Source: Erythrobacteraceae bacterium
GTDB taxonomy: Bacteria > Pseudomonadota > Alphaproteobacteria > Sphingomonadales > Sphingomonadaceae
Length of the DNA stretch: 64,000 nucleotides
Direction of reading: 5' to 3'
Assembly: GCA_027486035.1 (NCBI GenBank)
Contig: JAIXPX010000021.1
Span: forward strand, 1-64,000
The notes under the pieces were generated by a model, which did not search any database, had not been told where the DNA came from, and was given only the letters and a program-made list of their open reading frames with translations. This document shows, one piece after another, positions 1-64,000 of this stretch. Both the position numbers and the translations under genes were made by a program. Each line of letters begins with the position of its first letter. Position 1 is the stretch's first letter.

Positions 1-26
1 AGGTGAGTTCCGATACGTTCGTTCAT
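1..26 (-). CDS. Start of a gene cut by the window edge, probably puf operon
   Basis: A leftward reading frame begins with ATG at 26 and leaves the window after eight codons (M-N-E-R-I-G-T-H). A GGAGA ribosome-binding site lies seven bases upstream. In Erythrobacter-type photosynthesis clusters the genes after bchZ are pufB, pufA, pufL and pufM, so a puf gene is expected here. The visible residues are too few to identify it. Confidence 0.4.
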
Positions 27-112
27 CGGGTTGTCTCCGTTCAGTTGGGTGTGAGTGGAAGCCCGAAGGCCCCCGTCGGCATCCCCGCGTGATCCCCCAC
101 GTGGATTGGAGA

Positions 113-131
113 GCCCCCTCAAGAAGGGGGG
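113..131 (-). terminator. Hairpin between bchZ and the next gene
   Basis: A stem of six pairs (CCCCCT with AGGGGG) closes a five-base loop in the gap after bchZ. No T-run follows in the leftward direction. It could be an attenuator or an mRNA-stabilising hairpin of the kind known between bch and puf genes in purple bacteria, rather than a full terminator. Confidence 0.35.
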
Positions 132-203
132 CATGGGATTGTGCCGTTGCGGAACGGGTCCGCAGCAGCGACAAACTGGTGGTGCGGGGCAGCATCGTCA
201 TCA

Positions 204-1649
204 TCATGCCCCCGCTCCTTCGAGCAGCGCCTCGTCGAGGCAGTCTGCCGTGACATTCTCGGCACCGCGTTGGCGCGCGGTCCGTTCTGCGGCATCGCGC
301 AGGCGCTTGGCCGCAGAAATGCGGATCAGCACCGGCTGTGCTTCGACCAGAGCGTCGAGCCGTGCCTTGGCGTCGTTTGCCCAGCCGAGCTGGGCCTCGT
401 TGCGGGCCGGCGTCGCCTCGACCTTGTCCATGTCGGTGGCGAGCGGCAGGATGTGGAACAGCGCGTCGAACAGCGCATTGCACACTTCCTGCACGAGATA
501 GGTCGCGCCCGCATAGCCCATGAAGGGCGTGCCGGTGTGGCGGCGGATCGCGGCGCCGGGGAAGCTTGCCGGGATATACATCCCGCGCGCGCCCGCCTCG
601 GCCATATACATGCGCTCGTTATAGCTGCCGAACATCACCAGCGGCGGGTTGGCGTGGATCGCGGCGCGCACGTCCTCGTTCTTCGGCTTCACTCCGGCAC
701 AGCGCGAAAACGCGAAGTTGCAGGGCAGGCCCATGTCGTCCTCGAGGAAGTGGCGGATGCCGCGCGCATAGGTTTCATTGGCGACGATGCCGAAGCTCGC
801 TGTTCCGAAGAAGTCCTGCGTGACCGAGCGCCACAGATCCCACAGGGGCTTGATGGTGGTGTGCTTCTCGCGCTCGATGAAGGGCTCGGGATCAAGCCCG
901 AGCTCGGCGGCCAGCGCGCGCAGGAACTTGGTGGTCTGCGACAGGCCGACAGGGGCCTGGAAATAGGGCCGCTCGAGCGTCTCGCACAGATTGCGGCCAT
1001 ATTCGCGGTACATGCAGATATTGGCATCTGCGGTCGCGAGTTTGGAAATGTCGGCAAGGTGCGTGCCGAGCGGGAAGACCACGCCCACTTCCGCACCGAT
1101 GCCTTCGATCAGGCGGCGCATCTCGGCAAGGTCGGAAGGCATGTTGAACATGCCATAGGCCGGGCCGATGATGTTGACGCGGGGGCGCTCGCCTTCCTTG
1201 CGTTCGCGCGGGGCCGGCATCTTCTTGGGCCCGAACTCGGTCCACAGCCAGGTCAGCGCACGGTCGGCCGACTGCCACTGGTCCTCGTCGATGGTGCGCG
1301 GCAGGAAGCGCTTGATGTTGGTGCCCTCGGGCGTGACGCCGCCGCCGATCATCTCGGCGATCGACCCGGTGACGACCACGCAGGGCAGTTCCGGGTCGAG
1401 CGTCTTCCACGCCCGCTTCATCGCGCCTTCGGTGCCGGTCTTGCCGAGCTCTTCCTCGGCAAGGCCCGTGACGACGATGGGCAGCTCGTGCGGGGGCAGC
1501 GCATCGGTGTAATGGAGCACCGAGGTGACGGGCAGGTTCTCGCAGCCGACGGGGCCGTCGATGATGACCTGCAAGCCCTTCACCGCGGTGAAGACATAGG
1601 TCGCGCCCCAGTAGCCGCCGGCCCGATCATGGTCGAGGACGAGCGTCAT
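204..1649 (-). CDS. bchZ: Chlorophyllide a reductase subunit Z
   Basis: This is one of the two catalytic-component subunits (BchYZ) of chlorophyllide a oxidoreductase, the nitrogenase-like enzyme that reduces ring B of chlorophyllide a in bacteriochlorophyll a synthesis. The 481-residue protein has the family length and its N-terminal cysteine region (VGCENLP, Cys36). Its ATG overlaps the bchY stop codon by four bases, which indicates translational coupling within bchXYZ. It is the last bch gene before the expected puf operon. Longer leftward frames extending upstream are translations of bchY in another frame and are not used. Identity is secure from extended similarity to the family. Confidence 0.96.
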
Positions 1650-3178
1650 GTGCCCACCGCCTCCGACGCCTTGCGCGCCGCTTCGTTGAGGGCCGCATAC
1701 TTTTTGCGGAACTTGGGCCGGTCGACGGGGAGGTCTTCCCACACGCCTGCGGCATGTTCGGTACCCACACCCTCGAAGAAATCGCGCATCGCATCGAAGC
1801 GCGCCTTGTTGCCCATCGCCGCGTTGATCACCGTGGCGAGGCTGCCTGCCCCTGCCGGGCCCATCAGCGGCCGCGCGGAGATGAGATTGGTGAAATAGAG
1901 CGCCGGGATCGCCTTGGCCTTGGCGTGCTGCACCACCGGGGTGGTGCCGATGGCGAGATCGGGGCGGTATTCGTCGACCGCGGCAATGTCCTGTTCGAGA
2001 CTGGCGCGGAAGTGCACATCGACCCCGCGCGCCTCGAGCCATTCGCGGTCGGCATCCGACCACTTCGTACGCGGGCAGGCCGAGCCGACATAGCGCACAT
2101 CGGCGCCGCTTTCGACCAGTAGGCGGGCGACTAGCAGCTCCGAGCCCTCATAGCCCGAAACCGTGATGCGACCCTTGATCGGCATCTTGGCGAGCGCGCC
2201 GCGGCAGGCGCCGATCATCGCGTTCTTGACCCCGTCCACCTTGTCCTGCGGCAGGCCGAGCGTGTCACCCAGGGCTTGCAGCCAGGCCGCAGTCCCGTCA
2301 GCGCCGACGGGCGCGGAGCCGATGACCGGGCGACCGGCGTGTTCGAACTCGCGGATCGAGGCGGTGTAGAAGGGGTGGATCGCGGCGACCACAGCGCAAT
2401 CGAGCGCGGCGTAGAGCTCGCGCCATTCGCGGGTCGGCACGACCGGACCGGCAGCAAGACCGAGGGGCGCAAGCATCTGGCCGATCACGACCGGATCGGC
2501 CGGGAACATCTCGCCGAGCAGAGCGACGCTCGGGCGGTCGGAGCGTTCGCGCGGCGCGGCGACGGGGCCTGCCATCACTTCCTCGCGGGCATATTGCAGC
2601 ATCGCGCCGGCCAGCACGTCCTTGGCCTCGGCATGGGTCGGGATGCCGAAGCCCGGCACGTCGATGCCGATAATCCGCACCCCGTTGATCGCCTTGCCCA
2701 GCAGGCGCAGCGGCACGCCGCTGGCGGTGGGCACGCACAGGTTGGTGACCACGATCGCGTCGTAATTCTCGGGGTCGGCGAGGTTCTCGACCGCTTCCTT
2801 GATGTCCTCGAACAGCTTGCCGGTGACCAGCGTTTCCGAGGAGAAGGGCACATAGCCCACCGTCCGCCGCGCGCCGTAGAAGTGCGAGGTGAAGGTCAGG
2901 CCATAGACGCAGCAGGCCGAGCCCGAGAGCACGGTCGCGGTGCGCCGCATTCTCAGGCCCACCCTCAGCGACCCGAACGCGGGGCACATGGACTGGGGCT
3001 GGTCATGGGGGCCAACCGGATAGTCGGCCGCATATTGATCGAGGATGTCGCTCTTGCCGGCGGCGCGGGCGGCCTCGTTCATGGTGTCCTTCGAGGCGCA
3101 GCCGCCCTCCACCGGGGCCGAGCCAAGCTCGATCCGGTCAGGGGCGCGTGCCGCGTCAAAGGCGCCGTGCTCGCTCAT
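1646..3178 (-). CDS. bchY: Chlorophyllide a reductase subunit Y
   Basis: BchY pairs with BchZ to form the heterotetrameric NifDK-like component of chlorophyllide a reductase. The 510-residue product contains the N-terminal cysteines expected to help hold the iron-sulfur cluster (MCPAFG around residue 64 and SACC about 24 residues later). The start at 3178 overlaps the bchX stop by four bases, and the 3' end overlaps the bchZ start by four bases. An upstream extension to 3385 is open but reads through bchX out of frame, so it is rejected. It is expected to be cytoplasmic and oxygen-sensitive, like other nitrogenase-like enzymes. Confidence 0.96.
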
Positions 3179-4164
3179 GCCTCGTCGTAGACCACTTCGA
3201 GGCTGGGGCGGGTCTCGAACACCCCGCCGCGCATGTCGGCCTGGGTGGCGGGAACGAGCTCGACATTGCCGCCAACCACATCGGCGCTGAACAGGCCGAG
3301 CAGGGCGTCCTGGTCGAGCGGATTGGGGCGCAGCGGCGGCGCTTCGGCGACGTTGAGCGCGAGTTCCTCGAACAGGCTCGCCCATTCACCGCCGGGATGG
3401 CCGATGATCTGGTAATTGGCGCTCTTGCGGCGGATATCCTCGTTGGCGGGGATGGCGGTGAGCACCGGAATACCGACAGCCTCGGCGAAGGCCTTGGCCT
3501 CTCCGGTCCCGTCGTCCTTGTTGACGATCATGCCCGCAACGCCGACATTGCCACCCATCTTGCGGAAATACTCGACCGCGTGACACACGTTGTTGGCGAC
3601 ATAGAGCGATTGCAGGTCGTTCGAGCCGACCACGATCACCTTCTGGCACATGTCGCGCGCGATCGGCAGGCCGAAGCCGCCGCACACCACGTCGCCGAGG
3701 AAATCGAGCAGGACGTAATCGAAGCCCCAGTCGTGGAAGCCGAGCTTCTCGAGCGTCTCGAAGCCGTGGATGATCCCGCGCCCGCCGCAGCCGCGCCCGA
3801 CCTCGGGACCGCCGAGCTCCATGGCGAAGACCCCGTCGCGCTGGAAGCACACGTCCTCGATGCGCACCTCCTCGCCGGCGAGTTTCTTTTTCGAAGAGGT
3901 CTCGATGATCGAGGGGGTCGCCTTGCCGCCGAACAGCAGGCTCGTGGTATCCGACTTGGGGTCGCAGCCGATCAGCAGCACGCGCTTGCCCTGCTGGGCC
4001 ATCATGTAGCTGAGGTTGGCAAGCGCGAAGCTCTTGCCCGAACCGCCCTTGCCGTAGATGGCGATGATCTGGGTCTCGCTCTTGACCTCGCCGGTGTGCA
4101 CCGGATCGGGTTCGTGCGAGGCTTCCTCGCGCAGGGCGGCAGTCTGGGTGTCGAGTACGGACAT
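3175..4164 (-). CDS. bchX: Chlorophyllide a reductase iron protein subunit X
   Basis: BchX is the NifH/BchL-like ATP-dependent reductase that passes electrons to BchYZ. The 329-residue protein has the P-loop YGKGGSGKS at residues 37-45, the GCDPKSDTT switch region at 66-74, and two cysteines (Cys126 in GRGCGGRG and Cys161 in VVCGGFG). Their spacing of 35 residues matches the intersubunit 4Fe-4S ligands of this family. Its ATG overlaps the bchC stop by one base. The ATG at 4164 is preferred because longer versions run into bchC. Confidence 0.97.
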   Translation of the reverse strand: MSVLDTQTAALREEASHEPDPVHTGEVKSETQIIAIYGKGGSGKSFALANLSYMMAQQGKRVLLIGCDPKSDTTSLLFGGKATPSIIETSSKKKLAGEEVRIEDVCFQRDGVFAMELGGPEVGRGCGGRGIIHGFETLEKLGFHDWGFDYVLLDFLGDVVCGGFGLPIARDMCQKVIVVGSNDLQSLYVANNVCHAVEYFRKMGGNVGVAGMIVNKDDGTGEAKAFAEAVGIPVLTAIPANEDIRRKSANYQIIGHPGGEWASLFEELALNVAEAPPLRPNPLDQDALLGLFSADVVGGNVELVPATQADMRGGVFETRPSLEVVYDEA

Positions 4165-5111
4165 CAGCATTCGCTCCAATCGAGAACCATCTTGAGACAA
4201 TCGGGATCGCTGAAGGCCTGGGGGTAGGCCGCCAGCGCATCGCCCGCCGGACGGCGGTCGGTGACGAGGCCCGAAAGGTCGAGCCTCCCGCATTCGATCA
4301 GCGCGCGCGTTTCGGCGAGGTCGCCGGGCTGCCATTCGGCGGCGACGCGGAAATGCGCCTCGCGCATGAAGGCGGCCGGGAAGGCGAAGCTGACGCGTTC
4401 GGAATAGAAGCCGGCAAGCACAATCTCGCCGCCCTTGGCGAGGCGCATGACGAGATCGTCGATCAGGCCGGCATCGCCGCTTGCGTCATAGATCGCGTGG
4501 TAATCGCGGCGCTCGTCGGTCGCGGGATCGATGACCTTGTATCCGGTCCCGCCCTGGCGGCGGGCGGGGTTGGTTTCCCACACCGTCGGCGCCGCGCCGC
4601 CCAGCGCCAGCGTCAGGCGGGCGAGCAGGCGGCCGAGCACGCCGTGGCCGATGATGAGGTCGGGAAGCGATTCGCGGCGGGCAAAGCCACCCTTGATGGC
4701 GTGAAGTGCCGTCGCCGCGAGCGCGCAGAGCACCCCGGTATCGCCGAGGTGCTCGGGGATCGGCAGCGCGCGCGCCGACGGCACTATCACACGGCGCGCG
4801 GTGCCACCGAACAGGCCGCGCGCATCGGTGTAGCAATTGGCGCCCGGGACAAAGACCCAGTCGCCGACCCGCGCCAGCGCCTCCTCGCCCGCATCGATGA
4901 TGCGGCCGACGGATTCGTAACCGGGAACGAGCGGATAGCCGAGGCCGGGGAAGGGCGGCATCCGCCCGGTAAACAGCAGCTTCTCGGTGCCCGTGCTGAT
5001 CCCGCTATAGGCGATCTCGACGAGGACGTCGGCAGGCCCGACCGGCGTCATCTCAAGCGGCCGCAGCGCAAGGCGCTCCGGACCTTCGAGAATGACAGCC
5101 AGTGTATCCAT
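4164..5111 (-). CDS. bchC: 3-hydroxyethyl bacteriochlorophyllide a dehydrogenase
   Basis: BchC oxidises the C3 hydroxyethyl group to acetyl, one of the last ring modifications in bacteriochlorophyllide a synthesis. The 315-residue protein belongs to the medium-chain alcohol dehydrogenase-like family: an N-terminal GroES-like half ([25 protein letters not shown]) and a cofactor-binding half ([14 protein letters not shown]). It is the first bch gene of bchCXYZ and has its own upstream region of 126 bp with a PpsR-type operator, as in other purple bacteria. Confidence 0.95.
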
Positions 5112-5211
5112 TACCTCGGTCTCCCCTGGGCGGATTCGAGGCGCTAACGCCGAGTCGAATGCCGCCGCAGATACGTTCTCCCGAGTGTGTGCTACGCCTT
5201 ACGTGTAGGAC

Positions 5212-5229
5212 TGTCAAATAACTTGGACA
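5212..5229. promoter_or_regulatory. PpsR/CrtJ-type operator upstream of bchC
   Basis: The site TGTCAAATAACTTGGACA matches TGT-N12-ACA exactly, including the extended TGTC...GGACA form. It lies 100 bp upstream of the bchC start and just after the end of crtF. PpsR/CrtJ represses bch and crt promoters under oxygen or light in related bacteria; binding here is inferred. Confidence 0.7.
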
Positions 5230-5237
5230 AATTATGC

Positions 5238-6362
5238 TCAGGCAGTGGCCAGAACAACGCTTGCGTTGACCGGTTGCGCTGTTGCGACGACCCGAGTGCG
5301 GCTGAAGCCGGCGCGGTCCAGCATGGTGGCCAGCTCGGCAGGGCTGCGCGGCCGGCCTGACCCCATCGCCCACAGATAGAGGCCGAAAAAGGCCTCCCCC
5401 ATCGGGGCAAGGCCGGGGATGCGGGCCATGGGCTCGGCGACCAGCAGGCGTGCGCCTGGGGCAAGGCTGGCGCGGATGTTGGCGAGGAGCGCCAGCGCGG
5501 CTGCGTCGTCGTGATCGTGGAGGATGCGGATCAGCGACACCATGTCGTAGCCACAGGGGATGGGATCGCTGAAGAAGTTCCCGGGATGCGCGGTCACCCG
5601 CTGCGGGCCTAATGCCGCGCCGAGCAGCGCCGTGCCGGCCTCGGCGACTTCGGGAAGGTCGAACAGGCCCAGTTCGAGATGCGGCCAGGCCGAGCCGATA
5701 TGCCGCAGGAAGGCGCCGTGCCCGCCGCCCACGTCGAGCAGGCGCTGCACGCCTCTGAACGAGACCGAGGCCAGCACTTCGTCGGCGACGAAATGCTGGG
5801 AGGCGGCCATCAGCGCGGAATACTCCGCCGTGTCCTCCCCGCGCTCGGTCGCTCCGTGGAGCGCTCCGGCATAGGTCCAGAAACGCGACAGGGCGGTGGG
5901 CGCGCGGCGGTCGGCCCGCAGCAGAGCCAGCGGGTCGGCGAGATCGGCATAGAGCAGGCGGTGGTGGCGCACCATGGCCTGCACCCCGGGGTTGCTCGCG
6001 AAAACGGCACCCTGCTCGCCGAGCATCCACCGGCCCGGAACCGGCTCCTCGGCCAGCATCAGCGCGCGGCCGGCGCGCAGCAGGGTGAGAGCCGCCTCCT
6101 CGCTCAGGTCCATCCGCGCCGCCACGGCCGCGGGGGTGAGTGGCCCGTCCTGCAATATCCCGAACAGGCCGCCCTCCACCCAGGCGCGCAGGACTTGCGA
6201 ATAGGCAAAGCCGGCGAGCAGATCGAAGGCGCCCTTGGCGCGGCTGCGGGCGATCCAGCGGATCACCGGCAGGCGCGCGGCCCAGTGCTGGAAGCGGGGG
6301 TTGGCAAACAGCCGGTTGCGGCGCTTTGCATAACCGACCCTGAAGGCATCCCAAACCCGCAT
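5238..6362 (-). CDS. crtF: Hydroxyneurosporene (demethylspheroidene) O-methyltransferase
   Basis: CrtF transfers a methyl group from S-adenosylmethionine to the C1 hydroxyl of acyclic carotenoids in the spheroidene/spirilloxanthin branch. The 374-residue protein has an N-terminal dimerisation winged-helix region and a C-terminal Rossmann methyltransferase domain with the SAM motif LLDVGGGHGAFL and the following acidic DLPEV. The ATG at 6362 is chosen; an in-frame TTG two codons upstream (6368) sits nearer a GAGG ribosome-binding site and is an alternative. It points the same way as bchCXYZ and is divergent from crtD. Confidence 0.93.
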   Translation of the reverse strand: MRVWDAFRVGYAKRRNRLFANPRFQHWAARLPVIRWIARSRAKGAFDLLAGFAYSQVLRAWVEGGLFGILQDGPLTPAAVAARMDLSEEAALTLLRAGRALMLAEEPVPGRWMLGEQGAVFASNPGVQAMVRHHRLLYADLADPLALLRADRRAPTALSRFWTYAGALHGATERGEDTAEYSALMAASQHFVADEVLASVSFRGVQRLLDVGGGHGAFLRHIGSAWPHLELGLFDLPEVAEAGTALLGAALGPQRVTAHPGNFFSDPIPCGYDMVSLIRILHDHDDAAALALLANIRASLAPGARLLVAEPMARIPGLAPMGEAFFGLYLWAMGSGRPRSPAELATMLDRAGFSRTRVVATAQPVNASVVLATA

Positions 6363-6386
6363 GATCAAGACGCCTCACATCCCATA

Positions 6387-6404
6387 TGTCTAAATGATTG
6401 GACA
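6387..6404. promoter_or_regulatory. PpsR/CrtJ-type operator between crtF and crtD
   Basis: TGTCTAAATGATTGGACA is an exact TGT-N12-ACA match in the 92-bp divergent gap between crtF and crtD, so one bound repressor could control both directions. It shares the TGTC...GGACA outer bases with the site before bchC. Confidence 0.7.
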
Positions 6405-6454
6405 GATACGTGCGTAAGGTCAATGATTATCGCGGACCGAGGGGAAGAGGACGG

Positions 6455-8023
6455 GTGAGCGGGCGAGTCGTTGTGATCGGAGCAGGCATTGGCGGGCTTT
6501 CCAGCGCCGCCCTGCTCGCCGCGCGCGGGGCCGACGTCACGGTTCTCGAAAAGGAGGAATGGGTCGGCGGCAAGGCGCGGCGCGTCCTTGTGGACGGCGC
6601 GCAGATCGACGGCGGGCCGACGGTCTTCACCTACCGCGCCGTGTTCGACGAGGTCTTCGCCGCCTGCGGGGCACGGCTCGAGGATCATGTCGGCGTGACC
6701 AGAGCCGAGGTGCTTGCCCGCCATGCCTGGGACGATTGCGGTTCTCTCGATCTGTTCGCCGACCCCGAGGCCAGTGCCCGCGCAATCGGCGCTTTCGCCG
6801 GGCCCGGGGCGGCGCGCGGCTACCGTGCCTTTGCCGCCGAGGCGCAGCGCATCTTCGAGGTGCTGGAAGAGCCCTTCCTGCGCGGCGACAAGGCTTCGAC
6901 CCCGCTGCCGATGATGTGGAAGATCGGCCCGTGGAAGGTCGGCGACATGCTTGCCATGCGCCCCTTCGACGGGATGTGGAACGCGCTGGGCCAGCACTTC
7001 AGCGATCCCCGCCTCCAGCAATTGTTCGGCCGCTATGCGACCTATTGCGGCTCCTCGCCTTTCGCGGCGCCGGCGACGCTGATGCTGATCGCCCATCTCG
7101 AGGCGCGCGGGGTGTGGCTGATCGAGGGCGGAATCCACGCGCTCGCCAAGGCGCTGGCCAGCCTTGCCGAGCGGCAGGGCGCGCGGGTGCGGACCGGCGC
7201 GGCGGTGACCGAGGTGCTGACCGCCAAGGGGCGCGCCAGCGGCGTGAGGCTGGCCGGCGGCGAGGTGATCCCGGCCGATATCGTCATCTGCAATGGCGAT
7301 CCCTCGGCGCTCGCCACCGGGCGCCTCGGTGAGGCAGCGCGGCGCGCGGTGCCCGCGATCCCCCGGGCCAAGCGCTCGCTCTCGGCGCTGGTGTGGTACG
7401 CCCACACGCGCACCCGGGGCTTCGAACTCAGCCATCACAATGTGTTCTTCTCGCGCGATTACGCCCGCGAGTTCCGCGAGATCGCCGCAGGCAGCAGCCC
7501 GTCCGAACCGACCGTCTATGTCTGCGCCATCGATCGCGGTGCGCGCCTTGCCGACGCGCCGCCGCCTGCGGGCACCCGCGAGCGCCTCCAGATCATCGTC
7601 AATGCCCCTGCCGACGGCGACATCCGCGCCTATGGCCCCGAGGAGAGAGAGCAATGCACGCAAAGCATGATGGCGACGCTCCGGCGCTGCGGCCTCGAAC
7701 TCGAGGATCCGCCGGAACACCGGCTCATGACCCCGCAGGACTGGGAGGGCCTGTTCCCGGCCACGGGCGGCGCGCTCTATGGCAGAGCGTCGCACGGCTG
7801 GGCGGCCTCTTTCCAGCGGCAGGGGCCCATGACCCGGTTGCCCGGGCTCTACTGCACGGGCGGGGCGACCCATCCGGCGGCTGGCGTGCCCATGGCAGCC
7901 TTGTCCGGGCAGCTGGCAGCGCGAGTGATCGCGAAGGACCTCGCTTCGATGACAACATCCCGGCAGGCGGCTATTCCTGGTGGTATGTCGACGCGATCAG
8001 CGACGACGGGCAGCACGGGCTGA
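6455..8023 (+). CDS. crtD: Hydroxy/methoxyneurosporene 3,4-desaturase
   Basis: CrtD introduces the C3,4 double bond into 1-hydroxy or 1-methoxy acyclic carotenoids. The 522-residue protein starts with the FAD-binding dinucleotide fold (VIGAGIGGLSSAALLAARG, then VLEKEEWVGGKA) and ends with the CrtI-family motif GGATHPAAGVP. The GTG at 6455 is chosen because a strong GGGGAAGAGG site sits just before it and the protein then begins directly at the FAD fold. The last 30 or so residues after VIAKDLA are not family-like and overlap the start of crtC homology in another frame, so the true functional C-terminus may be shorter. Confidence 0.93.
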   Translation: MSGRVVVIGAGIGGLSSAALLAARGADVTVLEKEEWVGGKARRVLVDGAQIDGGPTVFTYRAVFDEVFAACGARLEDHVGVTRAEVLARHAWDDCGSLDLFADPEASARAIGAFAGPGAARGYRAFAAEAQRIFEVLEEPFLRGDKASTPLPMMWKIGPWKVGDMLAMRPFDGMWNALGQHFSDPRLQQLFGRYATYCGSSPFAAPATLMLIAHLEARGVWLIEGGIHALAKALASLAERQGARVRTGAAVTEVLTAKGRASGVRLAGGEVIPADIVICNGDPSALATGRLGEAARRAVPAIPRAKRSLSALVWYAHTRTRGFELSHHNVFFSRDYAREFREIAAGSSPSEPTVYVCAIDRGARLADAPPPAGTRERLQIIVNAPADGDIRAYGPEEREQCTQSMMATLRRCGLELEDPPEHRLMTPQDWEGLFPATGGALYGRASHGWAASFQRQGPMTRLPGLYCTGGATHPAAGVPMAALSGQLAARVIAKDLASMTTSRQAAIPGGMSTRSATTGSTG

Positions 8024-8859
8024 CGATCATCGCCTTCCTGGGCAGCGTATTCTCGCCCTATTACAAGAAAAGCGGGCGGGGCGATCCGCTGGATCACTGT
8101 TCGCTCAACGTCGCGCTCTACGGCCCGCAGGCGCGCTGGGCGATGACCGAGCGCGGGCGCGGCGCGGTGACGCGCGATGCGTCCAACCTGGGGATCGGCC
8201 CGAGCAGCGTGCGCTGGGAGGGCGATGCGCTCGTGATCGACATCCACGAGGGCGATACCCGCCTGTTCGTGCCGTGGCAGCGCAAGGTGACGGGACGGGT
8301 GCGGGTGATCCCCGAAGCGCTCAACCGCGCCGCCTTCGCGCTCGACGGGGCGGAAAACCACATCTGGCACTGCCTTGCGCCGCGTGCCCGGATCGAGGTG
8401 GAGATGACCTCCCCGGCGTGCCGGTGGAGCGGCAAGGCCTATCTTGACCACAACCGCGGTGCCGAGCCGCTGGAGAGCGGCTTCAACACCTGGCACTGGT
8501 CGCGCGCGCATCTCTCCGACGGGGCGCTGGTGTGCTACGAGGGCGAGCGCGCCGACGGATCGCTGTTCGCCAGCGCGCTGCGCTTCGATGCCGCCGGTGT
8601 GCCCGAGCCGGTCGAGCTGCCGCCGATCGCTGCCCTGCCGGACAGCAGGTGGGGCATTGCCCGCCGCACCCGCAGCGACATCGGCGTGGCCGAGGTGCGC
8701 CGGACATGGGAGGACACACCCTTCTACGCCCGTTCCGAACTCGCCTCGCGCTTCCTCGGCGAGGAGGTGGTGGCGGTGCAGGAAAGCCTCGACATGCGGC
8801 GCTTCTCCTCGCGCATCGTGCAATTCATGCTGCCCTACCGGATGCCGCGCCGGAAGTAG
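7654..8859 (+). CDS. crtC: Carotenoid 1,2-hydratase; start uncertain
   Basis: CrtC adds water across the C1,2 double bond of neurosporene or lycopene-type carotenoids, upstream of CrtD and CrtF. Family similarity is clear from about base 7945 (PAGGYSWWYVDA) to the stop at 8859, including the YLDHNRGAEPLE and FNTWHWSRAH segments. No ATG, GTG or TTG occurs in frame between 7654 and that point. The listed start at 7654 therefore gives 401 residues, of which the first 95 or so are read from inside crtD and do not look like CrtC. The true start may be a non-standard codon, or the junction may have suffered an indel. Identity is secure; the 5' boundary is not. Confidence 0.8.
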   Translation: MHAKHDGDAPALRPRTRGSAGTPAHDPAGLGGPVPGHGRRALWQSVARLGGLFPAAGAHDPVARALLHGRGDPSGGWRAHGSLVRAAGSASDREGPRFDDNIPAGGYSWWYVDAISDDGQHGLTIIAFLGSVFSPYYKKSGRGDPLDHCSLNVALYGPQARWAMTERGRGAVTRDASNLGIGPSSVRWEGDALVIDIHEGDTRLFVPWQRKVTGRVRVIPEALNRAAFALDGAENHIWHCLAPRARIEVEMTSPACRWSGKAYLDHNRGAEPLESGFNTWHWSRAHLSDGALVCYEGERADGSLFASALRFDAAGVPEPVELPPIAALPDSRWGIARRTRSDIGVAEVRRTWEDTPFYARSELASRFLGEEVVAVQESLDMRRFSSRIVQFMLPYRMPRRK

Positions 8860-8951
8860 GGGCGGAGGGACGGTTCTGGGAGTCCGCTTTCGGTCGATCA
8901 GCTAGAACGCGTGAATGGCTGGACGTGGGTGGATAGCTGCCACTCCGAGCC

Positions 8952-9051
8952 CCGTCGCCCCGTGCCTGACACGGGGCTTGGCTTTTCCTCTTTCCACCTT
9001 TGACCAAAGGGAGCCAAGCCCAGGATCAAGCCCGGGGCGACGGCGGGGTGA
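8952..9051. repeat. Dispersed palindromic intergenic repeat, copy 1
   Basis: About 100 bp in the gap after crtC. It opens with GTCGCCCCGTG...GACACGGGGCTTGGCT and closes with AGCCAAGCCC...GGGGCGACGG. The two ends are inverted copies of each other, able to fold into a long stem. Two more copies occur at 18161-18253 and 55228-55318, all in intergenic DNA. It resembles REP/BIME-like elements. Confidence 0.75.
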
Positions 9052-9116
9052 GATGACCGCTCCGGGGTCGATTGCTGAATGGCAGCTTTTCTCCCGCGCC
9101 GCGACAAAGCAGAAAT

Positions 9117-9287
9117 TCACTCTCCGACGCTGTGCTCAGGCCCACCATCGCGCTCCGCCGCTTCCTTCGCCTCCCGCTCCGCGCGGGTTTTCTTGAGCAT
9201 CCGGTCCATCTTCCAGAACTGCCACACGCCAAAGCCGATCGCGATGCCGTAGAACAGCACGATCTCGATCCAGCCCATGCTGCCCAT
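9117..9287 (-). CDS. Small membrane-anchored protein downstream of bchO
   Basis: A 56-residue protein with an N-terminal hydrophobic segment (WIEIVLFYGIAIGFGVWQFW) followed by a highly charged tail rich in Lys, Arg and Glu. The ATG at 9287 has a strong AGGAG site and lies nine bases after the bchO stop, so it is the fourth gene of the bchI-bchD-bchO unit. I do not recognise the family. Position suggests a link to pigment synthesis or photosystem membrane assembly, which is inference only. Confidence 0.75.
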   Translation of the reverse strand: MGSMGWIEIVLFYGIAIGFGVWQFWKMDRMLKKTRAEREAKEAAERDGGPEHSVGE

Positions 9288-9295
9288 ATGCGCTC

Positions 9296-10168
9296 CTAAG
9301 TCTGCCCGGCGAGAAAGGCGGCGATCAGCGCGGCGGCCTGTTCGGGGGCTTCCTCATGCGCCAGATGCCCGAGGCCGGGCAGCACGTCCAGCCGCGCATG
9401 GCCGAGCCAGCCTGCCGCATCCCTTGCCCAGGCCAGCGGGATGGCCGGATCATTCGCGCCGTGGACCAGCAGGACCGGGTTGGCGACATTGCCCATCCGC
9501 GCCCGCAGCGAGGGCAGGTCCCAGTTCGCCATCATCGCAAGGCCCCCTCCGGCGTGATCGGGGTTCTTCAGCAAGGCGCGGTAGCAGGCCATGCCGGCCG
9601 CATCGATCCGCGAGCGGGTCGAGCGCCACATGAACCGCTCGGCGCCTCCGGCAATATCGATCGTGCCCGCAAAGAAGCGCGGCACCAGCGGGTTGACGAA
9701 CAGCGCCTTGGCGAGCGCCGGGAAGATCTGCGCGAGCGCGCCGGGAAAGGGTCGCAGCGCCGCCGAAAGGCCGATGACGGGGCCGGCATAGCCATGCGCC
9801 AGCGCCAGTTGCAGCGCGATCGCGGCGCCCGCCGAATGACCGGCGATGGCTTCGGGCTTGAGGTCGATCGCCTTCAGCAGCCCCGCCACCTCGGCGGACA
9901 TCGCGGGCAGGCTCATGGCATTGGCATCGTGCCCGGTGGTGAAGGCATGGCGCGGCAGGTCGATGGCGGTGACGGCATGGCTTCGGGCGAGCAGCGGCAT
10001 CAGCCCGCGCCAGGAATGGACCGAGGCGCCCGTGCCGTGGAGCAGCAGCAGCGGCGGCCCTGACCCCATGCGCTGGACATGCCAGCGCTTGCCCCCGGTT
10101 TCGATGAAGCTGCTTGCCTCGCGGTGCGGCCAGATCAGCCCCTCGCGGCCCCAGTCGAGGCCGCTCAT
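9296..10168 (-). CDS. bchO: Magnesium chelatase-associated alpha/beta hydrolase BchO
   Basis: This 290-residue alpha/beta hydrolase has the family pattern: oxyanion-loop motif LLHGTGASVHSW, nucleophile elbow GHSAGAAIAL, an acidic residue in HGANDPAIP and a C-terminal histidine in GLGHLAHEE. BchO is encoded with the magnesium chelatase genes bchI and bchD in photosynthesis clusters; its exact biochemical role is not settled. Its ATG overlaps the bchD stop by four bases. Confidence 0.93.
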   Translation of the reverse strand: MSGLDWGREGLIWPHREASSFIETGGKRWHVQRMGSGPPLLLLHGTGASVHSWRGLMPLLARSHAVTAIDLPRHAFTTGHDANAMSLPAMSAEVAGLLKAIDLKPEAIAGHSAGAAIALQLALAHGYAGPVIGLSAALRPFPGALAQIFPALAKALFVNPLVPRFFAGTIDIAGGAERFMWRSTRSRIDAAGMACYRALLKNPDHAGGGLAMMANWDLPSLRARMGNVANPVLLVHGANDPAIPLAWARDAAGWLGHARLDVLPGLGHLAHEEAPEQAAALIAAFLAGQT

Positions 10169-11859
10169 GCTGCCCTGGCCGGTGGCTGCACGGCCTGGAT
10201 CGCGGCTTGCAGCATCCTGGCATCGGCGCGGGGCAGAGCGAGAAAGCGCCCGCCGAGCGCGCCTGCCAGCGCCGCCCCTTCGGGGCCGGGGCGGGCGGAA
10301 ATGTCGACCACCAGCGCATCGATCCCGCGCGCGGCGATGGCTTTCGCGGCGGCCTCGGCATCGGCCGCGGCCTGCGGGCGGCCCGGCGATCCGTCGGCGG
10401 CGATATTGGCGCGGCCATCCGTCAGGATCACCAGCGCGGCGCTGCGGCCCCTGGCGATGACGGCCTCGGCCACCTCGCGCGCGGCGTTGAGGCCCAGTGC
10501 GAGCGGCGTGCCCCCGCCGCCCGGCAGTTCCGCGAGCGTCCGCCGCGCGCGGGTGAGCGAGCGGGTCGGGGGCAGGAGCAGTTCGGCACCCGAGCCCCTG
10601 AAGGCCACCAGCGCCACCTCGGAGCGAGTGACATAGGCCTGGCCCAGCATCAGCTCGACCGCGCCCTTGGCCTCGGCGAGCCGCGCTGCTGCGGCCGAGC
10701 CCGAGGCATCGACCGCAAAGATCGTGACCCGGGCAGCACGCTCCTCGAAGCGGCGGATGCGCAGGTCCTCCTTGCGCATCAGGATCGGCGAACTGGCATC
10801 AGCGCCCGCCTCGCGCCGCCTGACCTGTTGCCACGGCACGGCGGCGCGCAAGCTGTCGATCAGCGCCAGCTTCGCCCCGGCGCGCGGCATCCCCGGACGC
10901 GCGCCCAGCGGCTTGCCGCGCGTTGCGGCCTTGCGTTTCTGGCCGGTGCCGCTGCTGGCCGAACGGCGCGGTGCCTTGCCCTGCGCGAGGCTGGCGAGGA
11001 GGTCGGCCGGAATCGCTGCCTTCGCCGCCTCGACGAGCAGTTCCGAAAGGTCGGGATCCTGCTGCTGCTGGTCGGTGTCGGATTGTTCATCGCGCTCGCC
11101 GTCAGGAGGCGGGGGCGGCTGGTCCTCGGGCGGAGCCTCCGCTTCCTCGGGCGGCAGGCGCGTGGCACGCGGGGCGAGCACGAGGCGGACGGCCCCGGTA
11201 AGATCGTGCTTGCCCGCAGCCGTGCGACCATCGAGCGCGGCCAGGCCCCGCGCAGTCTCCCCGGCAAGGATCAGGGCCCGCAAGCTGTCCACCCCGAGCG
11301 CCCCGGCGGTCGCGGCAAGGGCGCGCAATTGCGGCTCGTCCAGCGCCGCGACATCGGCAAGCGCGCCGCCAGCGGGAGCCAGCGCCACCCCCTGCCAGCG
11401 CCGCGAGGCCGAAAGGTCGCAGAGAAAGGCGAGGCGTTCGCCAAGGCTGTGCGGCGGCGCGTCCTCGGGCTCCACCGCATCGTCGAGCAGCACCAGCGCG
11501 GTATGTCCCTCGTCGAGGGCCTGCGCGAGCCTTCCGGCGATACCCGCGTCCATCCGCTCGGCCATTCCGGCGATCAGCGCGCCGCCTTGCGCTTCCTCGA
11601 TCAGCCCGGTCTGGCGGACCGGCTTTCCGGCCGAAAGGCTGGCCGCAAGGTCGATACCGCCCAGCAGGCGTTCGTCATCGACATGGCCAGGCAGGCGGCG
11701 GAGCGGGATCGCCTGCCCGAGCGCCGCAACCAGCGCCTCGCGCGCCGGACTGCTGCCGCGCAGCACCATGCCCTTGAAGACCCGCGGCGCCAGCGTGAAA
11801 AGCCTCGCCGCCAGCACCGCGTCCTCGAGGGGATCGGCGGGCGGGGCCGGCGGGTTCAT
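10165..11859 (-). CDS. bchD: Magnesium chelatase subunit D
   Basis: BchD works with BchI and BchH to insert magnesium into protoporphyrin IX, the first committed step to bacteriochlorophyll. The 564-residue protein has a degenerate AAA+ region at residues 1-230 without a P-loop, a Pro/Glu/Asp/Gln-rich linker at about 236-272, and a C-terminal von Willebrand A domain with the MIDAS motif DASGS at 384-388. The start overlaps the bchI stop (ATGA). A longer upstream frame reaching 12072 reads through bchI and is rejected. Confidence 0.95.
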   Translation of the reverse strand: MNPPAPPADPLEDAVLAARLFTLAPRVFKGMVLRGSSPAREALVAALGQAIPLRRLPGHVDDERLLGGIDLAASLSAGKPVRQTGLIEEAQGGALIAGMAERMDAGIAGRLAQALDEGHTALVLLDDAVEPEDAPPHSLGERLAFLCDLSASRRWQGVALAPAGGALADVAALDEPQLRALAATAGALGVDSLRALILAGETARGLAALDGRTAAGKHDLTGAVRLVLAPRATRLPPEEAEAPPEDQPPPPPDGERDEQSDTDQQQQDPDLSELLVEAAKAAIPADLLASLAQGKAPRRSASSGTGQKRKAATRGKPLGARPGMPRAGAKLALIDSLRAAVPWQQVRRREAGADASSPILMRKEDLRIRRFEERAARVTIFAVDASGSAAAARLAEAKGAVELMLGQAYVTRSEVALVAFRGSGAELLLPPTRSLTRARRTLAELPGGGGTPLALGLNAAREVAEAVIARGRSAALVILTDGRANIAADGSPGRPQAAADAEAAAKAIAARGIDALVVDISARPGPEGAALAGALGGRFLALPRADARMLQAAIQAVQPPARAA

Positions 11860-12857
11860 CCGAACAGCTCGGTGATCGCCCGGGTAATGCGCGCGGTCGA
11901 TCCGGTCTCGTCGAGCACGTCGCGCCTCAGCCGGTGCCGGAGCGCCGACGGGGCGATGGCGACAAGGTGTTTGCGGGTGACGCTGCGCGCGCCCTCGAGC
12001 CCGGCCAGCGCGCGGGCGGCGCGCATCAGGGTCAGCTCGCCGCGCAGGCCGTCGGCGCCGACCGCAAGGCACAGCTCGGCGGCATCGCGCAGCACGTCCT
12101 CTTGCGGAACCAGCTTCGCAAGCTTCGCCTTGCCTCTGGCGATGCGTTTGAGGATCTTCTCGTCCTCCTCGGCCCAGCGCGCGGCGAAGCCCTCAGGATC
12201 GGCCTCGTTCTCGGCGACCAGCTTCATGATCGCGATGCGCGCCTCGATGTCCTTGGGGGTGCGCACCTCCACCGACAACCCGAAACGGTCGAGCAATTGC
12301 GGGCGCAGCTCGCCCTCCTCGGGGTTGCCGCTGCCGATCAGCACGAACCTGGCCGGATGGCGCACCGAAAGGCCCTCGCGCTCGACCACGTTCTCGCCCG
12401 AGGCGGCGACGTCGAGCAGCAGGTCGACAAGGTGGTCTTCGAGCAGGTTGATCTCGTCGATATAGAGAAACCCGCGATGGGCCTTGGCGAGCAGTCCGGG
12501 CTCGAACGCCTTCTCGCCCGAGCGCAGCGCGCGTTCGAGATCGAGGCTGCCGATCACGCGGTCCTCGGTCGCGCCCAGCGGCATGTCGACGAAGGGAACC
12601 GGGCGGCTCACCATCCTGCCCCGGCCCACGACCTCGGGATAGCGCGCCTGATCCTCCTTGGAGCCGCCATAGGGGCAGCCCTCGGCCGCCATGATCGGGG
12701 GCATCAGCGCGGCGAGCGCGCGCGCGGCGGTCGATTTGCCGGTGCCGCGATCGCCGAACACCATCACCCCGCCGATGCTGGGATCGACGGCGGCGATCAA
12801 CAGCGCCTGCTTCATCTCGTCCTGGGCGACGATTGCGGAGAAGGGAAAGCGTGCCAT
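11856..12857 (-). CDS. bchI: Magnesium chelatase ATPase subunit I
   Basis: BchI is the AAA+ motor of magnesium chelatase. The 333-residue protein has Walker A GDRGTGKST at residues 35-43, Walker B-type LYIDEINLLEDHLVD near residue 130, and a sensor/arginine region that follows (GSGNPEEGELRPQLLDRFG). It is the first gene of a tightly overlapping bchI-bchD-bchO unit. The upstream gap (12858-12971) contains no exact PpsR site. Confidence 0.96.
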   Translation of the reverse strand: MARFPFSAIVAQDEMKQALLIAAVDPSIGGVMVFGDRGTGKSTAARALAALMPPIMAAEGCPYGGSKEDQARYPEVVGRGRMVSRPVPFVDMPLGATEDRVIGSLDLERALRSGEKAFEPGLLAKAHRGFLYIDEINLLEDHLVDLLLDVAASGENVVEREGLSVRHPARFVLIGSGNPEEGELRPQLLDRFGLSVEVRTPKDIEARIAIMKLVAENEADPEGFAARWAEEDEKILKRIARGKAKLAKLVPQEDVLRDAAELCLAVGADGLRGELTLMRAARALAGLEGARSVTRKHLVAIAPSALRHRLRRDVLDETGSTARITRAITELFG

Positions 12858-12971
12858 TCGGACACCTTGTGAACCAGTCGGCGGCTTTGGACAAGGGGAA
12901 GTGACAAGACCGCTGGACAGTTTGTCTCCTGACGGTTCACCGGGGTGAGCTCGCGGCCCTTCCCCGGCGCG

Positions 12972-14708
12972 TCAGCGGCGCGACAGGCGGTTCAGCACCA
13001 GCACCGGCAGCAGGCCCGCCGCCAGCAGGATCAGCGCCGGAATTGCCGCTTCGACCAGCCGTTCGTCTCCGGCGAGGCGATAGGTCCGGGTGGCGAGGGT
13101 TTCGAGGTTGAAGGGGCGCAGGATCAGGGTCGCGGGCAGCTCGCGCAGGGTGTCGATGAACACCAGCGCCGCCGCGCCCGCGAGGCTGGGCGCGAGGAGC
13201 GGGGCATAGATCCGGGCGAGCACGCGCGAGGGCCCTGCGCCGAGGCTGCGCGCGGCAGCATCAAGGCCGGGTGGAATGCGCGACAACCCGCCGCTCACCG
13301 AATTATAGGCGACCGTCAGGAACCGCACCGAGAGCGCATAGACGAGGATCACGCTGGTCCCCGTCAGCAGCAGCCCGCCGGTCCACCCGAGGCTGTCGCG
13401 GGCAAAGCGGGTGAGGGTGACGTCGAAGGCGCCGAGCGGTGCCAGCAGGCCGACGGCGAGGAGCGCGCCAGGCAGGGCATATCCCAGCGTTGCCAGCCGG
13501 ATTGCCCCGGTGGTGAGACGTGAGGCCGAGCGCGCACGGGCAAAGGCCAGCAGCAGGGCGGTCACAAGGCACAGGATCGCGGCTGCCAGTCCCAGCTTGA
13601 GACTGCCGCCGAGATAGGTGGCAAGATCGCCTGCGGCTGCCTTGGCGGTGTCGCTCATCGCCATGCTGAAGAGGTAGCCCGCCGGCAGGACAAAGCCGAT
13701 CAGGACCGGCAGGAGGCAGGCGGTGAAGGCCAGCGCCTTGCCCCGGGGGGTGAGCGCCACCATCGGCCCATGCTGCGCGCGCACGGCGAGGCCGTCGCGG
13801 CTGTCGCTGCGCCCGCGCCGGGTGTGCGCCTCCCATGCGACCAGCGCGATGACGAAGAGCAGCATCACGGCGGCGAGCTTGAGCGCGGCCGGCTTGTCGC
13901 CCATCGCCAGCCAGCTGCGGAAGATGCCGGTCGAGAAGGTGGGAATGGCGAAATACTCCGCGACCCCGAAATCGGCGAGCACCTCCATCAGCACCAGCGC
14001 TAGGCCCCCCGCGATGGCGGGCCGCGCGGCGGGCAGGGCGACGCGCCAGAAGGCGCGCGAAGGCCCCGCCCCGAGGCTGCGGGCGGCGCGGAACTGGCTC
14101 TGGCTCTGGGCCGCAAAGGCCGTGCGCGCGAGCAGGTAGACGTAAGGATAGAGCACGAAGCCGAGCACCAAGGCTCCGCCGCCGAGCGAGCGGATGTCGG
14201 GGAACCAGTAGTCACCCGCGCCCCAGCCTGTCGCCGATCGCAGGGCGCTCTGCACCGGCCCGGCGAAATCGAGCAGGTCGGCATAGAGATAGGCGGCCAG
14301 ATAGGCTGGCAGTGCCAGCGGCAGGACCAGCGCCCAGCCGAGCACGCTGCGTCCGGGAAAGCGGGTCGCGGCGATGGCCCAGGCGCAGCCCGTGCCGGTG
14401 ACCGCAGCTATGCCCCCGGCGAGCAGCATCAGCAGCGCGGTATTGGCGATATAGGCCGGCAGCACGGTGCCCGCGAGCTCTCCGAGCGCGCCCGGCCCGC
14501 CGCCGAAGGATTCCCACCCGATTGCCGCGATCGGGAGCCCGGCAAGCGCGGCAATGGCGAGCGCTGCAATGGTCCAGCCGCCGGCCCCGCGCGCCGCTCC
14601 GCCGGTTGCCCGGCTTGCCTTGAGGCGCGCAAATTGCCTAAGGCGGCTCACCTGCAACCCTTCATAGGTCTGGGCTGGATCGGTCACTTGAGCCTCGAAT
14701 TCCGTCAT
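12972..14708 (-). CDS. Iron(III)-type ABC transporter permease, fused two-domain
   Basis: A permease of about 578 residues with two consecutive binding-protein-dependent transport domains, as in FbpB/SfuB-type ferric iron importers. Each half carries the cytoplasmic EAA-like loop (AARSLGAGPSRAF and AARSLGAGPSRVL). Many hydrophobic segments are visible. The ATG at 14708 is chosen; one three codons upstream (14717) is also possible. The 5' end overlaps the 5' end of the divergently transcribed ATPase gene. Together with the ATPase and lipoprotein it would form a complete importer. Fe3+ is inferred from the family, though related systems can carry other substrates. Confidence 0.88.
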   Translation of the reverse strand: MTEFEAQVTDPAQTYEGLQVSRLRQFARLKASRATGGAARGAGGWTIAALAIAALAGLPIAAIGWESFGGGPGALGELAGTVLPAYIANTALLMLLAGGIAAVTGTGCAWAIAATRFPGRSVLGWALVLPLALPAYLAAYLYADLLDFAGPVQSALRSATGWGAGDYWFPDIRSLGGGALVLGFVLYPYVYLLARTAFAAQSQSQFRAARSLGAGPSRAFWRVALPAARPAIAGGLALVLMEVLADFGVAEYFAIPTFSTGIFRSWLAMGDKPAALKLAAVMLLFVIALVAWEAHTRRGRSDSRDGLAVRAQHGPMVALTPRGKALAFTACLLPVLIGFVLPAGYLFSMAMSDTAKAAAGDLATYLGGSLKLGLAAAILCLVTALLLAFARARSASRLTTGAIRLATLGYALPGALLAVGLLAPLGAFDVTLTRFARDSLGWTGGLLLTGTSVILVYALSVRFLTVAYNSVSGGLSRIPPGLDAAARSLGAGPSRVLARIYAPLLAPSLAGAAALVFIDTLRELPATLILRPFNLETLATRTYRLAGDERLVEAAIPALILLAAGLLPVLVLNRLSRR

Positions 14709-15707
14709 ATTGCCCATGCTTACGGGCCCGTCAGGGCGCTGGAGGACGTCAGCTTCGTGGCGCCTGCGGGAGAGATCACCTGCCTGCTTGGCGCGTCGGG
14801 CTGCGGGAAGTCAACACTGCTCGGCCTTGCGGCAGGCCTGCTGCCGGTGCAGCAGGGCGCAATCATGCTCGGCGGCGAGGTGCTCGCCGATGCGCGCCGC
14901 AGCCCGCCGCCCGAGGCACGGCCCGTGGGGCTGGTGTTCCAGGACGGGGCGCTGTTCCCGCACATGACGCTTGCCGCCAATGTCGCTTTCGGCCTGCCCC
15001 GCGCGCGGGCGGGCGAGGCCGATGCGTGGCTGGCGCGCGTCGGCCTTGCGGGCATGGGCGCGCGCTATCCGCACGAGCTTTCGGGCGGCCAGCAGCAGCG
15101 CGCCGCGCTCGCCCGGGCGATGGCGCCGGGCCCGCAGGTGTTGCTGATGGACGAGCCCTTCGCCAGCGTCGACATCGTCCTGCGCCGCGCCTTGCGCCGC
15201 GAGTGCCGCATCCTGCTGCGCGAGGCGGGCTCCACCGTGGTGCTCGTCACCCATGATCCGGCCGAGGCGCTCGACATCGGCGACAGGATCGCGGTGATGG
15301 AGGCAGGCCGGATCGTCCAGTTCGGCACGCCCCAGGATCTCCACGAGGCCCCCGCCACCGCCGCGGTCGGCGCGATTTTCGGGGGCGCGCAGGTGATCGC
15401 CGGCCGCCGCCGCGAGGAGGGGCTCGACACGGCCTTCGGCCTTTGGCCTCTCGCGGCACTGGGCGGTGATCTGCCCGAGGCCGAGGTGCTCGACCTTCTC
15501 GTCCAGGCCGACCGGCTGGTGCCCGTCCCCGATCCGCGCGGCTGCCGGGTGCGCGACGTGCATCCGCTCGGCGCGCGTGTCCGGGTCCTGCTCGAAAGCG
15601 CGGACGGTACGGCCATCACCTGCGAGACCGCGCTGCCAGTCGATCCGCAGAAGGCCTACGCCGTGCTCCCCGACCCCGCGAGTGTGCGGGCCTTCGGGCG
15701 ACACTGA
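14688..15707 (+). CDS. Iron(III)-type ABC transporter ATP-binding protein
   Basis: The nucleotide-binding subunit, 339 residues from a TTG start. It has Walker A GASGCGKST, signature LSGGQQQRAALARAM, Walker B VLLMDEPFASVD and the switch histidine in LVTHDPAEA. A C-terminal extension of about 120 residues has the regulatory OB-like fold typical of FbpC/PotA relatives. The TTG at 14688 gives the expected N-terminus (SLEFRHIAHAYG); another TTG at 14634 would add 18 unrelated residues. The start lies inside the divergent permease gene. Confidence 0.88.
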   Translation: MSLEFRHIAHAYGPVRALEDVSFVAPAGEITCLLGASGCGKSTLLGLAAGLLPVQQGAIMLGGEVLADARRSPPPEARPVGLVFQDGALFPHMTLAANVAFGLPRARAGEADAWLARVGLAGMGARYPHELSGGQQQRAALARAMAPGPQVLLMDEPFASVDIVLRRALRRECRILLREAGSTVVLVTHDPAEALDIGDRIAVMEAGRIVQFGTPQDLHEAPATAAVGAIFGGAQVIAGRRREEGLDTAFGLWPLAALGGDLPEAEVLDLLVQADRLVPVPDPRGCRVRDVHPLGARVRVLLESADGTAITCETALPVDPQKAYAVLPDPASVRAFGRH

Positions 15708-15785
15708 TCGCCCGCACTTGGGCCTTGCGCGCGGCGCCGATTTATTGCAAGTCATTCGCAAGAACTGACCGGAAAGCCTCTCCCG

Positions 15786-16832
15786 ATGAAAAAACTGCTC
15801 CTCGCTGCCCTGGCCGGCATCAGCATCGGCCTGCTCGGTGCCTGCGCCGCCGGGGAAGGCGACAAGAGCGCTGACGCCGTGCCGATCACCGGCGAAATCA
15901 ATATCTATTCCTCGCGCCACTATGACACCGATCTGGCGCTCTACGAGGATTTTACCCGCACGACCGGCATCAAGGTCAACCGCATCGAGGCCGAGGCCGA
16001 TGCGCTGATCGAGCGGATCCAGGCCGAGGGCGAGTTCAGCCCCGCCGACCTCCTGATCACCACCGACGCCGGTCGCCTGTGGCGCGCCGAGGAGGCGGGT
16101 ATCCTCGCGCCGGTGGAGTCGAGGGTGCTCGCCGAACGCATCCCCGCTGCCTTGCGCGATCCCGAGAACCGCTGGTTCGCGCTGACCACGCGGGCGCGGA
16201 TCATCATCTACAACAAGGCCAAGGGCGCGCCGCAGGGCCTTGCGACCTATGCCGACCTTGCCAAGCCCGAGTTCAAGGGCCGCATCTGCATGCGCTCCTC
16301 CTCGAGCGTCTACAACATCGCGCTGCTCGCCAGCATGATCGCGCATGAGGGCGAGGCCAAGGCGGCGGCCTGGGCCAAGGGCGTCGTCGCCAATTTCGCG
16401 CGGCCCCCGCAGGGCAACGACATGTCGAACATAGAGGCGGTCGCCGCCGGCGCGTGCGACATTTCGCTGGTCAACACCTATTATCTGGCGCGCTTCGACA
16501 CGCCTGAAAAGCGCAAGGTGCTGGGCAGCATCGGCATCATCTTTCCCAACCAGGCGACCACCGGAACCCATGTCAACATGAGCGGTGCCGGGGTGGTCAA
16601 GACCGCCCCCAACCGCGCGAATGCCTTGAAGTTCCTTGAATATCTCGCCTCGGACAGCGCGCAGAAATATCTCGCCAATGGCAATAACGAATACCCCGCC
16701 GCCAGGGGCGTCGCGCCGACCTCGGCGGTCGAGGCGCTCGGGCCGTTCAAGGCCGACGCCTTGCCCGCTGCCGAGATCGGCCGGAACGAGGCCAGAGCTG
16801 CGCTGCTCTACAACGCGGCGCGCTGGAACTGA
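15786..16832 (+). CDS. Iron(III)-type ABC transporter substrate-binding lipoprotein
   Basis: A 348-residue periplasmic binding protein of the FbpA family. The N-terminus is a lipoprotein signal (MKKLLLAALAGI, lipobox LGAC), so it should be membrane-tethered. Family features include INIYSSRHYDTD near the mature start, SPADLLITTDAGRLWRAEEAG, and the late GAGVVKTAPNRANALKFLEY segment with EYPAARGV. It follows the ATPase gene by 78 bp on the same strand. Confidence 0.9.
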   Translation: MKKLLLAALAGISIGLLGACAAGEGDKSADAVPITGEINIYSSRHYDTDLALYEDFTRTTGIKVNRIEAEADALIERIQAEGEFSPADLLITTDAGRLWRAEEAGILAPVESRVLAERIPAALRDPENRWFALTTRARIIIYNKAKGAPQGLATYADLAKPEFKGRICMRSSSSVYNIALLASMIAHEGEAKAAAWAKGVVANFARPPQGNDMSNIEAVAAGACDISLVNTYYLARFDTPEKRKVLGSIGIIFPNQATTGTHVNMSGAGVVKTAPNRANALKFLEYLASDSAQKYLANGNNEYPAARGVAPTSAVEALGPFKADALPAAEIGRNEARAALLYNAARWN

Positions 16833-16836
16833 GCGC

Positions 16837-16862
16837 GCGGGCCAAGGCGGGCTTTGGCCCGC
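16837..16862 (+). terminator. Hairpin after the iron-binding protein gene
   Basis: A nine-base perfect stem (GCGGGCCAA with TTGGCCCGC) and an eight-base loop begin four bases after the stop codon. It is followed by TAACACTAAACTGTCTT, which has no continuous T-run, so termination efficiency is uncertain. Confidence 0.55.
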
Positions 16863-16963
16863 TAACACTAAACTGTCTTGATGCCGCGCGGGGAAAGGTC
16901 CATCTGCGCGCCCGACCGATCCGCCCTTCCCGGGCGGCCCCATAGCTGTACCCGAGGCCCGCC

Positions 16964-17779
16964 TTGACCCAGACCCTTCCGACCCGCGACCAGTTCACCG
17001 AAAGCGCGGCGCTCTCTGTCGAGACCATCACCGATGTCCACCACTGGTGCGAGGGGCTGTTCAGCCTGAAGATGACCCGCCCGGCGAGCTTCCGCTTCCG
17101 TTCGGGCGAGTTCGTGATGATCGGTCTACCCGGCGACAACGGCAAGCCGCTGCTGCGCGCCTATTCGGTCGCCTCGCCCTCCTATGCCGAGGAGCTGGAA
17201 TTCCTGTCGATCAAGGTGCAGGACGGCCCGCTCACCTCGCGGCTTCAGCACATTCAGGTCGGCGATCCGATCTACCTCGGCAAGAAGCCGACCGGCACGC
17301 TCGTCACCGATGCGCTGCTGCCGGGCAAGCGGTTGTTCATGCTCTCGACCGGCACCGGCCTTGCGCCCTTTATGAGCCTCGTGCGCGATCCCGAGGTTTA
17401 CGGGATGTTCGAGGAAGTGATCGTCGTCCACTCGGTGCGCAACGTGAACGAGCTGGCCTATCGCGAACTGCTGGAGAGCAAGCTCGAAGGCGACCCGCTG
17501 CTCGAGGACGAAGACCGCGCGCGGATGATCTACGTCCCCACCGTCACCCGCGAACCCTTCCGCACGCAGGGCCGCATTCAGGCGCTGATCGACGATGGCC
17601 GCCTGTTCGAACAGTCGAAGGGCCCGCAACGCTTCGTTCCGGAAGAAGACCGCGTGATGCTGTGCGGCTCGATGGCGATGATCAAGGATCACGCGGCTGA
17701 CCTCGAAAGCCGCGGGTTTGAAGAAGGCGCGAACAACAAGCCCGGGCAGTTCGTGATCGAACGGGCGTTCGTCGGCTGA
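16964..17779 (+). CDS. fpr: Ferredoxin--NADP reductase
   Basis: A 271-residue flavoprotein that exchanges electrons between NADP(H) and ferredoxin/flavodoxin. It shows the FAD motif LLRAYSVASP, the isoalloxazine-side segment FLSIKVQDGPLTSRLQ, the NADP-binding STGTGLAPFMSL and the C-terminal family ending (NKPGQFVIERAFVG). TTG at 16964 is the only reasonable start, since the next Met is inside the flavin domain. It may supply reduced ferredoxin to BchXYZ or to iron-sulfur assembly; that link is inference. Confidence 0.93.
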   Translation: MTQTLPTRDQFTESAALSVETITDVHHWCEGLFSLKMTRPASFRFRSGEFVMIGLPGDNGKPLLRAYSVASPSYAEELEFLSIKVQDGPLTSRLQHIQVGDPIYLGKKPTGTLVTDALLPGKRLFMLSTGTGLAPFMSLVRDPEVYGMFEEVIVVHSVRNVNELAYRELLESKLEGDPLLEDEDRARMIYVPTVTREPFRTQGRIQALIDDGRLFEQSKGPQRFVPEEDRVMLCGSMAMIKDHAADLESRGFEEGANNKPGQFVIERAFVG

Positions 17780-17780
17780 C

Positions 17781-18152
17781 ATGGCCCGCGTGACGCCTGC
17801 GCTGATGGCCGCGGCCCTCGCCGTCGCGCCCCTCGCCGCGCAGCCCGTCACAGCGCCGACCGAGGCGCCCGCGCCGGTCAACTACGCGCTGCTCCAGATC
17901 TCGCTCACCCCGGGCAAGATCGCCTCGGGCGAGTTCAAGACGCGCATGGAGGCGATCCGCTCCTGCCCCGAGGCGGTGAAGGTCGCGGGCGAGATCGGCG
18001 CCCAGGTGGTCCGCAACGCGCGGGTTTCCTCCGACACCCTTCCGCCCAAGCTCGCGGCAGTGCTCGAGACCCTCCCGGTAGGCCACGCGACCCCCGTGAT
18101 CGCCGGCAGCGGCAACACCCTGCGCGTGCTGGTGCTCTGCCACAGGGGCTAA
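17781..18152 (+). CDS. Small secreted protein, parvulin-tail-like
   Basis: A 123-residue protein starting one base after the fpr stop. The N-terminus is a signal peptide (MARVTPALMAAALAVAPLAAQPV). The mature part has a region (LPPKLAAVLETLPVGHATPVIA followed by LRVLVLCHRG) resembling the last strands of a PpiC/SurA parvulin domain, with no room for the full fold. I cannot assign a function. It may be a periplasmic chaperone fragment that has become a stand-alone gene. Confidence 0.7.
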   Translation: MARVTPALMAAALAVAPLAAQPVTAPTEAPAPVNYALLQISLTPGKIASGEFKTRMEAIRSCPEAVKVAGEIGAQVVRNARVSSDTLPPKLAAVLETLPVGHATPVIAGSGNTLRVLVLCHRG

Positions 18153-18160
18153 TACCATTT

Positions 18161-18253
18161 CCGTCGCCCCGTGCTCGACACGGGGCTTGGCTCCCTTGTG
18201 ATCGGGCGCAGCGAGAAAGAAGCCTAGCCCCGGATCAAGTCCGGGGTGACGAG
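18161..18253. repeat. Dispersed palindromic intergenic repeat, copy 2
   Basis: The same element as at 8952-9051: CCGTCGCCCCGTGCTCGACA at one end and CCCCGGATCAAGTCCGGGG with GTGACGAG at the other, with AGCC/GGCT motifs facing each other inside. It lies between the small secreted protein and the acyl-CoA dehydrogenase. Confidence 0.75.
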
Positions 18254-18365
18254 GGTTTTCGTATTTCGCCCAACGCCCGCCGCTTGCATTTTTGACGCTT
18301 GACCCTCGCGCCTCCACACGGTTCTATCGTAGCAAATCAAAACCCATTGCTCGGAGAGAACCCCC

Positions 18366-19508
18366 ATGCTCGCGACCTCCTATCGCACCGCCTACAACGC
18401 CGACCACGAAGCCTTCCGCGACACGGTCCGCAAGGTTTTTGCCGAGCACCTTACGCCCAATCTCGACGAGCATGAGGAGCAGGGCATCGTCCCGCGTTCG
18501 GTGTGGAAGGCCGTGGGCGAGGCGGGGTTGCTGTGCCCCACTGTGAAGGAGGAAAACGGCGGGCTCGGCCTCGATTTCGGGTTCAACTGCATTGTCGCCG
18601 AGGAGCTGTCCTATCTCGGCTCGGCGGCAGGCTTCACTCTGCAATCCGACATCACCGCCAACTATTTCGAGCGTCTCGGCACCCCCGAACAGCGCGCCAA
18701 ATATCTGCCCGGCATGGTCAGCGGCGACGTGATCACCGCGATCGCCATGACCGAACCGGGCGCAGGCAGCGACCTTCAGGGCATCCGCACCACGGCGAAG
18801 AAGGACGGCAACCACCTCGTCATCAACGGCTCGAAAACCTACATCACCAACGGCCAGAACGCCGATTGTGTGATCGTGGTGGCCAAGACCGATCCCGAGC
18901 TGGGATCGAAGGGCATTTCGCTGGTGCTGGTTGACGCCGACACCCCCGGGTTCGAGCGCGGGCGCAACCTCGACAAGATCGGCCAGCATTCGGCCGATAC
19001 CTCGGAGCTGTTCTTCAACGATTGCCGCGTGCCCATGACCAATATCCTCGGCGCGGAAGGCATGGGCTTCGTGCACCTGATGGAAGAGCTGCCGCAGGAA
19101 CGCCTCAGCATCGCGGTCGGCGCGCAAGCGGCGGCGCAGCGGGCGTTTGACGAAGCGGTCAAGTTCACCAAGGAGCGCGCCGCTTTCGGCAAGACCGTGT
19201 TCGAGTTCCAGAACACCAAGTTCACCCTCGCCGACCTCAAGGCCAAGCTGCAGGTGGGCTGGGCGCACCTCGACTGGGCGATCAGGAAGCACCTCGCGGG
19301 CGAGCTCACCACCGACGAGGCGAGCGCGGCGAAGCTGTGGCACACCGACCTCCAGTGGGAAGCCTGCGACACCGCGCTGCAACTCCACGGCGGGGCGGGT
19401 TACATGAACGAATATGCCATCGCCCGCCTGTGGCGCGATGCGCGCGTCACCCGCATCTTCGGCGGCACGAACGAGATCATGAAGGAAGTGATCTCGCGGT
19501 CGATCTGA
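18366..19508 (+). CDS. Acyl-CoA dehydrogenase
   Basis: A 380-residue FAD-dependent acyl-CoA dehydrogenase. It has the family patterns AMTEPGAGSDLQGIRT (FAD/substrate loop), the FTKERAAFGKTVFEFQNTKF helix and the C-terminal QLHGGAGYMNEYAIAR and RIFGGTNEIMKEVISR signatures. A GGAGAG ribosome-binding site precedes the ATG. The substrate chain length cannot be read from the sequence. It is followed by a tiny membrane protein and an SDR in the same direction, possibly a fatty or amino acid catabolic unit. Confidence 0.92.
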   Translation: MLATSYRTAYNADHEAFRDTVRKVFAEHLTPNLDEHEEQGIVPRSVWKAVGEAGLLCPTVKEENGGLGLDFGFNCIVAEELSYLGSAAGFTLQSDITANYFERLGTPEQRAKYLPGMVSGDVITAIAMTEPGAGSDLQGIRTTAKKDGNHLVINGSKTYITNGQNADCVIVVAKTDPELGSKGISLVLVDADTPGFERGRNLDKIGQHSADTSELFFNDCRVPMTNILGAEGMGFVHLMEELPQERLSIAVGAQAAAQRAFDEAVKFTKERAAFGKTVFEFQNTKFTLADLKAKLQVGWAHLDWAIRKHLAGELTTDEASAAKLWHTDLQWEACDTALQLHGGAGYMNEYAIARLWRDARVTRIFGGTNEIMKEVISRSI

Positions 19509-19518
19509 GGAGCCGGAC

Positions 19519-19608
19519 ATGAAGCCTGAGTTCAAGCGCCTTCTGATCGTGGTGCTGCTACTGGTGGTGGCGGCGCAGGGTTTCCTCTTGCTGACCAGGT
19601 CCGCATAG
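19519..19608 (+). CDS. 29-residue single-membrane-span peptide
   Basis: ATG at 19519 follows a GAGG ribosome-binding site overlapping the end of the acyl-CoA dehydrogenase gene. The product begins MKPEFKRLL, runs through a Val/Leu-rich hydrophobic stretch and ends LLTRSA. It sits between the dehydrogenase and the SDR with short gaps, so it is likely cotranscribed. No family is recognised; it could be an SDR- or dehydrogenase-associated microprotein or not translated at all. Confidence 0.5.
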   Translation: MKPEFKRLLIVVLLLVVAAQGFLLLTRSA

Positions 19609-19618
19609 GAGTGCCAGC

Positions 19619-20359
19619 ATGACCGACCCCCTCGACTTCACCGGCCAGCGCGTCCTCGTCATCGGCGGGTCGTCGGGGATCGGCAACGGCATCGCCCACG
19701 GCTTCCGCCAGCGGGGCGCTAGCGTGACCGTCACCGGCACGCGGCCCGACTTCGGCGACTATCTGGAAGCCGAGGACTCGGATTTCACCGGGCTCGATTA
19801 CCGCCAGCTCGACCTCACCGACCGCGATGCCGCCGACCGGCTGGCGGAGGGCTTCGGCCCCCTCGATGTGCTGGTGCTGTGCCAGGGCACGGTACGCTAC
19901 GGGCGGCAGGAGTTCACCCGCGAGGGGTGGGATCAGGTCATCGATATCAACCTCAATTCGGTGATGGATGCCGCCCGCGCCTTCCACCCCGCGCTGGCGG
20001 AAACGAAGGGAAGGATCATCATCGTCTCCTCGGTCGCCGCCTTCAAATCGACCATCGGCACGCCCGCCTACGCCGCCTCCAAGGCGGGCGCGGCGAGCCT
20101 CACCAAGACGCTGGGCGAGGCCTGGGCGCGCGACGGCATCCGGGTCAACGGCATCGCCCCGGGGCTGGTGCCGACCAAGCTGACGAGCGTCACCACCGAC
20201 CACCCCGAGCGTCTGGAAGCGAGCCTGAAGAAGATCCCCCTGCGCCGCATGGGGAGCCCTGAGGACATGGCCGGCGCCGCGCTGTTCCTCGCTTCGCCGC
20301 TCTCGGCCTACATCACCGGCCAGACGCTGGTGGTGGATGGGGGGCTGACACTGGCGTGA
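19619..20359 (+). CDS. SDR family oxidoreductase
   Basis: A 246-residue short-chain dehydrogenase/reductase. The cofactor motif GGSSGIGNGIA is near residue 17, the catalytic Ser in IIVSSVAAFKS, and Tyr-Lys in YAASKAG. The C-terminal PLRRMGSPEDMAGAALFLAS and TGQTLVVDGG are typical of classical SDRs. The start follows a TAGGAG site. Substrate unknown. Confidence 0.92.
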   Translation: MTDPLDFTGQRVLVIGGSSGIGNGIAHGFRQRGASVTVTGTRPDFGDYLEAEDSDFTGLDYRQLDLTDRDAADRLAEGFGPLDVLVLCQGTVRYGRQEFTREGWDQVIDINLNSVMDAARAFHPALAETKGRIIIVSSVAAFKSTIGTPAYAASKAGAASLTKTLGEAWARDGIRVNGIAPGLVPTKLTSVTTDHPERLEASLKKIPLRRMGSPEDMAGAALFLASPLSAYITGQTLVVDGGLTLA

Positions 20360-20441
20360 GTTCCCCCTCCCCAAGGGGAAGGGCAGGGGATGGGGGCTCG
20401 ACCCCTCGGAAGGCAGTACCCTCACCCACAAGGTGCGTGTG

Positions 20442-20459
20442 ATCGGTTGATCGACCGAT
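20442..20459. promoter_or_regulatory. Near-perfect palindrome upstream of the response regulator
   Basis: ATCGGTTGATCGACCGAT has six-base inverted arms (ATCGGT/ACCGAT) and an internal TGATCG. It lies about 80 bp upstream of the regulator gene and 22 bp before the Pho-box-like repeat, so it may be a second operator. Confidence 0.4.
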
Positions 20460-20480
20460 TGTGACACACATCTGAAATCC

Positions 20481-20498
20481 CGTCACAAACGCGTCACA
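20481..20498 (+). promoter_or_regulatory. Pho-box-like direct repeat before the response regulator
   Basis: Two identical heptamers CGTCACA are separated by AACG, the 7-4-7 geometry (11-bp period) of PhoB boxes. The heptamer differs from enterobacterial CTGTCAT but keeps the GTCA core. It is 40 bp upstream of the gene, so autoregulation is plausible. Confidence 0.5.
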
Positions 20499-20538
20499 CG
20501 CCTGCGGCACTCCGGTAGGAAACTGGGGCACGCAGCAC

Positions 20539-21213
20539 ATGGATGTGGTCAATATCTTCGTGACAGGCGATCTGGGCGAGAGCCTTGAGGATTTCGTTCA
20601 TGATCACCGTCGCTTCACTTTCGACCGGCTGGGCCCGGATGGACCGCGGCGGCTGGTCGAGGGACCGATGTGGGCCTTCGTCGACTGGGTGCTGACCGAT
20701 CTGGCCGGGCTGGAGCTGTGCCGCCGGCTGCGCGCCGACCAGCGCACCGCGGATGCCCATGTCACCATGGTGCTGGAGGAGGATGATCCGGAAGACCGCC
20801 GCCGCGCGCTCCGCGCTGGAGCTGATGACTACATGGTCGGGCCGCTGACCCGCACCGCGGTGCTCGACCGGGTGCTGGCGCTGCAATCGCGGGGCACCGA
20901 GCGGCTCGCGCCACGCCGTTTCGATTGCGGCGCGCTGACCATCGACATGGCCGCCCTCCAGGCGCGCTGGGCGGGCACGCCGATTGTCCTCAGACCCAAC
21001 GAGTTCCGGCTGCTGCGCTTCCTTGCCGAGAACCCGGGCCGCGTCCTCACCCGCGAGGACCTCATCGCAGGCCTCGGCAAGCGCGAGCCGGCGATCGACG
21101 AGCGCACGGTCGATGTGTGGATCGGCCGGTTGCGGCGGGCGATCAAGGCCGCAGGCGGCGGCAACCCGCTGCGCACCGTGCGCTCTGCCGGTTATGTCTT
21201 CGACGTGAACTAG
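20539..21213 (+). CDS. PhoB/OmpR-like response regulator with degenerate receiver
   Basis: A 224-residue protein: an N-terminal receiver-like domain (1-115) and a C-terminal winged-helix DNA-binding domain (about 125-224) ending in the OmpR-family signature NPLRTVRSAGYVFDVN. In the receiver, an Asp corresponding to the phosphorylation site is present (FVDWVLTD), but the N-terminal acidic pair is replaced by TGD and the conserved Lys of the KP motif is Gly (DDYMVGPL). Phosphorelay control may therefore be altered or absent. No kinase gene is adjacent. It precedes the convergent TonB receptor and lipoprotein genes, which it may regulate. Confidence 0.82.
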   Translation: MDVVNIFVTGDLGESLEDFVHDHRRFTFDRLGPDGPRRLVEGPMWAFVDWVLTDLAGLELCRRLRADQRTADAHVTMVLEEDDPEDRRRALRAGADDYMVGPLTRTAVLDRVLALQSRGTERLAPRRFDCGALTIDMAALQARWAGTPIVLRPNEFRLLRFLAENPGRVLTREDLIAGLGKREPAIDERTVDVWIGRLRRAIKAAGGGNPLRTVRSAGYVFDVN

Positions 21214-21259
21214 CGGGGCGGAGGGGGCGGGCGCTTCCTCGCACCAGCCCCCCGCCGGA

Positions 21260-23980
21260 TCAGAAGCTCGCCTTCACCCCGACCGAAAGGGAGGTTCCCA
21301 CGCGGAAGGAGTTGATGTCGATCCGGGTGCCGTTCAGCTCCTGGTATTCGAAATTGTCGCGCCCGAAGATGTTGCGCACATCGAAGCTCAGCTCGAGCGG
21401 CAGACCGCCGATCCGCGCCTGCGAGCGCGCCACAAAATCGACCGTCACGCCCGGGTCTTCGAGCACGTCGGGCAGCGCCCCCCCGCGCGAGGTCACGCGC
21501 TTGCTGGCATAGTTCACCAAAATCGTCGCCTGCTGGACCTTGTCCTTGTCCTCGATCCCGAGCGACAGGTTGGCGACGTGGTCCGATTGCCCGACCAGCG
21601 GCGCGCCCCTGTCGAACAGCTGGTTGGCAAGCTGGACAGTGTTGCCCGGAATCGGCGCGAGATCGCTTGCGCCGACCGCGATCGAGGACTTGGTGAAGGT
21701 GTAGTTGACCAGCACCACAAGCTGCTTGCTCTCGAAGAAGCTCCCGCCCCAGCCGGCCAGGTCGAAATCATAGCCCAGATCGAGTTCGGCACCGTAGAGC
21801 TCGGCGCTCGGCGCATTGGCGAAGCTGGTCTCGATGATGCCCGGCGCGGTGATCAGGAAGTTCTCGATCGGGTTGTCGATCTTCTTGAAGAAGCCGGCGA
21901 GGCTCACCTTGCGGCGCCCGCCGAGGTAATATTCGGCGCGGGTTTCCAGGTTCAGCAGCTCGCTGTCGATCAGGAAGGGGTTGCCGCGATAGCGGCGGTT
22001 GGATTCCGGATCGAAATAGGTCTGCTCGACAAGCTCGCGGAACTGCGGACGGGCGATCGTCTGCGAGGCCGAGAAGCGCAGCTGGAGATCGTCGATCGCC
22101 TCCCAGGTCACCGTGCCCGAGGGCAGCAGATAGCGGTTGGCGATGCGGGTGGGGGTGGGCTGGAAGCCGCTGCCGAACATCGGATCGGGCGAGGCGGTCT
22201 GAAGCCCGTCCTCGAAGCGCAGGCCCGCTTCGATGTTGAGCCGCTCGGCCGGACGATAGCGCGCCAGGCCGTAGCCGGCGTGCACCTGCAGCGTCGCATC
22301 GAACACCGGGAAGGGGGTCGGATCGGAGGCAGTGACGTTGAAGAAGCCGGTGCCGTTGGCATCGGTCGCAAGGGTCGAGCCGTTGAAGATCTCGCCGGGC
22401 TGGCGCAGGCCCACGGCGCGCAGGATTGTGTTGCGCTCGGCGCTCGATTGCAGCAGCGGGCGGATGATGAAGGACAGCGACCTGCGGGCCGTGTCCGAAT
22501 AGGCATAGCCTGCCGTCAGCGTGAGATCGGGCGTGACCTCATAGCTCACATCCGCGCCGGCGAACCACAGCGTCTCGGTGAGGTCCTCGAACGACACCTG
22601 GATGCGCTCGGTCCCGCCGATCACAGCGCCCACATCGACCGCATAGCGGCTGCCGAAGGGGTCATTGGGGATGTTGGTGCGGATATAGGGCACGATTGCG
22701 TTGTAGGGCGCCTCGCGGTCGGTGCGGGCATAGCCGCCGCGCAGGTCGAGATCGACAGGGCCGAAATCGAACTCGGCAACCAGCTGCGAATCCATCAGCT
22801 GGCGTTCGAACCAGCCGGTCTGCTGGGTGATGAACTCGAACGGGCGGGCGATGTCGGTGAAGGCGTCGGTGCCGCGCGCCAGACGTGCGGTCTTGAGGCT
22901 GTCGCGGATATAGAGGTTGGTCCAGCGGACGGTGTGCTCGCCGATGTCGAGCCCGAGGCCGATGAGGCCGTTTACCAGCGCCTTGTTGTCGGTGACGAAG
23001 GTGTTCGAATCGAAGATCACCTGTCCCGCCTGGGCATCGCCGAACTGCTGGCTGATGACCGAGCGGTTGCGCCAGTTGTTGGTGATGCCGAAGGTGGCGA
23101 TCACGCCGAGCCGGTCGCCGTCGCCGAAGTCGAGCGCAGTCCCGCCGGTGATGTTGCCCGAGAAGTTGGCGGGCAGCGTGTCGGTCTTCTGGAGCGTGAC
23201 GAGATTGAGCGGCATGATCTGCCCGACCAGCTGGCGCTGCACCGCAGCGGGCGCATCGTTGACGCGGGTGCCGCTGGCGATCAGGCCCTGAAGCGTGCTC
23301 GGGATGTCGCGGTTGCCATTGTCGAAGCCGAAGGTGTCCCAGCGCGAACCGAAATAGGTAAGGCCGTTCTGGAAGGTGGTCAGCGTGTCGCCGCCCGCGC
23401 CGAGGCTCACCTCGAGGAAGGTTTCCGAGGGGATCGCCTTGGTGGTGAGGTTGATCACCCCGCCGCCGAACTCGCCCGAGAAATTCGCCGAATAGGTCTT
23501 CTGCACAAGGCCCGAGGCGATCACGCTGGTCGGGAAGATGTTGAGCGGGACGACGCGGCTCAGCGGTTCGGGGCTGGGCAGGGGCAGGCCGTTTAGCAAG
23601 GCGAGCGAGTAGCGGTCGCCCAGACCGCGCACGAAGACCCGGCCGTCGCCGACCAGCGACAGGCCCGAGACGCGGGCAAGCGCGCCCGCGATCTCGCCTT
23701 CGCCGGTGCGGGCGATGTCCGCTTCGGACAGGACGTTCAGCACCTGTCCCGAGGACCGTTCGGGATTGCGGTTGCGCCGGCCGGTGACGATGATGTCGCC
23801 GCCCGGCACGGAGATGTCGGGCTCGACATACTCATCCTCGGCAGCGGGAACTTCCGGGCCGGTTCCGTCCGCAGCCGGCGCGGGCTCTCCCTGATCCTGA
23901 TCCTGCGCATGGGCGACTGCCGGGTGGCAGAGCGCGGTGGTCAGCAGCAGCAAGCCTGCCAGACGCATCGGCTTCGACAT
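21260..23980 (-). CDS. TonB-dependent outer-membrane receptor
   Basis: A 906-residue receptor. It has a signal peptide (MSKPMRLAGLLLLTTALCHP...AHAQ), an acidic linker, a plug domain (from DIIVTGRRNRNPERSSGQVL through FVRGLGDRYSLALLNG) and a long beta-barrel ending SLSVGVKASF with C-terminal Phe. The ATG at 23980 is used because the signal peptide begins there. It lies downstream of the lipoprotein gene on the same strand (112-bp gap). The ligand is unknown; the Pho-box-like context suggests a phosphorus-containing compound, which is inference. Confidence 0.92.
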   Translation of the reverse strand: MSKPMRLAGLLLLTTALCHPAVAHAQDQDQGEPAPAADGTGPEVPAAEDEYVEPDISVPGGDIIVTGRRNRNPERSSGQVLNVLSEADIARTGEGEIAGALARVSGLSLVGDGRVFVRGLGDRYSLALLNGLPLPSPEPLSRVVPLNIFPTSVIASGLVQKTYSANFSGEFGGGVINLTTKAIPSETFLEVSLGAGGDTLTTFQNGLTYFGSRWDTFGFDNGNRDIPSTLQGLIASGTRVNDAPAAVQRQLVGQIMPLNLVTLQKTDTLPANFSGNITGGTALDFGDGDRLGVIATFGITNNWRNRSVISQQFGDAQAGQVIFDSNTFVTDNKALVNGLIGLGLDIGEHTVRWTNLYIRDSLKTARLARGTDAFTDIARPFEFITQQTGWFERQLMDSQLVAEFDFGPVDLDLRGGYARTDREAPYNAIVPYIRTNIPNDPFGSRYAVDVGAVIGGTERIQVSFEDLTETLWFAGADVSYEVTPDLTLTAGYAYSDTARRSLSFIIRPLLQSSAERNTILRAVGLRQPGEIFNGSTLATDANGTGFFNVTASDPTPFPVFDATLQVHAGYGLARYRPAERLNIEAGLRFEDGLQTASPDPMFGSGFQPTPTRIANRYLLPSGTVTWEAIDDLQLRFSASQTIARPQFRELVEQTYFDPESNRRYRGNPFLIDSELLNLETRAEYYLGGRRKVSLAGFFKKIDNPIENFLITAPGIIETSFANAPSAELYGAELDLGYDFDLAGWGGSFFESKQLVVLVNYTFTKSSIAVGASDLAPIPGNTVQLANQLFDRGAPLVGQSDHVANLSLGIEDKDKVQQATILVNYASKRVTSRGGALPDVLEDPGVTVDFVARSQARIGGLPLELSFDVRNIFGRDNFEYQELNGTRIDINSFRVGTSLSVGVKASF

Positions 23981-24092
23981 AGAAAAAGGCCCCCTCTTGA
24001 ATGCCTTCGAAATCGCTGCGGGCAGTGCCTGCCCGTCAACAGCAAGCGGGAGGCGCCCGTGACGAGCGCCTCCCGGGATGGAAAAGCCGCGA

Positions 24093-25655
24093 TCAGTTAT
24101 AGACCGGCAGCGAGGTGCAGTTGCCCAGCGGGCTGTTGAAGTTCTGGACCGCCGAGTTGCAGGTCCAGCTCTGGAACAGCGAGGTGAGCTGTGCCGCGTT
24201 CTGGATGCCGCCGATATAGGTCCGGGTCGGGAAGAAGGACGACCGGCCATTGGCGGCAAAGGGGGTGCGGCCGTTCTCGCCGTCGCCGTTCACCACATTG
24301 TTGATGAGGGTGATGGTGAAGGCGAGGTTGTTGTTGGTGCCGCCATTGATGCGCGCGGCCGCATCGGCGTTGGTCACGCCCGCACCGCCGCGGACCGGAT
24401 CGGTCGCGGGGCAGTTGCCGACCACCGAATCCACCCCGATGATGGCCGCGAGAGTCGCCGGCTCGTCGATCTGGAAGCAGTGGTTGGTGCCGGCGCGGAT
24501 CACGCCGTTGGTCAGGCCGAGCGCCGCGCCGCCGCGGGCCTGCACCACCTGCGGCGCACCGGCGCGGGCGACGAAGGTGAAGTTGTTCACCTGCAGGCGC
24601 GTCTGCGGGGTGGCAGCGGTCGGGGTGCGGTCGGCGACGTTGGGCGAATCGAGTTCGATCAGGCGGTCGCCCGTGGTCGAACGCTGCACCGCAATGACGG
24701 TGTCCATGTTGACGAGCGCGCCGGTGTCGACGTCGATCGAATCGTCCGATGCGCCGATGATCGCCCAGTTGCGGGTGTTGAACCCGCCGCCGAAGAACTC
24801 GAGCCCGTCATCCGAGCTGTTGAAGCTCATGACGTTCTCGATCACCGTGCCCGAACCCACGCCGCCGGTGGTGAGCGACTGGAGCTCGTTGTTGGGCGCC
24901 AGCTCGAAGCCCGAGAAGCGGATCTGGTTGAAGCGCATCGAGCCCGAATTGTCGGCCGCATTGGTACCGCCGAAGGGGGTTGCCACAGCGGCGCCTTCCA
25001 GACGGCCCTCGCAGGTCGGGTTGGCGGTCGGGGCCGCAGCGGTGTTGAACACGCCGGTGCTGCAATCGGAGACCGGCGCGCGGCCGAGCAGCACGACGCC
25101 GCCCCACTGCTGGTCGGTGTTGTCATTGGCAAGGCCGAGCACGTTGTCGCGGCTGGTCCAGATGATCGGGCGCGCCGCGGTGCCGTCGGCGACAAGGCGG
25201 TTGCCGCGGTTGGCGACGATGAAGCTCGATCCCGTGGCGAAGAAGATCACGCCGGGCTCGACCGTAAGGGTGATGGCGGTGTTGGTGCTCGAGAAGCCCT
25301 GGTCGGTGCCGATGTTCACGCGATCGCGGATCTCGTAGAGCAGGCCCGGGATGTAGCGCAGGGTGTCGTTCGAGGTGAAGGTCGCGGGCAGGCGGCAGAC
25401 GCGGTAGGTGCCGGTCGGGCCGGTGATCGTGCCGGCATCGGTGAGGCCGCCGGTGGTGGCGATCGTCGGACAGCCCGCAGCCGGCGTGACGAGGCTCGCG
25501 GTCGGCGTGGGCGTGGGCGTCGGCGTCGGGGTGGGGGCCGGGTTGTTGATGATGATGTCCCCGCCGGTGCCCGGCGAGACGATCTCGTCCGCGCCGCAAC
25601 CGGCAAGGGCGATCAGGCTCGCGCCCAGAACGAGAGTGCGATGGATAGTGGTCAC
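24093..25655 (-). CDS. Large secreted lipoprotein, TonB-receptor partner
   Basis: A 520-residue protein from a GTG start with a GAGGGGA site. The lipoprotein signal ends LIALAGC (Cys20) and is followed by a Thr-Pro repeat linker. The mature part is rich in Asn, Thr, Gly and Val with repeated short strands (ITLTVEPGVIFFATGSSFIV, RPIIWTSRDNV), suggesting a beta-helix or beta-sandwich. It lies immediately upstream of the TonB receptor gene, so it is probably a surface or periplasmic partner in substrate capture. I do not know a characterised homologue. Confidence 0.82.
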   Translation of the reverse strand: MTTIHRTLVLGASLIALAGCGADEIVSPGTGGDIIINNPAPTPTPTPTPTPTASLVTPAAGCPTIATTGGLTDAGTITGPTGTYRVCRLPATFTSNDTLRYIPGLLYEIRDRVNIGTDQGFSSTNTAITLTVEPGVIFFATGSSFIVANRGNRLVADGTAARPIIWTSRDNVLGLANDNTDQQWGGVVLLGRAPVSDCSTGVFNTAAAPTANPTCEGRLEGAAVATPFGGTNAADNSGSMRFNQIRFSGFELAPNNELQSLTTGGVGSGTVIENVMSFNSSDDGLEFFGGGFNTRNWAIIGASDDSIDVDTGALVNMDTVIAVQRSTTGDRLIELDSPNVADRTPTAATPQTRLQVNNFTFVARAGAPQVVQARGGAALGLTNGVIRAGTNHCFQIDEPATLAAIIGVDSVVGNCPATDPVRGGAGVTNADAAARINGGTNNNLAFTITLINNVVNGDGENGRTPFAANGRSSFFPTRTYIGGIQNAAQLTSLFQSWTCNSAVQNFNSPLGNCTSLPVYN

Positions 25656-25967
25656 GGCATGAGTTCCCCTCTTGTGCCAGGTCGCGGCAGGGCCCGCCCG
25701 GCAAGTTGCTCTTGGCGGCGGGCTAGGAGCGGGGCGTGACCGATTTGTTGCAGGATTACAGACGCGTGTCACAAACGCGATTATGACCGAAGAAAGACAA
25801 ATATGACAAAAAACCTCTCCCGCGATGGAGGCGGTCAGGTCACAGGAAAGTGTCAGAATAACAGATGCATAATCCTCTGAATTGCAGAAATATTACAATG
25901 TTTCAGTTTTGTTGCACTCAAGCCGGGATCGCGGCATCATGCCTGTGTTCCTGCGAGGAGGCTGCCG
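25656..25967. promoter_or_regulatory. Divergent promoter region with GTCA-type half sites
   Basis: This 312-bp AT-richer gap separates the leftward lipoprotein-TonB unit from the rightward TPR gene. Around 25760-25860 it contains many GTCA/TGAC half sites. On the minus strand GTCTT and GTCAT lie 11 bp apart, and CTGACAC and CTGTGAC form a 7-4-7 pair. These resemble weak Pho boxes facing the lipoprotein gene. A strong GCGAGGAGG site precedes the TPR gene. Confidence 0.4.
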
Positions 25968-26378
25968 ATGTCCGTTATCGCTCTTGCCGCTGCGCTGCTG
26001 ACCGTAATCCCTGCGGCGGCCGCGCCCCATGCACCGCTGGCGATGATGGGCGAATCGCCCGAGCTTGCCGCCGGAACGCTTGCCGCGGGCCGCGCCGACG
26101 AGGCGCTGGCGACGCTCGAGAAGGCCAGCGCCGCCATGCCGCATGATGCCGGTGTGCTGATCAACCTCGGGATCGCCTATGCCCACGCGGGCCAGGAGGC
26201 CAAGGCCCGCGCCGCCTTCGAACAGGCGCTCGCCTGCCACGAGGTGGTCGAGCTCGACACCGCCGGCGGCGGCACCACCGATTCGCGCAGGCTCGCCCGC
26301 AAGGCGATTCGTATGCTCGAGCGCGGCGAATTCCGGCCCGCTCCCGCCCGCGCCGGCCAGCTCACCTACCGCGATTGA
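25968..26378 (+). CDS. Secreted tetratricopeptide-repeat protein
   Basis: A 136-residue protein with a short signal peptide (MSVIALAAALLTVIPAAAA) and about two TPR-like helix pairs (AAGTLAAGRADEALATLEKA and VLINLGIAYAHAGQEAKARAA). It is divergent from the lipoprotein-TonB unit. Probably periplasmic and involved in protein-protein contact; its partner is unknown. Confidence 0.8.
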   Translation: MSVIALAAALLTVIPAAAAPHAPLAMMGESPELAAGTLAAGRADEALATLEKASAAMPHDAGVLINLGIAYAHAGQEAKARAAFEQALACHEVVELDTAGGGTTDSRRLARKAIRMLERGEFRPAPARAGQLTYRD

Positions 26379-26450
26379 CCTGCCAGGAAGCGTCGCCTGC
26401 CCTCATTTGATGGCGGGCGGGACGCCTCGTTGCATTTGCGCGCCATAAGA

Positions 26451-26468
26451 CTGTCACCTGCCTGTCAC
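26451..26468 (+). promoter_or_regulatory. Pho-box-like direct repeat before the VirB cluster
   Basis: Two perfect CTGTCAC heptamers separated by CTGC, the exact 7-4-7 architecture of a PhoB box and one base from the consensus CTGTCAT. The first virB gene begins 40 bp downstream, with a possible -10 (TTAGAC) in between. Confidence 0.6.
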
Positions 26469-26507
26469 TTAGGTTAGACAAACGATGACCTTGTGGAGGG
26501 CCGGGAC

Positions 26508-27146
26508 ATGATTCTCGCCGCGGTGTGCCGCGCCATCATCATTGCTGCCGTGCTGGGCCTGCCGTTCGCGGCGCGCGCCGACGTGATCGAGCTTGGCCCG
26601 CAGGGGGCGCAGTGGGTTGCAGGGCCGCTTGCCGGGCAGAGCGCGGGCGTGCGCCCCGCAGTCGCCGATCCCGCCGCCGCCACCCTTGCCGAAGCCCCAG
26701 CGCTTCCCGCTCATGCGCTTGCCGATCCCGCGCGCCATGCCGCCGCCATCCCGCCGCGCTATGCCGGGGTGATCGCCGCCCTGTCGGCCCGTTACGATCT
26801 CTCGCCGGCGCTGATGGAGGCGGTGGTGTGGCAGGAGAGCCGCTGGAACGAGAACGCCCGCTCGCCGGTCGGTGCCCGCGGGCTTGCCCAGCTGATGCCC
26901 GGCACCGCGCGTTATCTGGGCGTCAACCCCGACGATCCTTTCGCCAATCTCGAGGGCGGGGCGCGCTACCTGCGCGAACAGCTCGACCGCTTCGGCGGCG
27001 ATCTCGAGAAGGCGCTGGCGGCCTATAATGCCGGGCCGGGGCGGGTGCAGCGATCGGGCGGCGTCCCCAATATCCGCGAGACAAGGCAATATGTTGCCGC
27101 CATCATGGGCCGCCTTGCGGGCCATGCGCGGCCCGATGCCAGGTAA
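26508..27146 (+). CDS. virB1: VirB1-like lytic transglycosylase
   Basis: A 212-residue periplasmic lytic transglycosylase. A signal peptide (MILAAVCRAIIIAAVLGL...ARAD) precedes a Pro/Ala-rich region and the SLT domain with catalytic Glu in VVWQESRWNENA, then GARGLAQLMPGTARYLG and AAYNAGPGRVQ. The ATG at 26508 follows GGAGGG. As first gene of the cluster it would open the peptidoglycan for the secretion channel. Confidence 0.88.
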   Translation: MILAAVCRAIIIAAVLGLPFAARADVIELGPQGAQWVAGPLAGQSAGVRPAVADPAAATLAEAPALPAHALADPARHAAAIPPRYAGVIAALSARYDLSPALMEAVVWQESRWNENARSPVGARGLAQLMPGTARYLGVNPDDPFANLEGGARYLREQLDRFGGDLEKALAAYNAGPGRVQRSGGVPNIRETRQYVAAIMGRLAGHARPDAR

Positions 27147-27194
27147 CCATTCCGCTTGACGCGGGCTTAGCCATTTCCGCACGACAAGAGAGCC

Positions 27195-27521
27195 ATGATG
27201 ACCAAACTGACCCGCCCGGCCCTTTCCCGCCTCGCCCGCCTCACTGCGCCGCTGTCGCTCGCGCTCGCCCATGGCGCGGCGCAGGCGCAGAGCGCCGATC
27301 CCGCCGGCTCCGGCCCGATCAACAATGCCCTGCTGTGGCTCCAGGGCACGCTGCTGGGCACGGTCGCCACCACGGTGGCGGTGATGGCGGTCGCGGCGAT
27401 CGGCTTCATGATGCTCACCGGCCGGATGAACTGGCGCTTCGGCGCGACCGTGATCATCGGCGTGTTCATCCTGTTCGGCGCGACCACCATCGTCGCCGGC
27501 ATCCAGTCGGCCGCCGGCTGA
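27195..27521 (+). CDS. virB2: VirB2-like pilin
   Basis: A 108-residue TrbC/VirB2 family protein. A long signal sequence ending in AQAQ is followed by two hydrophobic helices (LLGTVATTVAVMAVAAIGFM and ATVIIGVFILFGATTIVAGI) around a short basic loop (TGRMNWR), the usual pilin hairpin layout. Confidence 0.88.
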   Translation: MMTKLTRPALSRLARLTAPLSLALAHGAAQAQSADPAGSGPINNALLWLQGTLLGTVATTVAVMAVAAIGFMMLTGRMNWRFGATVIIGVFILFGATTIVAGIQSAAG

Positions 27522-27532
27522 GGCCTCGTCCC

Positions 27533-27817
27533 TTGAGCGATCTCGTCCGCCATCCCGTGCACCGTGCGCTGACCCGCCCGCAGATGTTTCTGGGGGTGAC
27601 GATGAACTTCTTCATCATCAACCTGATGGTGACGACGATCGCCTTCCTGATCCTCAAGAGTTGGTGGATCCTGCCGGTTCCGGCGGTGATGCACGTGATC
27701 GGCTATTTCGCCTCGCTGCGCGAGCCGCGCATCTTCGACCTGTGGATCACCAAGGTTTCGCGCTGCCCGCGCGTGCCCAATTACAAGCGATGGGGCTGCA
27801 ACTCCTATGCGCCTTAA
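27533..27817 (+). CDS. virB3: VirB3-like inner-membrane protein
   Basis: A 94-residue VirB3 protein from TTG at 27533, with the family start VRHPVHRALTRPQMFLGV, two membrane segments, and the C-terminal IFDLWITKV and NYKRWGCNSYAP. A second Met at MNFF would remove the conserved N-terminus, so TTG is preferred. Confidence 0.88.
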   Translation: MSDLVRHPVHRALTRPQMFLGVTMNFFIINLMVTTIAFLILKSWWILPVPAVMHVIGYFASLREPRIFDLWITKVSRCPRVPNYKRWGCNSYAP

Positions 27818-27829
27818 GGACCTTTGTTC

Positions 27830-30268
27830 ATGGTGAAGTGGATCGGAGCCGCCGCCTGGAGCGCGAAGGAAGCGCGCGTGGGCGACCGGCTGCCCTATGC
27901 ACGCCTCCTCGACGAGAACACCGTGCTCCTGCGTGACGGATCGGTGATGAGCGCGATCCAGGTGCCCGGCCTCCTCTTCGAGACCGAGGATTCGGACGCC
28001 TTGAACGCCCATGCCGCGACCCGCGAGGTGATGCTGCGATCGACGCTCGATGCGCGCTTCGTGATGTATCACCACGTGATCCGCCGCCGCGTCGAGGTGG
28101 AGCTCGAAGCCGCCTTCCCCGATCCCCTGTCGCGCCACATCGATGCGCGCTGGAAGCACCGCCTGGCGGGGGGATCGCTGTTCATCAACGACCAGTTTGT
28201 CACCCTCATCCGCCGCCCGGCGCGCGGCAAGACGGGGCTGCCCGAAAAGGTCTCGCGGTTCTTCTCGCGGGCCGGCAAGGAGGAGCTCGAGGCCGATCCC
28301 AGAGATCTGCGCAGCCTCAAGGCGGCGATCACCGGCCTTGTCGCCAGCTTGCAGAACTACGGCGCGGCAGTGCTCGGCGACTACAGCGGCGCAAGCGGCA
28401 CCAATTCGGAAATGCTCGAGCTGCTCTCGGCGCTCTACAACGGCGAGATGCGCCCCGTGCGGCGCCCGTCGGAAGATACCGACATCGGCCACATGCTGCC
28501 CTATCGCCGCGCCTCTTTCGGGCTGGATGCGATGGAACTGCGCGGGTCAGCCGCCCCCGATTTCGCCGCGATCCTGGGGCTCAAGGACTATCCCGAGGCG
28601 ACCTCGCCGGGCCTGCTCGACAACCTCCTGCGCCTGCCCTTCGAGATGGTCGTCACCGAGAGCTATGCGCCCAACGAACGCACCACCTCGCGCGAGCGAA
28701 TCGATCTGGCGCTGCGCCGCTCGCGCTCGGTCGACGAGGATGCCGCCGCCGAGCGGGCCGAGATGCTTGCCGCGCGCGATGCGCTGGGCAACGGGGCGGT
28801 CGGTTTCGGCGACCACCACCTCACCGTGCTCGTCCGCGCAGGCACGCTCCCCGCGCTCGACGACGCGATGGCCGCCTGCGCGGCGGCGCTGGCGGACACG
28901 GGCGCGATCGCGGTGCGCGAGGACACCAATCTCGAACCCGCCTTCTGGGCGCAGTTCCCGGGGAACGAGGAATATATCGTCCGCCGCGCTCTGATCTCCT
29001 CGGCCAACATGGCGGGCTTCGGCAGCTTTCACGGCTTTGCGCTGGGGCAGGCGAGCGGCAACCACTGGGGCGATGCCGTGACCCTGCTGGAGACGACCAG
29101 CGCCACGCCCTTCTTCTTCAACTTCCACGCCATGGGCGGGGGCGACCTCGGCAATTTCACGGTGATCGGCCCCTCGGGCTCGGGCAAGACGGTGGTGATG
29201 AACTTCCTCGCCGCGCAGGCGCAGAAGTTCAAACCCCGCACCATCCTGTTCGACAAGGATCGCGGCGCGGAGCTGTTCATCCGCGGCATCGGCGGGCGCT
29301 ATGACCGGATCAACCCGGGCGCGCCCACCGGCTTCAATCCGCTCAGCCTGCCCGACACCCCGGCCAACCGCGCCTTCCTGCGCGACTGGCTGGCGGTGCT
29401 GCTCAATGCCGAAGGGCCGGAGGAATTCGCCACGATCAGCGCGGCGGTCGATGCGACCTATGCCAATGACCCCTCGCTGCGGCGCCTCCGGCACTTCAAG
29501 GAGCTGCTCTCGGGCACCCGCCGCCCGCAAGCGGGCGACCTTGCCGACCGGCTGGGGGCCTGGATCGGGGCCAGCGACCACGAGGGCGGCGAGCACGCCT
29601 GGCTGTTCGACAATGCCCAAGACCGGCTCGATCTTGGCACCCGCGTGCTCGGTTTCGACATGACCGCGCTGCTCGAGAACCCGCGCCTGCGCACGCCGAC
29701 CATGATGTATCTGTTCCACCGCATCGAAGAGCGGCTGGACGGCCAGCCGACCATGATCCTGATCGATGAAGGCTGGAAGGCGCTCGACGACGAGGTCTTC
29801 GCCGCGCGCATCCGCGACTGGCTCAAGACCTTGCGCAAGCGGAACGCGCTGGTCGGCTTTGCCACCCAGTCGGCCCGCGACGCGCTCGACAGCCGCATTG
29901 CGACCGCGCTGGTCGAACAGACCGCGACCATGGTGTTCATGCCCAATGCCCGCGCGCGGCCCGAGGACTATATCGACGGCTTCGGCCTCACCCCGCACGA
30001 ATTCGCGCTGATCCGCTCGCTGCCCGCGCACAGCCGCGCCTTCCTCGTCCGCCAGCCCGATGCCAGCGTGGTCGTCCGCCTCGACCTGTCGGGGGCTCCG
30101 GAGGTGCTGACCATCCTCTCGGGCCGCGAGAGCGCGGTGCGCCGCCTCGACGCGCTGCGCGAGACTTTGGGCGATGCGCCGTCGGCATGGTTCGAGCCGC
30201 TCACCGGCCGCGCCTGGCCGGGCGGTGCTGGGAGCGATGCGGCCGCGCTCGCCCAGGCCGCCGAATGA
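27830..30268 (+). CDS. virB4: VirB4-like type IV secretion ATPase
   Basis: An 812-residue ATPase that energises substrate transfer or pilus biogenesis. Walker A GPSGSGKTVVMN lies at about residue 447 and Walker B in MILIDEGWKALDD near 640; the CagE/TrbE N-terminal domain precedes. The ATG at 27830 follows AAGGA. Its stop overlaps the virB6 start (ATGA). Confidence 0.94.
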   Translation: MVKWIGAAAWSAKEARVGDRLPYARLLDENTVLLRDGSVMSAIQVPGLLFETEDSDALNAHAATREVMLRSTLDARFVMYHHVIRRRVEVELEAAFPDPLSRHIDARWKHRLAGGSLFINDQFVTLIRRPARGKTGLPEKVSRFFSRAGKEELEADPRDLRSLKAAITGLVASLQNYGAAVLGDYSGASGTNSEMLELLSALYNGEMRPVRRPSEDTDIGHMLPYRRASFGLDAMELRGSAAPDFAAILGLKDYPEATSPGLLDNLLRLPFEMVVTESYAPNERTTSRERIDLALRRSRSVDEDAAAERAEMLAARDALGNGAVGFGDHHLTVLVRAGTLPALDDAMAACAAALADTGAIAVREDTNLEPAFWAQFPGNEEYIVRRALISSANMAGFGSFHGFALGQASGNHWGDAVTLLETTSATPFFFNFHAMGGGDLGNFTVIGPSGSGKTVVMNFLAAQAQKFKPRTILFDKDRGAELFIRGIGGRYDRINPGAPTGFNPLSLPDTPANRAFLRDWLAVLLNAEGPEEFATISAAVDATYANDPSLRRLRHFKELLSGTRRPQAGDLADRLGAWIGASDHEGGEHAWLFDNAQDRLDLGTRVLGFDMTALLENPRLRTPTMMYLFHRIEERLDGQPTMILIDEGWKALDDEVFAARIRDWLKTLRKRNALVGFATQSARDALDSRIATALVEQTATMVFMPNARARPEDYIDGFGLTPHEFALIRSLPAHSRAFLVRQPDASVVVRLDLSGAPEVLTILSGRESAVRRLDALRETLGDAPSAWFEPLTGRAWPGGAGSDAAALAQAAE

Positions 30269-31488
30269 GCGCCTTTTGCGACATGGCGGCCCAGTCGATG
30301 GGCTCGGGCGTCTCCTCGGCGCTGACCGCGGTCGATTGCATCGCCAGCTCGATGAGCGAGCAGGCCTTCAACCGCCTGTTCGGCACCGGCGGGCAGCTGG
30401 CCGCCGCGCTCACCATCATGCTCGGCCTCTATGTCGGCTTTTTCGGCATCTCGCTGATGCTGGGCCGGTCGAACCTGTCGGTGCGGGCGCTGGTGCCCAA
30501 GATGATGACGCTGGGGCTGGTGCTGACCTTCGCCACCAGCTTCGTCGCCTTCTCGACGATCTTCTACAACGTCTTCATCGGCGGACCGGACCAGATCGCC
30601 GGGATCCTCACCGGCACCTCGGGAGGCGAGAGCGCCACGGCGGTCTTCGCGCAGAAGCTCGATGTGGTCTTCGCCGCGATCCAGAAGGCGAGCGGCGACA
30701 CCAAGGACATCAGTGCCTTCTCGCCGCCGGGGATGATGTGGATCGGCGCGATGCTGCTACTGCTCGGCACGGTCGGCCTGCTGGTGACGGCGCGGATCGC
30801 GCTGGCGCTGCTGCTCGCGGTCGGGCCGATTTTCGTGGTGATGGCGCTGTTCGAGGGCACGCGCGGCCTGTTCACCGGGTGGCTCAAGGGGCTGACGATG
30901 ATGGCGCTGGCGCCGCTTTTCGCGGTGCTGGGCGGCTCGATCATGCTCGAGATGGCGGTGCCGGTGCTCCAGGCGCTGGTCAAGGTGCCGGGGCAGATCG
31001 ACCAGCAGGCGGCGATGGCCTTCTTCCTTGTGGGCGCGGTGCACATGGCGCTGATGCTGCTGTCGCTGAAGGTCGCCGCGACGATGGTGGCGGGCTGGCA
31101 GGTGTTCGGCTTTGCCCCCACGGGCGAACGGAGCCGCGGCCCCGAGCCGCTGCGCGCCGCGCCGTTGGTGCCGGGCGGGACGGGGGCGGCGTCGCGCACG
31201 GCTGTTTTGGCCGGCTTTAACGCGGTCCAGCCCCCCCGCAGGGCGGAGTTTGCCGCCTCGCAGACCCTCGCAGCCACCCCCGAGAGCGGCGCTGGCGGCA
31301 CTGTTTCACGTGAAACACGCATTCTGACCGCGGCCGGGGCCGAGGTTGCGGCTCTGGGGCCGGCCAGCGCCTCGCGCACCCGCGGCATTGGCAACCGTTT
31401 CCGCACCGCCTCGACGGCCAGTCCGGCCGCCGCCGCCACTCCCGCCACCGCCGCTGTGGCCGCCCCCCTTCCGGAGACCTACCCATGA
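30265..31488 (+). CDS. virB6: VirB6/TrbL-like polytopic membrane protein
   Basis: A 407-residue protein with about six membrane segments between residues 40 and 290 and a low-complexity Ala/Pro/Arg/Thr-rich cytoplasmic tail. VirB6 lines the inner-membrane part of the channel. The start overlaps virB4 and the stop overlaps virB9 (both ATGA). Unusually, a perfect parS site lies within the tail-coding region, where it encodes T-V-S-R-E-T. Confidence 0.9.
   Translation: MSAFCDMAAQSMGSGVSSALTAVDCIASSMSEQAFNRLFGTGGQLAAALTIMLGLYVGFFGISLMLGRSNLSVRALVPKMMTLGLVLTFATSFVAFSTIFYNVFIGGPDQIAGILTGTSGGESATAVFAQKLDVVFAAIQKASGDTKDISAFSPPGMMWIGAMLLLLGTVGLLVTARIALALLLAVGPIFVVMALFEGTRGLFTGWLKGLTMMALAPLFAVLGGSIMLEMAVPVLQALVKVPGQIDQQAAMAFFLVGAVHMALMLLSLKVAATMVAGWQVFGFAPTGERSRGPEPLRAAPLVPGGTGAASRTAVLAGFNAVQPPRRAEFAASQTLAATPESGAGGTVSRETRILTAAGAEVAALGPASASRTRGIGNRFRTASTASPAAAATPATAAVAAPLPETYP
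31302..31317. promoter_or_regulatory. parS centromere site inside virB6
   Basis: TGTTTCACGTGAAACA is a perfect 16-bp palindrome identical to the bacterial parS consensus bound by chromosomal ParB. It is inside the virB6 coding sequence, in a poorly constrained tail. A second copy is at 57931-57946. Confidence 0.88.
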
Positions 31489-32291
31489 TCCGCGCCGTGC
31501 TTCTCGCCGCGCTCGCCCTGTTGCTTGGCTCGCCCGCAGCAGCAGACAACCGCTTGAAAACCCTGATCTATGACCCCAGTGCCGTGGTCCGGGTCGATGG
31601 TCGGGTGAAGGTCCAGACCACCATCAGGTTTGGCCCCGACGAGGTGATCGAGAACGTCGCCATCGGGGATTCCGCGTCCTGGCAGGTGCAGCCCAACAAG
31701 GCGCAGACGATCCTGTTCGTAAAGCCGCTCGATCCGGTTGCGCGGACCAATATGACGGTCGTCACCGACAAGCGCACCTATCTGTTCGATCTGGTCAGTT
31801 CGCTTTCGAGTGCAACGCTTTACGTGCTGAAGTTCCACTATCCCGAGCTCGAGAAGGCGGCCGAGGAAGCGCGTCTTGCCGCTCTGGCCGAGGCCGAGGC
31901 GCTTGCCGCCAAGGCCGCCGCCGGGCCCGAGGTGGCGCTGCCCGGCGGCGATCCTGCGGTGTTGGTCGATCCGACCAAGCTCAACTTCGCGTGGGTCAGC
32001 GCCGGCCCCGCCGACCTCCTCCCGAGCCGCGCCTTCGACGACGGGTCGGCGGTGTTCCTGACCTGGCCGCAGGGGGTCGCGCTGCCCGCGATCCTCGTCA
32101 CCAACGAGGCGGGCGAAGAGGGACCGGTCAATTACACCGTGCGGGGCGAGACCGTGGTCGTCGAAGGGGTGCCGCCCCGGCTGACCCTGCGTTCGGGCCG
32201 GGATACCGCCAGCCTCACCAACACGGCCTCGCTCGCCCCCTCGGGCCTCAGCGCTGGCCTGAGCGCGCCGCGCAAGAAGGGCAAGAAGTGA
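31485..32291 (+). CDS. virB9: VirB9-like outer-membrane core protein
   Basis: A 268-residue VirB9/CagX protein with a signal peptide (MIRAVLLAALALLLGSPAAA), an N-terminal domain with the family run IENVAIGDSASWQVQPNK and NMTVVTDKRTYLFDL, an Ala/Glu-rich linker, and a C-terminal beta domain (PKLNF-type KLNFAWV onward). VirB9 forms the outer-membrane core complex with VirB10 and usually VirB7; no VirB7 gene is seen. Confidence 0.9.
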   Translation: MIRAVLLAALALLLGSPAAADNRLKTLIYDPSAVVRVDGRVKVQTTIRFGPDEVIENVAIGDSASWQVQPNKAQTILFVKPLDPVARTNMTVVTDKRTYLFDLVSSLSSATLYVLKFHYPELEKAAEEARLAALAEAEALAAKAAAGPEVALPGGDPAVLVDPTKLNFAWVSAGPADLLPSRAFDDGSAVFLTWPQGVALPAILVTNEAGEEGPVNYTVRGETVVVEGVPPRLTLRSGRDTASLTNTASLAPSGLSAGLSAPRKKGKK

Positions 32292-32316
32292 TGCAACCCG
32301 CCAAGGAGAGCATGTG

Positions 32317-33465
32317 ATGCGACTGGCCAACCGCCTGCCCGGCAAGGGCGCAAAGGGCAGCGAGGCGGGCACCGATCCGCGCGACCTCGAATCCGCCGAG
32401 GTCATCGATCTGGCCAGCCGCGCCGCCTTTCCGGCTGTCACCGACCGCAAGGCGCGGAGCGACGGGCTCGGGCTTGCGGCCGGGGTGGCGGTGGTCGGCC
32501 TGCTCGGCGCGGTTACCTTCTGGGCGATGAACGCCGCGCGCACCGGCGAGCCGCAGGGCATGGGCAATCCCGCCGTGACACCGCCGTCCGCTGTCGTTCC
32601 GGCACCCGTGCCGGTGCAGCCGGTCGTCGATCCGGCGCTCCAGCCCGGTGTTGTGCCGGTGGTCCCGGCGGGCGAGCCCGTGCCGGCCCCGGTCTATGCG
32701 GCCAATCCCGGCGTGGCGACGGGCCCGGGGATCAACCCCTATGGCAATCCGCAACTGGTGTTCGATGCCAGCAACCCGCGCGCGGTCCGGCCTGCGGAAG
32801 GCGCCGAGGGTGCTCCCGTGCCCGGCACGCCCGGAGCCGAGGCCGCCGGAGGGACGGGGGCATCGGCCTTTGCCGCGCGCGTCGGCGGGGTCGGCGGTGG
32901 TCCGGCCAAGGCCCGCGCGATGGTCAATCCCTCGACCACGATCACCGAAGGCACGCTGATCCCCGCGATCCTCGAGACCGCGATCAACACCGACGTGCCG
33001 GGCTTTGTCCGCGCGGTGGTGAGCCAGGATGTGCGCAGCTTCGATGGCAAGCGCGTGCTCGTCCCGCGCTCCTCGCGGCTGATCGGCCAGTACCAGGCCG
33101 GGGTGCAGCAGGGCCAGAAACGCGCCTACGTGATCTGGACGCGGCTGATCCGGCCCGATGGCGTCTCGGTGAGCCTCGGCTCTCCTGCAATCGGTTTCGA
33201 CGGCACGACGGGGCTCGAGGGGGACGTGAACACCCACTTCTTCCAGCGCTTCGGATCGGGGCTGCTGCTCTCGGTGGTGGGCAGCCTCGGCGCGATTGCG
33301 AGCGGGGGGGTCGGCGGCGTGATCGTTGCCGGCGCCGCGCAGAGCGCGGCCAATGCGGCCGTGCAGCAGCAGGGCCAGATCAGCCCGACGATCCGCGTGC
33401 GCATGGGCGAGCCGATCCGCGTCTTCACCGCGCGCGATCTCGATTTCAGCTCGGTTGCGGGCTGA
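32317..33465 (+). CDS. virB10: VirB10-like channel scaffold protein
   Basis: A 382-residue TrbI/VirB10 protein. One membrane segment (LGLAAGVAVVGLLGAVTFWA) near residue 50 is followed by a Pro/Val-rich periplasmic linker and the C-terminal beta-barrel domain (LIPAILETAINTDVPGFVRA, VLVPRSSRLIGQY). It spans the periplasm and links ATPase activity to the outer-membrane pore. Confidence 0.92.
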   Translation: MRLANRLPGKGAKGSEAGTDPRDLESAEVIDLASRAAFPAVTDRKARSDGLGLAAGVAVVGLLGAVTFWAMNAARTGEPQGMGNPAVTPPSAVVPAPVPVQPVVDPALQPGVVPVVPAGEPVPAPVYAANPGVATGPGINPYGNPQLVFDASNPRAVRPAEGAEGAPVPGTPGAEAAGGTGASAFAARVGGVGGGPAKARAMVNPSTTITEGTLIPAILETAINTDVPGFVRAVVSQDVRSFDGKRVLVPRSSRLIGQYQAGVQQGQKRAYVIWTRLIRPDGVSVSLGSPAIGFDGTTGLEGDVNTHFFQRFGSGLLLSVVGSLGAIASGGVGGVIVAGAAQSAANAAVQQQGQISPTIRVRMGEPIRVFTARDLDFSSVAG

Positions 33466-33475
33466 GGCAGGCGGA

Positions 33476-34483
33476 ATGAGCGAGGATATTCAACGGCTTG
33501 ATGCCAGCGACGCGGCCGTGCCGCTGAGCGCGGAACGCTCGGTCTACCTCGATGCCTACCTTGCGCCCTTCCGCCGTTGGCTCGAGCGCGACACCGTGAC
33601 CGAGATCATGGTCAACCGCCCGGGCGAGGTGTGGATCGAGGATGCAGCAAGCCCCGGGATGCAGCGCCTCGCCACCCCCGAGATCGACGACCGGCTGGTG
33701 CAGCGCCTTGCCGAACAGGTCGCGCGCGTCTCGCATCAGGGCATCAACCGCGAACACCCCCTGCTGGGCGCGACTTTGCCGGATGGCGCGCGCGTGCAGT
33801 TCTGCGGGCCGCCCGCCGCGCGCAAGCACTGGGTGATGGCGATCCGCCGCCATCGCCAGCTCGATCTTCCGCTCGATGCCTATGACACCGGGCCCCTGGC
33901 AGGCGAGGCGAGGCCCGATCTGCCCGATCCCCAGGCTGAGCCGGTCGCCTTTCTGCGCGCCGCCATCCGCGCGCGCCGCACGATCCTGATCTCGGGCGGC
34001 ACCAGCACCGGCAAGACCACCTTCCTCAACGCCATGCTCGGTGAAATTCCGCCCGAGGAGCGGGTGGTGCTGGTCGAGGACACGCCCGAACTGAAATTCC
34101 CGGGCGCCAACGCGGTCGGGCTCGTGGCGGTCAAGGGTGAGCTGGGCGAGGCCAAGGTCACCGCCAACGAGCTGCTCCAGGCCGCCCTGCGCCTGCGCCC
34201 CGACCGCATCGTGCTGGGCGAATTGCGAGGGAGCGAGAGCGTGAGCTTCCTGCGCGCGATCAACACCGGGCACCCGGGCAGCTTCTCGACGATCCACGCC
34301 AACAGCTTGCGCGGCGCGCTCGAGCAACTGAGCCTGATGGTGATGCAGACCGGCATCGGCCTCACCCGCGCTGACACCATTGCCTATGCCGCCAGCGTGA
34401 TCGACGTGATCGTCCAGCTCGGCCGCGACGCCACCGGCAAGCGCGGCATCGCGGCCATAGCCGAGAGCAAGGACTTGATCTGA
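33476..34483 (+). CDS. virB11: VirB11-like ATPase
   Basis: A 335-residue hexameric traffic ATPase. It has an N-terminal domain (TEIMVNRPGEVWIE), Walker A GGTSTGKTTF near residue 174, the Asp box VLVEDTPEL, Walker B-type RIVLGELRGSE and the His box GHPGSFSTIHAN. The ATG at 33476 is supported by the conserved N-terminal domain. It is the last gene of the cluster; no VirB8, VirB5 or VirD4 follows. Confidence 0.93.
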   Translation: MSEDIQRLDASDAAVPLSAERSVYLDAYLAPFRRWLERDTVTEIMVNRPGEVWIEDAASPGMQRLATPEIDDRLVQRLAEQVARVSHQGINREHPLLGATLPDGARVQFCGPPAARKHWVMAIRRHRQLDLPLDAYDTGPLAGEARPDLPDPQAEPVAFLRAAIRARRTILISGGTSTGKTTFLNAMLGEIPPEERVVLVEDTPELKFPGANAVGLVAVKGELGEAKVTANELLQAALRLRPDRIVLGELRGSESVSFLRAINTGHPGSFSTIHANSLRGALEQLSLMVMQTGIGLTRADTIAYAASVIDVIVQLGRDATGKRGIAAIAESKDLI

Positions 34484-34653
34484 TCGTGCTGGCCGACGTG
34501 AGCGGCAGACCGCCCGCCCCACTTCCCCACCCGCCTCATGCAACGTTATGTGACAAGCGCATCTTCCTGATTTACACGGCGCGGTGAAGCGAACAGATGC
34601 GCTGGGGCGAGCGCCCCGTGCGATGATGCGGTGGCAGGCGGAACAGGAAAGCG

Positions 34654-36852
34654 ATGAGCACGTCACCGACCGGGAACAGGCCCCTTGCGACCCTTGCGGG
34701 AACCGCCGACCTTGCCGCGCTAGGCCCCGACGAATCCCGCTTTTTCAACCGCGAGCTTTCGTGGCTCCGGTTCAACCAGCGCGTCCTCGCCGAGGCCTGC
34801 AACGCGGCCTATCCGCTGCTGGAACGGCTCAAGTTCCTGTCGATCTCGGGCAGCAATCTCGACGAGTTCATGATGATCCGCGTCGCCGGCCTCGTCGGCC
34901 AGGTCCAGCGCGGGCTCGAGACTCCCTCGCTCGACGGGCGCAGTCCTGCCCAGCAGCTTGCCGCGATCCGCGAGATGCTGGCCGACCTGTCGCAGCAGCA
35001 GCAGGCGATCTGGCGGTCCTTGCGCGAAGGTCTTGCAGGCGCGCAGATCCATGTCGCCGACGAGGAGCGCGTCAGCCCCGAGGCGCACACCTGGCTGAGG
35101 GCCTATTTCCTCAACGAGATCCTGCCGGTCATCACCCCCCAGGCGCTCGATCCCGCGCATCCCTTTCCCTTCGTCCAGAACGGCGGGATCGGCATCCTCT
35201 TCACCCTCACACGCGATGCGACCCGCGAACAGCTGATCGAGATGGTGCTGATCCCTTCGGCGCTCCCGCGCTTCGTGCGGGTGCCGGACGCGGTGACCGG
35301 GGGGCAGGTGCTCTACATCTCGATCGGGCGCCTCATCCAGCGCTATGCCGAGGCGCTGTTCCCCGGCTTCACGATCCAGGGCGACGGGCTGTTCCGGGTG
35401 CTGCGCGACAGCGACATCGAGATCGAGGAAGAGGCCGAAGACCTGGTGCGCACCTTCCGCAGCGCGCTCCAGCGCCGCCGCCGGGGGCAGGTGATCCAGC
35501 TCGAGCTGGAGGAGGATTTCGACGCGGCGGCCGAAGCGCTGCTGCTCGACCAGCTTGGCGTCAACGAGGCGGCGGTGATCAAGACCGACGGGATCATCGG
35601 CATCGACGGCCTGGCCGAGATCGTCCTCGAGGATCGCCGCGATCTCAAGTTCGAGGCCTATTCCCCTCGCTTTCCCGAGCGCATCCGGGAGCATGACGGC
35701 GATGCCTTCTCGGCGATCCGCGAAAAGGACATCATCGTCCACCACCCCTATGAAAGCTTCGAGGTGGTGGTCGATTTCATCCGTCAGGCCGCTGCCGATC
35801 CCGACGTGGTGGCGATCAAGCAGACGCTCTACCGCGCCGGCAGCCAGTCGGCCGTGGTCGGCGCGCTGATCGAGGCGGCCGAGGCCGGCAAGTCGGTCAC
35901 GGCGGTGGTGGAACTGAAAGCCCGCTTCGACGAGGAGCAGAACATCAAGTGGGCCAGCAAGCTCGAACGGGCGGGCGTGCAGGTGATCTACGGCTTCACC
36001 GACTGGAAGACCCACGCCAAGGTGGCGATGGTGGTGCGGCGCGAGGGCGAGAGTTTCCGCACCTACTGCCACTTCGGCACCGGCAACTACCACCCGGTCA
36101 CGGCCAGGGTCTATACCGATCTCAGCTTCTTCACCGCCGATCCCAAGCTCGGGCGCGACGCGGCCAAGATGTTCAACTTCGTCACCGGCTATGTCGAGCC
36201 CCACGCGCTCGAGCGCATCCACATCGCGCCCATTGACCTGCGCGAGGAGATCTACCGCCGCATCGATGCCGAGATCGCCCATGCGCGGGCCGGCCGGCCG
36301 GCCGCGATCTGGATCAAGTGCAACCAGATCACCGACGAGGGCGTGATCGAGCGGCTCTATGCGGCAAGTCACGCGGGCGTGCAGGTCGAACTGGTGGTGC
36401 GCGGTATCTGCTGCCTCAGGCCCGGGATCGCCGGGCTGTCGGAGAACATCCGTGTCAAATCGGTGATCGGCCGCTTCCTCGAACACAGCCGCATCTACGC
36501 CTTTGCCAACGGCCATCCCATGCCGAGCAAGGATGCCGCGGTGTTCATCGCCTCGGCCGACATGATGAGCCGCAATCTCGACCGCCGGGTCGAGGCGCTG
36601 ATCCCGATCCTCAACCGTACGGTGCACGATCAGGTGCTCCAGCAGGTGCTGCTCGCCAACATGCTCGATACCGAGCAGAGCTGGTGGCTGCACCCCGACG
36701 GCAGCTATGCGCGGGTCGAGACCGAGGAAGGGGCGCGGCCCTTCAACTGCCACCGCTATTTCATGACCAACCCCTCGCTCTCCGGCCGCGGCGGCGCGCT
36801 CGAGGCGGGGGCGGTGCCCAAGCTGTCGCTGCGTCGCGGGGCGGTGGCATGA
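34654..36852 (+). CDS. ppk1: Polyphosphate kinase 1
   Basis: A 732-residue PPK1 that polymerises the gamma-phosphate of ATP into polyphosphate. It shows the N-terminal FFNRELSWLRFNQRVLAEA, the central DIIVHHPYESFEVVVDF and the catalytic-domain RTYCHFGTGNYHP and FIASADMMSRNLDRRVE motifs with phosphohistidine context. It has a good AGGAAAG site, and its stop overlaps the ppx start. Confidence 0.96.
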   Translation: MSTSPTGNRPLATLAGTADLAALGPDESRFFNRELSWLRFNQRVLAEACNAAYPLLERLKFLSISGSNLDEFMMIRVAGLVGQVQRGLETPSLDGRSPAQQLAAIREMLADLSQQQQAIWRSLREGLAGAQIHVADEERVSPEAHTWLRAYFLNEILPVITPQALDPAHPFPFVQNGGIGILFTLTRDATREQLIEMVLIPSALPRFVRVPDAVTGGQVLYISIGRLIQRYAEALFPGFTIQGDGLFRVLRDSDIEIEEEAEDLVRTFRSALQRRRRGQVIQLELEEDFDAAAEALLLDQLGVNEAAVIKTDGIIGIDGLAEIVLEDRRDLKFEAYSPRFPERIREHDGDAFSAIREKDIIVHHPYESFEVVVDFIRQAAADPDVVAIKQTLYRAGSQSAVVGALIEAAEAGKSVTAVVELKARFDEEQNIKWASKLERAGVQVIYGFTDWKTHAKVAMVVRREGESFRTYCHFGTGNYHPVTARVYTDLSFFTADPKLGRDAAKMFNFVTGYVEPHALERIHIAPIDLREEIYRRIDAEIAHARAGRPAAIWIKCNQITDEGVIERLYAASHAGVQVELVVRGICCLRPGIAGLSENIRVKSVIGRFLEHSRIYAFANGHPMPSKDAAVFIASADMMSRNLDRRVEALIPILNRTVHDQVLQQVLLANMLDTEQSWWLHPDGSYARVETEEGARPFNCHRYFMTNPSLSGRGGALEAGAVPKLSLRRGAVA

Positions 36853-38378
36853 TCTGGAAGTGGCGGCGCGAGGGCCGCGAAGCTGCGTTCGGCCATTCCA
36901 CGCCGCCGCGCGCGATCATCGACATTGGTTCCAACACTGTGCGGCTGGTCGTCTATGGCGGCACCATGCGCGTACCCACGGTGCTGCTCAACGAGAAGGT
37001 CACCGCCAAGCTCGGGCGCGATATCGCCGCCACCGGCCAGCTTGTCGGAGAGGCGATGGCGCTCGCGTTGCGGGGCCTTGCGCGCTTCGCCTTGTTGCTC
37101 GCCGATCTCGGGATCAAGGACATCGAGACCGTCGCCACGGCAGCAGTGCGCGATGCCTCGAACGGGGCGGAATTTGTCGCCCGGCTGCGGGAGCTGGGCC
37201 TTGCCCCCCGCGTGCTCTCGGGCGAGGAGGAGGCCTTGCTCAGCGCCCACGGCGTGATCGGCGCCTTCCCTGACGCGCGCGGGATTGTCGCAGACCTTGG
37301 CGGCGGGAGCCTCGAACTGGTGCGGGTTGCGGATGGACGGACCGACAGCGCCAGCACGCTTCCGCTCGGCACGCTGCGCCTGCCCGACCACCGCAAGGGC
37401 AACCGCGCGCAGATGAGGAAGTCGCTCGACAAGGCGATCCGCAAGGCCGGCTGGGATCTTGCGGCCCATGCGCCAGAGCACAACGGCACGCTCTACTGCG
37501 TGGGCGGCACGTGGCGGGCGATGGCGGTCTATGCGATGGAGGCGCAGGGCCATCCCCTGAGCGACCCTCATGGCTTCGAGATCGACGCCGCCGCCGCCGC
37601 GGCGCTCGCCGCGCGCCTTGCCGCGAGCGAGGGGCGGGGGCTCAGGGGGCGCGAACGGATTTCCGCGATGCGGGCCGAGAAACTGCCCGATGCCGCGGTG
37701 CTCCTCGAGGCGCTGCTGGCGCGGCTGGCGCCGCAGAAGGTGGTGTTTTCGTCATGGGGCCTGCGCGAAGGGCTGCTCTATGATCGCCTTCCGCAATCGA
37801 GCAGGATGCAGGATCCGCTGCTGGCGGGCGTCGCGGTCTTCGCCACGGAGCGCGGCACCGAGCCGCAGCTCGCCGCGCGCATGGCCGCCTGGACGCTCGA
37901 CGCCGCGCCCGCGCGGGCCCATGGCTCGGAGCGGCTGCGGCTGGCAGCGACCATGCTGGCGCTGGCAGGGATGCAGATAGAGCCCAATATCCGGCTCCCC
38001 CAGGCGATCAACTGGGCGCTGCACAAGCGCTGGATCGGCATCGACGGGAAGGGCCGGGCGATGCTGGCAGCCGCGATTGCGGCGAATGGCAACCATCTGG
38101 CCCTGCCCGACGAGCTGCGCGCGCTCGCCAGCGAGGACGCGCTCGAGGAAGCGATGCGCTGGGGCCTCGCCCTGCGCCTTGCCCGCCGCCTTGGCGCGCA
38201 GTCGCTGCGCTCGCTGGAGGCGAGCCGGCTGGTGGTGGAGGAGGGCACGCTGGTGCTGCAACTGGCCCAGAGCCACGCCGCCCTGTTCGGCCAGCCGACC
38301 GAGAAGGACATGAAGCTCCTCGCCGGACGGCTGGGGCTTGGCTGGCGGGTCGATGTGGTGCCGGAGATCGTGCTCTAG
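36849..38378 (+). CDS. ppx: Exopolyphosphatase/GppA-type phosphatase
   Basis: A 509-residue member of the sugar-kinase/Hsp70/actin fold: phosphate-1 motif AIIDIGSNTVRLVVY, phosphate-2 motif DLGGGSLELV, and a C-terminal HD-like helical extension. It hydrolyses polyphosphate ends or pppGpp. The ATG overlaps the ppk1 stop by four bases, a classic ppk-ppx pair. Its stop codon shares the palindrome CTAG with the stop of the convergent transporter gene. Confidence 0.94.
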   Translation: MIWKWRREGREAAFGHSTPPRAIIDIGSNTVRLVVYGGTMRVPTVLLNEKVTAKLGRDIAATGQLVGEAMALALRGLARFALLLADLGIKDIETVATAAVRDASNGAEFVARLRELGLAPRVLSGEEEALLSAHGVIGAFPDARGIVADLGGGSLELVRVADGRTDSASTLPLGTLRLPDHRKGNRAQMRKSLDKAIRKAGWDLAAHAPEHNGTLYCVGGTWRAMAVYAMEAQGHPLSDPHGFEIDAAAAAALAARLAASEGRGLRGRERISAMRAEKLPDAAVLLEALLARLAPQKVVFSSWGLREGLLYDRLPQSSRMQDPLLAGVAVFATERGTEPQLAARMAAWTLDAAPARAHGSERLRLAATMLALAGMQIEPNIRLPQAINWALHKRWIGIDGKGRAMLAAAIAANGNHLALPDELRALASEDALEEAMRWGLALRLARRLGAQSLRSLEASRLVVEEGTLVLQLAQSHAALFGQPTEKDMKLLAGRLGLGWRVDVVPEIVL

Positions 38379-39265
38379 GCCTTGGCGCCGCTCCCGAAGG
38401 GCGAGAAGTCGGTCCCGATATCGTAGAGGTCCACGCCCTCGGCGGACTTGAGGCGGTTCACCACCACATAGGTCACCGGCGTCAGCGCCGCTTCCCATGC
38501 CACCTTCAGCGCCCAGTTGGTGATCATCACCGTGATCACCGCATCCGTGGTCCAGATGCCGAGGAAGGCGACCGGATAGAAGATCAGGCTGTCCACCCCC
38601 TGCCCGACGAAGGTCGATCCGATGGTGCGGCTCCACAGGGCGCGGCCCTTGGTCCACACCTTCATCTTGGCGAGCACGAAGGAATTGACGAATTCGCCCG
38701 CCCAGAAGGCGGTGATCGAGGCGACGACGATGCGCCAGGTGCTGCCGAACACGCTTTCGTAGGTGGTCTGGCAGATCGCCCCGCCGGTAATCGCCGGATC
38801 GGCGGTGGAGGTGAGCGGGCGCTCGCCGCCAAAGCCGCTCGCCGCGCATTCCCAGCCGGGGAAGGGGGGCAGGGCGGTGACGACATAGGACATGAAGGCG
38901 AGGAACAGCATCGCCGCCGTCCCCACCCAGATCACGCGCCGCGCGCGGGCAAAGCCGTAGATCTCGGTCAGCACGTCGCCGATGACATAGCCCAGCGGGA
39001 AGAACAGGATCCCTGCGCCATAGATGAAGGTGCCATCGGGCGCGGGCCACCAGCCTTCGGGCCAGAAGGGCAGGTTGACATAGGTGAGCTTGGCCGCACC
39101 GATGATGTTCGAGAGCAGCAGGATCGCCACGAAGGCCGCCATGACCAGATCATAGTGGCGGAACGTGACCGGCGGGCGCGAGGTGGCGACGATCCCGTCG
39201 CTGGGGTCGGTATCGAAAGCGGCGGCGGGATCGGCGGTGCTCTGGGCCGGGGCGGTGTTTTCCAT
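38375..39265 (-). CDS. yhhQ: Queuosine precursor transporter (YhhQ/QueT family)
   Basis: A 296-residue inner-membrane VUT-family protein with about six membrane segments. Family-type stretches are LSNIIGAAKLTYVNLPF, GILFFPLGYVIGDVLTEIYG and FWAGEFVNSFVLAKMK with TIGSTFVGQGVDSLIFYPVA. It probably takes up 7-cyano-7-deazaguanine or related queuosine precursors. The ATG at 39265 is chosen over an upstream TTG. The N-terminus has an extra 45-residue soluble tail. Confidence 0.88.
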   Translation of the reverse strand: MENTAPAQSTADPAAAFDTDPSDGIVATSRPPVTFRHYDLVMAAFVAILLLSNIIGAAKLTYVNLPFWPEGWWPAPDGTFIYGAGILFFPLGYVIGDVLTEIYGFARARRVIWVGTAAMLFLAFMSYVVTALPPFPGWECAASGFGGERPLTSTADPAITGGAICQTTYESVFGSTWRIVVASITAFWAGEFVNSFVLAKMKVWTKGRALWSRTIGSTFVGQGVDSLIFYPVAFLGIWTTDAVITVMITNWALKVAWEAALTPVTYVVVNRLKSAEGVDLYDIGTDFSPFGSGAKA

Positions 39266-39339
39266 CGCCGGAACGGTTAGCGCGTTTCCCTTGGCTCGCA
39301 AAGCGCGCTATTGGCGGCCCTGTTCCCCCGCCGGGGCGC

Positions 39340-39416
39340 GCGCCCGTAGCTCATCTGGATAGAGCGCGAGACTTCTAATCTTGAGGCAGCAGGTTCGAGT
39401 CCTGCCGGGCGCGCCA
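39340..39416 (+). tRNA. tRNA-Arg (anticodon TCT)
   Basis: A complete cloverleaf of 77 bases. The acceptor stem GCGCCCG pairs with CGGGCGC, the D stem is GCTC/GAGC, the anticodon stem CGAGA/TCTTG carries loop CTTCTAA, and the T stem GCAGG/CCTGC encloses TTCGAGT. G and encoded CCA end the gene. The anticodon TCT reads AGA/AGG codons. It appears to be an integration target (see the recombinase remnant). Confidence 0.97.
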
Positions 39417-39896
39417 TTTACGTACAAAACCGCGAACAGGTGCGCCTGTAGGGTTTTGGCCAGTCAGGGCTCCGGCCAACACTTGTTTGTTGCCGATGAG
39501 TTTTACGGCGTGATCGTCCACCTCGATCCTATGGATAACGCTGCCTAGCCAGTCCTTTCTGGCGCGGATGTCTCCGCTCCTGAGCCTGTCGCGCATTAGG
39601 GTGGTAAATGCGGCTATTTTCCGCGGTGTGATTGCTTCCAAATTGGCAGAACTGGAGGTCATTTGCGCCAAAGAGGCTTGGGCTATGTCGCGCTGGGTTT
39701 TGAGCCGAGCGATTCGCTCTCTAAGCTCGTCATCCATGGCGATGATCCCATCCTCAATCGCGGAGTAGAGACGGTTAAGCTTGGACTTGAGCATATCGAG
39801 CTCGGTTTCGAGTTGGTGGCGCCTTTCTGTGACCGCACGATCTTTCACCGATGCGCGATCGATTACTCGCATCGCCATGCCCCACCCAATCTTCAA
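39375..39896 (-). pseudogene. Truncated serine recombinase, C-terminal part only
   Basis: The 173-residue frame matches the C-terminal coiled-coil region of large serine recombinases (ETELDMLKSKLNRLYSAIED and LMRDRLRSGD). The N-terminal catalytic serine domain, recombinase domain and zinc ribbon are missing, so it cannot be active. Its last 14 codons are antisense to the 3' end of tRNA-Arg (ending ARQDSNLLPQD), the signature of an integrase bordering an attachment site in a tRNA gene. It marks a decayed genomic island. Confidence 0.75.
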
Positions 39897-39928
39897 CCGT
39901 TAATTGGGCGAGTGAAGGTTTCGCCCGA

Positions 39929-40975
39929 TCAGTCCGGAGGCAACCGCGTGCGAAAAAAGGCATAAGCCGCTTCGGCAAACTCCACATCGCGGTTCTGCAA
40001 GCCGGCGTCAGGCACATTCAGGAACACCGAGAGGCTTGGGGTGGAATGGCCCGCCCCTTCAAGCCGCCACCAGTCGGTCGGGAAGGGGCCGGGATAGCTC
40101 GATCTCACGGCTTCGCCACCGTCCCCGCTGTTGACGTTCACCCGGGTCACCTGTGGGACGATTGTCGTAACGCCATTGATCGCCAGCCAGCGATCACGGG
40201 TTGCCTCGGCGCTGATTACAGTACCTCGATTGCAGTTACCCGTCACATTTTGCACCACGCAGCCTCCTGCATAAGGCATCGCCGGATCTGCAGTACCATG
40301 GAACATCGCAATCGGCACAGGCTGAGCAGGCCCGGTTGTGCAGCGTCCCGGTTCAGGTTGAGCAGGCAGATTGCCCATGCTGGTGGCAATCGCAGCGATG
40401 CGCTCAGGGCGCTCGAAGGCATAGCGCATGGCCATCATCGCTCCATTCGATCCGCCGGCAATGAAGCTGCGTTCGGCACCAATCCCAAACTGGCTCGACA
40501 GTTGCGCCAGCAGGGCATCGAGAAAAGCCACGTCATCTACCGCCTCACCGATCGCCGGTGCGTCGCTGCGGCAATCGTTCCATTGTTGGTCGATGCCCAA
40601 GGGGTAGACTGCAACCGCCCCTTCACGCTCGGCAACCGTGCGGAACACCGACAAGGGGTGCACGCCGAAATTGGCGACCTGCCCGCCAGACCCACCGCCG
40701 CCGTGCAGCACGAACATCAATGCGCGCGGGCGGGTAAGGCCGGGAGGGACATGGATCAAAAATTCGCGCCGGCTCGCCCCCACGCTGATGCTCTGAGTGC
40801 TGAGACCGACCGGATAGGGTGCGGACGTGGGTGACGGTGTGGGCGTGGGGGATGGTGTTGGCGTTACGCCAAGGCCCGGCGGTGGACTTGCCGCAGAGCC
40901 ACCGCCGCAGCTCGCCATCAATGCCCCCAACACTGCGATAAGAGTCGGCCGATCGAAGCAACGTCGACGTGTCAT
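39929..40975 (-). CDS. Secreted esterase of the PHB depolymerase/feruloyl esterase family
   Basis: A 348-residue lipoprotein: signal ending LGALMASC, a Thr-Pro-Ser linker, then an alpha/beta hydrolase domain with oxyanion motif FVLHGGGGSGG, nucleophile elbow IAGGSNGAMMA, an Asp in FHGTADPAMPYAGG and His in GAGHSTPS. Related LpqC-type enzymes cleave polyhydroxybutyrate oligomers or feruloyl esters; the substrate here is unknown. The start at 40975 places the lipobox correctly. Base composition is less GC-rich than in the bch region. Confidence 0.85.
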   Translation of the reverse strand: MTRRRCFDRPTLIAVLGALMASCGGGSAASPPPGLGVTPTPSPTPTPSPTSAPYPVGLSTQSISVGASRREFLIHVPPGLTRPRALMFVLHGGGGSGGQVANFGVHPLSVFRTVAEREGAVAVYPLGIDQQWNDCRSDAPAIGEAVDDVAFLDALLAQLSSQFGIGAERSFIAGGSNGAMMAMRYAFERPERIAAIATSMGNLPAQPEPGRCTTGPAQPVPIAMFHGTADPAMPYAGGCVVQNVTGNCNRGTVISAEATRDRWLAINGVTTIVPQVTRVNVNSGDGGEAVRSSYPGPFPTDWWRLEGAGHSTPSLSVFLNVPDAGLQNRDVEFAEAAYAFFRTRLPPD

Positions 40976-41290
40976 ACACAATTCCCCTTGGCAGGGTCGA
41001 CATCCCACAGGGTATCATGGTCGCGACCGCTAGTGATTATGCCGACAACGCCCTTGCGGGACTTTTCCTTCGCCTATGCATCAGAATTTGCAGGAAGCCA
41101 GCTTTCGCCGCATGGCAAACGAAAGAGGAAATTGGTCCCGATTTCATTTGTTTCGGGTCTTATGAACACGTGGCATCTTTCAGGATGCCCCAGTTCGCAA
41201 CCGCACGTCCGCTTCGGGGTCGTTTGCGGAAGGTCTGGTTTCGGCACAAGCGAGGCGATAGCTGCCCGGCTGGTTCTCGGATCGCCCGGC
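40976..41290. other. Intergenic region, no gene seen
   Basis: These 315 bp hold no supported gene. Around 41200-41240 there is a CACGTCCGCTT...TTTGCGGAAGG segment resembling short degenerate inverted repeats also seen near 44230 and 56360. Confidence 0.5.
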
Positions 41291-41713
41291 CTAGGTGGCT
41301 TTCGCTGCAGCCTCGATAATGCGAAACGTCGCTGCGGCCTTGGCGATCATCTCGCCATCGGCCTCGATCCGCGCATCGGCAAATGCGAGCGTGCGTCCGA
41401 GCTTCGCAGGCACGGCACGCACCTCGAGCCACTGGCCGCTCCGCCCGACCGACAGAAAATCGACCGACAGGCTGACGGTCAGCGCCGACACGCCACCCAT
41501 CCGCGTAACGCAGGCAAGTCCCATCGCATTGTCGGCGAGCGCGGAGATCACTCCGCCGTGGAGCAGGCCGCGCGCATTGCAATGGGAGTGCGCGATCCGC
41601 AGGCCGAGGCTGAATGTCTCACCCTCGCGCTTGGCGTAGAGCGGTTCCCATGGGTCGGTCACCGGGCTCTTGCGGACGTGCGCTTCGAAGCCGGGCGGGA
41701 GGTCGGCGGTCAT
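41291..41713 (-). CDS. PaaI-family thioesterase
   Basis: A 140-residue hotdog-fold acyl-CoA thioesterase, with the family active-site stretch NARGLLHGGVISALADNAMG and the later VSLSVDFLSVGRSGQWLE. It probably hydrolyses acyl- or aryl-CoA esters in the cytoplasm. The start overlaps the stop of the upstream alpha/beta hydrolase gene (ATGA), so the two are coupled. Confidence 0.88.
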   Translation of the reverse strand: MTADLPPGFEAHVRKSPVTDPWEPLYAKREGETFSLGLRIAHSHCNARGLLHGGVISALADNAMGLACVTRMGGVSALTVSLSVDFLSVGRSGQWLEVRAVPAKLGRTLAFADARIEADGEMIAKAAATFRIIEAAAKAT

Positions 41714-42618
41714 GGCTTACCCACAAAACCGCGGATCGCCGCCAGCACCCGTTCGGGCTCTTCGAGTTCGGGCGTGTGGCCGAGGTCGTCGAAGGTCACC
41801 GTCTGCACGCCCTCGTAGAGCCGCGCAAGCGAATGGGCGTTGCCCGCCGGATGCGAACGGTCGGCCGCGCCCCAGATCGACAGGATCGGCTGCGACGGGC
41901 GCGGCAGCTCGTCGCGGGCGTCCATATAGATCTGGTAGGCGCTCGCCAGCGACCACATCGCGCCTTGTTCGAACGACCGCTCGGCGCAGGCACAGAAATG
42001 CGGGATCTGCTCCTTTCGCCCGACCGAGAGGCCGTACCACTGCGGCATCCGCTTGGGCGCCATGCGCGCCATAGCGAGTTGGCCGATGACCGGCCGCGCA
42101 AGAATGCCCTTGGGATCGCGCCCCGCCTTCCAGATCGCAAAGGCCTCGGTCCCGCCTGCCTGCATCAGCGCAAGGTGCGAGGCGAGCTCGGGTATCCGCG
42201 CGGCGATGTCCAGCGCGGCGAGGCTGGCCGCGCAGGAGAAGGCGAAAATGCTCCCCTCGCCTGCAACCGCACGCAGGAAGGCGGATAGGTCGTCATTGGT
42301 CTCGCGGAACCTGAAGCCATAGGCCCCCGTCGTGGCGGAGAAGCCCATCGCGGGCAGCTCGACCACGATGACGCGGAAGTGCTGCGCGAAGGCTGCGACC
42401 AGCGGCCCGTAGACTTCGATGGTCATCGGCGGGTCGCAGGTGAAGACGATGGTCGGCCCGCTCCCCGCCTCGAGATAGCGGTATTGCACCTTGGCGGTGC
42501 GGTGGAAGCGGATGTGCGGCGTGGCTGTGGCGGGCCAGCCGCTGCGGAAGCGCGCCATCTTGGCAGCGCCGCCCCAGGTGTCGAGCCGCGCGCCGAGGCG
42601 GGTGAGGAGGCCGGTCAC
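41710..42618 (-). CDS. Alpha/beta hydrolase
   Basis: A 302-residue alpha/beta hydrolase from GTG at 42618 (overlapping the upstream stop as GTGA). The oxyanion region IVFTCDPPMTIEVYG is atypical, and the usual Ser-containing elbow reads FAFSCAASLAALD. A late acidic residue (IWGAADRSHPAGN) and His (DLGHTPELEEP) complete the triad. Substrate unknown. It lies between a small membrane protein and a PaaI thioesterase in a three-gene operon. Confidence 0.82.
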   Translation of the reverse strand: MTGLLTRLGARLDTWGGAAKMARFRSGWPATATPHIRFHRTAKVQYRYLEAGSGPTIVFTCDPPMTIEVYGPLVAAFAQHFRVIVVELPAMGFSATTGAYGFRFRETNDDLSAFLRAVAGEGSIFAFSCAASLAALDIAARIPELASHLALMQAGGTEAFAIWKAGRDPKGILARPVIGQLAMARMAPKRMPQWYGLSVGRKEQIPHFCACAERSFEQGAMWSLASAYQIYMDARDELPRPSQPILSIWGAADRSHPAGNAHSLARLYEGVQTVTFDDLGHTPELEEPERVLAAIRGFVGKP

Positions 42619-43034
42619 GGCTGCGTCTCCCGTGCCTTTGCCGCCCGCCCGAGGAAATAGGAGGCGACGAGCAGAAACACCGCAATGGCAAGGTGCCGTC
42701 CGAAAATCGGCGGGCTCGCGCCTGCGCTGAACGCGAGGTAGGCATCGCCGAGCGGCATCAGCAGCGCCGCCAGCGCCATCCAGCGCAGCGCGGCAAAGTC
42801 GCTGCGGGCGAGCAGCACAGCCGTCAGCACCGCGATGAACCCCGCGCGCAAGCCGTAGACCTGCACCCATCCGAGCGCGCTTAGCTGGTCGATGGGGAGG
42901 CCCATATAGGTCGCAAAGCCCTGCGGATCGAGCACGGTGCAGACCGCGTTCAGGCCCTGCAGGGCCGCGATCGCGGCGGCTAGCCAGAACCCGGCTGTCC
43001 GACTGCTGCGGAATGTGTTCGCTTGTGTGACCAT
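42615..43034 (-). CDS. DUF4267-like four-helix membrane protein
   Basis: A 139-residue membrane protein with four predicted membrane segments (FWLAAAIAALQGLNAV, GFIAVLTAVLLA, WMALAALLMPLGDAYLAF, LAIAVFLLVASYFLG). The ATG at 43034 follows GGAGG at the right distance. It is first in the operon with the hydrolase and thioesterase, and divergent from a LysR regulator that probably controls it. Confidence 0.8.
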   Translation of the reverse strand: MVTQANTFRSSRTAGFWLAAAIAALQGLNAVCTVLDPQGFATYMGLPIDQLSALGWVQVYGLRAGFIAVLTAVLLARSDFAALRWMALAALLMPLGDAYLAFSAGASPPIFGRHLAIAVFLLVASYFLGRAAKARETQP

Positions 43035-43139
43035 GTTGTCCTCCATCGTCCTATTGTGGGGGAGGCTATGCGATTGCCAGCCGCGGCGCTTCTTGCGATA
43101 CAGCAAAACGGTTTCCCGAATTCGCTAAGGAGCAACCGC

Positions 43140-44015
43140 GTGCCCCTCGATCCGCAAGACCTTGGCGATCTCATCGCGATCCGCGATGCGGGCACGCTCA
43201 GCGCGGCGGCCAAGGCGCGCGGGGTGGCGGTGTCGACCGTGTCGCGGCGGATCGAAACGCTGGAGACGGCGCTGGGCCTGCAACTGGTCGACCGCCGCAC
43301 TGACGGGGTGCAGCTCACCCGCGACGGGCTTGCTGTCGCCGAGGCCGCTGCGCCGATTGCCGAGCAGATGCGCCGCGTCGAGCGGATGGCGGAGAGCCTG
43401 CGGCAGGGGGTCAAGACGGTCCCGGTGCGCATCTCGGCGACCGAGTTCGTGATCTCCGACGTGTTGGCCCCGGCGTTGGACCGGCTCTGGGCAATGGGCG
43501 CGGATTTCCCTGTGCATCTGCAATCGCAGGCCGACGTGGTGAGCCTTGCCGGACGCGACGCCGATCTCGCGATCCGAATGGTGCGGCCCGAAGGCGCAAG
43601 CCTCTATGCACGCAAGCTTGCTGACCTCAGGCTGGGGCTGTTCGCGTCCGCCGGTTACCTTGCGGGGCGCGAGCCTGCGGAGATCAACCTTCAGGATGAG
43701 CGGATGCTGGTCTACGACGACAGCTACGGGCGCCTGCCCGAGCTTGACTGGGTCGTCCGCCACGGGCTGACCGATGCCATTGCGATGCGCACGGGGAGCA
43801 CCCGCGGGCTGCTCGCCGCGGCGCTCGCGGGGGCGGGTATCGCGCTGCTGCCGGTGGCTTTCGCCCTGCGCACCGGGGCGCTGGTCGAAATCCCGCCGCT
43901 CTCTGCCTTGCCGAGCCGCCAGCCGTGGCTCATCGTGCACCGCGACCTGCGCGGATTGCCTGCGATCAGGTTCGCTCAGAAGTGGGTTGCTGAGGCCTTC
44001 GCCAGCCTGCAGTAA
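43140..44015 (+). CDS. LysR-family transcriptional regulator
   Basis: A 291-residue LTTR from GTG at 43140, which has an AAGGAG site seven bases upstream. The N-terminal winged helix is LGDLIAIRDAGTLSAAAKARG and VAVSTVSRRIETLE; the C-terminal half is a periplasmic-binding-like effector domain. Divergent from the DUF4267-hydrolase-thioesterase operon across 105 bp, the usual LysR target arrangement. Confidence 0.9.
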   Translation: MPLDPQDLGDLIAIRDAGTLSAAAKARGVAVSTVSRRIETLETALGLQLVDRRTDGVQLTRDGLAVAEAAAPIAEQMRRVERMAESLRQGVKTVPVRISATEFVISDVLAPALDRLWAMGADFPVHLQSQADVVSLAGRDADLAIRMVRPEGASLYARKLADLRLGLFASAGYLAGREPAEINLQDERMLVYDDSYGRLPELDWVVRHGLTDAIAMRTGSTRGLLAAALAGAGIALLPVAFALRTGALVEIPPLSALPSRQPWLIVHRDLRGLPAIRFAQKWVAEAFASLQ

Positions 44016-44536
44016 GCGATCAAAATCTGCGCATAGACCCTTGCCTCACCCTGTCATCAGAACGCAGTTACCGGATCTAATGGCCGCGAGACTTGTGCGA
44101 AGTGTCCGAATTGGGTTCGATACCCGAACGGCACGAATTTTTCAGAAGCGCGGCAAAGCCGCCAATCACGGCCCGATCTTAGCCGTGACGGCTCCCGACC
44201 CAGACCCGGCCAGTATCGACAACCGAATTGAATGTCCGACCCCGCCAAAAGCTGCCGAAGGAGTGGCACGCAGCAGACATTCGGCTTTGTGACCTCACGT
44301 CATTCAGCCAGTCGAGTGCCGGTCCCGAAAACTGGCTTTCGTCGACGTCAGTTAGTCGCGATAGAATGCCGGATCATGCGCGCGACGACATCCGGCGCCT
44401 CAAGGTGCGGCATATGGCCGCATATCGGGATGAGTTCGAGCCGGGAATCTCTCTCCCCGCTCTGCCGATGCGCCGGTCCCCGCGTTATTGACACTGCCAA
44501 TGCCAGAAATTAGCCTCGGGCAAAACAGGCAGGGGG
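44016..44536. other. Intergenic region with degenerate inverted repeats
   Basis: These 521 bp have no convincing gene. GAATGTC at 44230-44236 and GACATTC at 44276-44282 form an inverted pair, and a TCGATACCCGAACGG segment lies near 44120. They resemble the short degenerate repeats near 41210 and 56360. Composition is less GC-rich than the flanks. Confidence 0.5.
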
Positions 44537-44935
44537 ATGAGCGGGATGAAGCCGGGTAGAGCGGTTCTTACGGGGCTGGTGGGGCTGATCGCCTTGCTCA
44601 TGGCCACCAATGCGGCGCTGTGGCTGCTGGTGCCGGCGCGTGCGGCCGAGGTGCTCGCCATGCCCCTGCTCACCGGCCCGGCGCTCAGCAGCCAGATGGA
44701 TATCGGCGCCTTCTTCATGGCCGGCGCGCTGTTCGTCACCCTTGCCCTGGTGACGCGCGAGCGCACCTGGTTTCTTGCCGCAGCCCTACCGGTGCTGGGC
44801 GCGGCGGCCTATCGCACCACCGCCTTCGCGCTCCACGGCGCGCCTTTCCTTGCCGACAAGGTCGGGATCGAGATCGCCATGGGCGTGATCCTGATCATCG
44901 CCGCCCGCGTGCTCGGGCGCGGGGCCGGCGTCTAG
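44537..44935 (+). CDS. DUF4345-like small membrane protein
   Basis: A 132-residue protein with four hydrophobic segments (LTGLVGLIALLMATNAALWL, IGAFFMAGALFVTLALV, FLAAALPVLGAAAY, IEIAMGVILIIAARVLG). The layout resembles DUF4345. The sulfatase gene begins four bases after its stop, so it is probably cotranscribed. A start three codons later (44546) is possible. Confidence 0.72.
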   Translation: MSGMKPGRAVLTGLVGLIALLMATNAALWLLVPARAAEVLAMPLLTGPALSSQMDIGAFFMAGALFVTLALVTRERTWFLAAALPVLGAAAYRTTAFALHGAPFLADKVGIEIAMGVILIIAARVLGRGAGV

Positions 44936-44938
44936 GCG

Positions 44939-46753
44939 ATGGGGGCCCCGCGCGCGTGGCTGCCACGGCTGCCACGGCTGCGACGCCTGCTGCCGGTCCT
45001 CGCGCTTGCCCTGCTGGCGGGCGCGGCGGCCCCTGCCCGCGGCCCTACCGACAAGCGCCCCAATGTCGTCATCATCCTTGCCGATGATGTCGCGCTGATG
45101 GACCTCGGCGCCTATGGCGGCGAGGCGCGCACCCCCCATATCGACGCACTCGCCACGCGCGGGGCGCTGTTCACGCAATATCGCGCCTCGCCGCTGTGCT
45201 CGCCCTCGCGCGCGATGCTGCTGACCGGGATCGACGCGCATCTCACCGGCGTGGCCACCATCCCCGAAGTCCTCCCCGCCGCGCAGCGGGGCAAGCCCGG
45301 CTATGCCATGGCGCTCGAGCCGGGGGTGCTGACCCTGGCAGACCGGCTGCGCGCGGCGGGCTATCGCACGATCATGGCGGGCAAGTGGCACCTCGGCGAG
45401 GAGGCCGGGCAGATGCCCCAGGCCCATGGCTTCGAGCGCAGCTTCGCGCTTGCCGCCTCGGGCGCGGACAATTGGGAGGACCGGTCATACCTGCCCTATT
45501 ACAAGGACGCGCCGTGGTTCGAGGACGGGGCCGAGGCGGAGCTGCCGAAGGACTTCTATTCCTCGCGCTTCATCGTTGACACCGCGATCCGCTATCTCGC
45601 CGAGACCGATCAGGACAAGCCGTTCTTCGCCTATCTCCCGTTCCAGGCGGTGCACATCCCGGTGCAGGCGCCGCAGGAATTCATCGATCACTACAAGGGC
45701 CGCTATGACGCCGGCTGGGAGGTGCTGCGGCAGCAGCGCCACGCCCGCGCGCAGGCGCTGGGGCTGATCCCGCAAGGCGCGCCGCTCGCGGCCCTGCCGC
45801 CGCAGTTCCGGGCGTGGAACAGCCTCCCGGTCCCGGACCGCGCGCTTTATGCGGAGCGCATGGCGGTGAATGCGGCGATGCTGGAGGCGATGGACTTCCA
45901 CGTCGGACGGCTGATCGCGCATCTCAAGGCCGAGGGGCGCTATGACAACACCGTCTTCATCGTCTCCTCCGACAACGGCCCGGAACCCTCGCGCGGGGAC
46001 GACAGCCTCAGCCTTGCCGCCTTCCACCGCCTGACCGGCTACGACATCGCGCCCGCGAAGCCGGGCGGGCCGGGATATTGGGGCTTCATCGGCCCCGAAT
46101 GGGCTGCCGCCGCAGCAACGCCGGGGGCGTGGTTCAAGTTCTACGCGACCGAAGGGGGCATCCGCGTGCCGCTGATCATGGCAGGGCCGGGGATCGCGCC
46201 CCAGCGCGTCACCAGTCCGGCGATGGTCACCGATGTCGCCCCGACATTGCTCGACCGGATCGGGGTCGATCCGGCGGCCCTTCCCGGCAAGCCGATGACC
46301 GGGCGCAGCCTGATGCCGGTGCTCACGGGCCTTGCCGAGAGCGCCTATGGCCCGGACGAGGCCCGCGCGGTCGAGGTGTCGGGCAATTCGGCGCTCTATC
46401 TGGGCGATTACAAGATCACCCGCAGCATGCCCCCGGTGGGGGACGGGCAGTGGCGGCTCTACAACCTCGCGCGCGATCCGGGCGAGACCACTGATCTCAG
46501 CGCCCGCGAGCCCGCGGTCAAGGCGCGGCTGCTGGCTGCCTATGATGCCTATGCCGCGCAGGTGGGCGTGCTGCCCATGCCGGAGGGGTACGATTCGCAG
46601 GTCCAGGTCGGCCGCAACATCGCGGCGCGGCTGCTGGGCCATTATCCCTGGGCCTCCGCCGCGCTCGGCGCGCTCCTTCTGGGGCTTGTCGGGGCGGGCG
46701 GGCTGGGGCTGCGCCGACTGCTGCGCCGCCGCCGCCGCGGCCGGAACGCCTGA
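44939..46753 (+). CDS. Type I sulfatase (arylsulfatase family)
   Basis: A 604-residue secreted sulfatase. The N-terminus is a basic, hydrophobic signal (LRRLLPVLALALLAGAAAPA). Asp49-Asp50 in IILADDVALMD bind calcium; Cys87 in LCSPSRAMLLTG is the residue converted to formylglycine by a maturase. MAGKWHLGE and the late VSSDNGPEPS are also family features. A C-terminal hydrophobic helix and Arg-rich tail suggest a membrane anchor. Substrate unknown. Confidence 0.9.
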   Translation: MGAPRAWLPRLPRLRRLLPVLALALLAGAAAPARGPTDKRPNVVIILADDVALMDLGAYGGEARTPHIDALATRGALFTQYRASPLCSPSRAMLLTGIDAHLTGVATIPEVLPAAQRGKPGYAMALEPGVLTLADRLRAAGYRTIMAGKWHLGEEAGQMPQAHGFERSFALAASGADNWEDRSYLPYYKDAPWFEDGAEAELPKDFYSSRFIVDTAIRYLAETDQDKPFFAYLPFQAVHIPVQAPQEFIDHYKGRYDAGWEVLRQQRHARAQALGLIPQGAPLAALPPQFRAWNSLPVPDRALYAERMAVNAAMLEAMDFHVGRLIAHLKAEGRYDNTVFIVSSDNGPEPSRGDDSLSLAAFHRLTGYDIAPAKPGGPGYWGFIGPEWAAAAATPGAWFKFYATEGGIRVPLIMAGPGIAPQRVTSPAMVTDVAPTLLDRIGVDPAALPGKPMTGRSLMPVLTGLAESAYGPDEARAVEVSGNSALYLGDYKITRSMPPVGDGQWRLYNLARDPGETTDLSAREPAVKARLLAAYDAYAAQVGVLPMPEGYDSQVQVGRNIAARLLGHYPWASAALGALLLGLVGAGGLGLRRLLRRRRRGRNA

Positions 46754-47730
46754 TCAGTAGCGTCGGCTGGCGATTTCGGCCCCCTCGGCAAGCGCGGCAA
46801 GCTTGGCCCAGACGATCTCCGGATCGAGGCTGTTGCTCCCCGCATGGACCGAAAAGCCGCAGTCCACCCCGGCCATCACGCGGTCCGCCCCCAGCAGATC
46901 GGCATAGCGGGTGATGCGCTGGGCGATCAGTTCGGGGTGCTCGATATAGGGCGACTGGGGCTCGACCATGCCGGGGCACAGGATCTTGCCCTCGGGCAGC
47001 GGGTGCCGCTCGAAGAAGGCGAATTCGTGCGCGTGACGCGGGTTGGCGCCCTCCAGCAGCACGGTCTGCGGCTTGGCGGTCCAGACGATGTCGGCGATTT
47101 CGTCTAGCGCCACGTCGCAGTGGTGCGGGCCGGGATAGTTGCCCCAGCACAGGTGCATCCTGAGCTGCTCGGCCGGGATGTTCTGCACCGCATGGTTGAG
47201 CGCGGCGATGTTCATGCCGATGCGCTTGCGGAACGCCTCGGTGGACAGGTGCGTGAACTGCACATGGCGGCCCATGGCGAGGTCCGGGCAATCGACCTGC
47301 AAGGTGATCCCCGCCGCCGCGATGGTCTCGTATTCGTGGCGCAGCCCTTCGGCCAGCGCGAAGACATATTCCTCGTCACTGGCGTAGTACTGGTTCGGGA
47401 AGAACAGCGCCGTGACGCCGGGGCTGGCGGCGGACATGAAGGTCGCGTGGCCATTGGCGAGCCGGACGAGGCGCTCGGCATCGATCCGGGGCGCTTCCAT
47501 GTCGATCACGGTGATGGGCGCGGTGCAGGCCGGGGCGGAACGCTTGGCGCGGCCCTTGTTGCCGAAGACCTGCGCCTTGGCGCCGGGGAAGGCCTCGAGA
47601 TCGGCGAATTCATACTGCCCGGCCTCGCCCCCGAAGCCCGAGAGGCGGTGCTTGATATAGGTGGCGTAGGAGGGCTTGGACTGCTCGCCATCGTTGACGA
47701 TGCTCACCCCCGCCTCGATCTGGCGACGGA
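46754..47730 (-). pseudogene. MetE-like methyltransferase lacking its N-terminus
   Basis: About 325 residues match the cobalamin-independent methionine synthase II family, starting abruptly at RRQIEAGVSIVNDGEQSKPS and running through VDCPDLAMGRHVQFTHLS and the MHLCWGNYPGPHHCD zinc-site region to the natural C-terminus. The N-terminal 50 or so residues of the family (the TTHVGSLPRP region) are absent. Upstream the frame stays open by chance to 47917, but that part is the reverse strand of a citryl-CoA-lyase-like remnant. The promoter and start are gone, so it is probably nonfunctional. Confidence 0.75.
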
Positions 47731-48020
47731 TGGCGCTCGCTGCTGAACACGGCATGGAGGGCAGGCATATCGCCATGCTGCGCACCATCGAGAGCGTGCT
47801 GCCCGAGGCGATCGGACGCAGTCTGCCGATCAACGTCAACGGAGCGATCCCTGCGGTGATGCTGGATGCCGGTTTCCCGCTCGCGGCGCTGAAGGGCATC
47901 TCGCTCCTCGCCCGCACCGCGAGCTTGATCGCTCACCTCCAGGAGAAGACCGAGCGCCCCATCGGCTTCATCATGAGCGGTGCGGCGGCCGAGCGAATCG
48001 GTTTCGAGCCGCTGGATTGA
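47731..48020 (+). pseudogene. Citryl-CoA lyase/citrate synthase-like C-terminal remnant
   Basis: The last 95 residues or so of a citrate synthase-family protein: NVNGAIPAVMLDAGFPLAAL, ISLLARTASLIAHLQEKTER and PIGFIMSGAAAERI, reaching a natural stop at 48020. Everything upstream is replaced, at about 47730, by the truncated MetE-like gene on the other strand. A single deletion across two divergent genes would give this arrangement. Confidence 0.7.
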
Positions 48021-48093
48021 CGTCGGCCCAGGCCTCTCACGGCCTGCCCCGGCCACCATTGCGGCGCTTCTCTCCCGCGCGGCGGGGGTGGGC

Positions 48094-48330
48094 CTAGAGG
48101 AAATGGATTCCCAGCTTGTCGTCGACATTCCAGCGGACGCAGCCCTGCTTCACGTCGCCGCTGCCGAAGTCGATCGACACCGTCTCGCCGATTTTCGGCC
48201 GCGCCTGCTTGGTCCTGATGCTCGCGCCACTCTTCGAGATATTCCGCACGGTCACCGGATGGCGGTCGATAGCCGGGCTCGAGAGGTGGGCAACGCGCAA
48301 TGCACTGTATCGGTCTTCGATGCGGGCCAT
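48094..48330 (-). CDS. PilZ-domain protein
   Basis: A 78-residue single PilZ domain, with the N-terminal basic stretch (RIEDRYSALRVAH), NISKSGASIRT in place of the (D/N)xSxxG motif, and a WNVDDKLGIHF ending. PilZ domains commonly bind cyclic di-GMP. The canonical RxxxR is not clear here, so binding is uncertain. ATG at 48330 is preferred to one at 48366 because it starts directly at the domain. Confidence 0.82.
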   Translation of the reverse strand: MARIEDRYSALRVAHLSSPAIDRHPVTVRNISKSGASIRTKQARPKIGETVSIDFGSGDVKQGCVRWNVDDKLGIHFL

Positions 48331-48983
48331 CACAAAGCTCCAACGCACATATATAGTATCAAACAATATGTATGATAAGATGGGGCCTGAAACAAGAAAT
48401 TTGTTAATTCTGCAGATTCATCCGATGAATCGATAACTTGCGGATCGCTTGGCTCGATCTTTACTTTTTATTTACTATAATTCGGCGGTGCCCTGTGGGT
48501 GGGACAGGCATGGGCCCAATCGGAACCAGACCGCTGACGGCGCCTGTGCCGCTGCGTCTGGCAGCAATCCTGACGGCCCCGCTCTTCGCCGATGCCGGGG
48601 CGGCCATTAGACAAGGGTTGCTTGCCGAGCTTGGGGCGTGCTGCACGCCGTGTGCGACCGGCTCGCGGCCGATCCCGGCATCGGCGTGATCGGCATCGCG
48701 CAGGATGGGGGCGGCGGACAGCTCGTCAATTCCGGGCTGCGTTACCACACGCCCGCACGCATTCTGCTCCGGTCGTTTGTCCCACACCGGATCCACGCGC
48801 GCCTGATGCCGCAGATCAGCACGCGATATCCCGAATATGCGCCGCGATCTGATCGAGGCCGTCGGCCAGCTCGACCAGCGCATCTTCATCTTCAAGCGCC
48901 TCAGCCGCTCGCTGAAGGCGATCATCACTCCGCCCGACCGCACCTTCCAGTCGATCGACTGACCGGGCCCGCCGACCGCAGGA
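48331..48983. other. AT-rich gap plus decayed coding fragments
   Basis: 48340-48480 is strikingly AT-rich for this genome (ATATATAG, ACTTTTTATTTACTATAA). From about 48540 to 48800 rightward frames contain AVCDRLAADPGIGVIGIAQ and QLVNSGLRYHTPAR, reminiscent of the sensory N-terminal region of histidine kinases, broken by a frame change near 48640. A 41-codon frame at 48837-48962 (MRRDLIEAVGQLDQRIFIF...) is unassigned. I read this as gene remnants rather than working genes. Confidence 0.45.
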
Positions 48984-49766
48984 TCAGCCCCGTGCGACTG
49001 TCTCCAGCAGCTCGGCGGTGACCGGATAGCCGGCATCGCCGAGTATGGTGAGCCACGGCTGGCCGCCCTCCTCGATCACGCGGGGCGTGATGGTCTTGAC
49101 CGGGATCGCCTCGGCCTGGGCGCGGGCTTCCTCGTAGCTGGCGAAAAGCGCGAGGCGTTCAAGGTTGCGGCGGGTCGGGAAGATCACCTTGATCTCGCCG
49201 CGATCCGCCGCCTCGAGCGCGCCTTGCGCCGAAGTCCAGAACAGGTGCGTGTTTTCCGACTGGTCGATCGACACCTCGACTGCGCCGGTGCCGAGATTGG
49301 CGAGGTAGAAGCGCGTGTCATAGACCCGGGCGATGTTCTCGTTCTTCGGGAACCAGCGGGCGAAAGGCGTGATCTGGGCGAGGTCGAGCCGCCAGCCGAA
49401 GGCCGCGAGCACCGGGGCAAGGGCGCCCGTCTGCCCGAGCATCTGGCGCGCCGCTCCGGCGCTTGCTGCGCTGATATCGCCCGCCAGCCCGAGCGCGAGG
49501 CCTGTCTCCTCGAGCGTCTCGCGCACGGCGGCGATCTGGTGCGCGGCCTCGTCATGGGCAAGGCCGTGCTCGGCCGCCAGCGCTTCGGCCAGCGCAAAGT
49601 CCGCCGGATCGACGCGCCCGCCCGGGAACACCGCCATCCCGCCCGCAAAGGTCATCTCGCGTGAGCGCACCGTCATCAGCACCTCCGGTGCGCCGCCGGC
49701 GGGCGCATTGCGGAAGATGATGATGGTTGCGGCGGGAATCCCCGCTGGGCCGGAATCGCTGGTCAT
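48984..49766 (-). CDS. NUDIX hydrolase
   Basis: A 260-residue NUDIX-fold pyrophosphatase. The Nudix box is split: GGMAVFPGGRVDPAD, then an insertion, then AAVRETLEETGLALG, as in NUDT19/RP2-type relatives acting on CoA derivatives. The ATG at 49766 starts at the conserved fold (AGIPAATIIIFRNAP); the longer upstream frame is not family-like. Confidence 0.88.
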   Translation of the reverse strand: MTSDSGPAGIPAATIIIFRNAPAGGAPEVLMTVRSREMTFAGGMAVFPGGRVDPADFALAEALAAEHGLAHDEAAHQIAAVRETLEETGLALGLAGDISAASAGAARQMLGQTGALAPVLAAFGWRLDLAQITPFARWFPKNENIARVYDTRFYLANLGTGAVEVSIDQSENTHLFWTSAQGALEAADRGEIKVIFPTRRNLERLALFASYEEARAQAEAIPVKTITPRVIEEGGQPWLTILGDAGYPVTAELLETVARG

Positions 49767-49921
49767 TGCGGCAAAGGATGGCCGCAGGGCAGCCGCTTGC
49801 CAAGAGCCGCGGCGATTGTCTGCCGTTGTTATCCCGCCGCGCGCCGGGCCGGCCGAGCGCCGGCGAGGGATGTCGGACCGCTTTACACTTGGCCTTTCGG
49901 GGGGCAGCGTCGGTTCCTCGA

Positions 49922-49943
49922 AAATGCCGGTTTTCCGGCATTT
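49922..49943. repeat. Perfect nine-base hairpin
   Basis: AAATGCCGG and CCGGCATTT enclose a TTTT loop. The structure is symmetrical and could act as a terminator or RNA stem in either direction. Confidence 0.6.
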
Positions 49944-50047
49944 CTGCGGGTTTGGCATGAAGTCTTCCTGGGACAACGCATTCGAATGGTCTTCGACTGA
50001 GGCGCGCCTTTTCTGGTCTCCGGGCTGCGCCTCCCTGACGCGAAAAT

Positions 50048-50078
50048 CGCTCCGCACTGGTCCTGCGGGGCGCTTTTT
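50048..50078 (+). terminator. Rho-independent terminator-like stem
   Basis: CGCTCCGCA pairs with TGCGGGGCG (one G-T pair) around a seven-base loop and is followed by CTTTTT. It would end a rightward transcript, but no annotated rightward gene precedes it. Confidence 0.5.
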
Positions 50079-50214
50079 CGTTCGGGCCGCACTTGCGGCC
50101 TTCGGTTGCTTTGGCGACCGCAAGGCCTAACGGCGGCTGCGCCTTATGACGCGAAAGCCGAGACGAACGGAGGTCCGCCGCCCGGCGCCCGAGGGGGTAA
50201 ACACGAAAACCGCG

Positions 50215-50234
50215 GCACCTGCGGATGCAGGTGC
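50215..50234 (-). terminator. Terminator after grxD
   Basis: GCACCTGC and GCAGGTGC form an eight-base stem with a four-base loop, 14 bases past the grxD stop. In the leftward direction it is followed by CGCGGTTTTCGTGTTT, giving a T-rich tail. Confidence 0.65.
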
Positions 50235-50247
50235 GTAACGCAGAAAA

Positions 50248-50574
50248 TCAGGCTTTCGCCACGCCGCTTTCGTCGAGGAGCTGCTGCAGCTCGCCCGCCT
50301 CGAACATTTCCATCATGATGTCGCTGCCGCCCACGAACTCGCCCTTGACGTAGAGCTGGGGGATCGTCGGCCAGTCGGAAAAGCTCTTGATGCCCTGGCG
50401 CACTTCCATGTCCTGCAGCACATCGACGCTTTCATAAGCGATGCCGCAATGGTCGAGAATCGCCACCGCACGGCTGGAAAAGCCGCATTGCGGGAACAGC
50501 GGCGTGCCCTTCATGAACAGCACCACGTCGTTGCTGGTGACGAGATCGGAAATGCGCGAATTGACGTCGGACAT
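50248..50574 (-). CDS. grxD: Monothiol glutaredoxin (Grx4 type)
   Basis: A 108-residue monothiol glutaredoxin with the CGFS active site at residues 30-33 ([10 protein letters not shown]) and the glutathione-binding [20 protein letters not shown]. It carries iron-sulfur clusters and acts with BolA proteins in cluster trafficking and iron sensing. bolA is the gene directly upstream. Confidence 0.95.
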
Positions 50575-50611
50575 TGTGGCTGGCGCCCCTGAAAATGAGA
50601 ATTAGTGAAGC

Positions 50612-50845
50612 TTACGTGGGAACCACGGTGGTGAGTTGCAAGGCGTGAAGCTCGCCGCCCATGCGGCCACCGAATGCGGCAAAGACCAGCTTGTGCTGGG
50701 CGATGCGCGAGAGGCCCCTGAATTGCGGGGCGGTGACGGTCGCGGCCCAGTGGTCGTCGTCGCCCGCAAGGTCGGTCAGCGCGACCTCGGCCCCGGGCAG
50801 TGCGGCAAGGATTGCGTCCTCGATGGCTTTCGCGCTCATCGGCAT
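50612..50845 (-). CDS. bolA: BolA-family protein
   Basis: A 77-residue BolA/IbaG-like protein with the class II KH-like fold and the family signature SRIAQHKLVFAAFGGRM containing the conserved His. The start at 50845 has a GGAGG site six bases upstream. It forms a complex with monothiol glutaredoxin, encoded 37 bp downstream. Confidence 0.92.
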   Translation of the reverse strand: MPMSAKAIEDAILAALPGAEVALTDLAGDDDHWAATVTAPQFRGLSRIAQHKLVFAAFGGRMGGELHALQLTTVVPT

Positions 50846-50864
50846 ATCGGGCCTCCTTGAGGGA

Positions 50865-51188
50865 TCACACGCCGCCGAGCAGCTGGCGGCGCGCCTCGAT
50901 GGTCATTTCCTCGAGCTTCGCGCGGATGTCGGCCTCGCCGACATCGGTCTGGGCGGCGGTCAGATCGCCGAGCAGCTTGCGCACCACGTCCTCGTCACCC
51001 GATTCCTCGAAGTCGGCCTGCACCACCGCCTTGCGATAGGCGTCGGTCTCCTCCGGGGTGAGCTTCATCAACCCTGCGGCCCATTCGCCCAGCAGCCTGT
51101 TGCGGCGCGCGGCGATGCGGAAGGCGGTTTCCTCATCGAGCGCGAACTTGGCTTCCTCGGCCCGCTCGCGATCCTTGAAATCGGTCAT
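50865..51188 (-). CDS. DUF1476 protein, F1-ATPase inhibitor zeta subunit
   Basis: A 107-residue alphaproteobacterial DUF1476 protein. The N-terminus (DFKDRERAEEAKFALDEE) is the region that inhibits F1-ATPase in Paracoccus; the rest is a four-helix bundle (AARRNRLLGEWAAGLMKL). It blocks wasteful ATP hydrolysis. It is 19 bp upstream of bolA, with a strong GGAGGG site. Confidence 0.92.
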   Translation of the reverse strand: MTDFKDRERAEEAKFALDEETAFRIAARRNRLLGEWAAGLMKLTPEETDAYRKAVVQADFEESGDEDVVRKLLGDLTAAQTDVGEADIRAKLEEMTIEARRQLLGGV

Positions 51189-51275
51189 GATTCATGTCCC
51201 TCCGGCTACGATCCGCCCCCAGCGATAGAGGTGGGTGCGCGCGGCTTCAAGCAGTAAGCCGCGCGCCCACGCGCA

Positions 51276-52274
51276 TCAGTCCATCGTCACCACGAGCTTG
51301 CCGACCGCCTCGCGCGCTTCGAGCTTGGCGATGGCCTCGCCGGCGCGGGCGAGGGGGAAGGTCTCGGAGACCAGCGGATCGATCTTGCCCGCCTTCATCA
51401 GGTCGAACAGCTCGGCCACCTGCGCGCGGAAGGCCTCGGGTTCGCGCGCGGTGAAGGCGCCCCAGAACACGCCGCAGATGTCGCAGGACTTCAGGAGGGT
51501 GAGATTGAGCGGCATCTTGGCGATACCGGCCGGGAAGCCGACCACCAGGAAGCGGCCCTCCCAGGCGATGGCGCGCAGCGCGGGCTCGGAATATTGCCCG
51601 CCGACGATATCGTAGACGATGTTCGCGCCTTCCGGCCCGCAGGCCTTCTTGAAGGCATCGGCGAGGGCTTTCGAGGCGTCCTTGTCCATCGCCTCGCGCG
51701 GATAGATCACCACTTCGTCGGCGCCGGCCTTGCGGGCGACCTCGCCCTTGGCCTCAGAGGAGACCGTAGCGACCACGCGCGCGCCGAAGGCCTTGGCGAG
51801 TTCGATGGCAGAGAGGCCCACGCCGCCCGCCGCGCCGAGGATCAGCACGGTGTCGCCCGCCTTGATATGGCCGCGGTCCTTGAGGCCGTGGATGGTGGTG
51901 CCGTAGGTCATCAGCAACGAGGCGGCCTTCTCGTGAGGAACGCCGTCCGGCACCTTGAACATCCGCCCCGCAGGCACGACGACCTTCTCGGCTAGGCCGC
52001 CATTGCCGATCCCGGCGAGCACCTTGTCACCCACAGCAAAGCCCTCGACCCCTTCGCCGACCGCCTCGATTACACCCGCAATCTCGCCGCCGGGTGAGAA
52101 GGGGCGCTGCGGCTTGAACTGGTACATGTCGCGGATGATGAGCCCGTCGGGATAGTTGATCGCGCAGGCCTTGACCGCGACCAGCACCTCGCCCGCACCG
52201 GGAACGGGGGTGTCGATCTCGTCGAGCGTCAGGGTCTCGGGCCCGCCGGTCTGGTGGGTGCGGATGGCTTTCAT
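51276..52274 (-). CDS. NADPH:quinone oxidoreductase
   Basis: A 332-residue zinc-free medium-chain dehydrogenase/reductase. It has a GroES-like N-terminus (VLVAVKACAINYPDGLIIRD, PFSPGGEIAGVIEAVGEGV) and a Rossmann domain with ILGAAGGVGLSAIELAKAFG. It reduces quinones or enones with NADPH. Substrate unknown. Confidence 0.9.
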   Translation of the reverse strand: MKAIRTHQTGGPETLTLDEIDTPVPGAGEVLVAVKACAINYPDGLIIRDMYQFKPQRPFSPGGEIAGVIEAVGEGVEGFAVGDKVLAGIGNGGLAEKVVVPAGRMFKVPDGVPHEKAASLLMTYGTTIHGLKDRGHIKAGDTVLILGAAGGVGLSAIELAKAFGARVVATVSSEAKGEVARKAGADEVVIYPREAMDKDASKALADAFKKACGPEGANIVYDIVGGQYSEPALRAIAWEGRFLVVGFPAGIAKMPLNLTLLKSCDICGVFWGAFTAREPEAFRAQVAELFDLMKAGKIDPLVSETFPLARAGEAIAKLEAREAVGKLVVTMD

Positions 52275-52299
52275 GGTCTCTCTCCCTGTTTGTCGATTG

Positions 52300-52899
52300 T
52301 CAGGCGGCGGTGCCGCGCATCAGCCACGGCTGGGCAGCGGTGCGGCTTGCCTCGAAGCCGCCGATCGCCTCGCCCCGCGCCATGGTCAGCCCCACCTCGT
52401 CGAGCCCGTTCAGGAGGCAGTGCCGCCGGAAGGGATCGAGTTCGAAGGTGAAGCGGTCCTGATAGGGGGTGGTGACGGTCTGGGCTTCGAGATCGACGGT
52501 GATTGCCAGACCCTCGCGCGCCACCTCCAGCAGCCGGTCGACCGCCTCCTGCGGCAGCACCACGGGGAGGATGCCGTTCTTGACCGCATTGCCCGAATGG
52601 ATGTCGGAGAAGCTCGGCGCGATGACCACGCGGATGCCGAGGTCGAGCATCGCCCATGCCGCATGCTCGCGGCTCGATCCGCAGCCGTAATTGTCGCCCG
52701 CGATCAGGATCGGCGCGCCCTGGTAGGCGGGATCGTCGAAGACATTGCCGGGCTCGGCGCGGAGCACTTCGAATGCGCCTTGCCCAAGGCCCTCGCGGCT
52801 GATCGTCTTCAGCCACTTGGCCGGGATGATGATGTCGGTGTCGACATTCTTGAGGCCGAGCGGAATGGCGCGGCCTTCGACGCGGGTCAGCGGTTCCAT
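52300..52899 (-). CDS. leuD: 3-isopropylmalate dehydratase small subunit
   Basis: A 199-residue LeuD, the swivelling domain of isopropylmalate isomerase in leucine synthesis. Family motifs are [29 protein letters not shown] and [25 protein letters not shown] site precedes the ATG. A small membrane-protein gene lies between it and leuC. Confidence 0.95.
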
Positions 52900-52926
52900 C
52901 GGCGCTCCTTGGCTTGGCCGGACAGG

Positions 52927-53106
52927 TTAATCGGTCTGGGGCGGTTCGCCCGAGGGAATCGGCCCGGGCTGGGTCGGTTCGTTGGGCTTCTTCTTGGCGG
53001 CGATCTTGCGGCCCGCATAGAGCAGGGCTGCCGCCACTGCCGCCGAACCGATCGCCGCCGCGCCGAGAGCGGCCTTGCTGCCGCCGGTCTTTTTCTTGTC
53101 GCTCAT
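52927..53106 (-). CDS. Small membrane protein between leuC and leuD
   Basis: A 59-residue protein: Lys-rich N-terminus (MSDKKKTGGSK), one Ala-rich membrane helix (ALGAAAIGSAAVAAALLYAG), a basic cluster (RKIAAKKK) and a Pro/Glu-rich tail. It sits between leuC and leuD on the same strand with gaps of 45 and 27 bp, so it is probably cotranscribed. No function is evident. Confidence 0.7.
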   Translation of the reverse strand: MSDKKKTGGSKAALGAAAIGSAAVAAALLYAGRKIAAKKKPNEPTQPGPIPSGEPPQTD

Positions 53107-53151
53107 ATCAGTTCCATGCGCCTGACGGGCAGGCGTTTCAAGCCTCTGTGG

Positions 53152-54582
53152 TCACACAAACTCGCGCACGTCGGTGAGCCGACCGGTGACAGCGGCGGCT
53201 GCAGCCATGGCGGGGGAGACGAGGTGGGTGCGCGCCCCCGGGCCCTGCCGGCCGACGAAGTTGCGGTTGCTGGTCGAGGCGCAGCGTTCGCCCGCGGGCA
53301 CCTTGTCGGGGTTCATGCCGAGACAGGCCGAACAGCCCGGCTCGCGCCATTCGAAGCCCGCCTCGATGAAGATGCGGTCGAGCCCTTCCTCCTCGGCCAT
53401 GGCTTTCACGAGGCCCGAGCCCGGGACGACGATCGCCCACTTGACGTTGTCGGCCTTGCGACGGCCCTTGAGGATCGCGGCGGCGGCGCGCAGGTCTTCG
53501 ATGCGGCTGTTGGTGCAGCTGCCGATGAAGACGTTCTCGATCCGAACCTCGATCATCGGGGTGCCGGGAACGAGGCCCATGTAGTCGAGCGATTTCTGCG
53601 CCGCGACGCGCTTGCTCTCGTCGGCGAAGTCCTCGGGGTGCGGCACGCGGCCACCGATGGGCACCACGTCCTCGGGGCTGGTGCCCCAGGTGACGCTGGG
53701 CTCGACATCGGCGGCGTTGATGGTGACGGACTTGGCGAAGACCGCGCCTTCATCGGAATGCAGCGTGCGCCAATAGGCGACCGCGGCGTCCCATTCCGCG
53801 CCCTTGGGGGCCATCGGGCGGCCCTTGAGATAGGCGAAGGTCACATCATCCGGCGCGATCAGCCCGGCGCGCGCCCCCGCTTCGATGCTCATGTTGCAGA
53901 CCGTGAGGCGCTCCTCGATGGTCATGCGCTCGAATACCTTGCCCTTGTATTCGATCACGTAGCCCGAGCCCCCCGCCGCACCGATCCGGCCGATGATGTG
54001 GAGGATCAGGTCCTTGGCCGAGACGCCCGGGCCGAGATCGCCCTCGACCCGCACCTCCATCGGCTTCGACTGCTGGAGGAGCAGCGTCTGCGTCGCCAGC
54101 ACGTGCTCGACCTCGCTCGTCCCGATGCCGAAGGCCAGCGCGCCCAATCCGCCGTGGCATGCGGTGTGCGAATCCCCGCAGACGATGGTCGTGCCCGGCA
54201 GCGAGAAGCCCTGTTCGGGGCCGACCACATGGACGATCCCCTGCTCCTTCGCGGTCGCGGGGATATAGCGGATGCCGAAGGCCGGCGCGTTCACCTCGAG
54301 CGCGGCGAGCTGGGCGGCGCTTTCGGGATCGGCGATGGGGACAGGCCGGCCGCCCCCATCCACCCTCGGCGTGGTCGGCAGATTGTGATCGGGCACGGCG
54401 AGGGTCAGTTCGGGCCGGCGCACCGGGCGCCCCGCCACCTTCAGCGCCTCGAAGGCCTGCGGGCTCGTCACCTCGTGCACCAGATGCCGGTCGATATAGA
54501 TCAGCGCCGTCCCGTCATCGCGGGTCTCGACGACATGCGCGTCCCAGATCTTCTCGTAGAGGGTGCGGGGGCGGCTCGCCAT
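53152..54582 (-). CDS. leuC: 3-isopropylmalate dehydratase large subunit
   Basis: A 476-residue aconitase-family LeuC. The 4Fe-4S ligand cysteines are in [13 protein letters not shown] and in GCSACLGMN; the N-terminal [12 protein letters not shown] and the [19 protein letters not shown] region are typical. ATG at 54582 starts at the conserved N-terminus. With LeuD it converts 2- to 3-isopropylmalate. Confidence 0.96.
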
Positions 54583-54713
54583 GGCGGGATTCCAATGCGT
54601 GAGGGGGCAGGAGGGTGGCCCAATAGTCACTATTGCCGAGCTGTGGCAAGATTGCGGCGATCGGCGCCCGGGTTGCGATGGAATTTGTCATAATTTTGCG
54701 CTAGTTTACACCT

Positions 54714-55154
54714 ATGTCAGCACATGCGATTCCCGGACCTGCGGTTTCCCTTGGCGGTGCCACCGCTTTCCACCACCCGATCAAGGTGGAGCTCGCCGAC
54801 ATCGACTTCATGGGCCACGTCAACAATGCCCGCTACCTCAACTGGGTGCAGGATGCGGTGCTGGCCCATTGGCGCAAGCTGGCTCCGGCAGAGGACGTGG
54901 CGAGCAAGGCCTGGGTCGCATTGAAGCACGAGATCACCTACCGCAAACCCGCCTTCCTTGAAGACGACGTGATCGCCCAGACCGTGCTCGAACGCTTCAA
55001 CGGCGCGCGCGCCTTCTATTCGACGCTGATCAAGCGCGGCGAAGAGGTGCTGGCCGAAGTGCAGTCCTCGTGGTGCTGCATCGATGCCGAAACCCTGCGC
55101 CCGGCGCGCATCGGCGAACACCTGCGCGAGTTTTTCTTCCCCAAGGGGGAGTGA
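54714..55154 (+). CDS. Hotdog-fold acyl-CoA thioesterase
   Basis: A 146-residue 4-hydroxybenzoyl-CoA thioesterase-like protein. The family pattern DIDFMGHVNNARYLNWVQDA contains the catalytic acidic residue and the GHVNN motif; EITYRKPAFLEDDV follows. It is divergent from leuC. Substrate unknown. Confidence 0.88.
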   Translation: MSAHAIPGPAVSLGGATAFHHPIKVELADIDFMGHVNNARYLNWVQDAVLAHWRKLAPAEDVASKAWVALKHEITYRKPAFLEDDVIAQTVLERFNGARAFYSTLIKRGEEVLAEVQSSWCCIDAETLRPARIGEHLREFFFPKGE

Positions 55155-55475
55155 GCCCGCCCCCCTGATCGCGCAGCCCGGCGGCCGCTGCCATTCGGCA
55201 ATCGGCTGCGGAACGGCCCACAATTCCTCGTCGCCCCGTGCTTGACACGGGGCTTGGCTACTTTTGGGCGAGGGCGGAAAGGAAAAGGCCTAGCCCCGTG
55301 TCACGCACGGGGTGACGGCTGGGGCTGTGGTAGCCTGCCACCCACAAGCGGCCATCGGCGAGGCTGCACCGCAATCCCGAAAGCGGCATGTCGGCTGTGC
55401 CCAGGTCCTGGAAAACTCCGGCCATTCAGCAATCGACCCCGTTCCAGCCGAGGAAATCTTCCCGACAGTGTCGCA
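55155..55475. other. Intergenic region with repeats
   Basis: This 321-bp gap contains dispersed repeat copy 3 and, at 55421-55440, a 20-base block whose reverse complement occurs at 9064-9083 next to repeat copy 1. A CCACCCACAAGCGG motif near 55340 recurs near 56360. No gene is supported. Confidence 0.6.
55228..55318. repeat. Dispersed palindromic intergenic repeat, copy 3
   Basis: CTCGTCGCCCCGTGCTTGAC...GGGGCTTGGCT at one end and CCTAGCCCCGTGTCACGCAC with GGGGTGACGG at the other, with internal bases differing from copies 1 and 2. The ends are inverted repeats. Confidence 0.75.
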
Positions 55476-56306
55476 CTAGCAGATTTGGGCGCGACGAGTT
55501 GCGCAAAGCCACTCCAACATCAATTTGGCCACATCCGGCCATCCCGGTTCGACCGGCAGCATATGCGAGAGCCCGACAACCTCACCGTAATCTGCACCCC
55601 AGTCTCGCGCCGTTGAACGCGATACTTCGGGTCGAACCATGCGGTCCAAACTACCTGACATGACGAGCATCGGGGTAGAACGCCGATTTGCCTTCCAGTC
55701 CGGAGCTAACCCATTCATTTCCTGTAATGCCGTCCAAGACTCGGGCCCGATTCCCGAGCGAACCGCTGCCTCGGTCTGTGCAGGGATGGCCGGATGGAGC
55801 AGAAATTCCCGGAGACCGTCGCCTTCGTAGATGCGCCGTATGTCGCGGGACAACGTAGCCCGCACGAAATTGAGCGGTCGCCGCAGCGCCATGCGAAGCC
55901 CTTCGATTCTCATGGTTCGACTGGGTCCTGGTGCCATCAAAATCACGGCATGGAGCACTGGCCGCTCCATGCAGCCAAGGAGGTGTTGCACGATAAACCC
56001 GCCCATTGAGTGGCCGACAAGCACGATCGGGCGATCCTCCAGGGTACGGCAGGCAGACAGAACATCATTCACATAGTCGCTGATCGTCGTGCCTTCGAGA
56101 CATCCCCCACTGCCGCCATGACCGCGCAATGAAACAGCTGCACTTGGAATACCCCGTTGCGCGAACCACCCGAGCATGGGCTCCCACATGGCCGCCTGAC
56201 TGCACGAACCATGGACAAACAAGAGCTGGTAGGGAGACGCAATGCCGCCCTTGTGACGCAAGATCTCAAGCGGTGGCACCATGAGTCCATACAAGCGGAC
56301 AGGCAT
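55476..56306 (-). CDS. Alpha/beta hydrolase
   Basis: A 276-residue alpha/beta hydrolase with LLFVHGSCSQAAMWEP (oxyanion region), the VLVGHSMGGFIVQHLLG nucleophile elbow, an acidic residue in VMSGSLDRMVRPE and His in VVGLSHMLPVEP. Base composition is lower in GC than most neighbours, consistent with relatively recent acquisition. Substrate unknown. An internal ATG at 56282 is an alternative start. Confidence 0.82.
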   Translation of the reverse strand: MPVRLYGLMVPPLEILRHKGGIASPYQLLFVHGSCSQAAMWEPMLGWFAQRGIPSAAVSLRGHGGSGGCLEGTTISDYVNDVLSACRTLEDRPIVLVGHSMGGFIVQHLLGCMERPVLHAVILMAPGPSRTMRIEGLRMALRRPLNFVRATLSRDIRRIYEGDGLREFLLHPAIPAQTEAAVRSGIGPESWTALQEMNGLAPDWKANRRSTPMLVMSGSLDRMVRPEVSRSTARDWGADYGEVVGLSHMLPVEPGWPDVAKLMLEWLCATRRAQIC

Positions 56307-56515
56307 TGGACGTCAAGCCCCTGCTGAACCGGACCGATTGCTGGCGTAATGACAACAATCCACCCACAAGCGGTCGCTAACGCGGGTTGCCATTTACGCC
56401 GCAAGCGGACATCCGGCACGGCCTTTGCCGCAAGTCCCGCCGCCGCAAAGGCAATTGCTGTTTTGGCCTCGCGCTTTATACGCGTCCCGATGAACCCGCT
56501 GCGCGTATTGCCTGC

Positions 56516-57304
56516 ATGACCCGCGAGCATTTCGCCCTCCCGCAGCGTGGCGCGCAAGGCGCCATCGGTCTTGCGCTGGCCGTGGCGATTGCCGGGAGCT
56601 GGCTGGGGATCCACGCCTACGGCATGTTCGTTTTCGAACTGACGTGGTCGAACTGGCCTTTCGCGCTGGCGTTGGCGATGGTGCAGTGCTGGCTTTCGGT
56701 CGGGGTGTTCATCGTCTGCCACGATGCCATGCACGGGACGCTGGTGCCGGGCCACGCGCGCCTCAACGGCGCCATCGGGACGGTGTTGCTGGCGCTTTAT
56801 GCGGGCTTTGCCTGGAAGCATCTGCGTGATGCGCATTTCGATCATCACAAGCTGGCCGGCCGTCCGGGCGACCCCGATTTCGACGAGCACAATCCGGCGG
56901 ATTTCTGGCGCTGGTATGCGACCTTCTTCCGGCGCTATTTCGGCTGGCGTTCGATCCTGTTCGTCCACACCGTGGTCGGGGTCTACTGGCTGGTGCTGGA
57001 GATCCCGATGGTGCAGATCGTGCTGCTCTACGGGCTGCCCGCGCTCGCATCTTCGCTCCAGCTGTTCTATTTCGGCACCTTCCGCACGCACCGTCACATC
57101 GCCGGCGAACCTGCGAACGGCTTTGCCGATTACCACAACGCCCGCTCGGAAGATTTCGGCACGCTTGCCAGCCTCGCCACGTGCTTCCATTTCGGCTATC
57201 ATCTCGAACACCATCGGCGTCCCGACGTACCGTGGTGGGCGCTCCCGGGCGCACGCCGGGCCGGGGTGGGCCGCGTTGAAATGACCGAAAAGGTGCCCGC
57301 ATGA
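56516..57304 (+). CDS. crtW: Beta-carotene ketolase
   Basis: A 262-residue membrane di-iron oxygenase that adds 4-keto groups to beta-ionone rings. All three His boxes are present: HDAMHG, HFDHHKLAGRPGDPDFD and HLEHHRRPDVPWW. The ATG at 56516 gives the family N-terminus. It overlaps crtZ by four bases. Together they can convert beta-carotene to astaxanthin-type ketocarotenoids, given crtY elsewhere. Confidence 0.92.
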   Translation: MTREHFALPQRGAQGAIGLALAVAIAGSWLGIHAYGMFVFELTWSNWPFALALAMVQCWLSVGVFIVCHDAMHGTLVPGHARLNGAIGTVLLALYAGFAWKHLRDAHFDHHKLAGRPGDPDFDEHNPADFWRWYATFFRRYFGWRSILFVHTVVGVYWLVLEIPMVQIVLLYGLPALASSLQLFYFGTFRTHRHIAGEPANGFADYHNARSEDFGTLASLATCFHFGYHLEHHRRPDVPWWALPGARRAGVGRVEMTEKVPA

Positions 57305-57837
57305 GCTGGCTCGAGATATTCCTGACCGTCATGTCCTCGCTGATCGGGATGGAGCTGTTTGCGTGGTATGCGCACAGGTACATCATGCACGGCTGGGGCT
57401 GGGGCTGGCACCGCGACCACCACGAGCCGCACGACAACGTGCTGGAGAAGAACGATCTGTTCGCTGTGGTGTTCGGTACGATCAACGCCGCGATGTATAT
57501 CTACGGCTCGCTCTACTGGGACTGGCTCTGGTGGTTTGCGGTCGGCATCACGCTCTACGGGATTATCTACACGCTGGTGCATGACGGGCTGGTGCATCAG
57601 CGTTATTTCCGCTGGGTGCCGCGCAAGGGCTACGCCAAGCGGCTGGTGCAGGCGCACAAGCTCCACCATGCGACCATCGGGAAAGAGGGCGGGGTGAGCT
57701 TCGGCTTTGTCTTCGCGCGCGATCCGGCCAAGCTGAAGGCCGAATTGAAGGCCCAGAAGGAAGCGGGGCTGGCCGTGGTGCGCGATTCGGTCGGCGCCGG
57801 GGGCGAGAGTTTCGAGGTCGTCGGCCGCAATCTCTAG
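57301..57837 (+). CDS. crtZ: Beta-carotene hydroxylase
   Basis: A 178-residue CrtZ that hydroxylates C3 of beta-ionone rings. His clusters: HRYIMHGWGWGWHRDHHEPH, HDGLVHQRYFRWVPRKGY and HKLHHA. Four membrane segments are visible. The ATG overlaps the crtW stop, so expression is coupled. The C-terminus is slightly extended (residues 150-178) relative to the core. Confidence 0.93.
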   Translation: MSWLEIFLTVMSSLIGMELFAWYAHRYIMHGWGWGWHRDHHEPHDNVLEKNDLFAVVFGTINAAMYIYGSLYWDWLWWFAVGITLYGIIYTLVHDGLVHQRYFRWVPRKGYAKRLVQAHKLHHATIGKEGGVSFGFVFARDPAKLKAELKAQKEAGLAVVRDSVGAGGESFEVVGRNL

Positions 57838-57876
57838 GCCGGGCGCAGGTCGCTTTCGGCCGGCTCCAGATCGGTT

Positions 57877-57917
57877 CAGACCCCCTCCAGACCCCCTCCA
57901 GACCCCCCTCCAGACCC
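57877..57917 (+). repeat. Short tandem repeat, unit CAGACCCCCTC
   Basis: Three and a half tandem units of 11-12 bases (11, 11, 12, then partial) in the crtZ-sufE gap, ending 13 bases before the parS site. Confidence 0.75.
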
Positions 57918-57930
57918 GTCTTGCCGGCAC

Positions 57931-57946
57931 TGTTTCACGTGAAACA
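57931..57946. promoter_or_regulatory. parS centromere site between crtZ and sufE
   Basis: A perfect TGTTTCACGTGAAACA palindrome, identical to the site in virB6. It lies in the intergenic gap five bases from the sufE stop. Confidence 0.9.
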
Positions 57947-57951
57947 AGGGC

Positions 57952-58362
57952 TTAGCCCGCGGCAATCCGCGCAGCATGGTCCTTGACCAGCGCGATCATG
58001 TTCGGGACCCCCTGGGTCCGGTTGCTGGAGAGCTGGTTCTTGAGGTCGAAGGGGGCAAGCGCCGCCATCACGTCCATCTGCGCGACCTCGGCAGCGGGCC
58101 TGTCCTGCACTGCGGCGATGACGAGGGCGACGATCCCCTTGGTGATCGCGGCATTGCTGTCGGCGAGGAAGTGGAGGCGCTGCACCTCCGTGCCCGCAGG
58201 GTAGACCCATACAGAAGCCGAGCATCCGCGCACCAGCGTGGCATCGGTCTTGAGGGCCTCGGGCATGGGCTCGAGGCTGCGGCCAAGCTCGATGAGGAGG
58301 CCGTAACGCTCGTCGCCTTCGAGGAATTCATATTCTTCGAGAATGTCGGAAAGTGTGCGCAT
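57952..58362 (-). CDS. sufE: SufE-family sulfur acceptor protein
   Basis: A 136-residue SufE that accepts persulfide from SufS for iron-sulfur cluster assembly. The catalytic Cys is in LVRGCSASVWVYP; ILEEYEFLEGDERYGLLIEL and the C-terminal LSSNRTQGVPNMIALVKDHA are family features. Confidence 0.93.
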   Translation of the reverse strand: MRTLSDILEEYEFLEGDERYGLLIELGRSLEPMPEALKTDATLVRGCSASVWVYPAGTEVQRLHFLADSNAAITKGIVALVIAAVQDRPAAEVAQMDVMAALAPFDLKNQLSSNRTQGVPNMIALVKDHAARIAAG

Positions 58363-58405
58363 GGCCCGCCCTTAAAGCGGGCGGGGCGCCAACGCAAAGG
58401 GGGCG

Positions 58406-58585
58406 TCAGCCTGTCAGACCCCCGGGGCGAGTGACCGCGTGCCAGGCGACATAGAGCCAGCCGAGGAAGCCGTGAAGGATCGCCCAGAGGATCGACTTGT
58501 GGATGCTCCAGCTGATCGCCACGGCGATCGCGCTGCCCAGGCCGATGCCGGTCTGCGCGGCAGTGGAGCGGACCGTGGCGCTCAC
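58406..58585 (-). CDS. Small membrane protein ending the psp operon
   Basis: A 59-residue protein from GTG at 58585, overlapping the stop of the preceding gene as GTGA. One or two hydrophobic stretches (GIGLGSAIAVAISWSIHKSI, LWAILHGFLGWLYVAWHAV). Proteins of this look are common and uncharacterised. It lacks the coiled-coil tail of the preceding five. Confidence 0.72.
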   Translation of the reverse strand: MSATVRSTAAQTGIGLGSAIAVAISWSIHKSILWAILHGFLGWLYVAWHAVTRPGGLTG

Positions 58586-58830
58586 AGTTCGACCCCGCTG
58601 GCGATGGCTTCAAGCTTGCGGATTCTTTCTTTGAGATCAGCCAGTTCGATGCGTGCGGTGCCGAGGTCAGAGCCGTCCTCGCTGCCCGCGCGGGGGTGGG
58701 CGCGATCCAGCTCCTGGCGCTTGAAGTCGAGCCATCCGGTCCAGGCGCGCAGCAGGGCGCCGGCGACCACCAACAGGCCGATCAGGCTGGCAATGGTGAG
58801 AACCAGAGTGGTATCAAGAAGGGGCGTCAT
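58582..58830 (-). CDS. PspB-like paralogue 5 (membrane helix plus coiled coil)
   Basis: An 82-residue protein: N-terminal membrane segment (TLVLTIASLIGLLVVAGALL), charged linker and a short coiled coil ending LADLKERIRKLEAIASGVEL. The tail matches the R(L/I)xxLExI pattern shared by the upstream neighbours and by PspB, but stops before the EIEALR part. Coupled by four-base overlaps on both sides. Confidence 0.78.
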   Translation of the reverse strand: MTPLLDTTLVLTIASLIGLLVVAGALLRAWTGWLDFKRQELDRAHPRAGSEDGSDLGTARIELADLKERIRKLEAIASGVEL

Positions 58831-59141
58831 AATTCGCTCTGTTCCTTCCGTGGTGCGGGCAGATCCCGCAAGGCTTCGATCTCGGCAGCGATCCGCGCCT
58901 GTTCTCGCGCATCGGCGGAGTTTCCGTCGGTGGCAATCCGTTCGAGGACCTTGACCCGTTCGCGCAGGTCATTGAGTTCGCGCCGTGCCGCTTCAAGTTC
59001 GGCTGCGCTGCGCCCGTCCTCGCGCGGGGCGATTTTCTCGTTGCCGTGTTCGTCGACGACGATCCCGGCACGCGCCCGGACGGTCTCGACGATCCCCCAA
59101 ATCACGATCGCTACCAGCGCGACGATGGCCCAGCTGCTCAT
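58827..59141 (-). CDS. PspB-like paralogue 4
   Basis: A 104-residue protein with a membrane helix (MSSWAIVALVAIVIWGIVET), a linker, then coiled coil LNDLRERVKVLERIATDG and the second motif IAAEIEALRD. The ATG overlaps the previous stop by four bases. The signature VLERIATD...EIEALR is shared by paralogues 1-4. Confidence 0.8.
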   Translation of the reverse strand: MSSWAIVALVAIVIWGIVETVRARAGIVVDEHGNEKIAPREDGRSAAELEAARRELNDLRERVKVLERIATDGNSADAREQARIAAEIEALRDLPAPRKEQSEL

Positions 59142-59422
59142 GATGCCGCGCGCTCCTTCGCGGAGGAGATGCGCAGCGCCTCGATCTCGTCGGCGAGCAG
59201 GCTGCCGCGGTCGGTGGCGATGCGTTCGAGCACGCGCAGCCGGTCCTCGATCATCTGCTGGCGCTCGAGCACTTCGCGCAGTTCCGGGCCCCGGCCGCCG
59301 GCCTTGCCCTCGTAGCGCAGCCGCTTGCCGTCGATCACCTTGCCGACAATTGCGTTGATGGTCATGCCGATGACGATCGCCATGGCGATGAGCGTGAACG
59401 CGATGATGGCTGCCTCGGGCAT
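59138..59422 (-). CDS. PspB-like paralogue 3
   Basis: A 94-residue protein with a membrane helix (AIIAFTLIAMAIVIGMTINA), basic linker, coiled coil QMIEDRLRVLERIATDRG and LADEIEALRISS. It starts one base into the preceding stop codon. Confidence 0.8.
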   Translation of the reverse strand: MPEAAIIAFTLIAMAIVIGMTINAIVGKVIDGKRLRYEGKAGGRGPELREVLERQQMIEDRLRVLERIATDRGSLLADEIEALRISSAKERAAS

Positions 59423-59781
59423 CAGGCCACTCCCTTGTCCTTGAGGCCATCGAGCGCCCGGTCACGCAGGGCATCGATCTCGGCACCGAGGTGGTAGCCG
59501 CCGTCGGTGACGATCCGTTCGACGTTGGCGAGCCGGTCCTTCATCGAGCCCAGTTCGGCGCGCAGTTCGGCATTCTCCTGGGTGAGCAGGGTGACGCGGT
59601 GCGCGGTTTCCTTGTCCGAGCCGGGCTTCAGGGACTGGCCCCACATGCCTTCGAGCGGGTAGCCGTTCTTGATCTTCATGCGGGTGGTCTGGAACGAGAC
59701 CAGAATGCCCATCGCGCCCAGCACGAAACCGCCGCCGATCATCCAGCCGAGATAGGGGAGAAAATCTTCCGGGCCCATCAC
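59422..59781 (-). CDS. PspB-like paralogue 2
   Basis: A 119-residue protein with a membrane helix (LGWMIGGGFVLGAMGILVSF), linker, and coiled coil ELGSMKDRLANVERIVTDGG then LGAEIDALRD. Four-base overlap with the upstream gene. Same two-part tail signature. Confidence 0.8.
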   Translation of the reverse strand: MMGPEDFLPYLGWMIGGGFVLGAMGILVSFQTTRMKIKNGYPLEGMWGQSLKPGSDKETAHRVTLLTQENAELRAELGSMKDRLANVERIVTDGGYHLGAEIDALRDRALDGLKDKGVA

Positions 59782-60098
59782 ACGCGTTCCTTTCTCTCGA
59801 GGCCGAGCGGCACGCCCGCGCCGCCGAGGTCATTGGCATCCACCCGCCGCGTGTCGCGCAGCGCCTCGATCTGGGTGGCGATATCGTAGCCGCGGTCGGT
59901 GACGATGCGTTCGAGCACCTGCACCCGGTCTTCGAGGCGCTGGATCTGGCCGACATATTGCGCGGCCTTTTCGGCGGTCTGCTCGGCGGTGGCACCCACC
60001 TGCATCTCGGCCATTTTCTGCTGGTGCTTGGTCCACAGGGCGATCACCGGGATCATCAGCGCGATGATCGGGATCATGAGCGCGAGGTAGGCTTCCAT
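59778..60098 (-). CDS. PspB-like paralogue 1
   Basis: A 106-residue protein with a membrane helix (YLALMIPIIALMIPVIALWT), a Gln/Ala-rich helix, coiled coil IQRLEDRVQVLERIVTDRG and IATQIEALRD. It starts 33 bp after pspC. Confidence 0.8.
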   Translation of the reverse strand: MEAYLALMIPIIALMIPVIALWTKHQQKMAEMQVGATAEQTAEKAAQYVGQIQRLEDRVQVLERIVTDRGYDIATQIEALRDTRRVDANDLGGAGVPLGLERKERV

Positions 60099-60131
60099 CT
60101 TGTCAGTCCCTTCTGGCAGAGTGGCGTCAGT

Positions 60132-60506
60132 TCAGCGCAGCCGCTCGATCTCGGCGGTCAGGCGCGGGTTGCTGCTGACATAGTGGGCCTCGACGGCGGC
60201 AAGACGCCGGTCGATGTCGCGGAAGCTCGCCTTGATCTCGCGCGCGGTGCGGCGCGGGCTCTGGCGCACGCCCTGCCAGTACTTCTGCTCGCTCGCGTCG
60301 CGGTAGAGATGCGGCGGCTTCTTGTTGAGCACGAAGCCGGCAACGAAGTAGGCGAGGATCGGCCAGCCGAGCGAGAGGCTGAGCACGAGGGTGGCGAGAC
60401 GCACCCACAGCACATTGACCCCGGTGTAATCGGCGATTCCCGAGCAGACACCCATCAGCTTGGCATTGTGCTTGTCGCGGTAGAGCGTGGTGCGGGGGCT
60501 GTTCAT
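60132..60506 (-). CDS. pspC: Phage shock protein C
   Basis: A 124-residue PspC: N-terminal KLMGVCSGIADYTGVNVLWV and a membrane segment (LGWPILAYFVAGFVL), the PspC domain, then a cytoplasmic tail FRDIDRRLAAVEAHYVSSN and LTAEIERLR. That tail repeats the VE...EIExLR layout of the downstream paralogues. PspC senses membrane stress together with PspB. Confidence 0.92.
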   Translation of the reverse strand: MNSPRTTLYRDKHNAKLMGVCSGIADYTGVNVLWVRLATLVLSLSLGWPILAYFVAGFVLNKKPPHLYRDASEQKYWQGVRQSPRRTAREIKASFRDIDRRLAAVEAHYVSSNPRLTAEIERLR

Positions 60507-60808
60507 GCGCGGGTGCCTTTCTTCTCGGCGATCAGCTGCTCAAGTTCACGCAGCTGCTGGTTGTCCTTTTCATGGTCGGCGATCAGGCGGCGGGCGGGGG
60601 TGAACTCCGGATCGTCCGAAGCGACCAGTCGCTCGACCGTGTCCATCCGCTCGTCCAGTCGCTTGGCAAGGTTGTAGAGCTCTTCGAGGAGCACCTCGTC
60701 ATCGGCAGTAATGGTGGGCGCGGTTTTCCACTTGGTCATGTAGTGCAGCACCAGCCAGGGCAGGCCGATGAGAACCACGGCCATTCCGAAAACAAAGTCG
60801 AAATCCAT
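60503..60808 (-). CDS. pspB: Phage shock protein B
   Basis: A 101-residue PspB: membrane helix (VFGMAVVLIGLPWLVLHYMT) and coiled coil LAKRLDERMDTVERLVASDD followed by an extended charged tail. It is longer than enterobacterial PspB (about 75). It follows pspA by three bases and overlaps pspC by four. Confidence 0.9.
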   Translation of the reverse strand: MDFDFVFGMAVVLIGLPWLVLHYMTKWKTAPTITADDEVLLEELYNLAKRLDERMDTVERLVASDDPEFTPARRLIADHEKDNQQLRELEQLIAEKKGTRA

Positions 60809-60811
60809 GGC

Positions 60812-61510
60812 TTATTCCCCTTTGATATCTTTGGCGCTGTCGCTGGCCTTGCCGAGCGCCTTCTTCATGGCAGCCAGTTCGTCGTCGATCGCGTCTGATC
60901 CGGCGAGCGCCGCGATTTCATCGGCGAGCGACGGCGGGCCGTCCTCGGCGATGCGCAGCGCGTCGGCGCGGCCCTCGGCATAATCGACCCGGCGTTCGAG
61001 CTGGTCGAAGCGGGCGAGGGCCTCGTCGGTGCGCTCGGTGCTCATCAGGGTGCGCAGCTTGACGCGGTTCTCGGCGCTTTCGAGACGCGCGGCGATCGCG
61101 GTCTGGCGGCTGCGGGCCTCGCGCAGACGGTGCTGGAGCTTGGCGATGTCCTCCTCGTAGGCGCGCAGGGCATCGTCGAGCACAGTGATTTCCGCTTTCA
61201 ACTGGTCGGCCATGTCGCCGGCCTTCTTCTTCTCGACCAGCGCGGCGCGGGCGAGGTCCTCGCGGTCCTTGCTGAGGGCGAGCTGCGCCTTCTCGGCCCA
61301 GTCGGCCTGGAGCCGGTCGAGCTTCACGCAGTGCCGGTGCATCTCCTTCTGGTCGGCGATGGTGCGCGCGGCGCTCGCGCGGACCTCGACCAGCGTCTCC
61401 TCCATCTCGAGGATGATCATGCGGATCATCTTGGCGGGGTCATCCGCCTTGTCGAGCATGTCGTTGAAGTTCGCCGCGATGATATCGCGGGTGCGGCTGA
61501 AAATGCCCAT
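60812..61510 (-). CDS. pspA: Phage shock protein A
   Basis: A 232-residue PspA/IM30 (ESCRT-III fold) peripheral membrane protein that stabilises damaged membranes and inhibits PspF. It has the amphipathic N-terminus GIFSRTRDIIAANFNDML and long helices (MIRMIILEMEETLVEVRASA, ARSRQTAIAARLESAENR). The ATG at 61510 has its own GGAG site. The frame stays open without a stop to a GTG at 61789 (next entry). Confidence 0.94.
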   Translation of the reverse strand: MGIFSRTRDIIAANFNDMLDKADDPAKMIRMIILEMEETLVEVRASAARTIADQKEMHRHCVKLDRLQADWAEKAQLALSKDREDLARAALVEKKKAGDMADQLKAEITVLDDALRAYEEDIAKLQHRLREARSRQTAIAARLESAENRVKLRTLMSTERTDEALARFDQLERRVDYAEGRADALRIAEDGPPSLADEIAALAGSDAIDDELAAMKKALGKASDSAKDIKGE

Positions 61511-61789
61511 GAAGGCTACTCCATCGAGAAACGAATTGACCCGGTCCCGCGGAGCGACTCGGTCGCCCTGCGGGTCCTCGGGGGTGCGCCGTGACTGTGC
61601 CGGGTCGGGGCGGCGACGCAAGGCCTCGATTTCCTCGTCGAGGCGCGACAGCCGGCCTGCCGACAGCAGGCGCGAGGGTTGGGCCGGAGCGTCGCTGCTC
61701 TGACGGGCGCGCGTGGGCCTGGCGCCATCGGCAGCTTCGGCGGGGGGGACATTACGCTCCGGCCCGAGGGGGTCAAACGGGTCGCCCAC
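61511..61789 (-). CDS. Open in-frame extension upstream of pspA
   Basis: From GTG at 61789, one base after the stop of the preceding gene, 93 codons run in frame into pspA with no stop. The deduced segment is Pro/Arg-rich but contains RLSRLDEEIEALRRRPDP, the same EIEALR motif as the psp paralogues. Either pspA is made in a longer form (325 residues) or this is a separate leader read through in frame. The coordinates mark only the extension. Confidence 0.4.
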
Positions 61790-61790
61790 G

Positions 61791-61976
61791 TCAGGCGATC
61801 TCGATCATTGCGCCGCTGGTCGCGGCGGGGTGGGCGATCAGGGCGGCGGTGGCCGCGCCCGGCTGGATCTGCGAGGACAGCAGCACCATCATCGACATCG
61901 CAGCGATGCTGGCGATGGCGGCGTGTCCGAGCTTGGAGCTCCAGAAGCCGGCTTTGGTGGCAGAGCGGTCGATCAT
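61791..61976 (-). CDS. Small membrane protein, first gene of the psp operon
   Basis: A 61-residue protein with basic N-terminus (MIDRSATKAGFWSSKLGH) and a hydrophobic segment (AAIASIAAMSMMVLLSSQIQ), then Ala-rich tail. It is the first gene after the sigma-54 promoter. No family recognised; in position it resembles small Psp-linked membrane peptides, without evidence of homology. Confidence 0.72.
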   Translation of the reverse strand: MIDRSATKAGFWSSKLGHAAIASIAAMSMMVLLSSQIQPGAATAALIAHPAATSGAMIEIA

Positions 61977-62015
61977 TGTGGCCTCCCGGGCGTTTCGTGG
62001 TCTTGCCGGATATTC

Positions 62016-62031
62016 TGCAACCGCCGTGCCA
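62016..62031 (-). promoter_or_regulatory. Sigma-54 promoter of the psp operon
   Basis: On the minus strand TGGCACGGCGGTTGCA matches the -24/-12 consensus TGGCAC-N5-TTGCA exactly. It lies 40 bp upstream of the first psp gene and points leftward. Confidence 0.88.
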
Positions 62032-62084
62032 AACTTGAAGAATGGCGGAATTCGGGGTTTTTTCTGCACCCGAAGGTGTGGCGC

Positions 62085-62103
62085 CTTGGCATCTATTGCC
62101 AAG
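62085..62103. promoter_or_regulatory. Candidate PspF upstream activator site
   Basis: A perfect inverted repeat CTTGGCA-TCTAT-TGCCAAG, about 80-100 bp upstream of the expected psp transcription start, the usual distance for a sigma-54 activator site. It also overlaps the -35 of the pspF promoter, so PspF could repress its own gene. Confidence 0.65.
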
Positions 62104-62125
62104 CATTGGGGATTTTCACTATAGT
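62097..62125 (+). promoter_or_regulatory. Sigma-70-type promoter of pspF
   Basis: TTGCCA, a 17-base spacer and TATAGT. The -10 ends six bases before the pspF ATG, so the transcript would begin at or near the start codon, suggesting leaderless translation. Confidence 0.5.
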
Positions 62126-62131
62126 TTGGAC

Positions 62132-63166
<1,035 letters not shown>

Positions 63167-63326
63167 CGCCTTCGGCGACGGGCGGTTCTTGGCTCTTGCC
63201 AAACCGGGCCCGAGCGCCTAGGTGCAGCGCCAATCCCGACATTGTCGCGACAAGGTTTGGATGCTGGCGCCTCCGGGGGCCGGCCCCACACCGCGTTTCT
63301 GCAACTCGTCACGCTAGAAAGACCCG

Positions 63327-63893
63327 ATGGCCGACATCGCCCGCCTGACCACGCTGATCGAACCCGAGGCTGCTGCCCTGGGCTTTGAACTCGTGCGCGT
63401 GGCGATGGTGCCGTCCGAGGCAGGCGACGGCGGCATGGCGCTCCAGATCATGGCCGAGGACCCGGCGACCGGCCAGCTGGTGCTCGACCAGTGCGCCGCG
63501 CTCTCGCGCCGCATCTCCGACGTGATTGACGCGGCCGAGGAAGCGGGCGAGGAACTGGTCGAGGGCGCCTATCACCTCGAAGTCAGCTCGCCCGGGATCG
63601 ACCGGCCGCTGACCCGCGACAAGGACTTCGCCAACTGGGCCGGCCACGAGGTGCGCATCGTCATGGACAAGTCCTATGACGGCCAGCGCGTCAACAAGGG
63701 CGTGCTCGGCGGGCTCGAGGATGGTATGGTCCTCGTCAAGGAAGTGAAGGCGGGCGATGTCCGCCTGTCGCTCGCCGACATTCATTCCGCGAAGCTCGTC
63801 CTCACCGACGCGCTGATCGCCGCCACCCGCCCGTTGGACACCAGCGGGGCCGACGAACTCATCGAAGAAGATACAGAGAAGGCAGACGACTGA
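63327..63893 (+). CDS. rimP: Ribosome maturation factor RimP
   Basis: A 188-residue RimP required for 30S subunit assembly. The N-terminal LIEPEAAALGFELVRVAM and the VSSPGIDRPLTRDKDF motif are diagnostic; the C-terminal tail is acidic. Its stop overlaps the nusA start (TGATG), the conserved rimP-nusA order. Confidence 0.95.
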   Translation: MADIARLTTLIEPEAAALGFELVRVAMVPSEAGDGGMALQIMAEDPATGQLVLDQCAALSRRISDVIDAAEEAGEELVEGAYHLEVSSPGIDRPLTRDKDFANWAGHEVRIVMDKSYDGQRVNKGVLGGLEDGMVLVKEVKAGDVRLSLADIHSAKLVLTDALIAATRPLDTSGADELIEEDTEKADD

Positions 63894-64000
63894 TGAGTGC
63901 CATTTCCGCCAACAAGGCCGAACTCCTCGCCATCGCCAACGCGGTTGCCTCGGAAAAGATGATCGACAAGTCGATCGTCATCGAGGCGATGGAAGAGGCG
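63893..64000 (+). CDS. nusA: NusA transcription factor, 5' part
   Basis: The first 36 codons (starting MSAISANKAELLAIANAVAS) of the N-terminal RNA-polymerase-binding domain of NusA. The gene runs off the window. Position after rimP supports the call. Confidence 0.9.
   Translation, partial: MSAISANKAELLAIANAVASEKMIDKSIVIEAMEEA

Follow-up and report, generated by a model that had tools for sequence, protein, structure and literature searches.

We found that the psp operon of an Erythrobacter-type bacterium continues past pspC, within one gene series, into five small membrane protein genes that share a C-terminal tail related to both PspB and PspC, and that such tailed genes recur in psp loci across the GTDB family. 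The window, a stretch of 64 kb, was compared with genomes of the same family. On the minus strand it carries the canonical part of pspA (60812-61510; TIGR02977, 276.9 bits, cut-off 242.95), pspB (60503-60808; TIGR02976, 80.7 bits, cut-off 51.7), and pspC (60132-60506; TIGR02978, 125.6 bits, cut-off 104), whose C-terminal tail ends in EIERLR. After a 33-base gap, these are followed on the same strand by array gene 1 (P0004, type alpha, 59778-60098), gene 2 (P0005, type gamma, 59422-59778, with an alternative GTG start possible at 59781), gene 3 (P0006, type delta, 59138-59422), gene 4 (P0007, type zeta, 58827-59141), and gene 5 (P0008, type P8, 58582-58830). Neighboring array genes overlap by one to four bases. 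Thus, the genes, coordinates, and overlaps of the first-pass annotation, which had excepted the first array gene from the overlaps, hold on re-examination. The last gene ahead of sufE (58406-58585, minus strand) encodes a 59-aa hydrophobic protein in which the tail is absent.

Each of P0004 to P0007 combines a single transmembrane (TM) helix with a full tail of about 30 residues, LxxRVxVLERIxTD...EIEALR, in which an amphipathic helix (LxxRVxVLERIxTD) is followed by a short helix, EIxxLR. The gamma protein has the linker NGYPLEGMWGQ between TM and tail, and zeta has an insert between the tail halves. The tail of P0008, which ends in KLEAIASGVEL, consists of the first half only (DLKERIRKLEAIASGVEL). 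This bears out the earlier proposal that the tail is common to five genes, with its second half restricted to the first four. Hydropathy and positive-inside counts predicted a single TM helix near the N terminus, with K+R more numerous behind it than ahead of it, in 125/125 proteins from 21 genus loci (nine groups: PspB with 21 proteins, seven tailed types, and P8), in line with the single N-terminal membrane helix suggested for each array protein.

Type-versus-type profile scores ranged from 31.1 to 141.5 (median, 63.6), as compared to at most 20.3 when one profile was reversed, while PspA, used as a coiled-coil control, reached a probability of at most 10%. P8 matched zeta at 89%, a pair without a reversed control. 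Tail identity between paralogs of the same genome was 0.58 (128 pairs), as compared to 0.22 for the remainder of the protein and 0.19 for block-shuffled sequences; between orthologs it was 0.85. The TM and linker parts differ strongly among array types. Furthermore, pN was lower than pS in all 36 pairs, which are not independent, from nine genomes over seven stretches (PspA extension, PspA core, alpha, gamma, zeta, P8, and P9; delta was left out). The AlphaFold model of alpha, one helix with a pTM of 0.30, was uninformative. When the alpha profile was compared with solved structures, a PspB-like relative was absent among the best 60 of 90 matches; those to long coiled-coil chains of unrelated viral proteins (best E, 0.007) were taken as reflecting composition.

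The relation of the tail to PspB and PspC was evaluated with curated models and with profiles. P0004 matched both PspB models below their cut-offs (TIGR02976, 31.2 bits, E 2e-7, cut-off 51.7; Pfam PF06667, 21.8, cut-off 25.6), and P0005 to P0008 had no PspB match at E<=1. PF04024, the PspC membrane domain, was not matched by P0004 to P0008, and matches of array types to the PspC model TIGR02978 were weak and fell within its C-terminal half. In local-mode comparisons using broadened PspB and PspC sets, array types as queries matched PspB at 81% (alpha), 87% (beta), 77% (zeta), 57% (gamma), 51% (delta), 44% (epsilon), 22% (eta), and 0.9% (P8), with reversed controls of 0.2 to 1.8% (PspB-alpha, 1.8; PspB-beta, 0.6). 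These values change with query direction: with PspB as the query, they were 53% for alpha, 14% for beta, 13% for zeta, 26% for gamma, 34% for delta, 21% for epsilon, 4.6% for eta, and 1.1% for P8. The PspC tail matched beta and epsilon at 93% each (reversed, 4.4 and 4.8%), zeta at 67% (6.9%), alpha at 40% (1.6%), and eta at 21% (0.5%); its matches to gamma (92%) and delta (94%) carry less weight, since the reversed controls were also high (73 and 43%), and it showed no likeness to P8 (0.1%). The first-pass label of a "PspB-type" tail is too narrow, as the tail end resembles the C terminus of PspC and not PspB. Serial duplication of a PspB/PspC-type tail is supported.

Within the family, 137/137 psp loci from three sets, across which species recur, carried between one and eight tailed genes, with the array adjacent in 21/21 genus loci, 77/77 named loci (with pspC in the locus), and 39/39 family-spread loci. 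Both a stable place of the gene series in the psp operon and its conservation across the family are supported, and absence of the array from the psp loci of all close relatives, which the first-pass annotation had named as an adverse outcome, was not found. The variation in copy number from one to eight adds to the earlier description. The array genes fall into about seven orthologous types of conserved order: alpha was ahead of zeta in 141:0 cases, gamma ahead of zeta in 112:0, and zeta ahead of P8 in 126:0. Among eight extra family loci, chosen as array-model misses, three had one tailed gene, two were incomplete, and the psp-positive L214, L215, and L218 had no tailed gene in the ~1.5 kb past pspC. 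Across 199 family genomes, 178 had both an array match and PspC, 8 PspC only, 1 an array match only, and 12 neither; 12 of the 13 genomes without PspC were thus also without an array match. Because PspB, too, can be hit by the array model, this co-occurrence (Fisher p 3e-13, phylogeny ignored) in part reflects genomes that lost the psp operon altogether.

Tail proteins were also found outside psp loci in other families of the phylum, a further addition to the first description. These matches showed no linkage to pspC or the psp operon, and in L201, the one case with neighbors listed, the tail gene is flanked by unrelated genes. PspC scored over its cut-off in 12 of the 13 non-family genomes with a match, compared to a background of 27/286 non-family genomes sampled.

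The head of the operon faces a divergent gene for the sigma-54 activator PspF (62132..63166, plus strand; TIGR02974, 476.8 bits, cut-off 443.55). The pspF frame is open from 62042, and we place its start at 62132 because the family match (from residue 38 of that frame) begins just past this position and candidate promoter sites lie ahead of it. These are the palindrome TTGGCA-N5-TGCCAA (62086..62102), a putative PspF upstream site that occurs exactly once in the 64 kb (0.12 expected when one mismatch is allowed), and a sigma-54 promoter-like box, TGGCACG-N4-TTGCA (62016..62031, minus strand), the sole match in the window, with no mismatches (0.67 expected with up to one). With a looser pattern, a box was present 5' of pspA in 16/20 genus loci having upstream DNA. 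The operon begins with a small hydrophobic 61-aa ORF (61791..61976, minus strand), for which a Pfam search gave no match at E<=0.01. Similar ORFs were counted by a narrow motif in 11/20 genus loci with upstream DNA and the 59-aa gene in 11/21 genus loci; because the counting rules were narrow, both counts are lower bounds. The 59-aa protein had a match in 2/100 phylum genomes, its own included. A terminator scan of 57800-62200 returned five sites, none on the minus strand. Judging from the promoter-like box and the gene spacing, PspA, PspB, PspC, and the array are probably made from a single sigma-54/PspF-controlled transcript.

PspA itself seems to have a long form (60812..61789, minus strand), in which an N-terminal extension (61511-61789), conserved in this clade, is in frame with the canonical protein; its GTG start sits just past the stop of the small ORF. 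The long frame is open in the window and holds the full PspA, and the frame 5' of canonical pspA was open in 20/20 genus loci with upstream DNA. The pN/pS of the extension was 0.55. A relaxed motif, [EQ][IV][EDKN]xL[RK], occurred in the extension in 87/91 genus and named loci, as compared to 14 occurrences among the 193,330 residues of flanking ORFs. AlphaFold placed a helix at residues 49-59 amid low-confidence sequence; thus, the extension is predicted to be a short EIxxLR helix in disordered sequence. Many array-bearing loci from more distant parts of the family did not show the motif, indicating that it is not needed for arrays generally. A PspA extension with a tail-type helix likewise goes beyond the first-pass annotation.

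We consider it about an even bet that the array genes encode paralogous adaptor subunits of the Psp system, whose tails would form a mixed coiled-coil platform docking PspA. Each protein would use its own TM helix, predicted N-out and C-in, as an inner-membrane anchor and present a tail of the PspB/PspC kind to the cytoplasm. There, the tails may join the PspC-PspA and PspB-PspC contacts and build a platform that retains PspA at the membrane, with each TM and linker tuned to a distinct membrane state or partner, while the EIxxLR helix of the PspA extension could act as a tethered peptide plugging into the tail bundle. We infer all of this binding, sensing, and docking from the tail homology relative to reversed controls, the alpha-PspB match, the PspB and PspC profile matches, the conserved order, the co-occurrence with PspC within and outside the family, the EIxxLR enrichment and predicted helix in the PspA extension, and contacts described in Yersinia. 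The hetero-oligomeric sensor suggested in the first-pass annotation is likewise hypothetical. When the Yersinia system is on, the PspC cytoplasmic tail binds PspA (available text of PMC5596341); the title of a reference therein states that PspB-PspC cytoplasmic tail contacts silence the system. Counted against the platform are the reversed controls of PspC-gamma and PspC-delta, the direction dependence of the PspB matches, the uninformative alpha model, the contribution of operon loss to the co-occurrence, the distant array loci in which the PspA motif was not seen, the non-family relatives outside the psp operon, and L214, L215, and L218. Another such point is the topology of E. coli PspC, which adopts two, the standard one having a periplasmic C terminus (PMC3068692). 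The leucine zipper of E. coli PspB was dropped as support, since its mutated residues (L10, L15, and L18) are near the membrane and do not map on the tail.

The array tails might instead be decoys for the PspB-PspC contact or for PspA, setting the stress needed to free PspF; copy number would then alter sensitivity rather than the number of inputs, and co-induction of the tails would supply feedback. The silencing contacts of Yersinia (title of a reference in PMC5596341), the position of the array after pspC in the same series, and the range of one to eight copies are consistent with such tuning, yet the types are old and ordered, each with its own tail and linker (0.85 versus 0.58), which exceeds what a decoy needs, and we regard it as unlikely. 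Still less probable is that the proteins are small membrane effectors, comparable to PspD and PspG, acting on other envelope partners, with the tail serving mutual assembly and psp linkage supplying stress control only. The relatives away from psp, including L201 between unrelated genes, and the divergent TM and linker parts would suit this explanation; however, genomes with unlinked relatives are nearly all PspC positive (12/13), and the proteins that the tail matches include PspB and PspC. Last, the tails could be generic coiled coils or the product of near-neutral tandem duplication, their likeness to PspB and PspC being compositional; this is largely refuted and very improbable. Some reversed controls are high (PspC-gamma, 73%; PspC-delta, 43%, where caution stays) and PspB scores depend on direction, but reversed controls stay low for the type-type and PspB comparisons, PspA as a control does not match, pN is below pS in every tested pair, and gene order is conserved. 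Alignment of the tails as nothing but generic coiled coils, the other adverse outcome named beforehand, was not found.

The platform reading touches on the mechanism by which PspB and PspC detect membrane damage and bring in PspA. A natural receptor series with a constant tail and varied membrane parts would allow the sensing part to be told from the docking part, and would predict overlooked Psp partners in other bacteria. PspA is a bacterial relative of ESCRT-III. As a bolder and rather doubtful extension, the EIxxLR tail may be a common docking code by which PspA, together with PspC and as many as eight membrane subunits, bundles through interchangeable helices into a combinatorial receptor for an ESCRT-III-like protein, and tail proteins encoded away from psp in other families of the phylum would be overlooked subunits of their Psp systems. 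If so, PspA of Erythrobacteraceae-type bacteria would carry a copy of the tail on a disordered N-terminal arm.

The first-pass annotation was wrong in allowing known Psp systems a single PspB and a single PspC, and its view of the array as a candidate for an undescribed system was too strong. Within the text available to us, PspB duplicates in psp operons have been published (Ravi et al. 2024, PMC11237479; example AOL22920.1), and PspC paralogs are also in print. These duplicates, as additional PspB-like genes inside the psp operon, are probably in part the same phenomenon; in the accessible portion of that paper, they take up one sentence, without array, types, order, PspC tail sharing, or PspA extension. 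A literature search (Psp terms with Erythrobacter/Sphingomon-, paralogs, and extensions) found no description of the array or of the PspA extension in the text accessible.

Like PspB (PF06667/TIGR02976), the array proteins have one N-terminal TM with a predicted C-in, positive-inside topology, an amphipathic helix LxxRxxxLERI predicted to be cytoplasmic, and the operon in common; unlike PspB, they fall below curated cut-offs, occur in several copies downstream of pspC, and have an additional EIxxLR end. With PspC (PF04024/TIGR02978), they share a C-terminal tail past the membrane part that ends in E-I-x-x-L-R, but they lack the PspC domain and have one TM helix. PspC fused to a divergent C-terminal PspB, as reported in the available part of Ravi et al. 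2024, similarly places PspB-type parts on other membrane proteins, although as a fusion rather than as separate genes. In yeast, according to the accessible text of PMC12358876, amphipathic N-terminal extensions of ESCRT-III proteins act as membrane anchors. The PspA extension is likewise an N-terminal addition ahead of an ESCRT-III core, but differs in being, by prediction, a mostly disordered arm that places a tail-like helix ahead of the start of canonical PspA.

Four of the five small array proteins encoded 3' of pspC in the window (alpha, 59778-60098; gamma, 59422-59778; delta, 59138-59422; zeta, 58827-59141) end with the tail LxxRVxVLERIxTD...EIEALR, while the fifth, P8 (58582-58830), carries half of it. 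We assembled a genus set of 21 loci, consisting of the window and every relative in which PspB was matched (20), out of 25 genus genomes searched (own included). A chain-following script found 118 small proteins 3' of pspC in these loci: 86 tailed, 21 P8, and 11 copies of P9, a 59-aa hydrophobic protein. The tailed proteins fell into seven types (alpha 21, gamma 19, zeta 18, beta 8, delta 8, epsilon 5, and eta 4), with three left unclassed. Pairwise local profile-profile scores among the types ranged from 31.1 to 141.5 and reached at most 20.3 with one profile reversed; PspA profiles, used as a comparison, matched the tails with at most 10% probability. Tail identity was 0.85 between orthologs (0.56 for the remainder) and 0.58 between paralogs of one genome (0.22 for the remainder; 0.19 block-shuffled). 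Because type-to-type scores exceeded the reversed ones, PspA scored low, and tails were more alike between orthologs than paralogs, the tails are, as judged from sequence, a single family in which each type has kept its own version without homogenisation. Reading them as generic coiled coils is largely ruled out by the reversed-profile scores and the PspA profiles. Among named records, the first array gene was closest to those of Erythrobacter and Porphyrobacter (E. donghaensis, 88%; also E. colymbi and E. tepidarius), which places the window, by relationship, in an Erythrobacter-type alphaproteobacterium (Sphingomonadales).

The tails were further compared with PspB and PspC. With an array type as query, the PspB profile was matched by beta at 87%, alpha 81%, zeta 77%, gamma 57%, delta 51%, epsilon 44%, and eta 22% (reversed controls, 0.2-1.8%); when PspB served as the query, matches were weaker (alpha 53%, delta 34%, gamma 26%, epsilon 21%, beta 14%, zeta 13%, and eta 5%). 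The end of PspC aligned with the whole tail of beta and epsilon at 93% (reversed, <5%), zeta at 67% (6.9%), alpha at 40% (1.6%), and eta at 21% (0.5%); gamma and delta reached 92-94%, but their reversed controls gave 73% and 43%, making those two matches unsafe. PspC as query yielded delta 95%, gamma 93%, epsilon 92%, beta 85%, zeta 73%, alpha 44%, and eta 43%. The P8 profile matched the first half of the zeta tail at 89%, and it matched neither PspB nor PspC. Against the curated models, window alpha scored 31.2 bits (E 2e-7) for PspB (TIGR02976) and 18.6 bits for PspC (TIGR02978), and none of the window array proteins passed the cut-offs (51.7 and 104 bits). With profile likeness to both families, varying for PspB with the query direction, and with no window protein reaching a curated cut-off, the proteins that the first-pass annotation had called PspB-like are, on these comparisons, paralogs of the PspB/PspC tail and not PspB.

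The operon occupies 61976-58406 of the minus strand and contains a 61-aa ORF, pspA, pspB, pspC, the five single-TM genes, and the 59-aa gene, followed by sufE (Pfam SufE match, 112 bits); pspF is divergent. The genes are closely packed: pspB shares 4 bases with pspC, a 33-base gap separates pspC from the first array gene, and neighbouring array genes share 1-4 bases. Five terminator-like sites were found in a scan of 57800-62200, none of them on the operon coding strand. A sigma-54 box matching its pattern with 0 mismatches lies at 62016-62031 (minus strand), and a palindrome at 62086-62102. Of the 20 genus loci with upstream DNA, 16 have a box of looser pattern 459-587 bases 5' of where pspA usually starts; in loci from other families of the order, such a box stood at some point within 900 bases upstream in 11 of 12. 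The small hydrophobic 61-aa ORF (61791-61976, minus strand; no match in a Pfam search) is flanked by the sigma-54 box and long pspA, and its stop adjoins the start of the pspA extension. P9 (58406-58585, minus strand) is the last operon gene at 11 of the 21 loci of the genus set; one distant genome holds a relative with 46% identity. Next to the psp locus (56387-57837, plus strand), fatty-acid-desaturase-like and fatty-acid-hydroxylase-like genes are adjacent, and we take them to be, probably, a carotenoid ketolase and hydroxylase.

PspA of Erythrobacteraceae-type loci has a conserved, in-frame N-terminal extension (61511-61789, minus strand) with a putative EIEALR helix like that of the array tails. 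The pspA frame was open far 5' of the usual MGIFS start in all 20 genus loci with upstream DNA. A possible start in the window is GTG at 61789, directly after the small-ORF stop; at one locus (L033), no start codon was seen for the full extension. The extension begins with an NPLGPER-like sequence, and conservation within it is strongest at RLDxEIEALRxxP (alignment A5, built from 18 of the 20 loci, without L031 and L033). pN/pS was 0.55 in the extension versus 0.08 in the PspA core. The relaxed motif [EQ][IV][EDKN]xL[RK] occurred in 87 of 91 extensions from genus and named loci (longer form, 80 of 91), against a background of 14 per 193,330 residues in flanking ORFs of 250 aa or longer, among them spurious frames, a comparison set up after the likeness had been noticed; because the loci are related, the fair single-event figure is ~0.007 per 90 residues. 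The strict motif was found in 80 of 142 pspA frames examined, with variants such as SRIEEEVERLR in some others, and the motif was absent from the listed pspA frames of more distant genera (among L180-L184, L186-L192, and L226-L242). With array types as query, the extension profile was matched by epsilon at 83%, beta 71%, delta 60%, zeta 52%, gamma 20%, eta 12%, and alpha 3%; it matched PspC at 50% (reversed, 9%) and PspB and P8 at <1%, the other reversed controls being at most 0.6%. AlphaFold predicted a helix at 49-59 (mean pLDDT 68 for residues 51-60), the rest being low-confidence (pTM 0.45). Since a GGAG shortly precedes the usual start codon in the window, a long and a short form of PspA are possible. 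The C terminus of PspA itself (long-form residues 287-297, SLADEIAALAG) resembles the delta tail LLADEIEALR, with a weak profile score (10%).

The alpha model found matches in 179 of 199 genomes of the family, 7 of 289 of the class (four within the family, three with one weak match each), and 26 of 299 of the phylum; this model can touch PspB itself, and therefore loci were read individually. Tailed ORFs directly followed pspC in all 21 genus loci (2-6 each). They also lay immediately 3' of pspC in all 77 named loci with pspC found (80 fetched; 2-7 each), where presence reflects selection by the array query, and in all 39 family-spread loci (1-8 each), 20 taken from the matches listed and 19 hand-picked from genomes with the weakest scores; some genomes belong to both the genus and the named set. 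Among other families of the order, one of 12 loci (L051) had a tailed gene. There, at 3096-3790, two consecutive PspC-like genes stand ahead of it, an arrangement reminiscent of a simpler array. Eight PspC-positive family genomes lacked an alpha match: L216, L217, and L219 had one tailed ORF each, L214, L215, and L218 none within ~1.5 kb past pspC (a P8-like ORF was still present in L214 and L218), and the L220 and L221 loci end at contig ends. PspC was detected in 186 of 199 family genomes, and 12 of the 13 negative ones also lacked an array match, the exception being 66% complete; this joint absence is partly loss of the entire operon, PspB included.

The types follow the order alpha, beta, gamma, delta, epsilon, zeta or eta, and P8. 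Over all loci, with species repeated, alpha preceded zeta 141:0, gamma preceded zeta 112:0, and zeta preceded P8 126:0, with a looser front (alpha before gamma, 116:20; alpha before beta, 62:18). Some loci (L173 and L174) have extra alpha-like copies. The pattern is consistent with ancient duplications followed by repeated loss and, more recently, by tandem copying.

Eleven genomes from other families, one belonging to the same class and ten to different classes within the phylum, contributed 15 stretches that had one or two TM-plus-tail ORFs each and no recognisable pspA, pspB, or pspC; most of these genomes we take to be Gammaproteobacteria. Six of these proteins and that of L051 all scored below the PspB cut-off (best, 40.7 bits). 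In the phylum sample, PspC passed its cut-off in 12 of 13 non-family genomes with a tail match, on a different contig or at least 78 kb from the tail gene, and in 27 of 286 non-family genomes overall; the thirteenth had a weak tail match and was 87% complete. The association (Fisher p 4e-13) carries less real weight because the 12 genomes fall in only five families (f153, f180, f193, f215, and f216).

According to PMC5596341, the cytoplasmic C-terminal domain of Yersinia PspC binds PspA in the on state, freeing PspF, and the title of a work cited there states that cytoplasmic PspB-PspC contacts silence the response. For E. coli, PMC3068692 describes a putative PspC zipper (77-98) required for PspA interaction and proposes two topologies for PspC, of which the standard one places its C-terminal end in the periplasm. 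Because the array repeats tails of the PspB/PspC kind on differing membrane anchors, the most economical reading is that its tails form a mixed docking platform for PspA, in which we infer every binding step. That the tails instead act as decoys for tuning is less likely in our view, and that the array genes encode passenger effectors somewhat less likely again. Duplicated PspB genes within psp operons are already on record (Ravi et al. 2024, PMC11237479). In the literature searched, which covers subscription journals little, neither the array types nor the PspB/PspC tail that they share turned up, and the same holds for the N-terminal extension of PspA and for the tail genes unlinked to psp; paralogs of PspC and PspA themselves have already been reported (PMC9239133).
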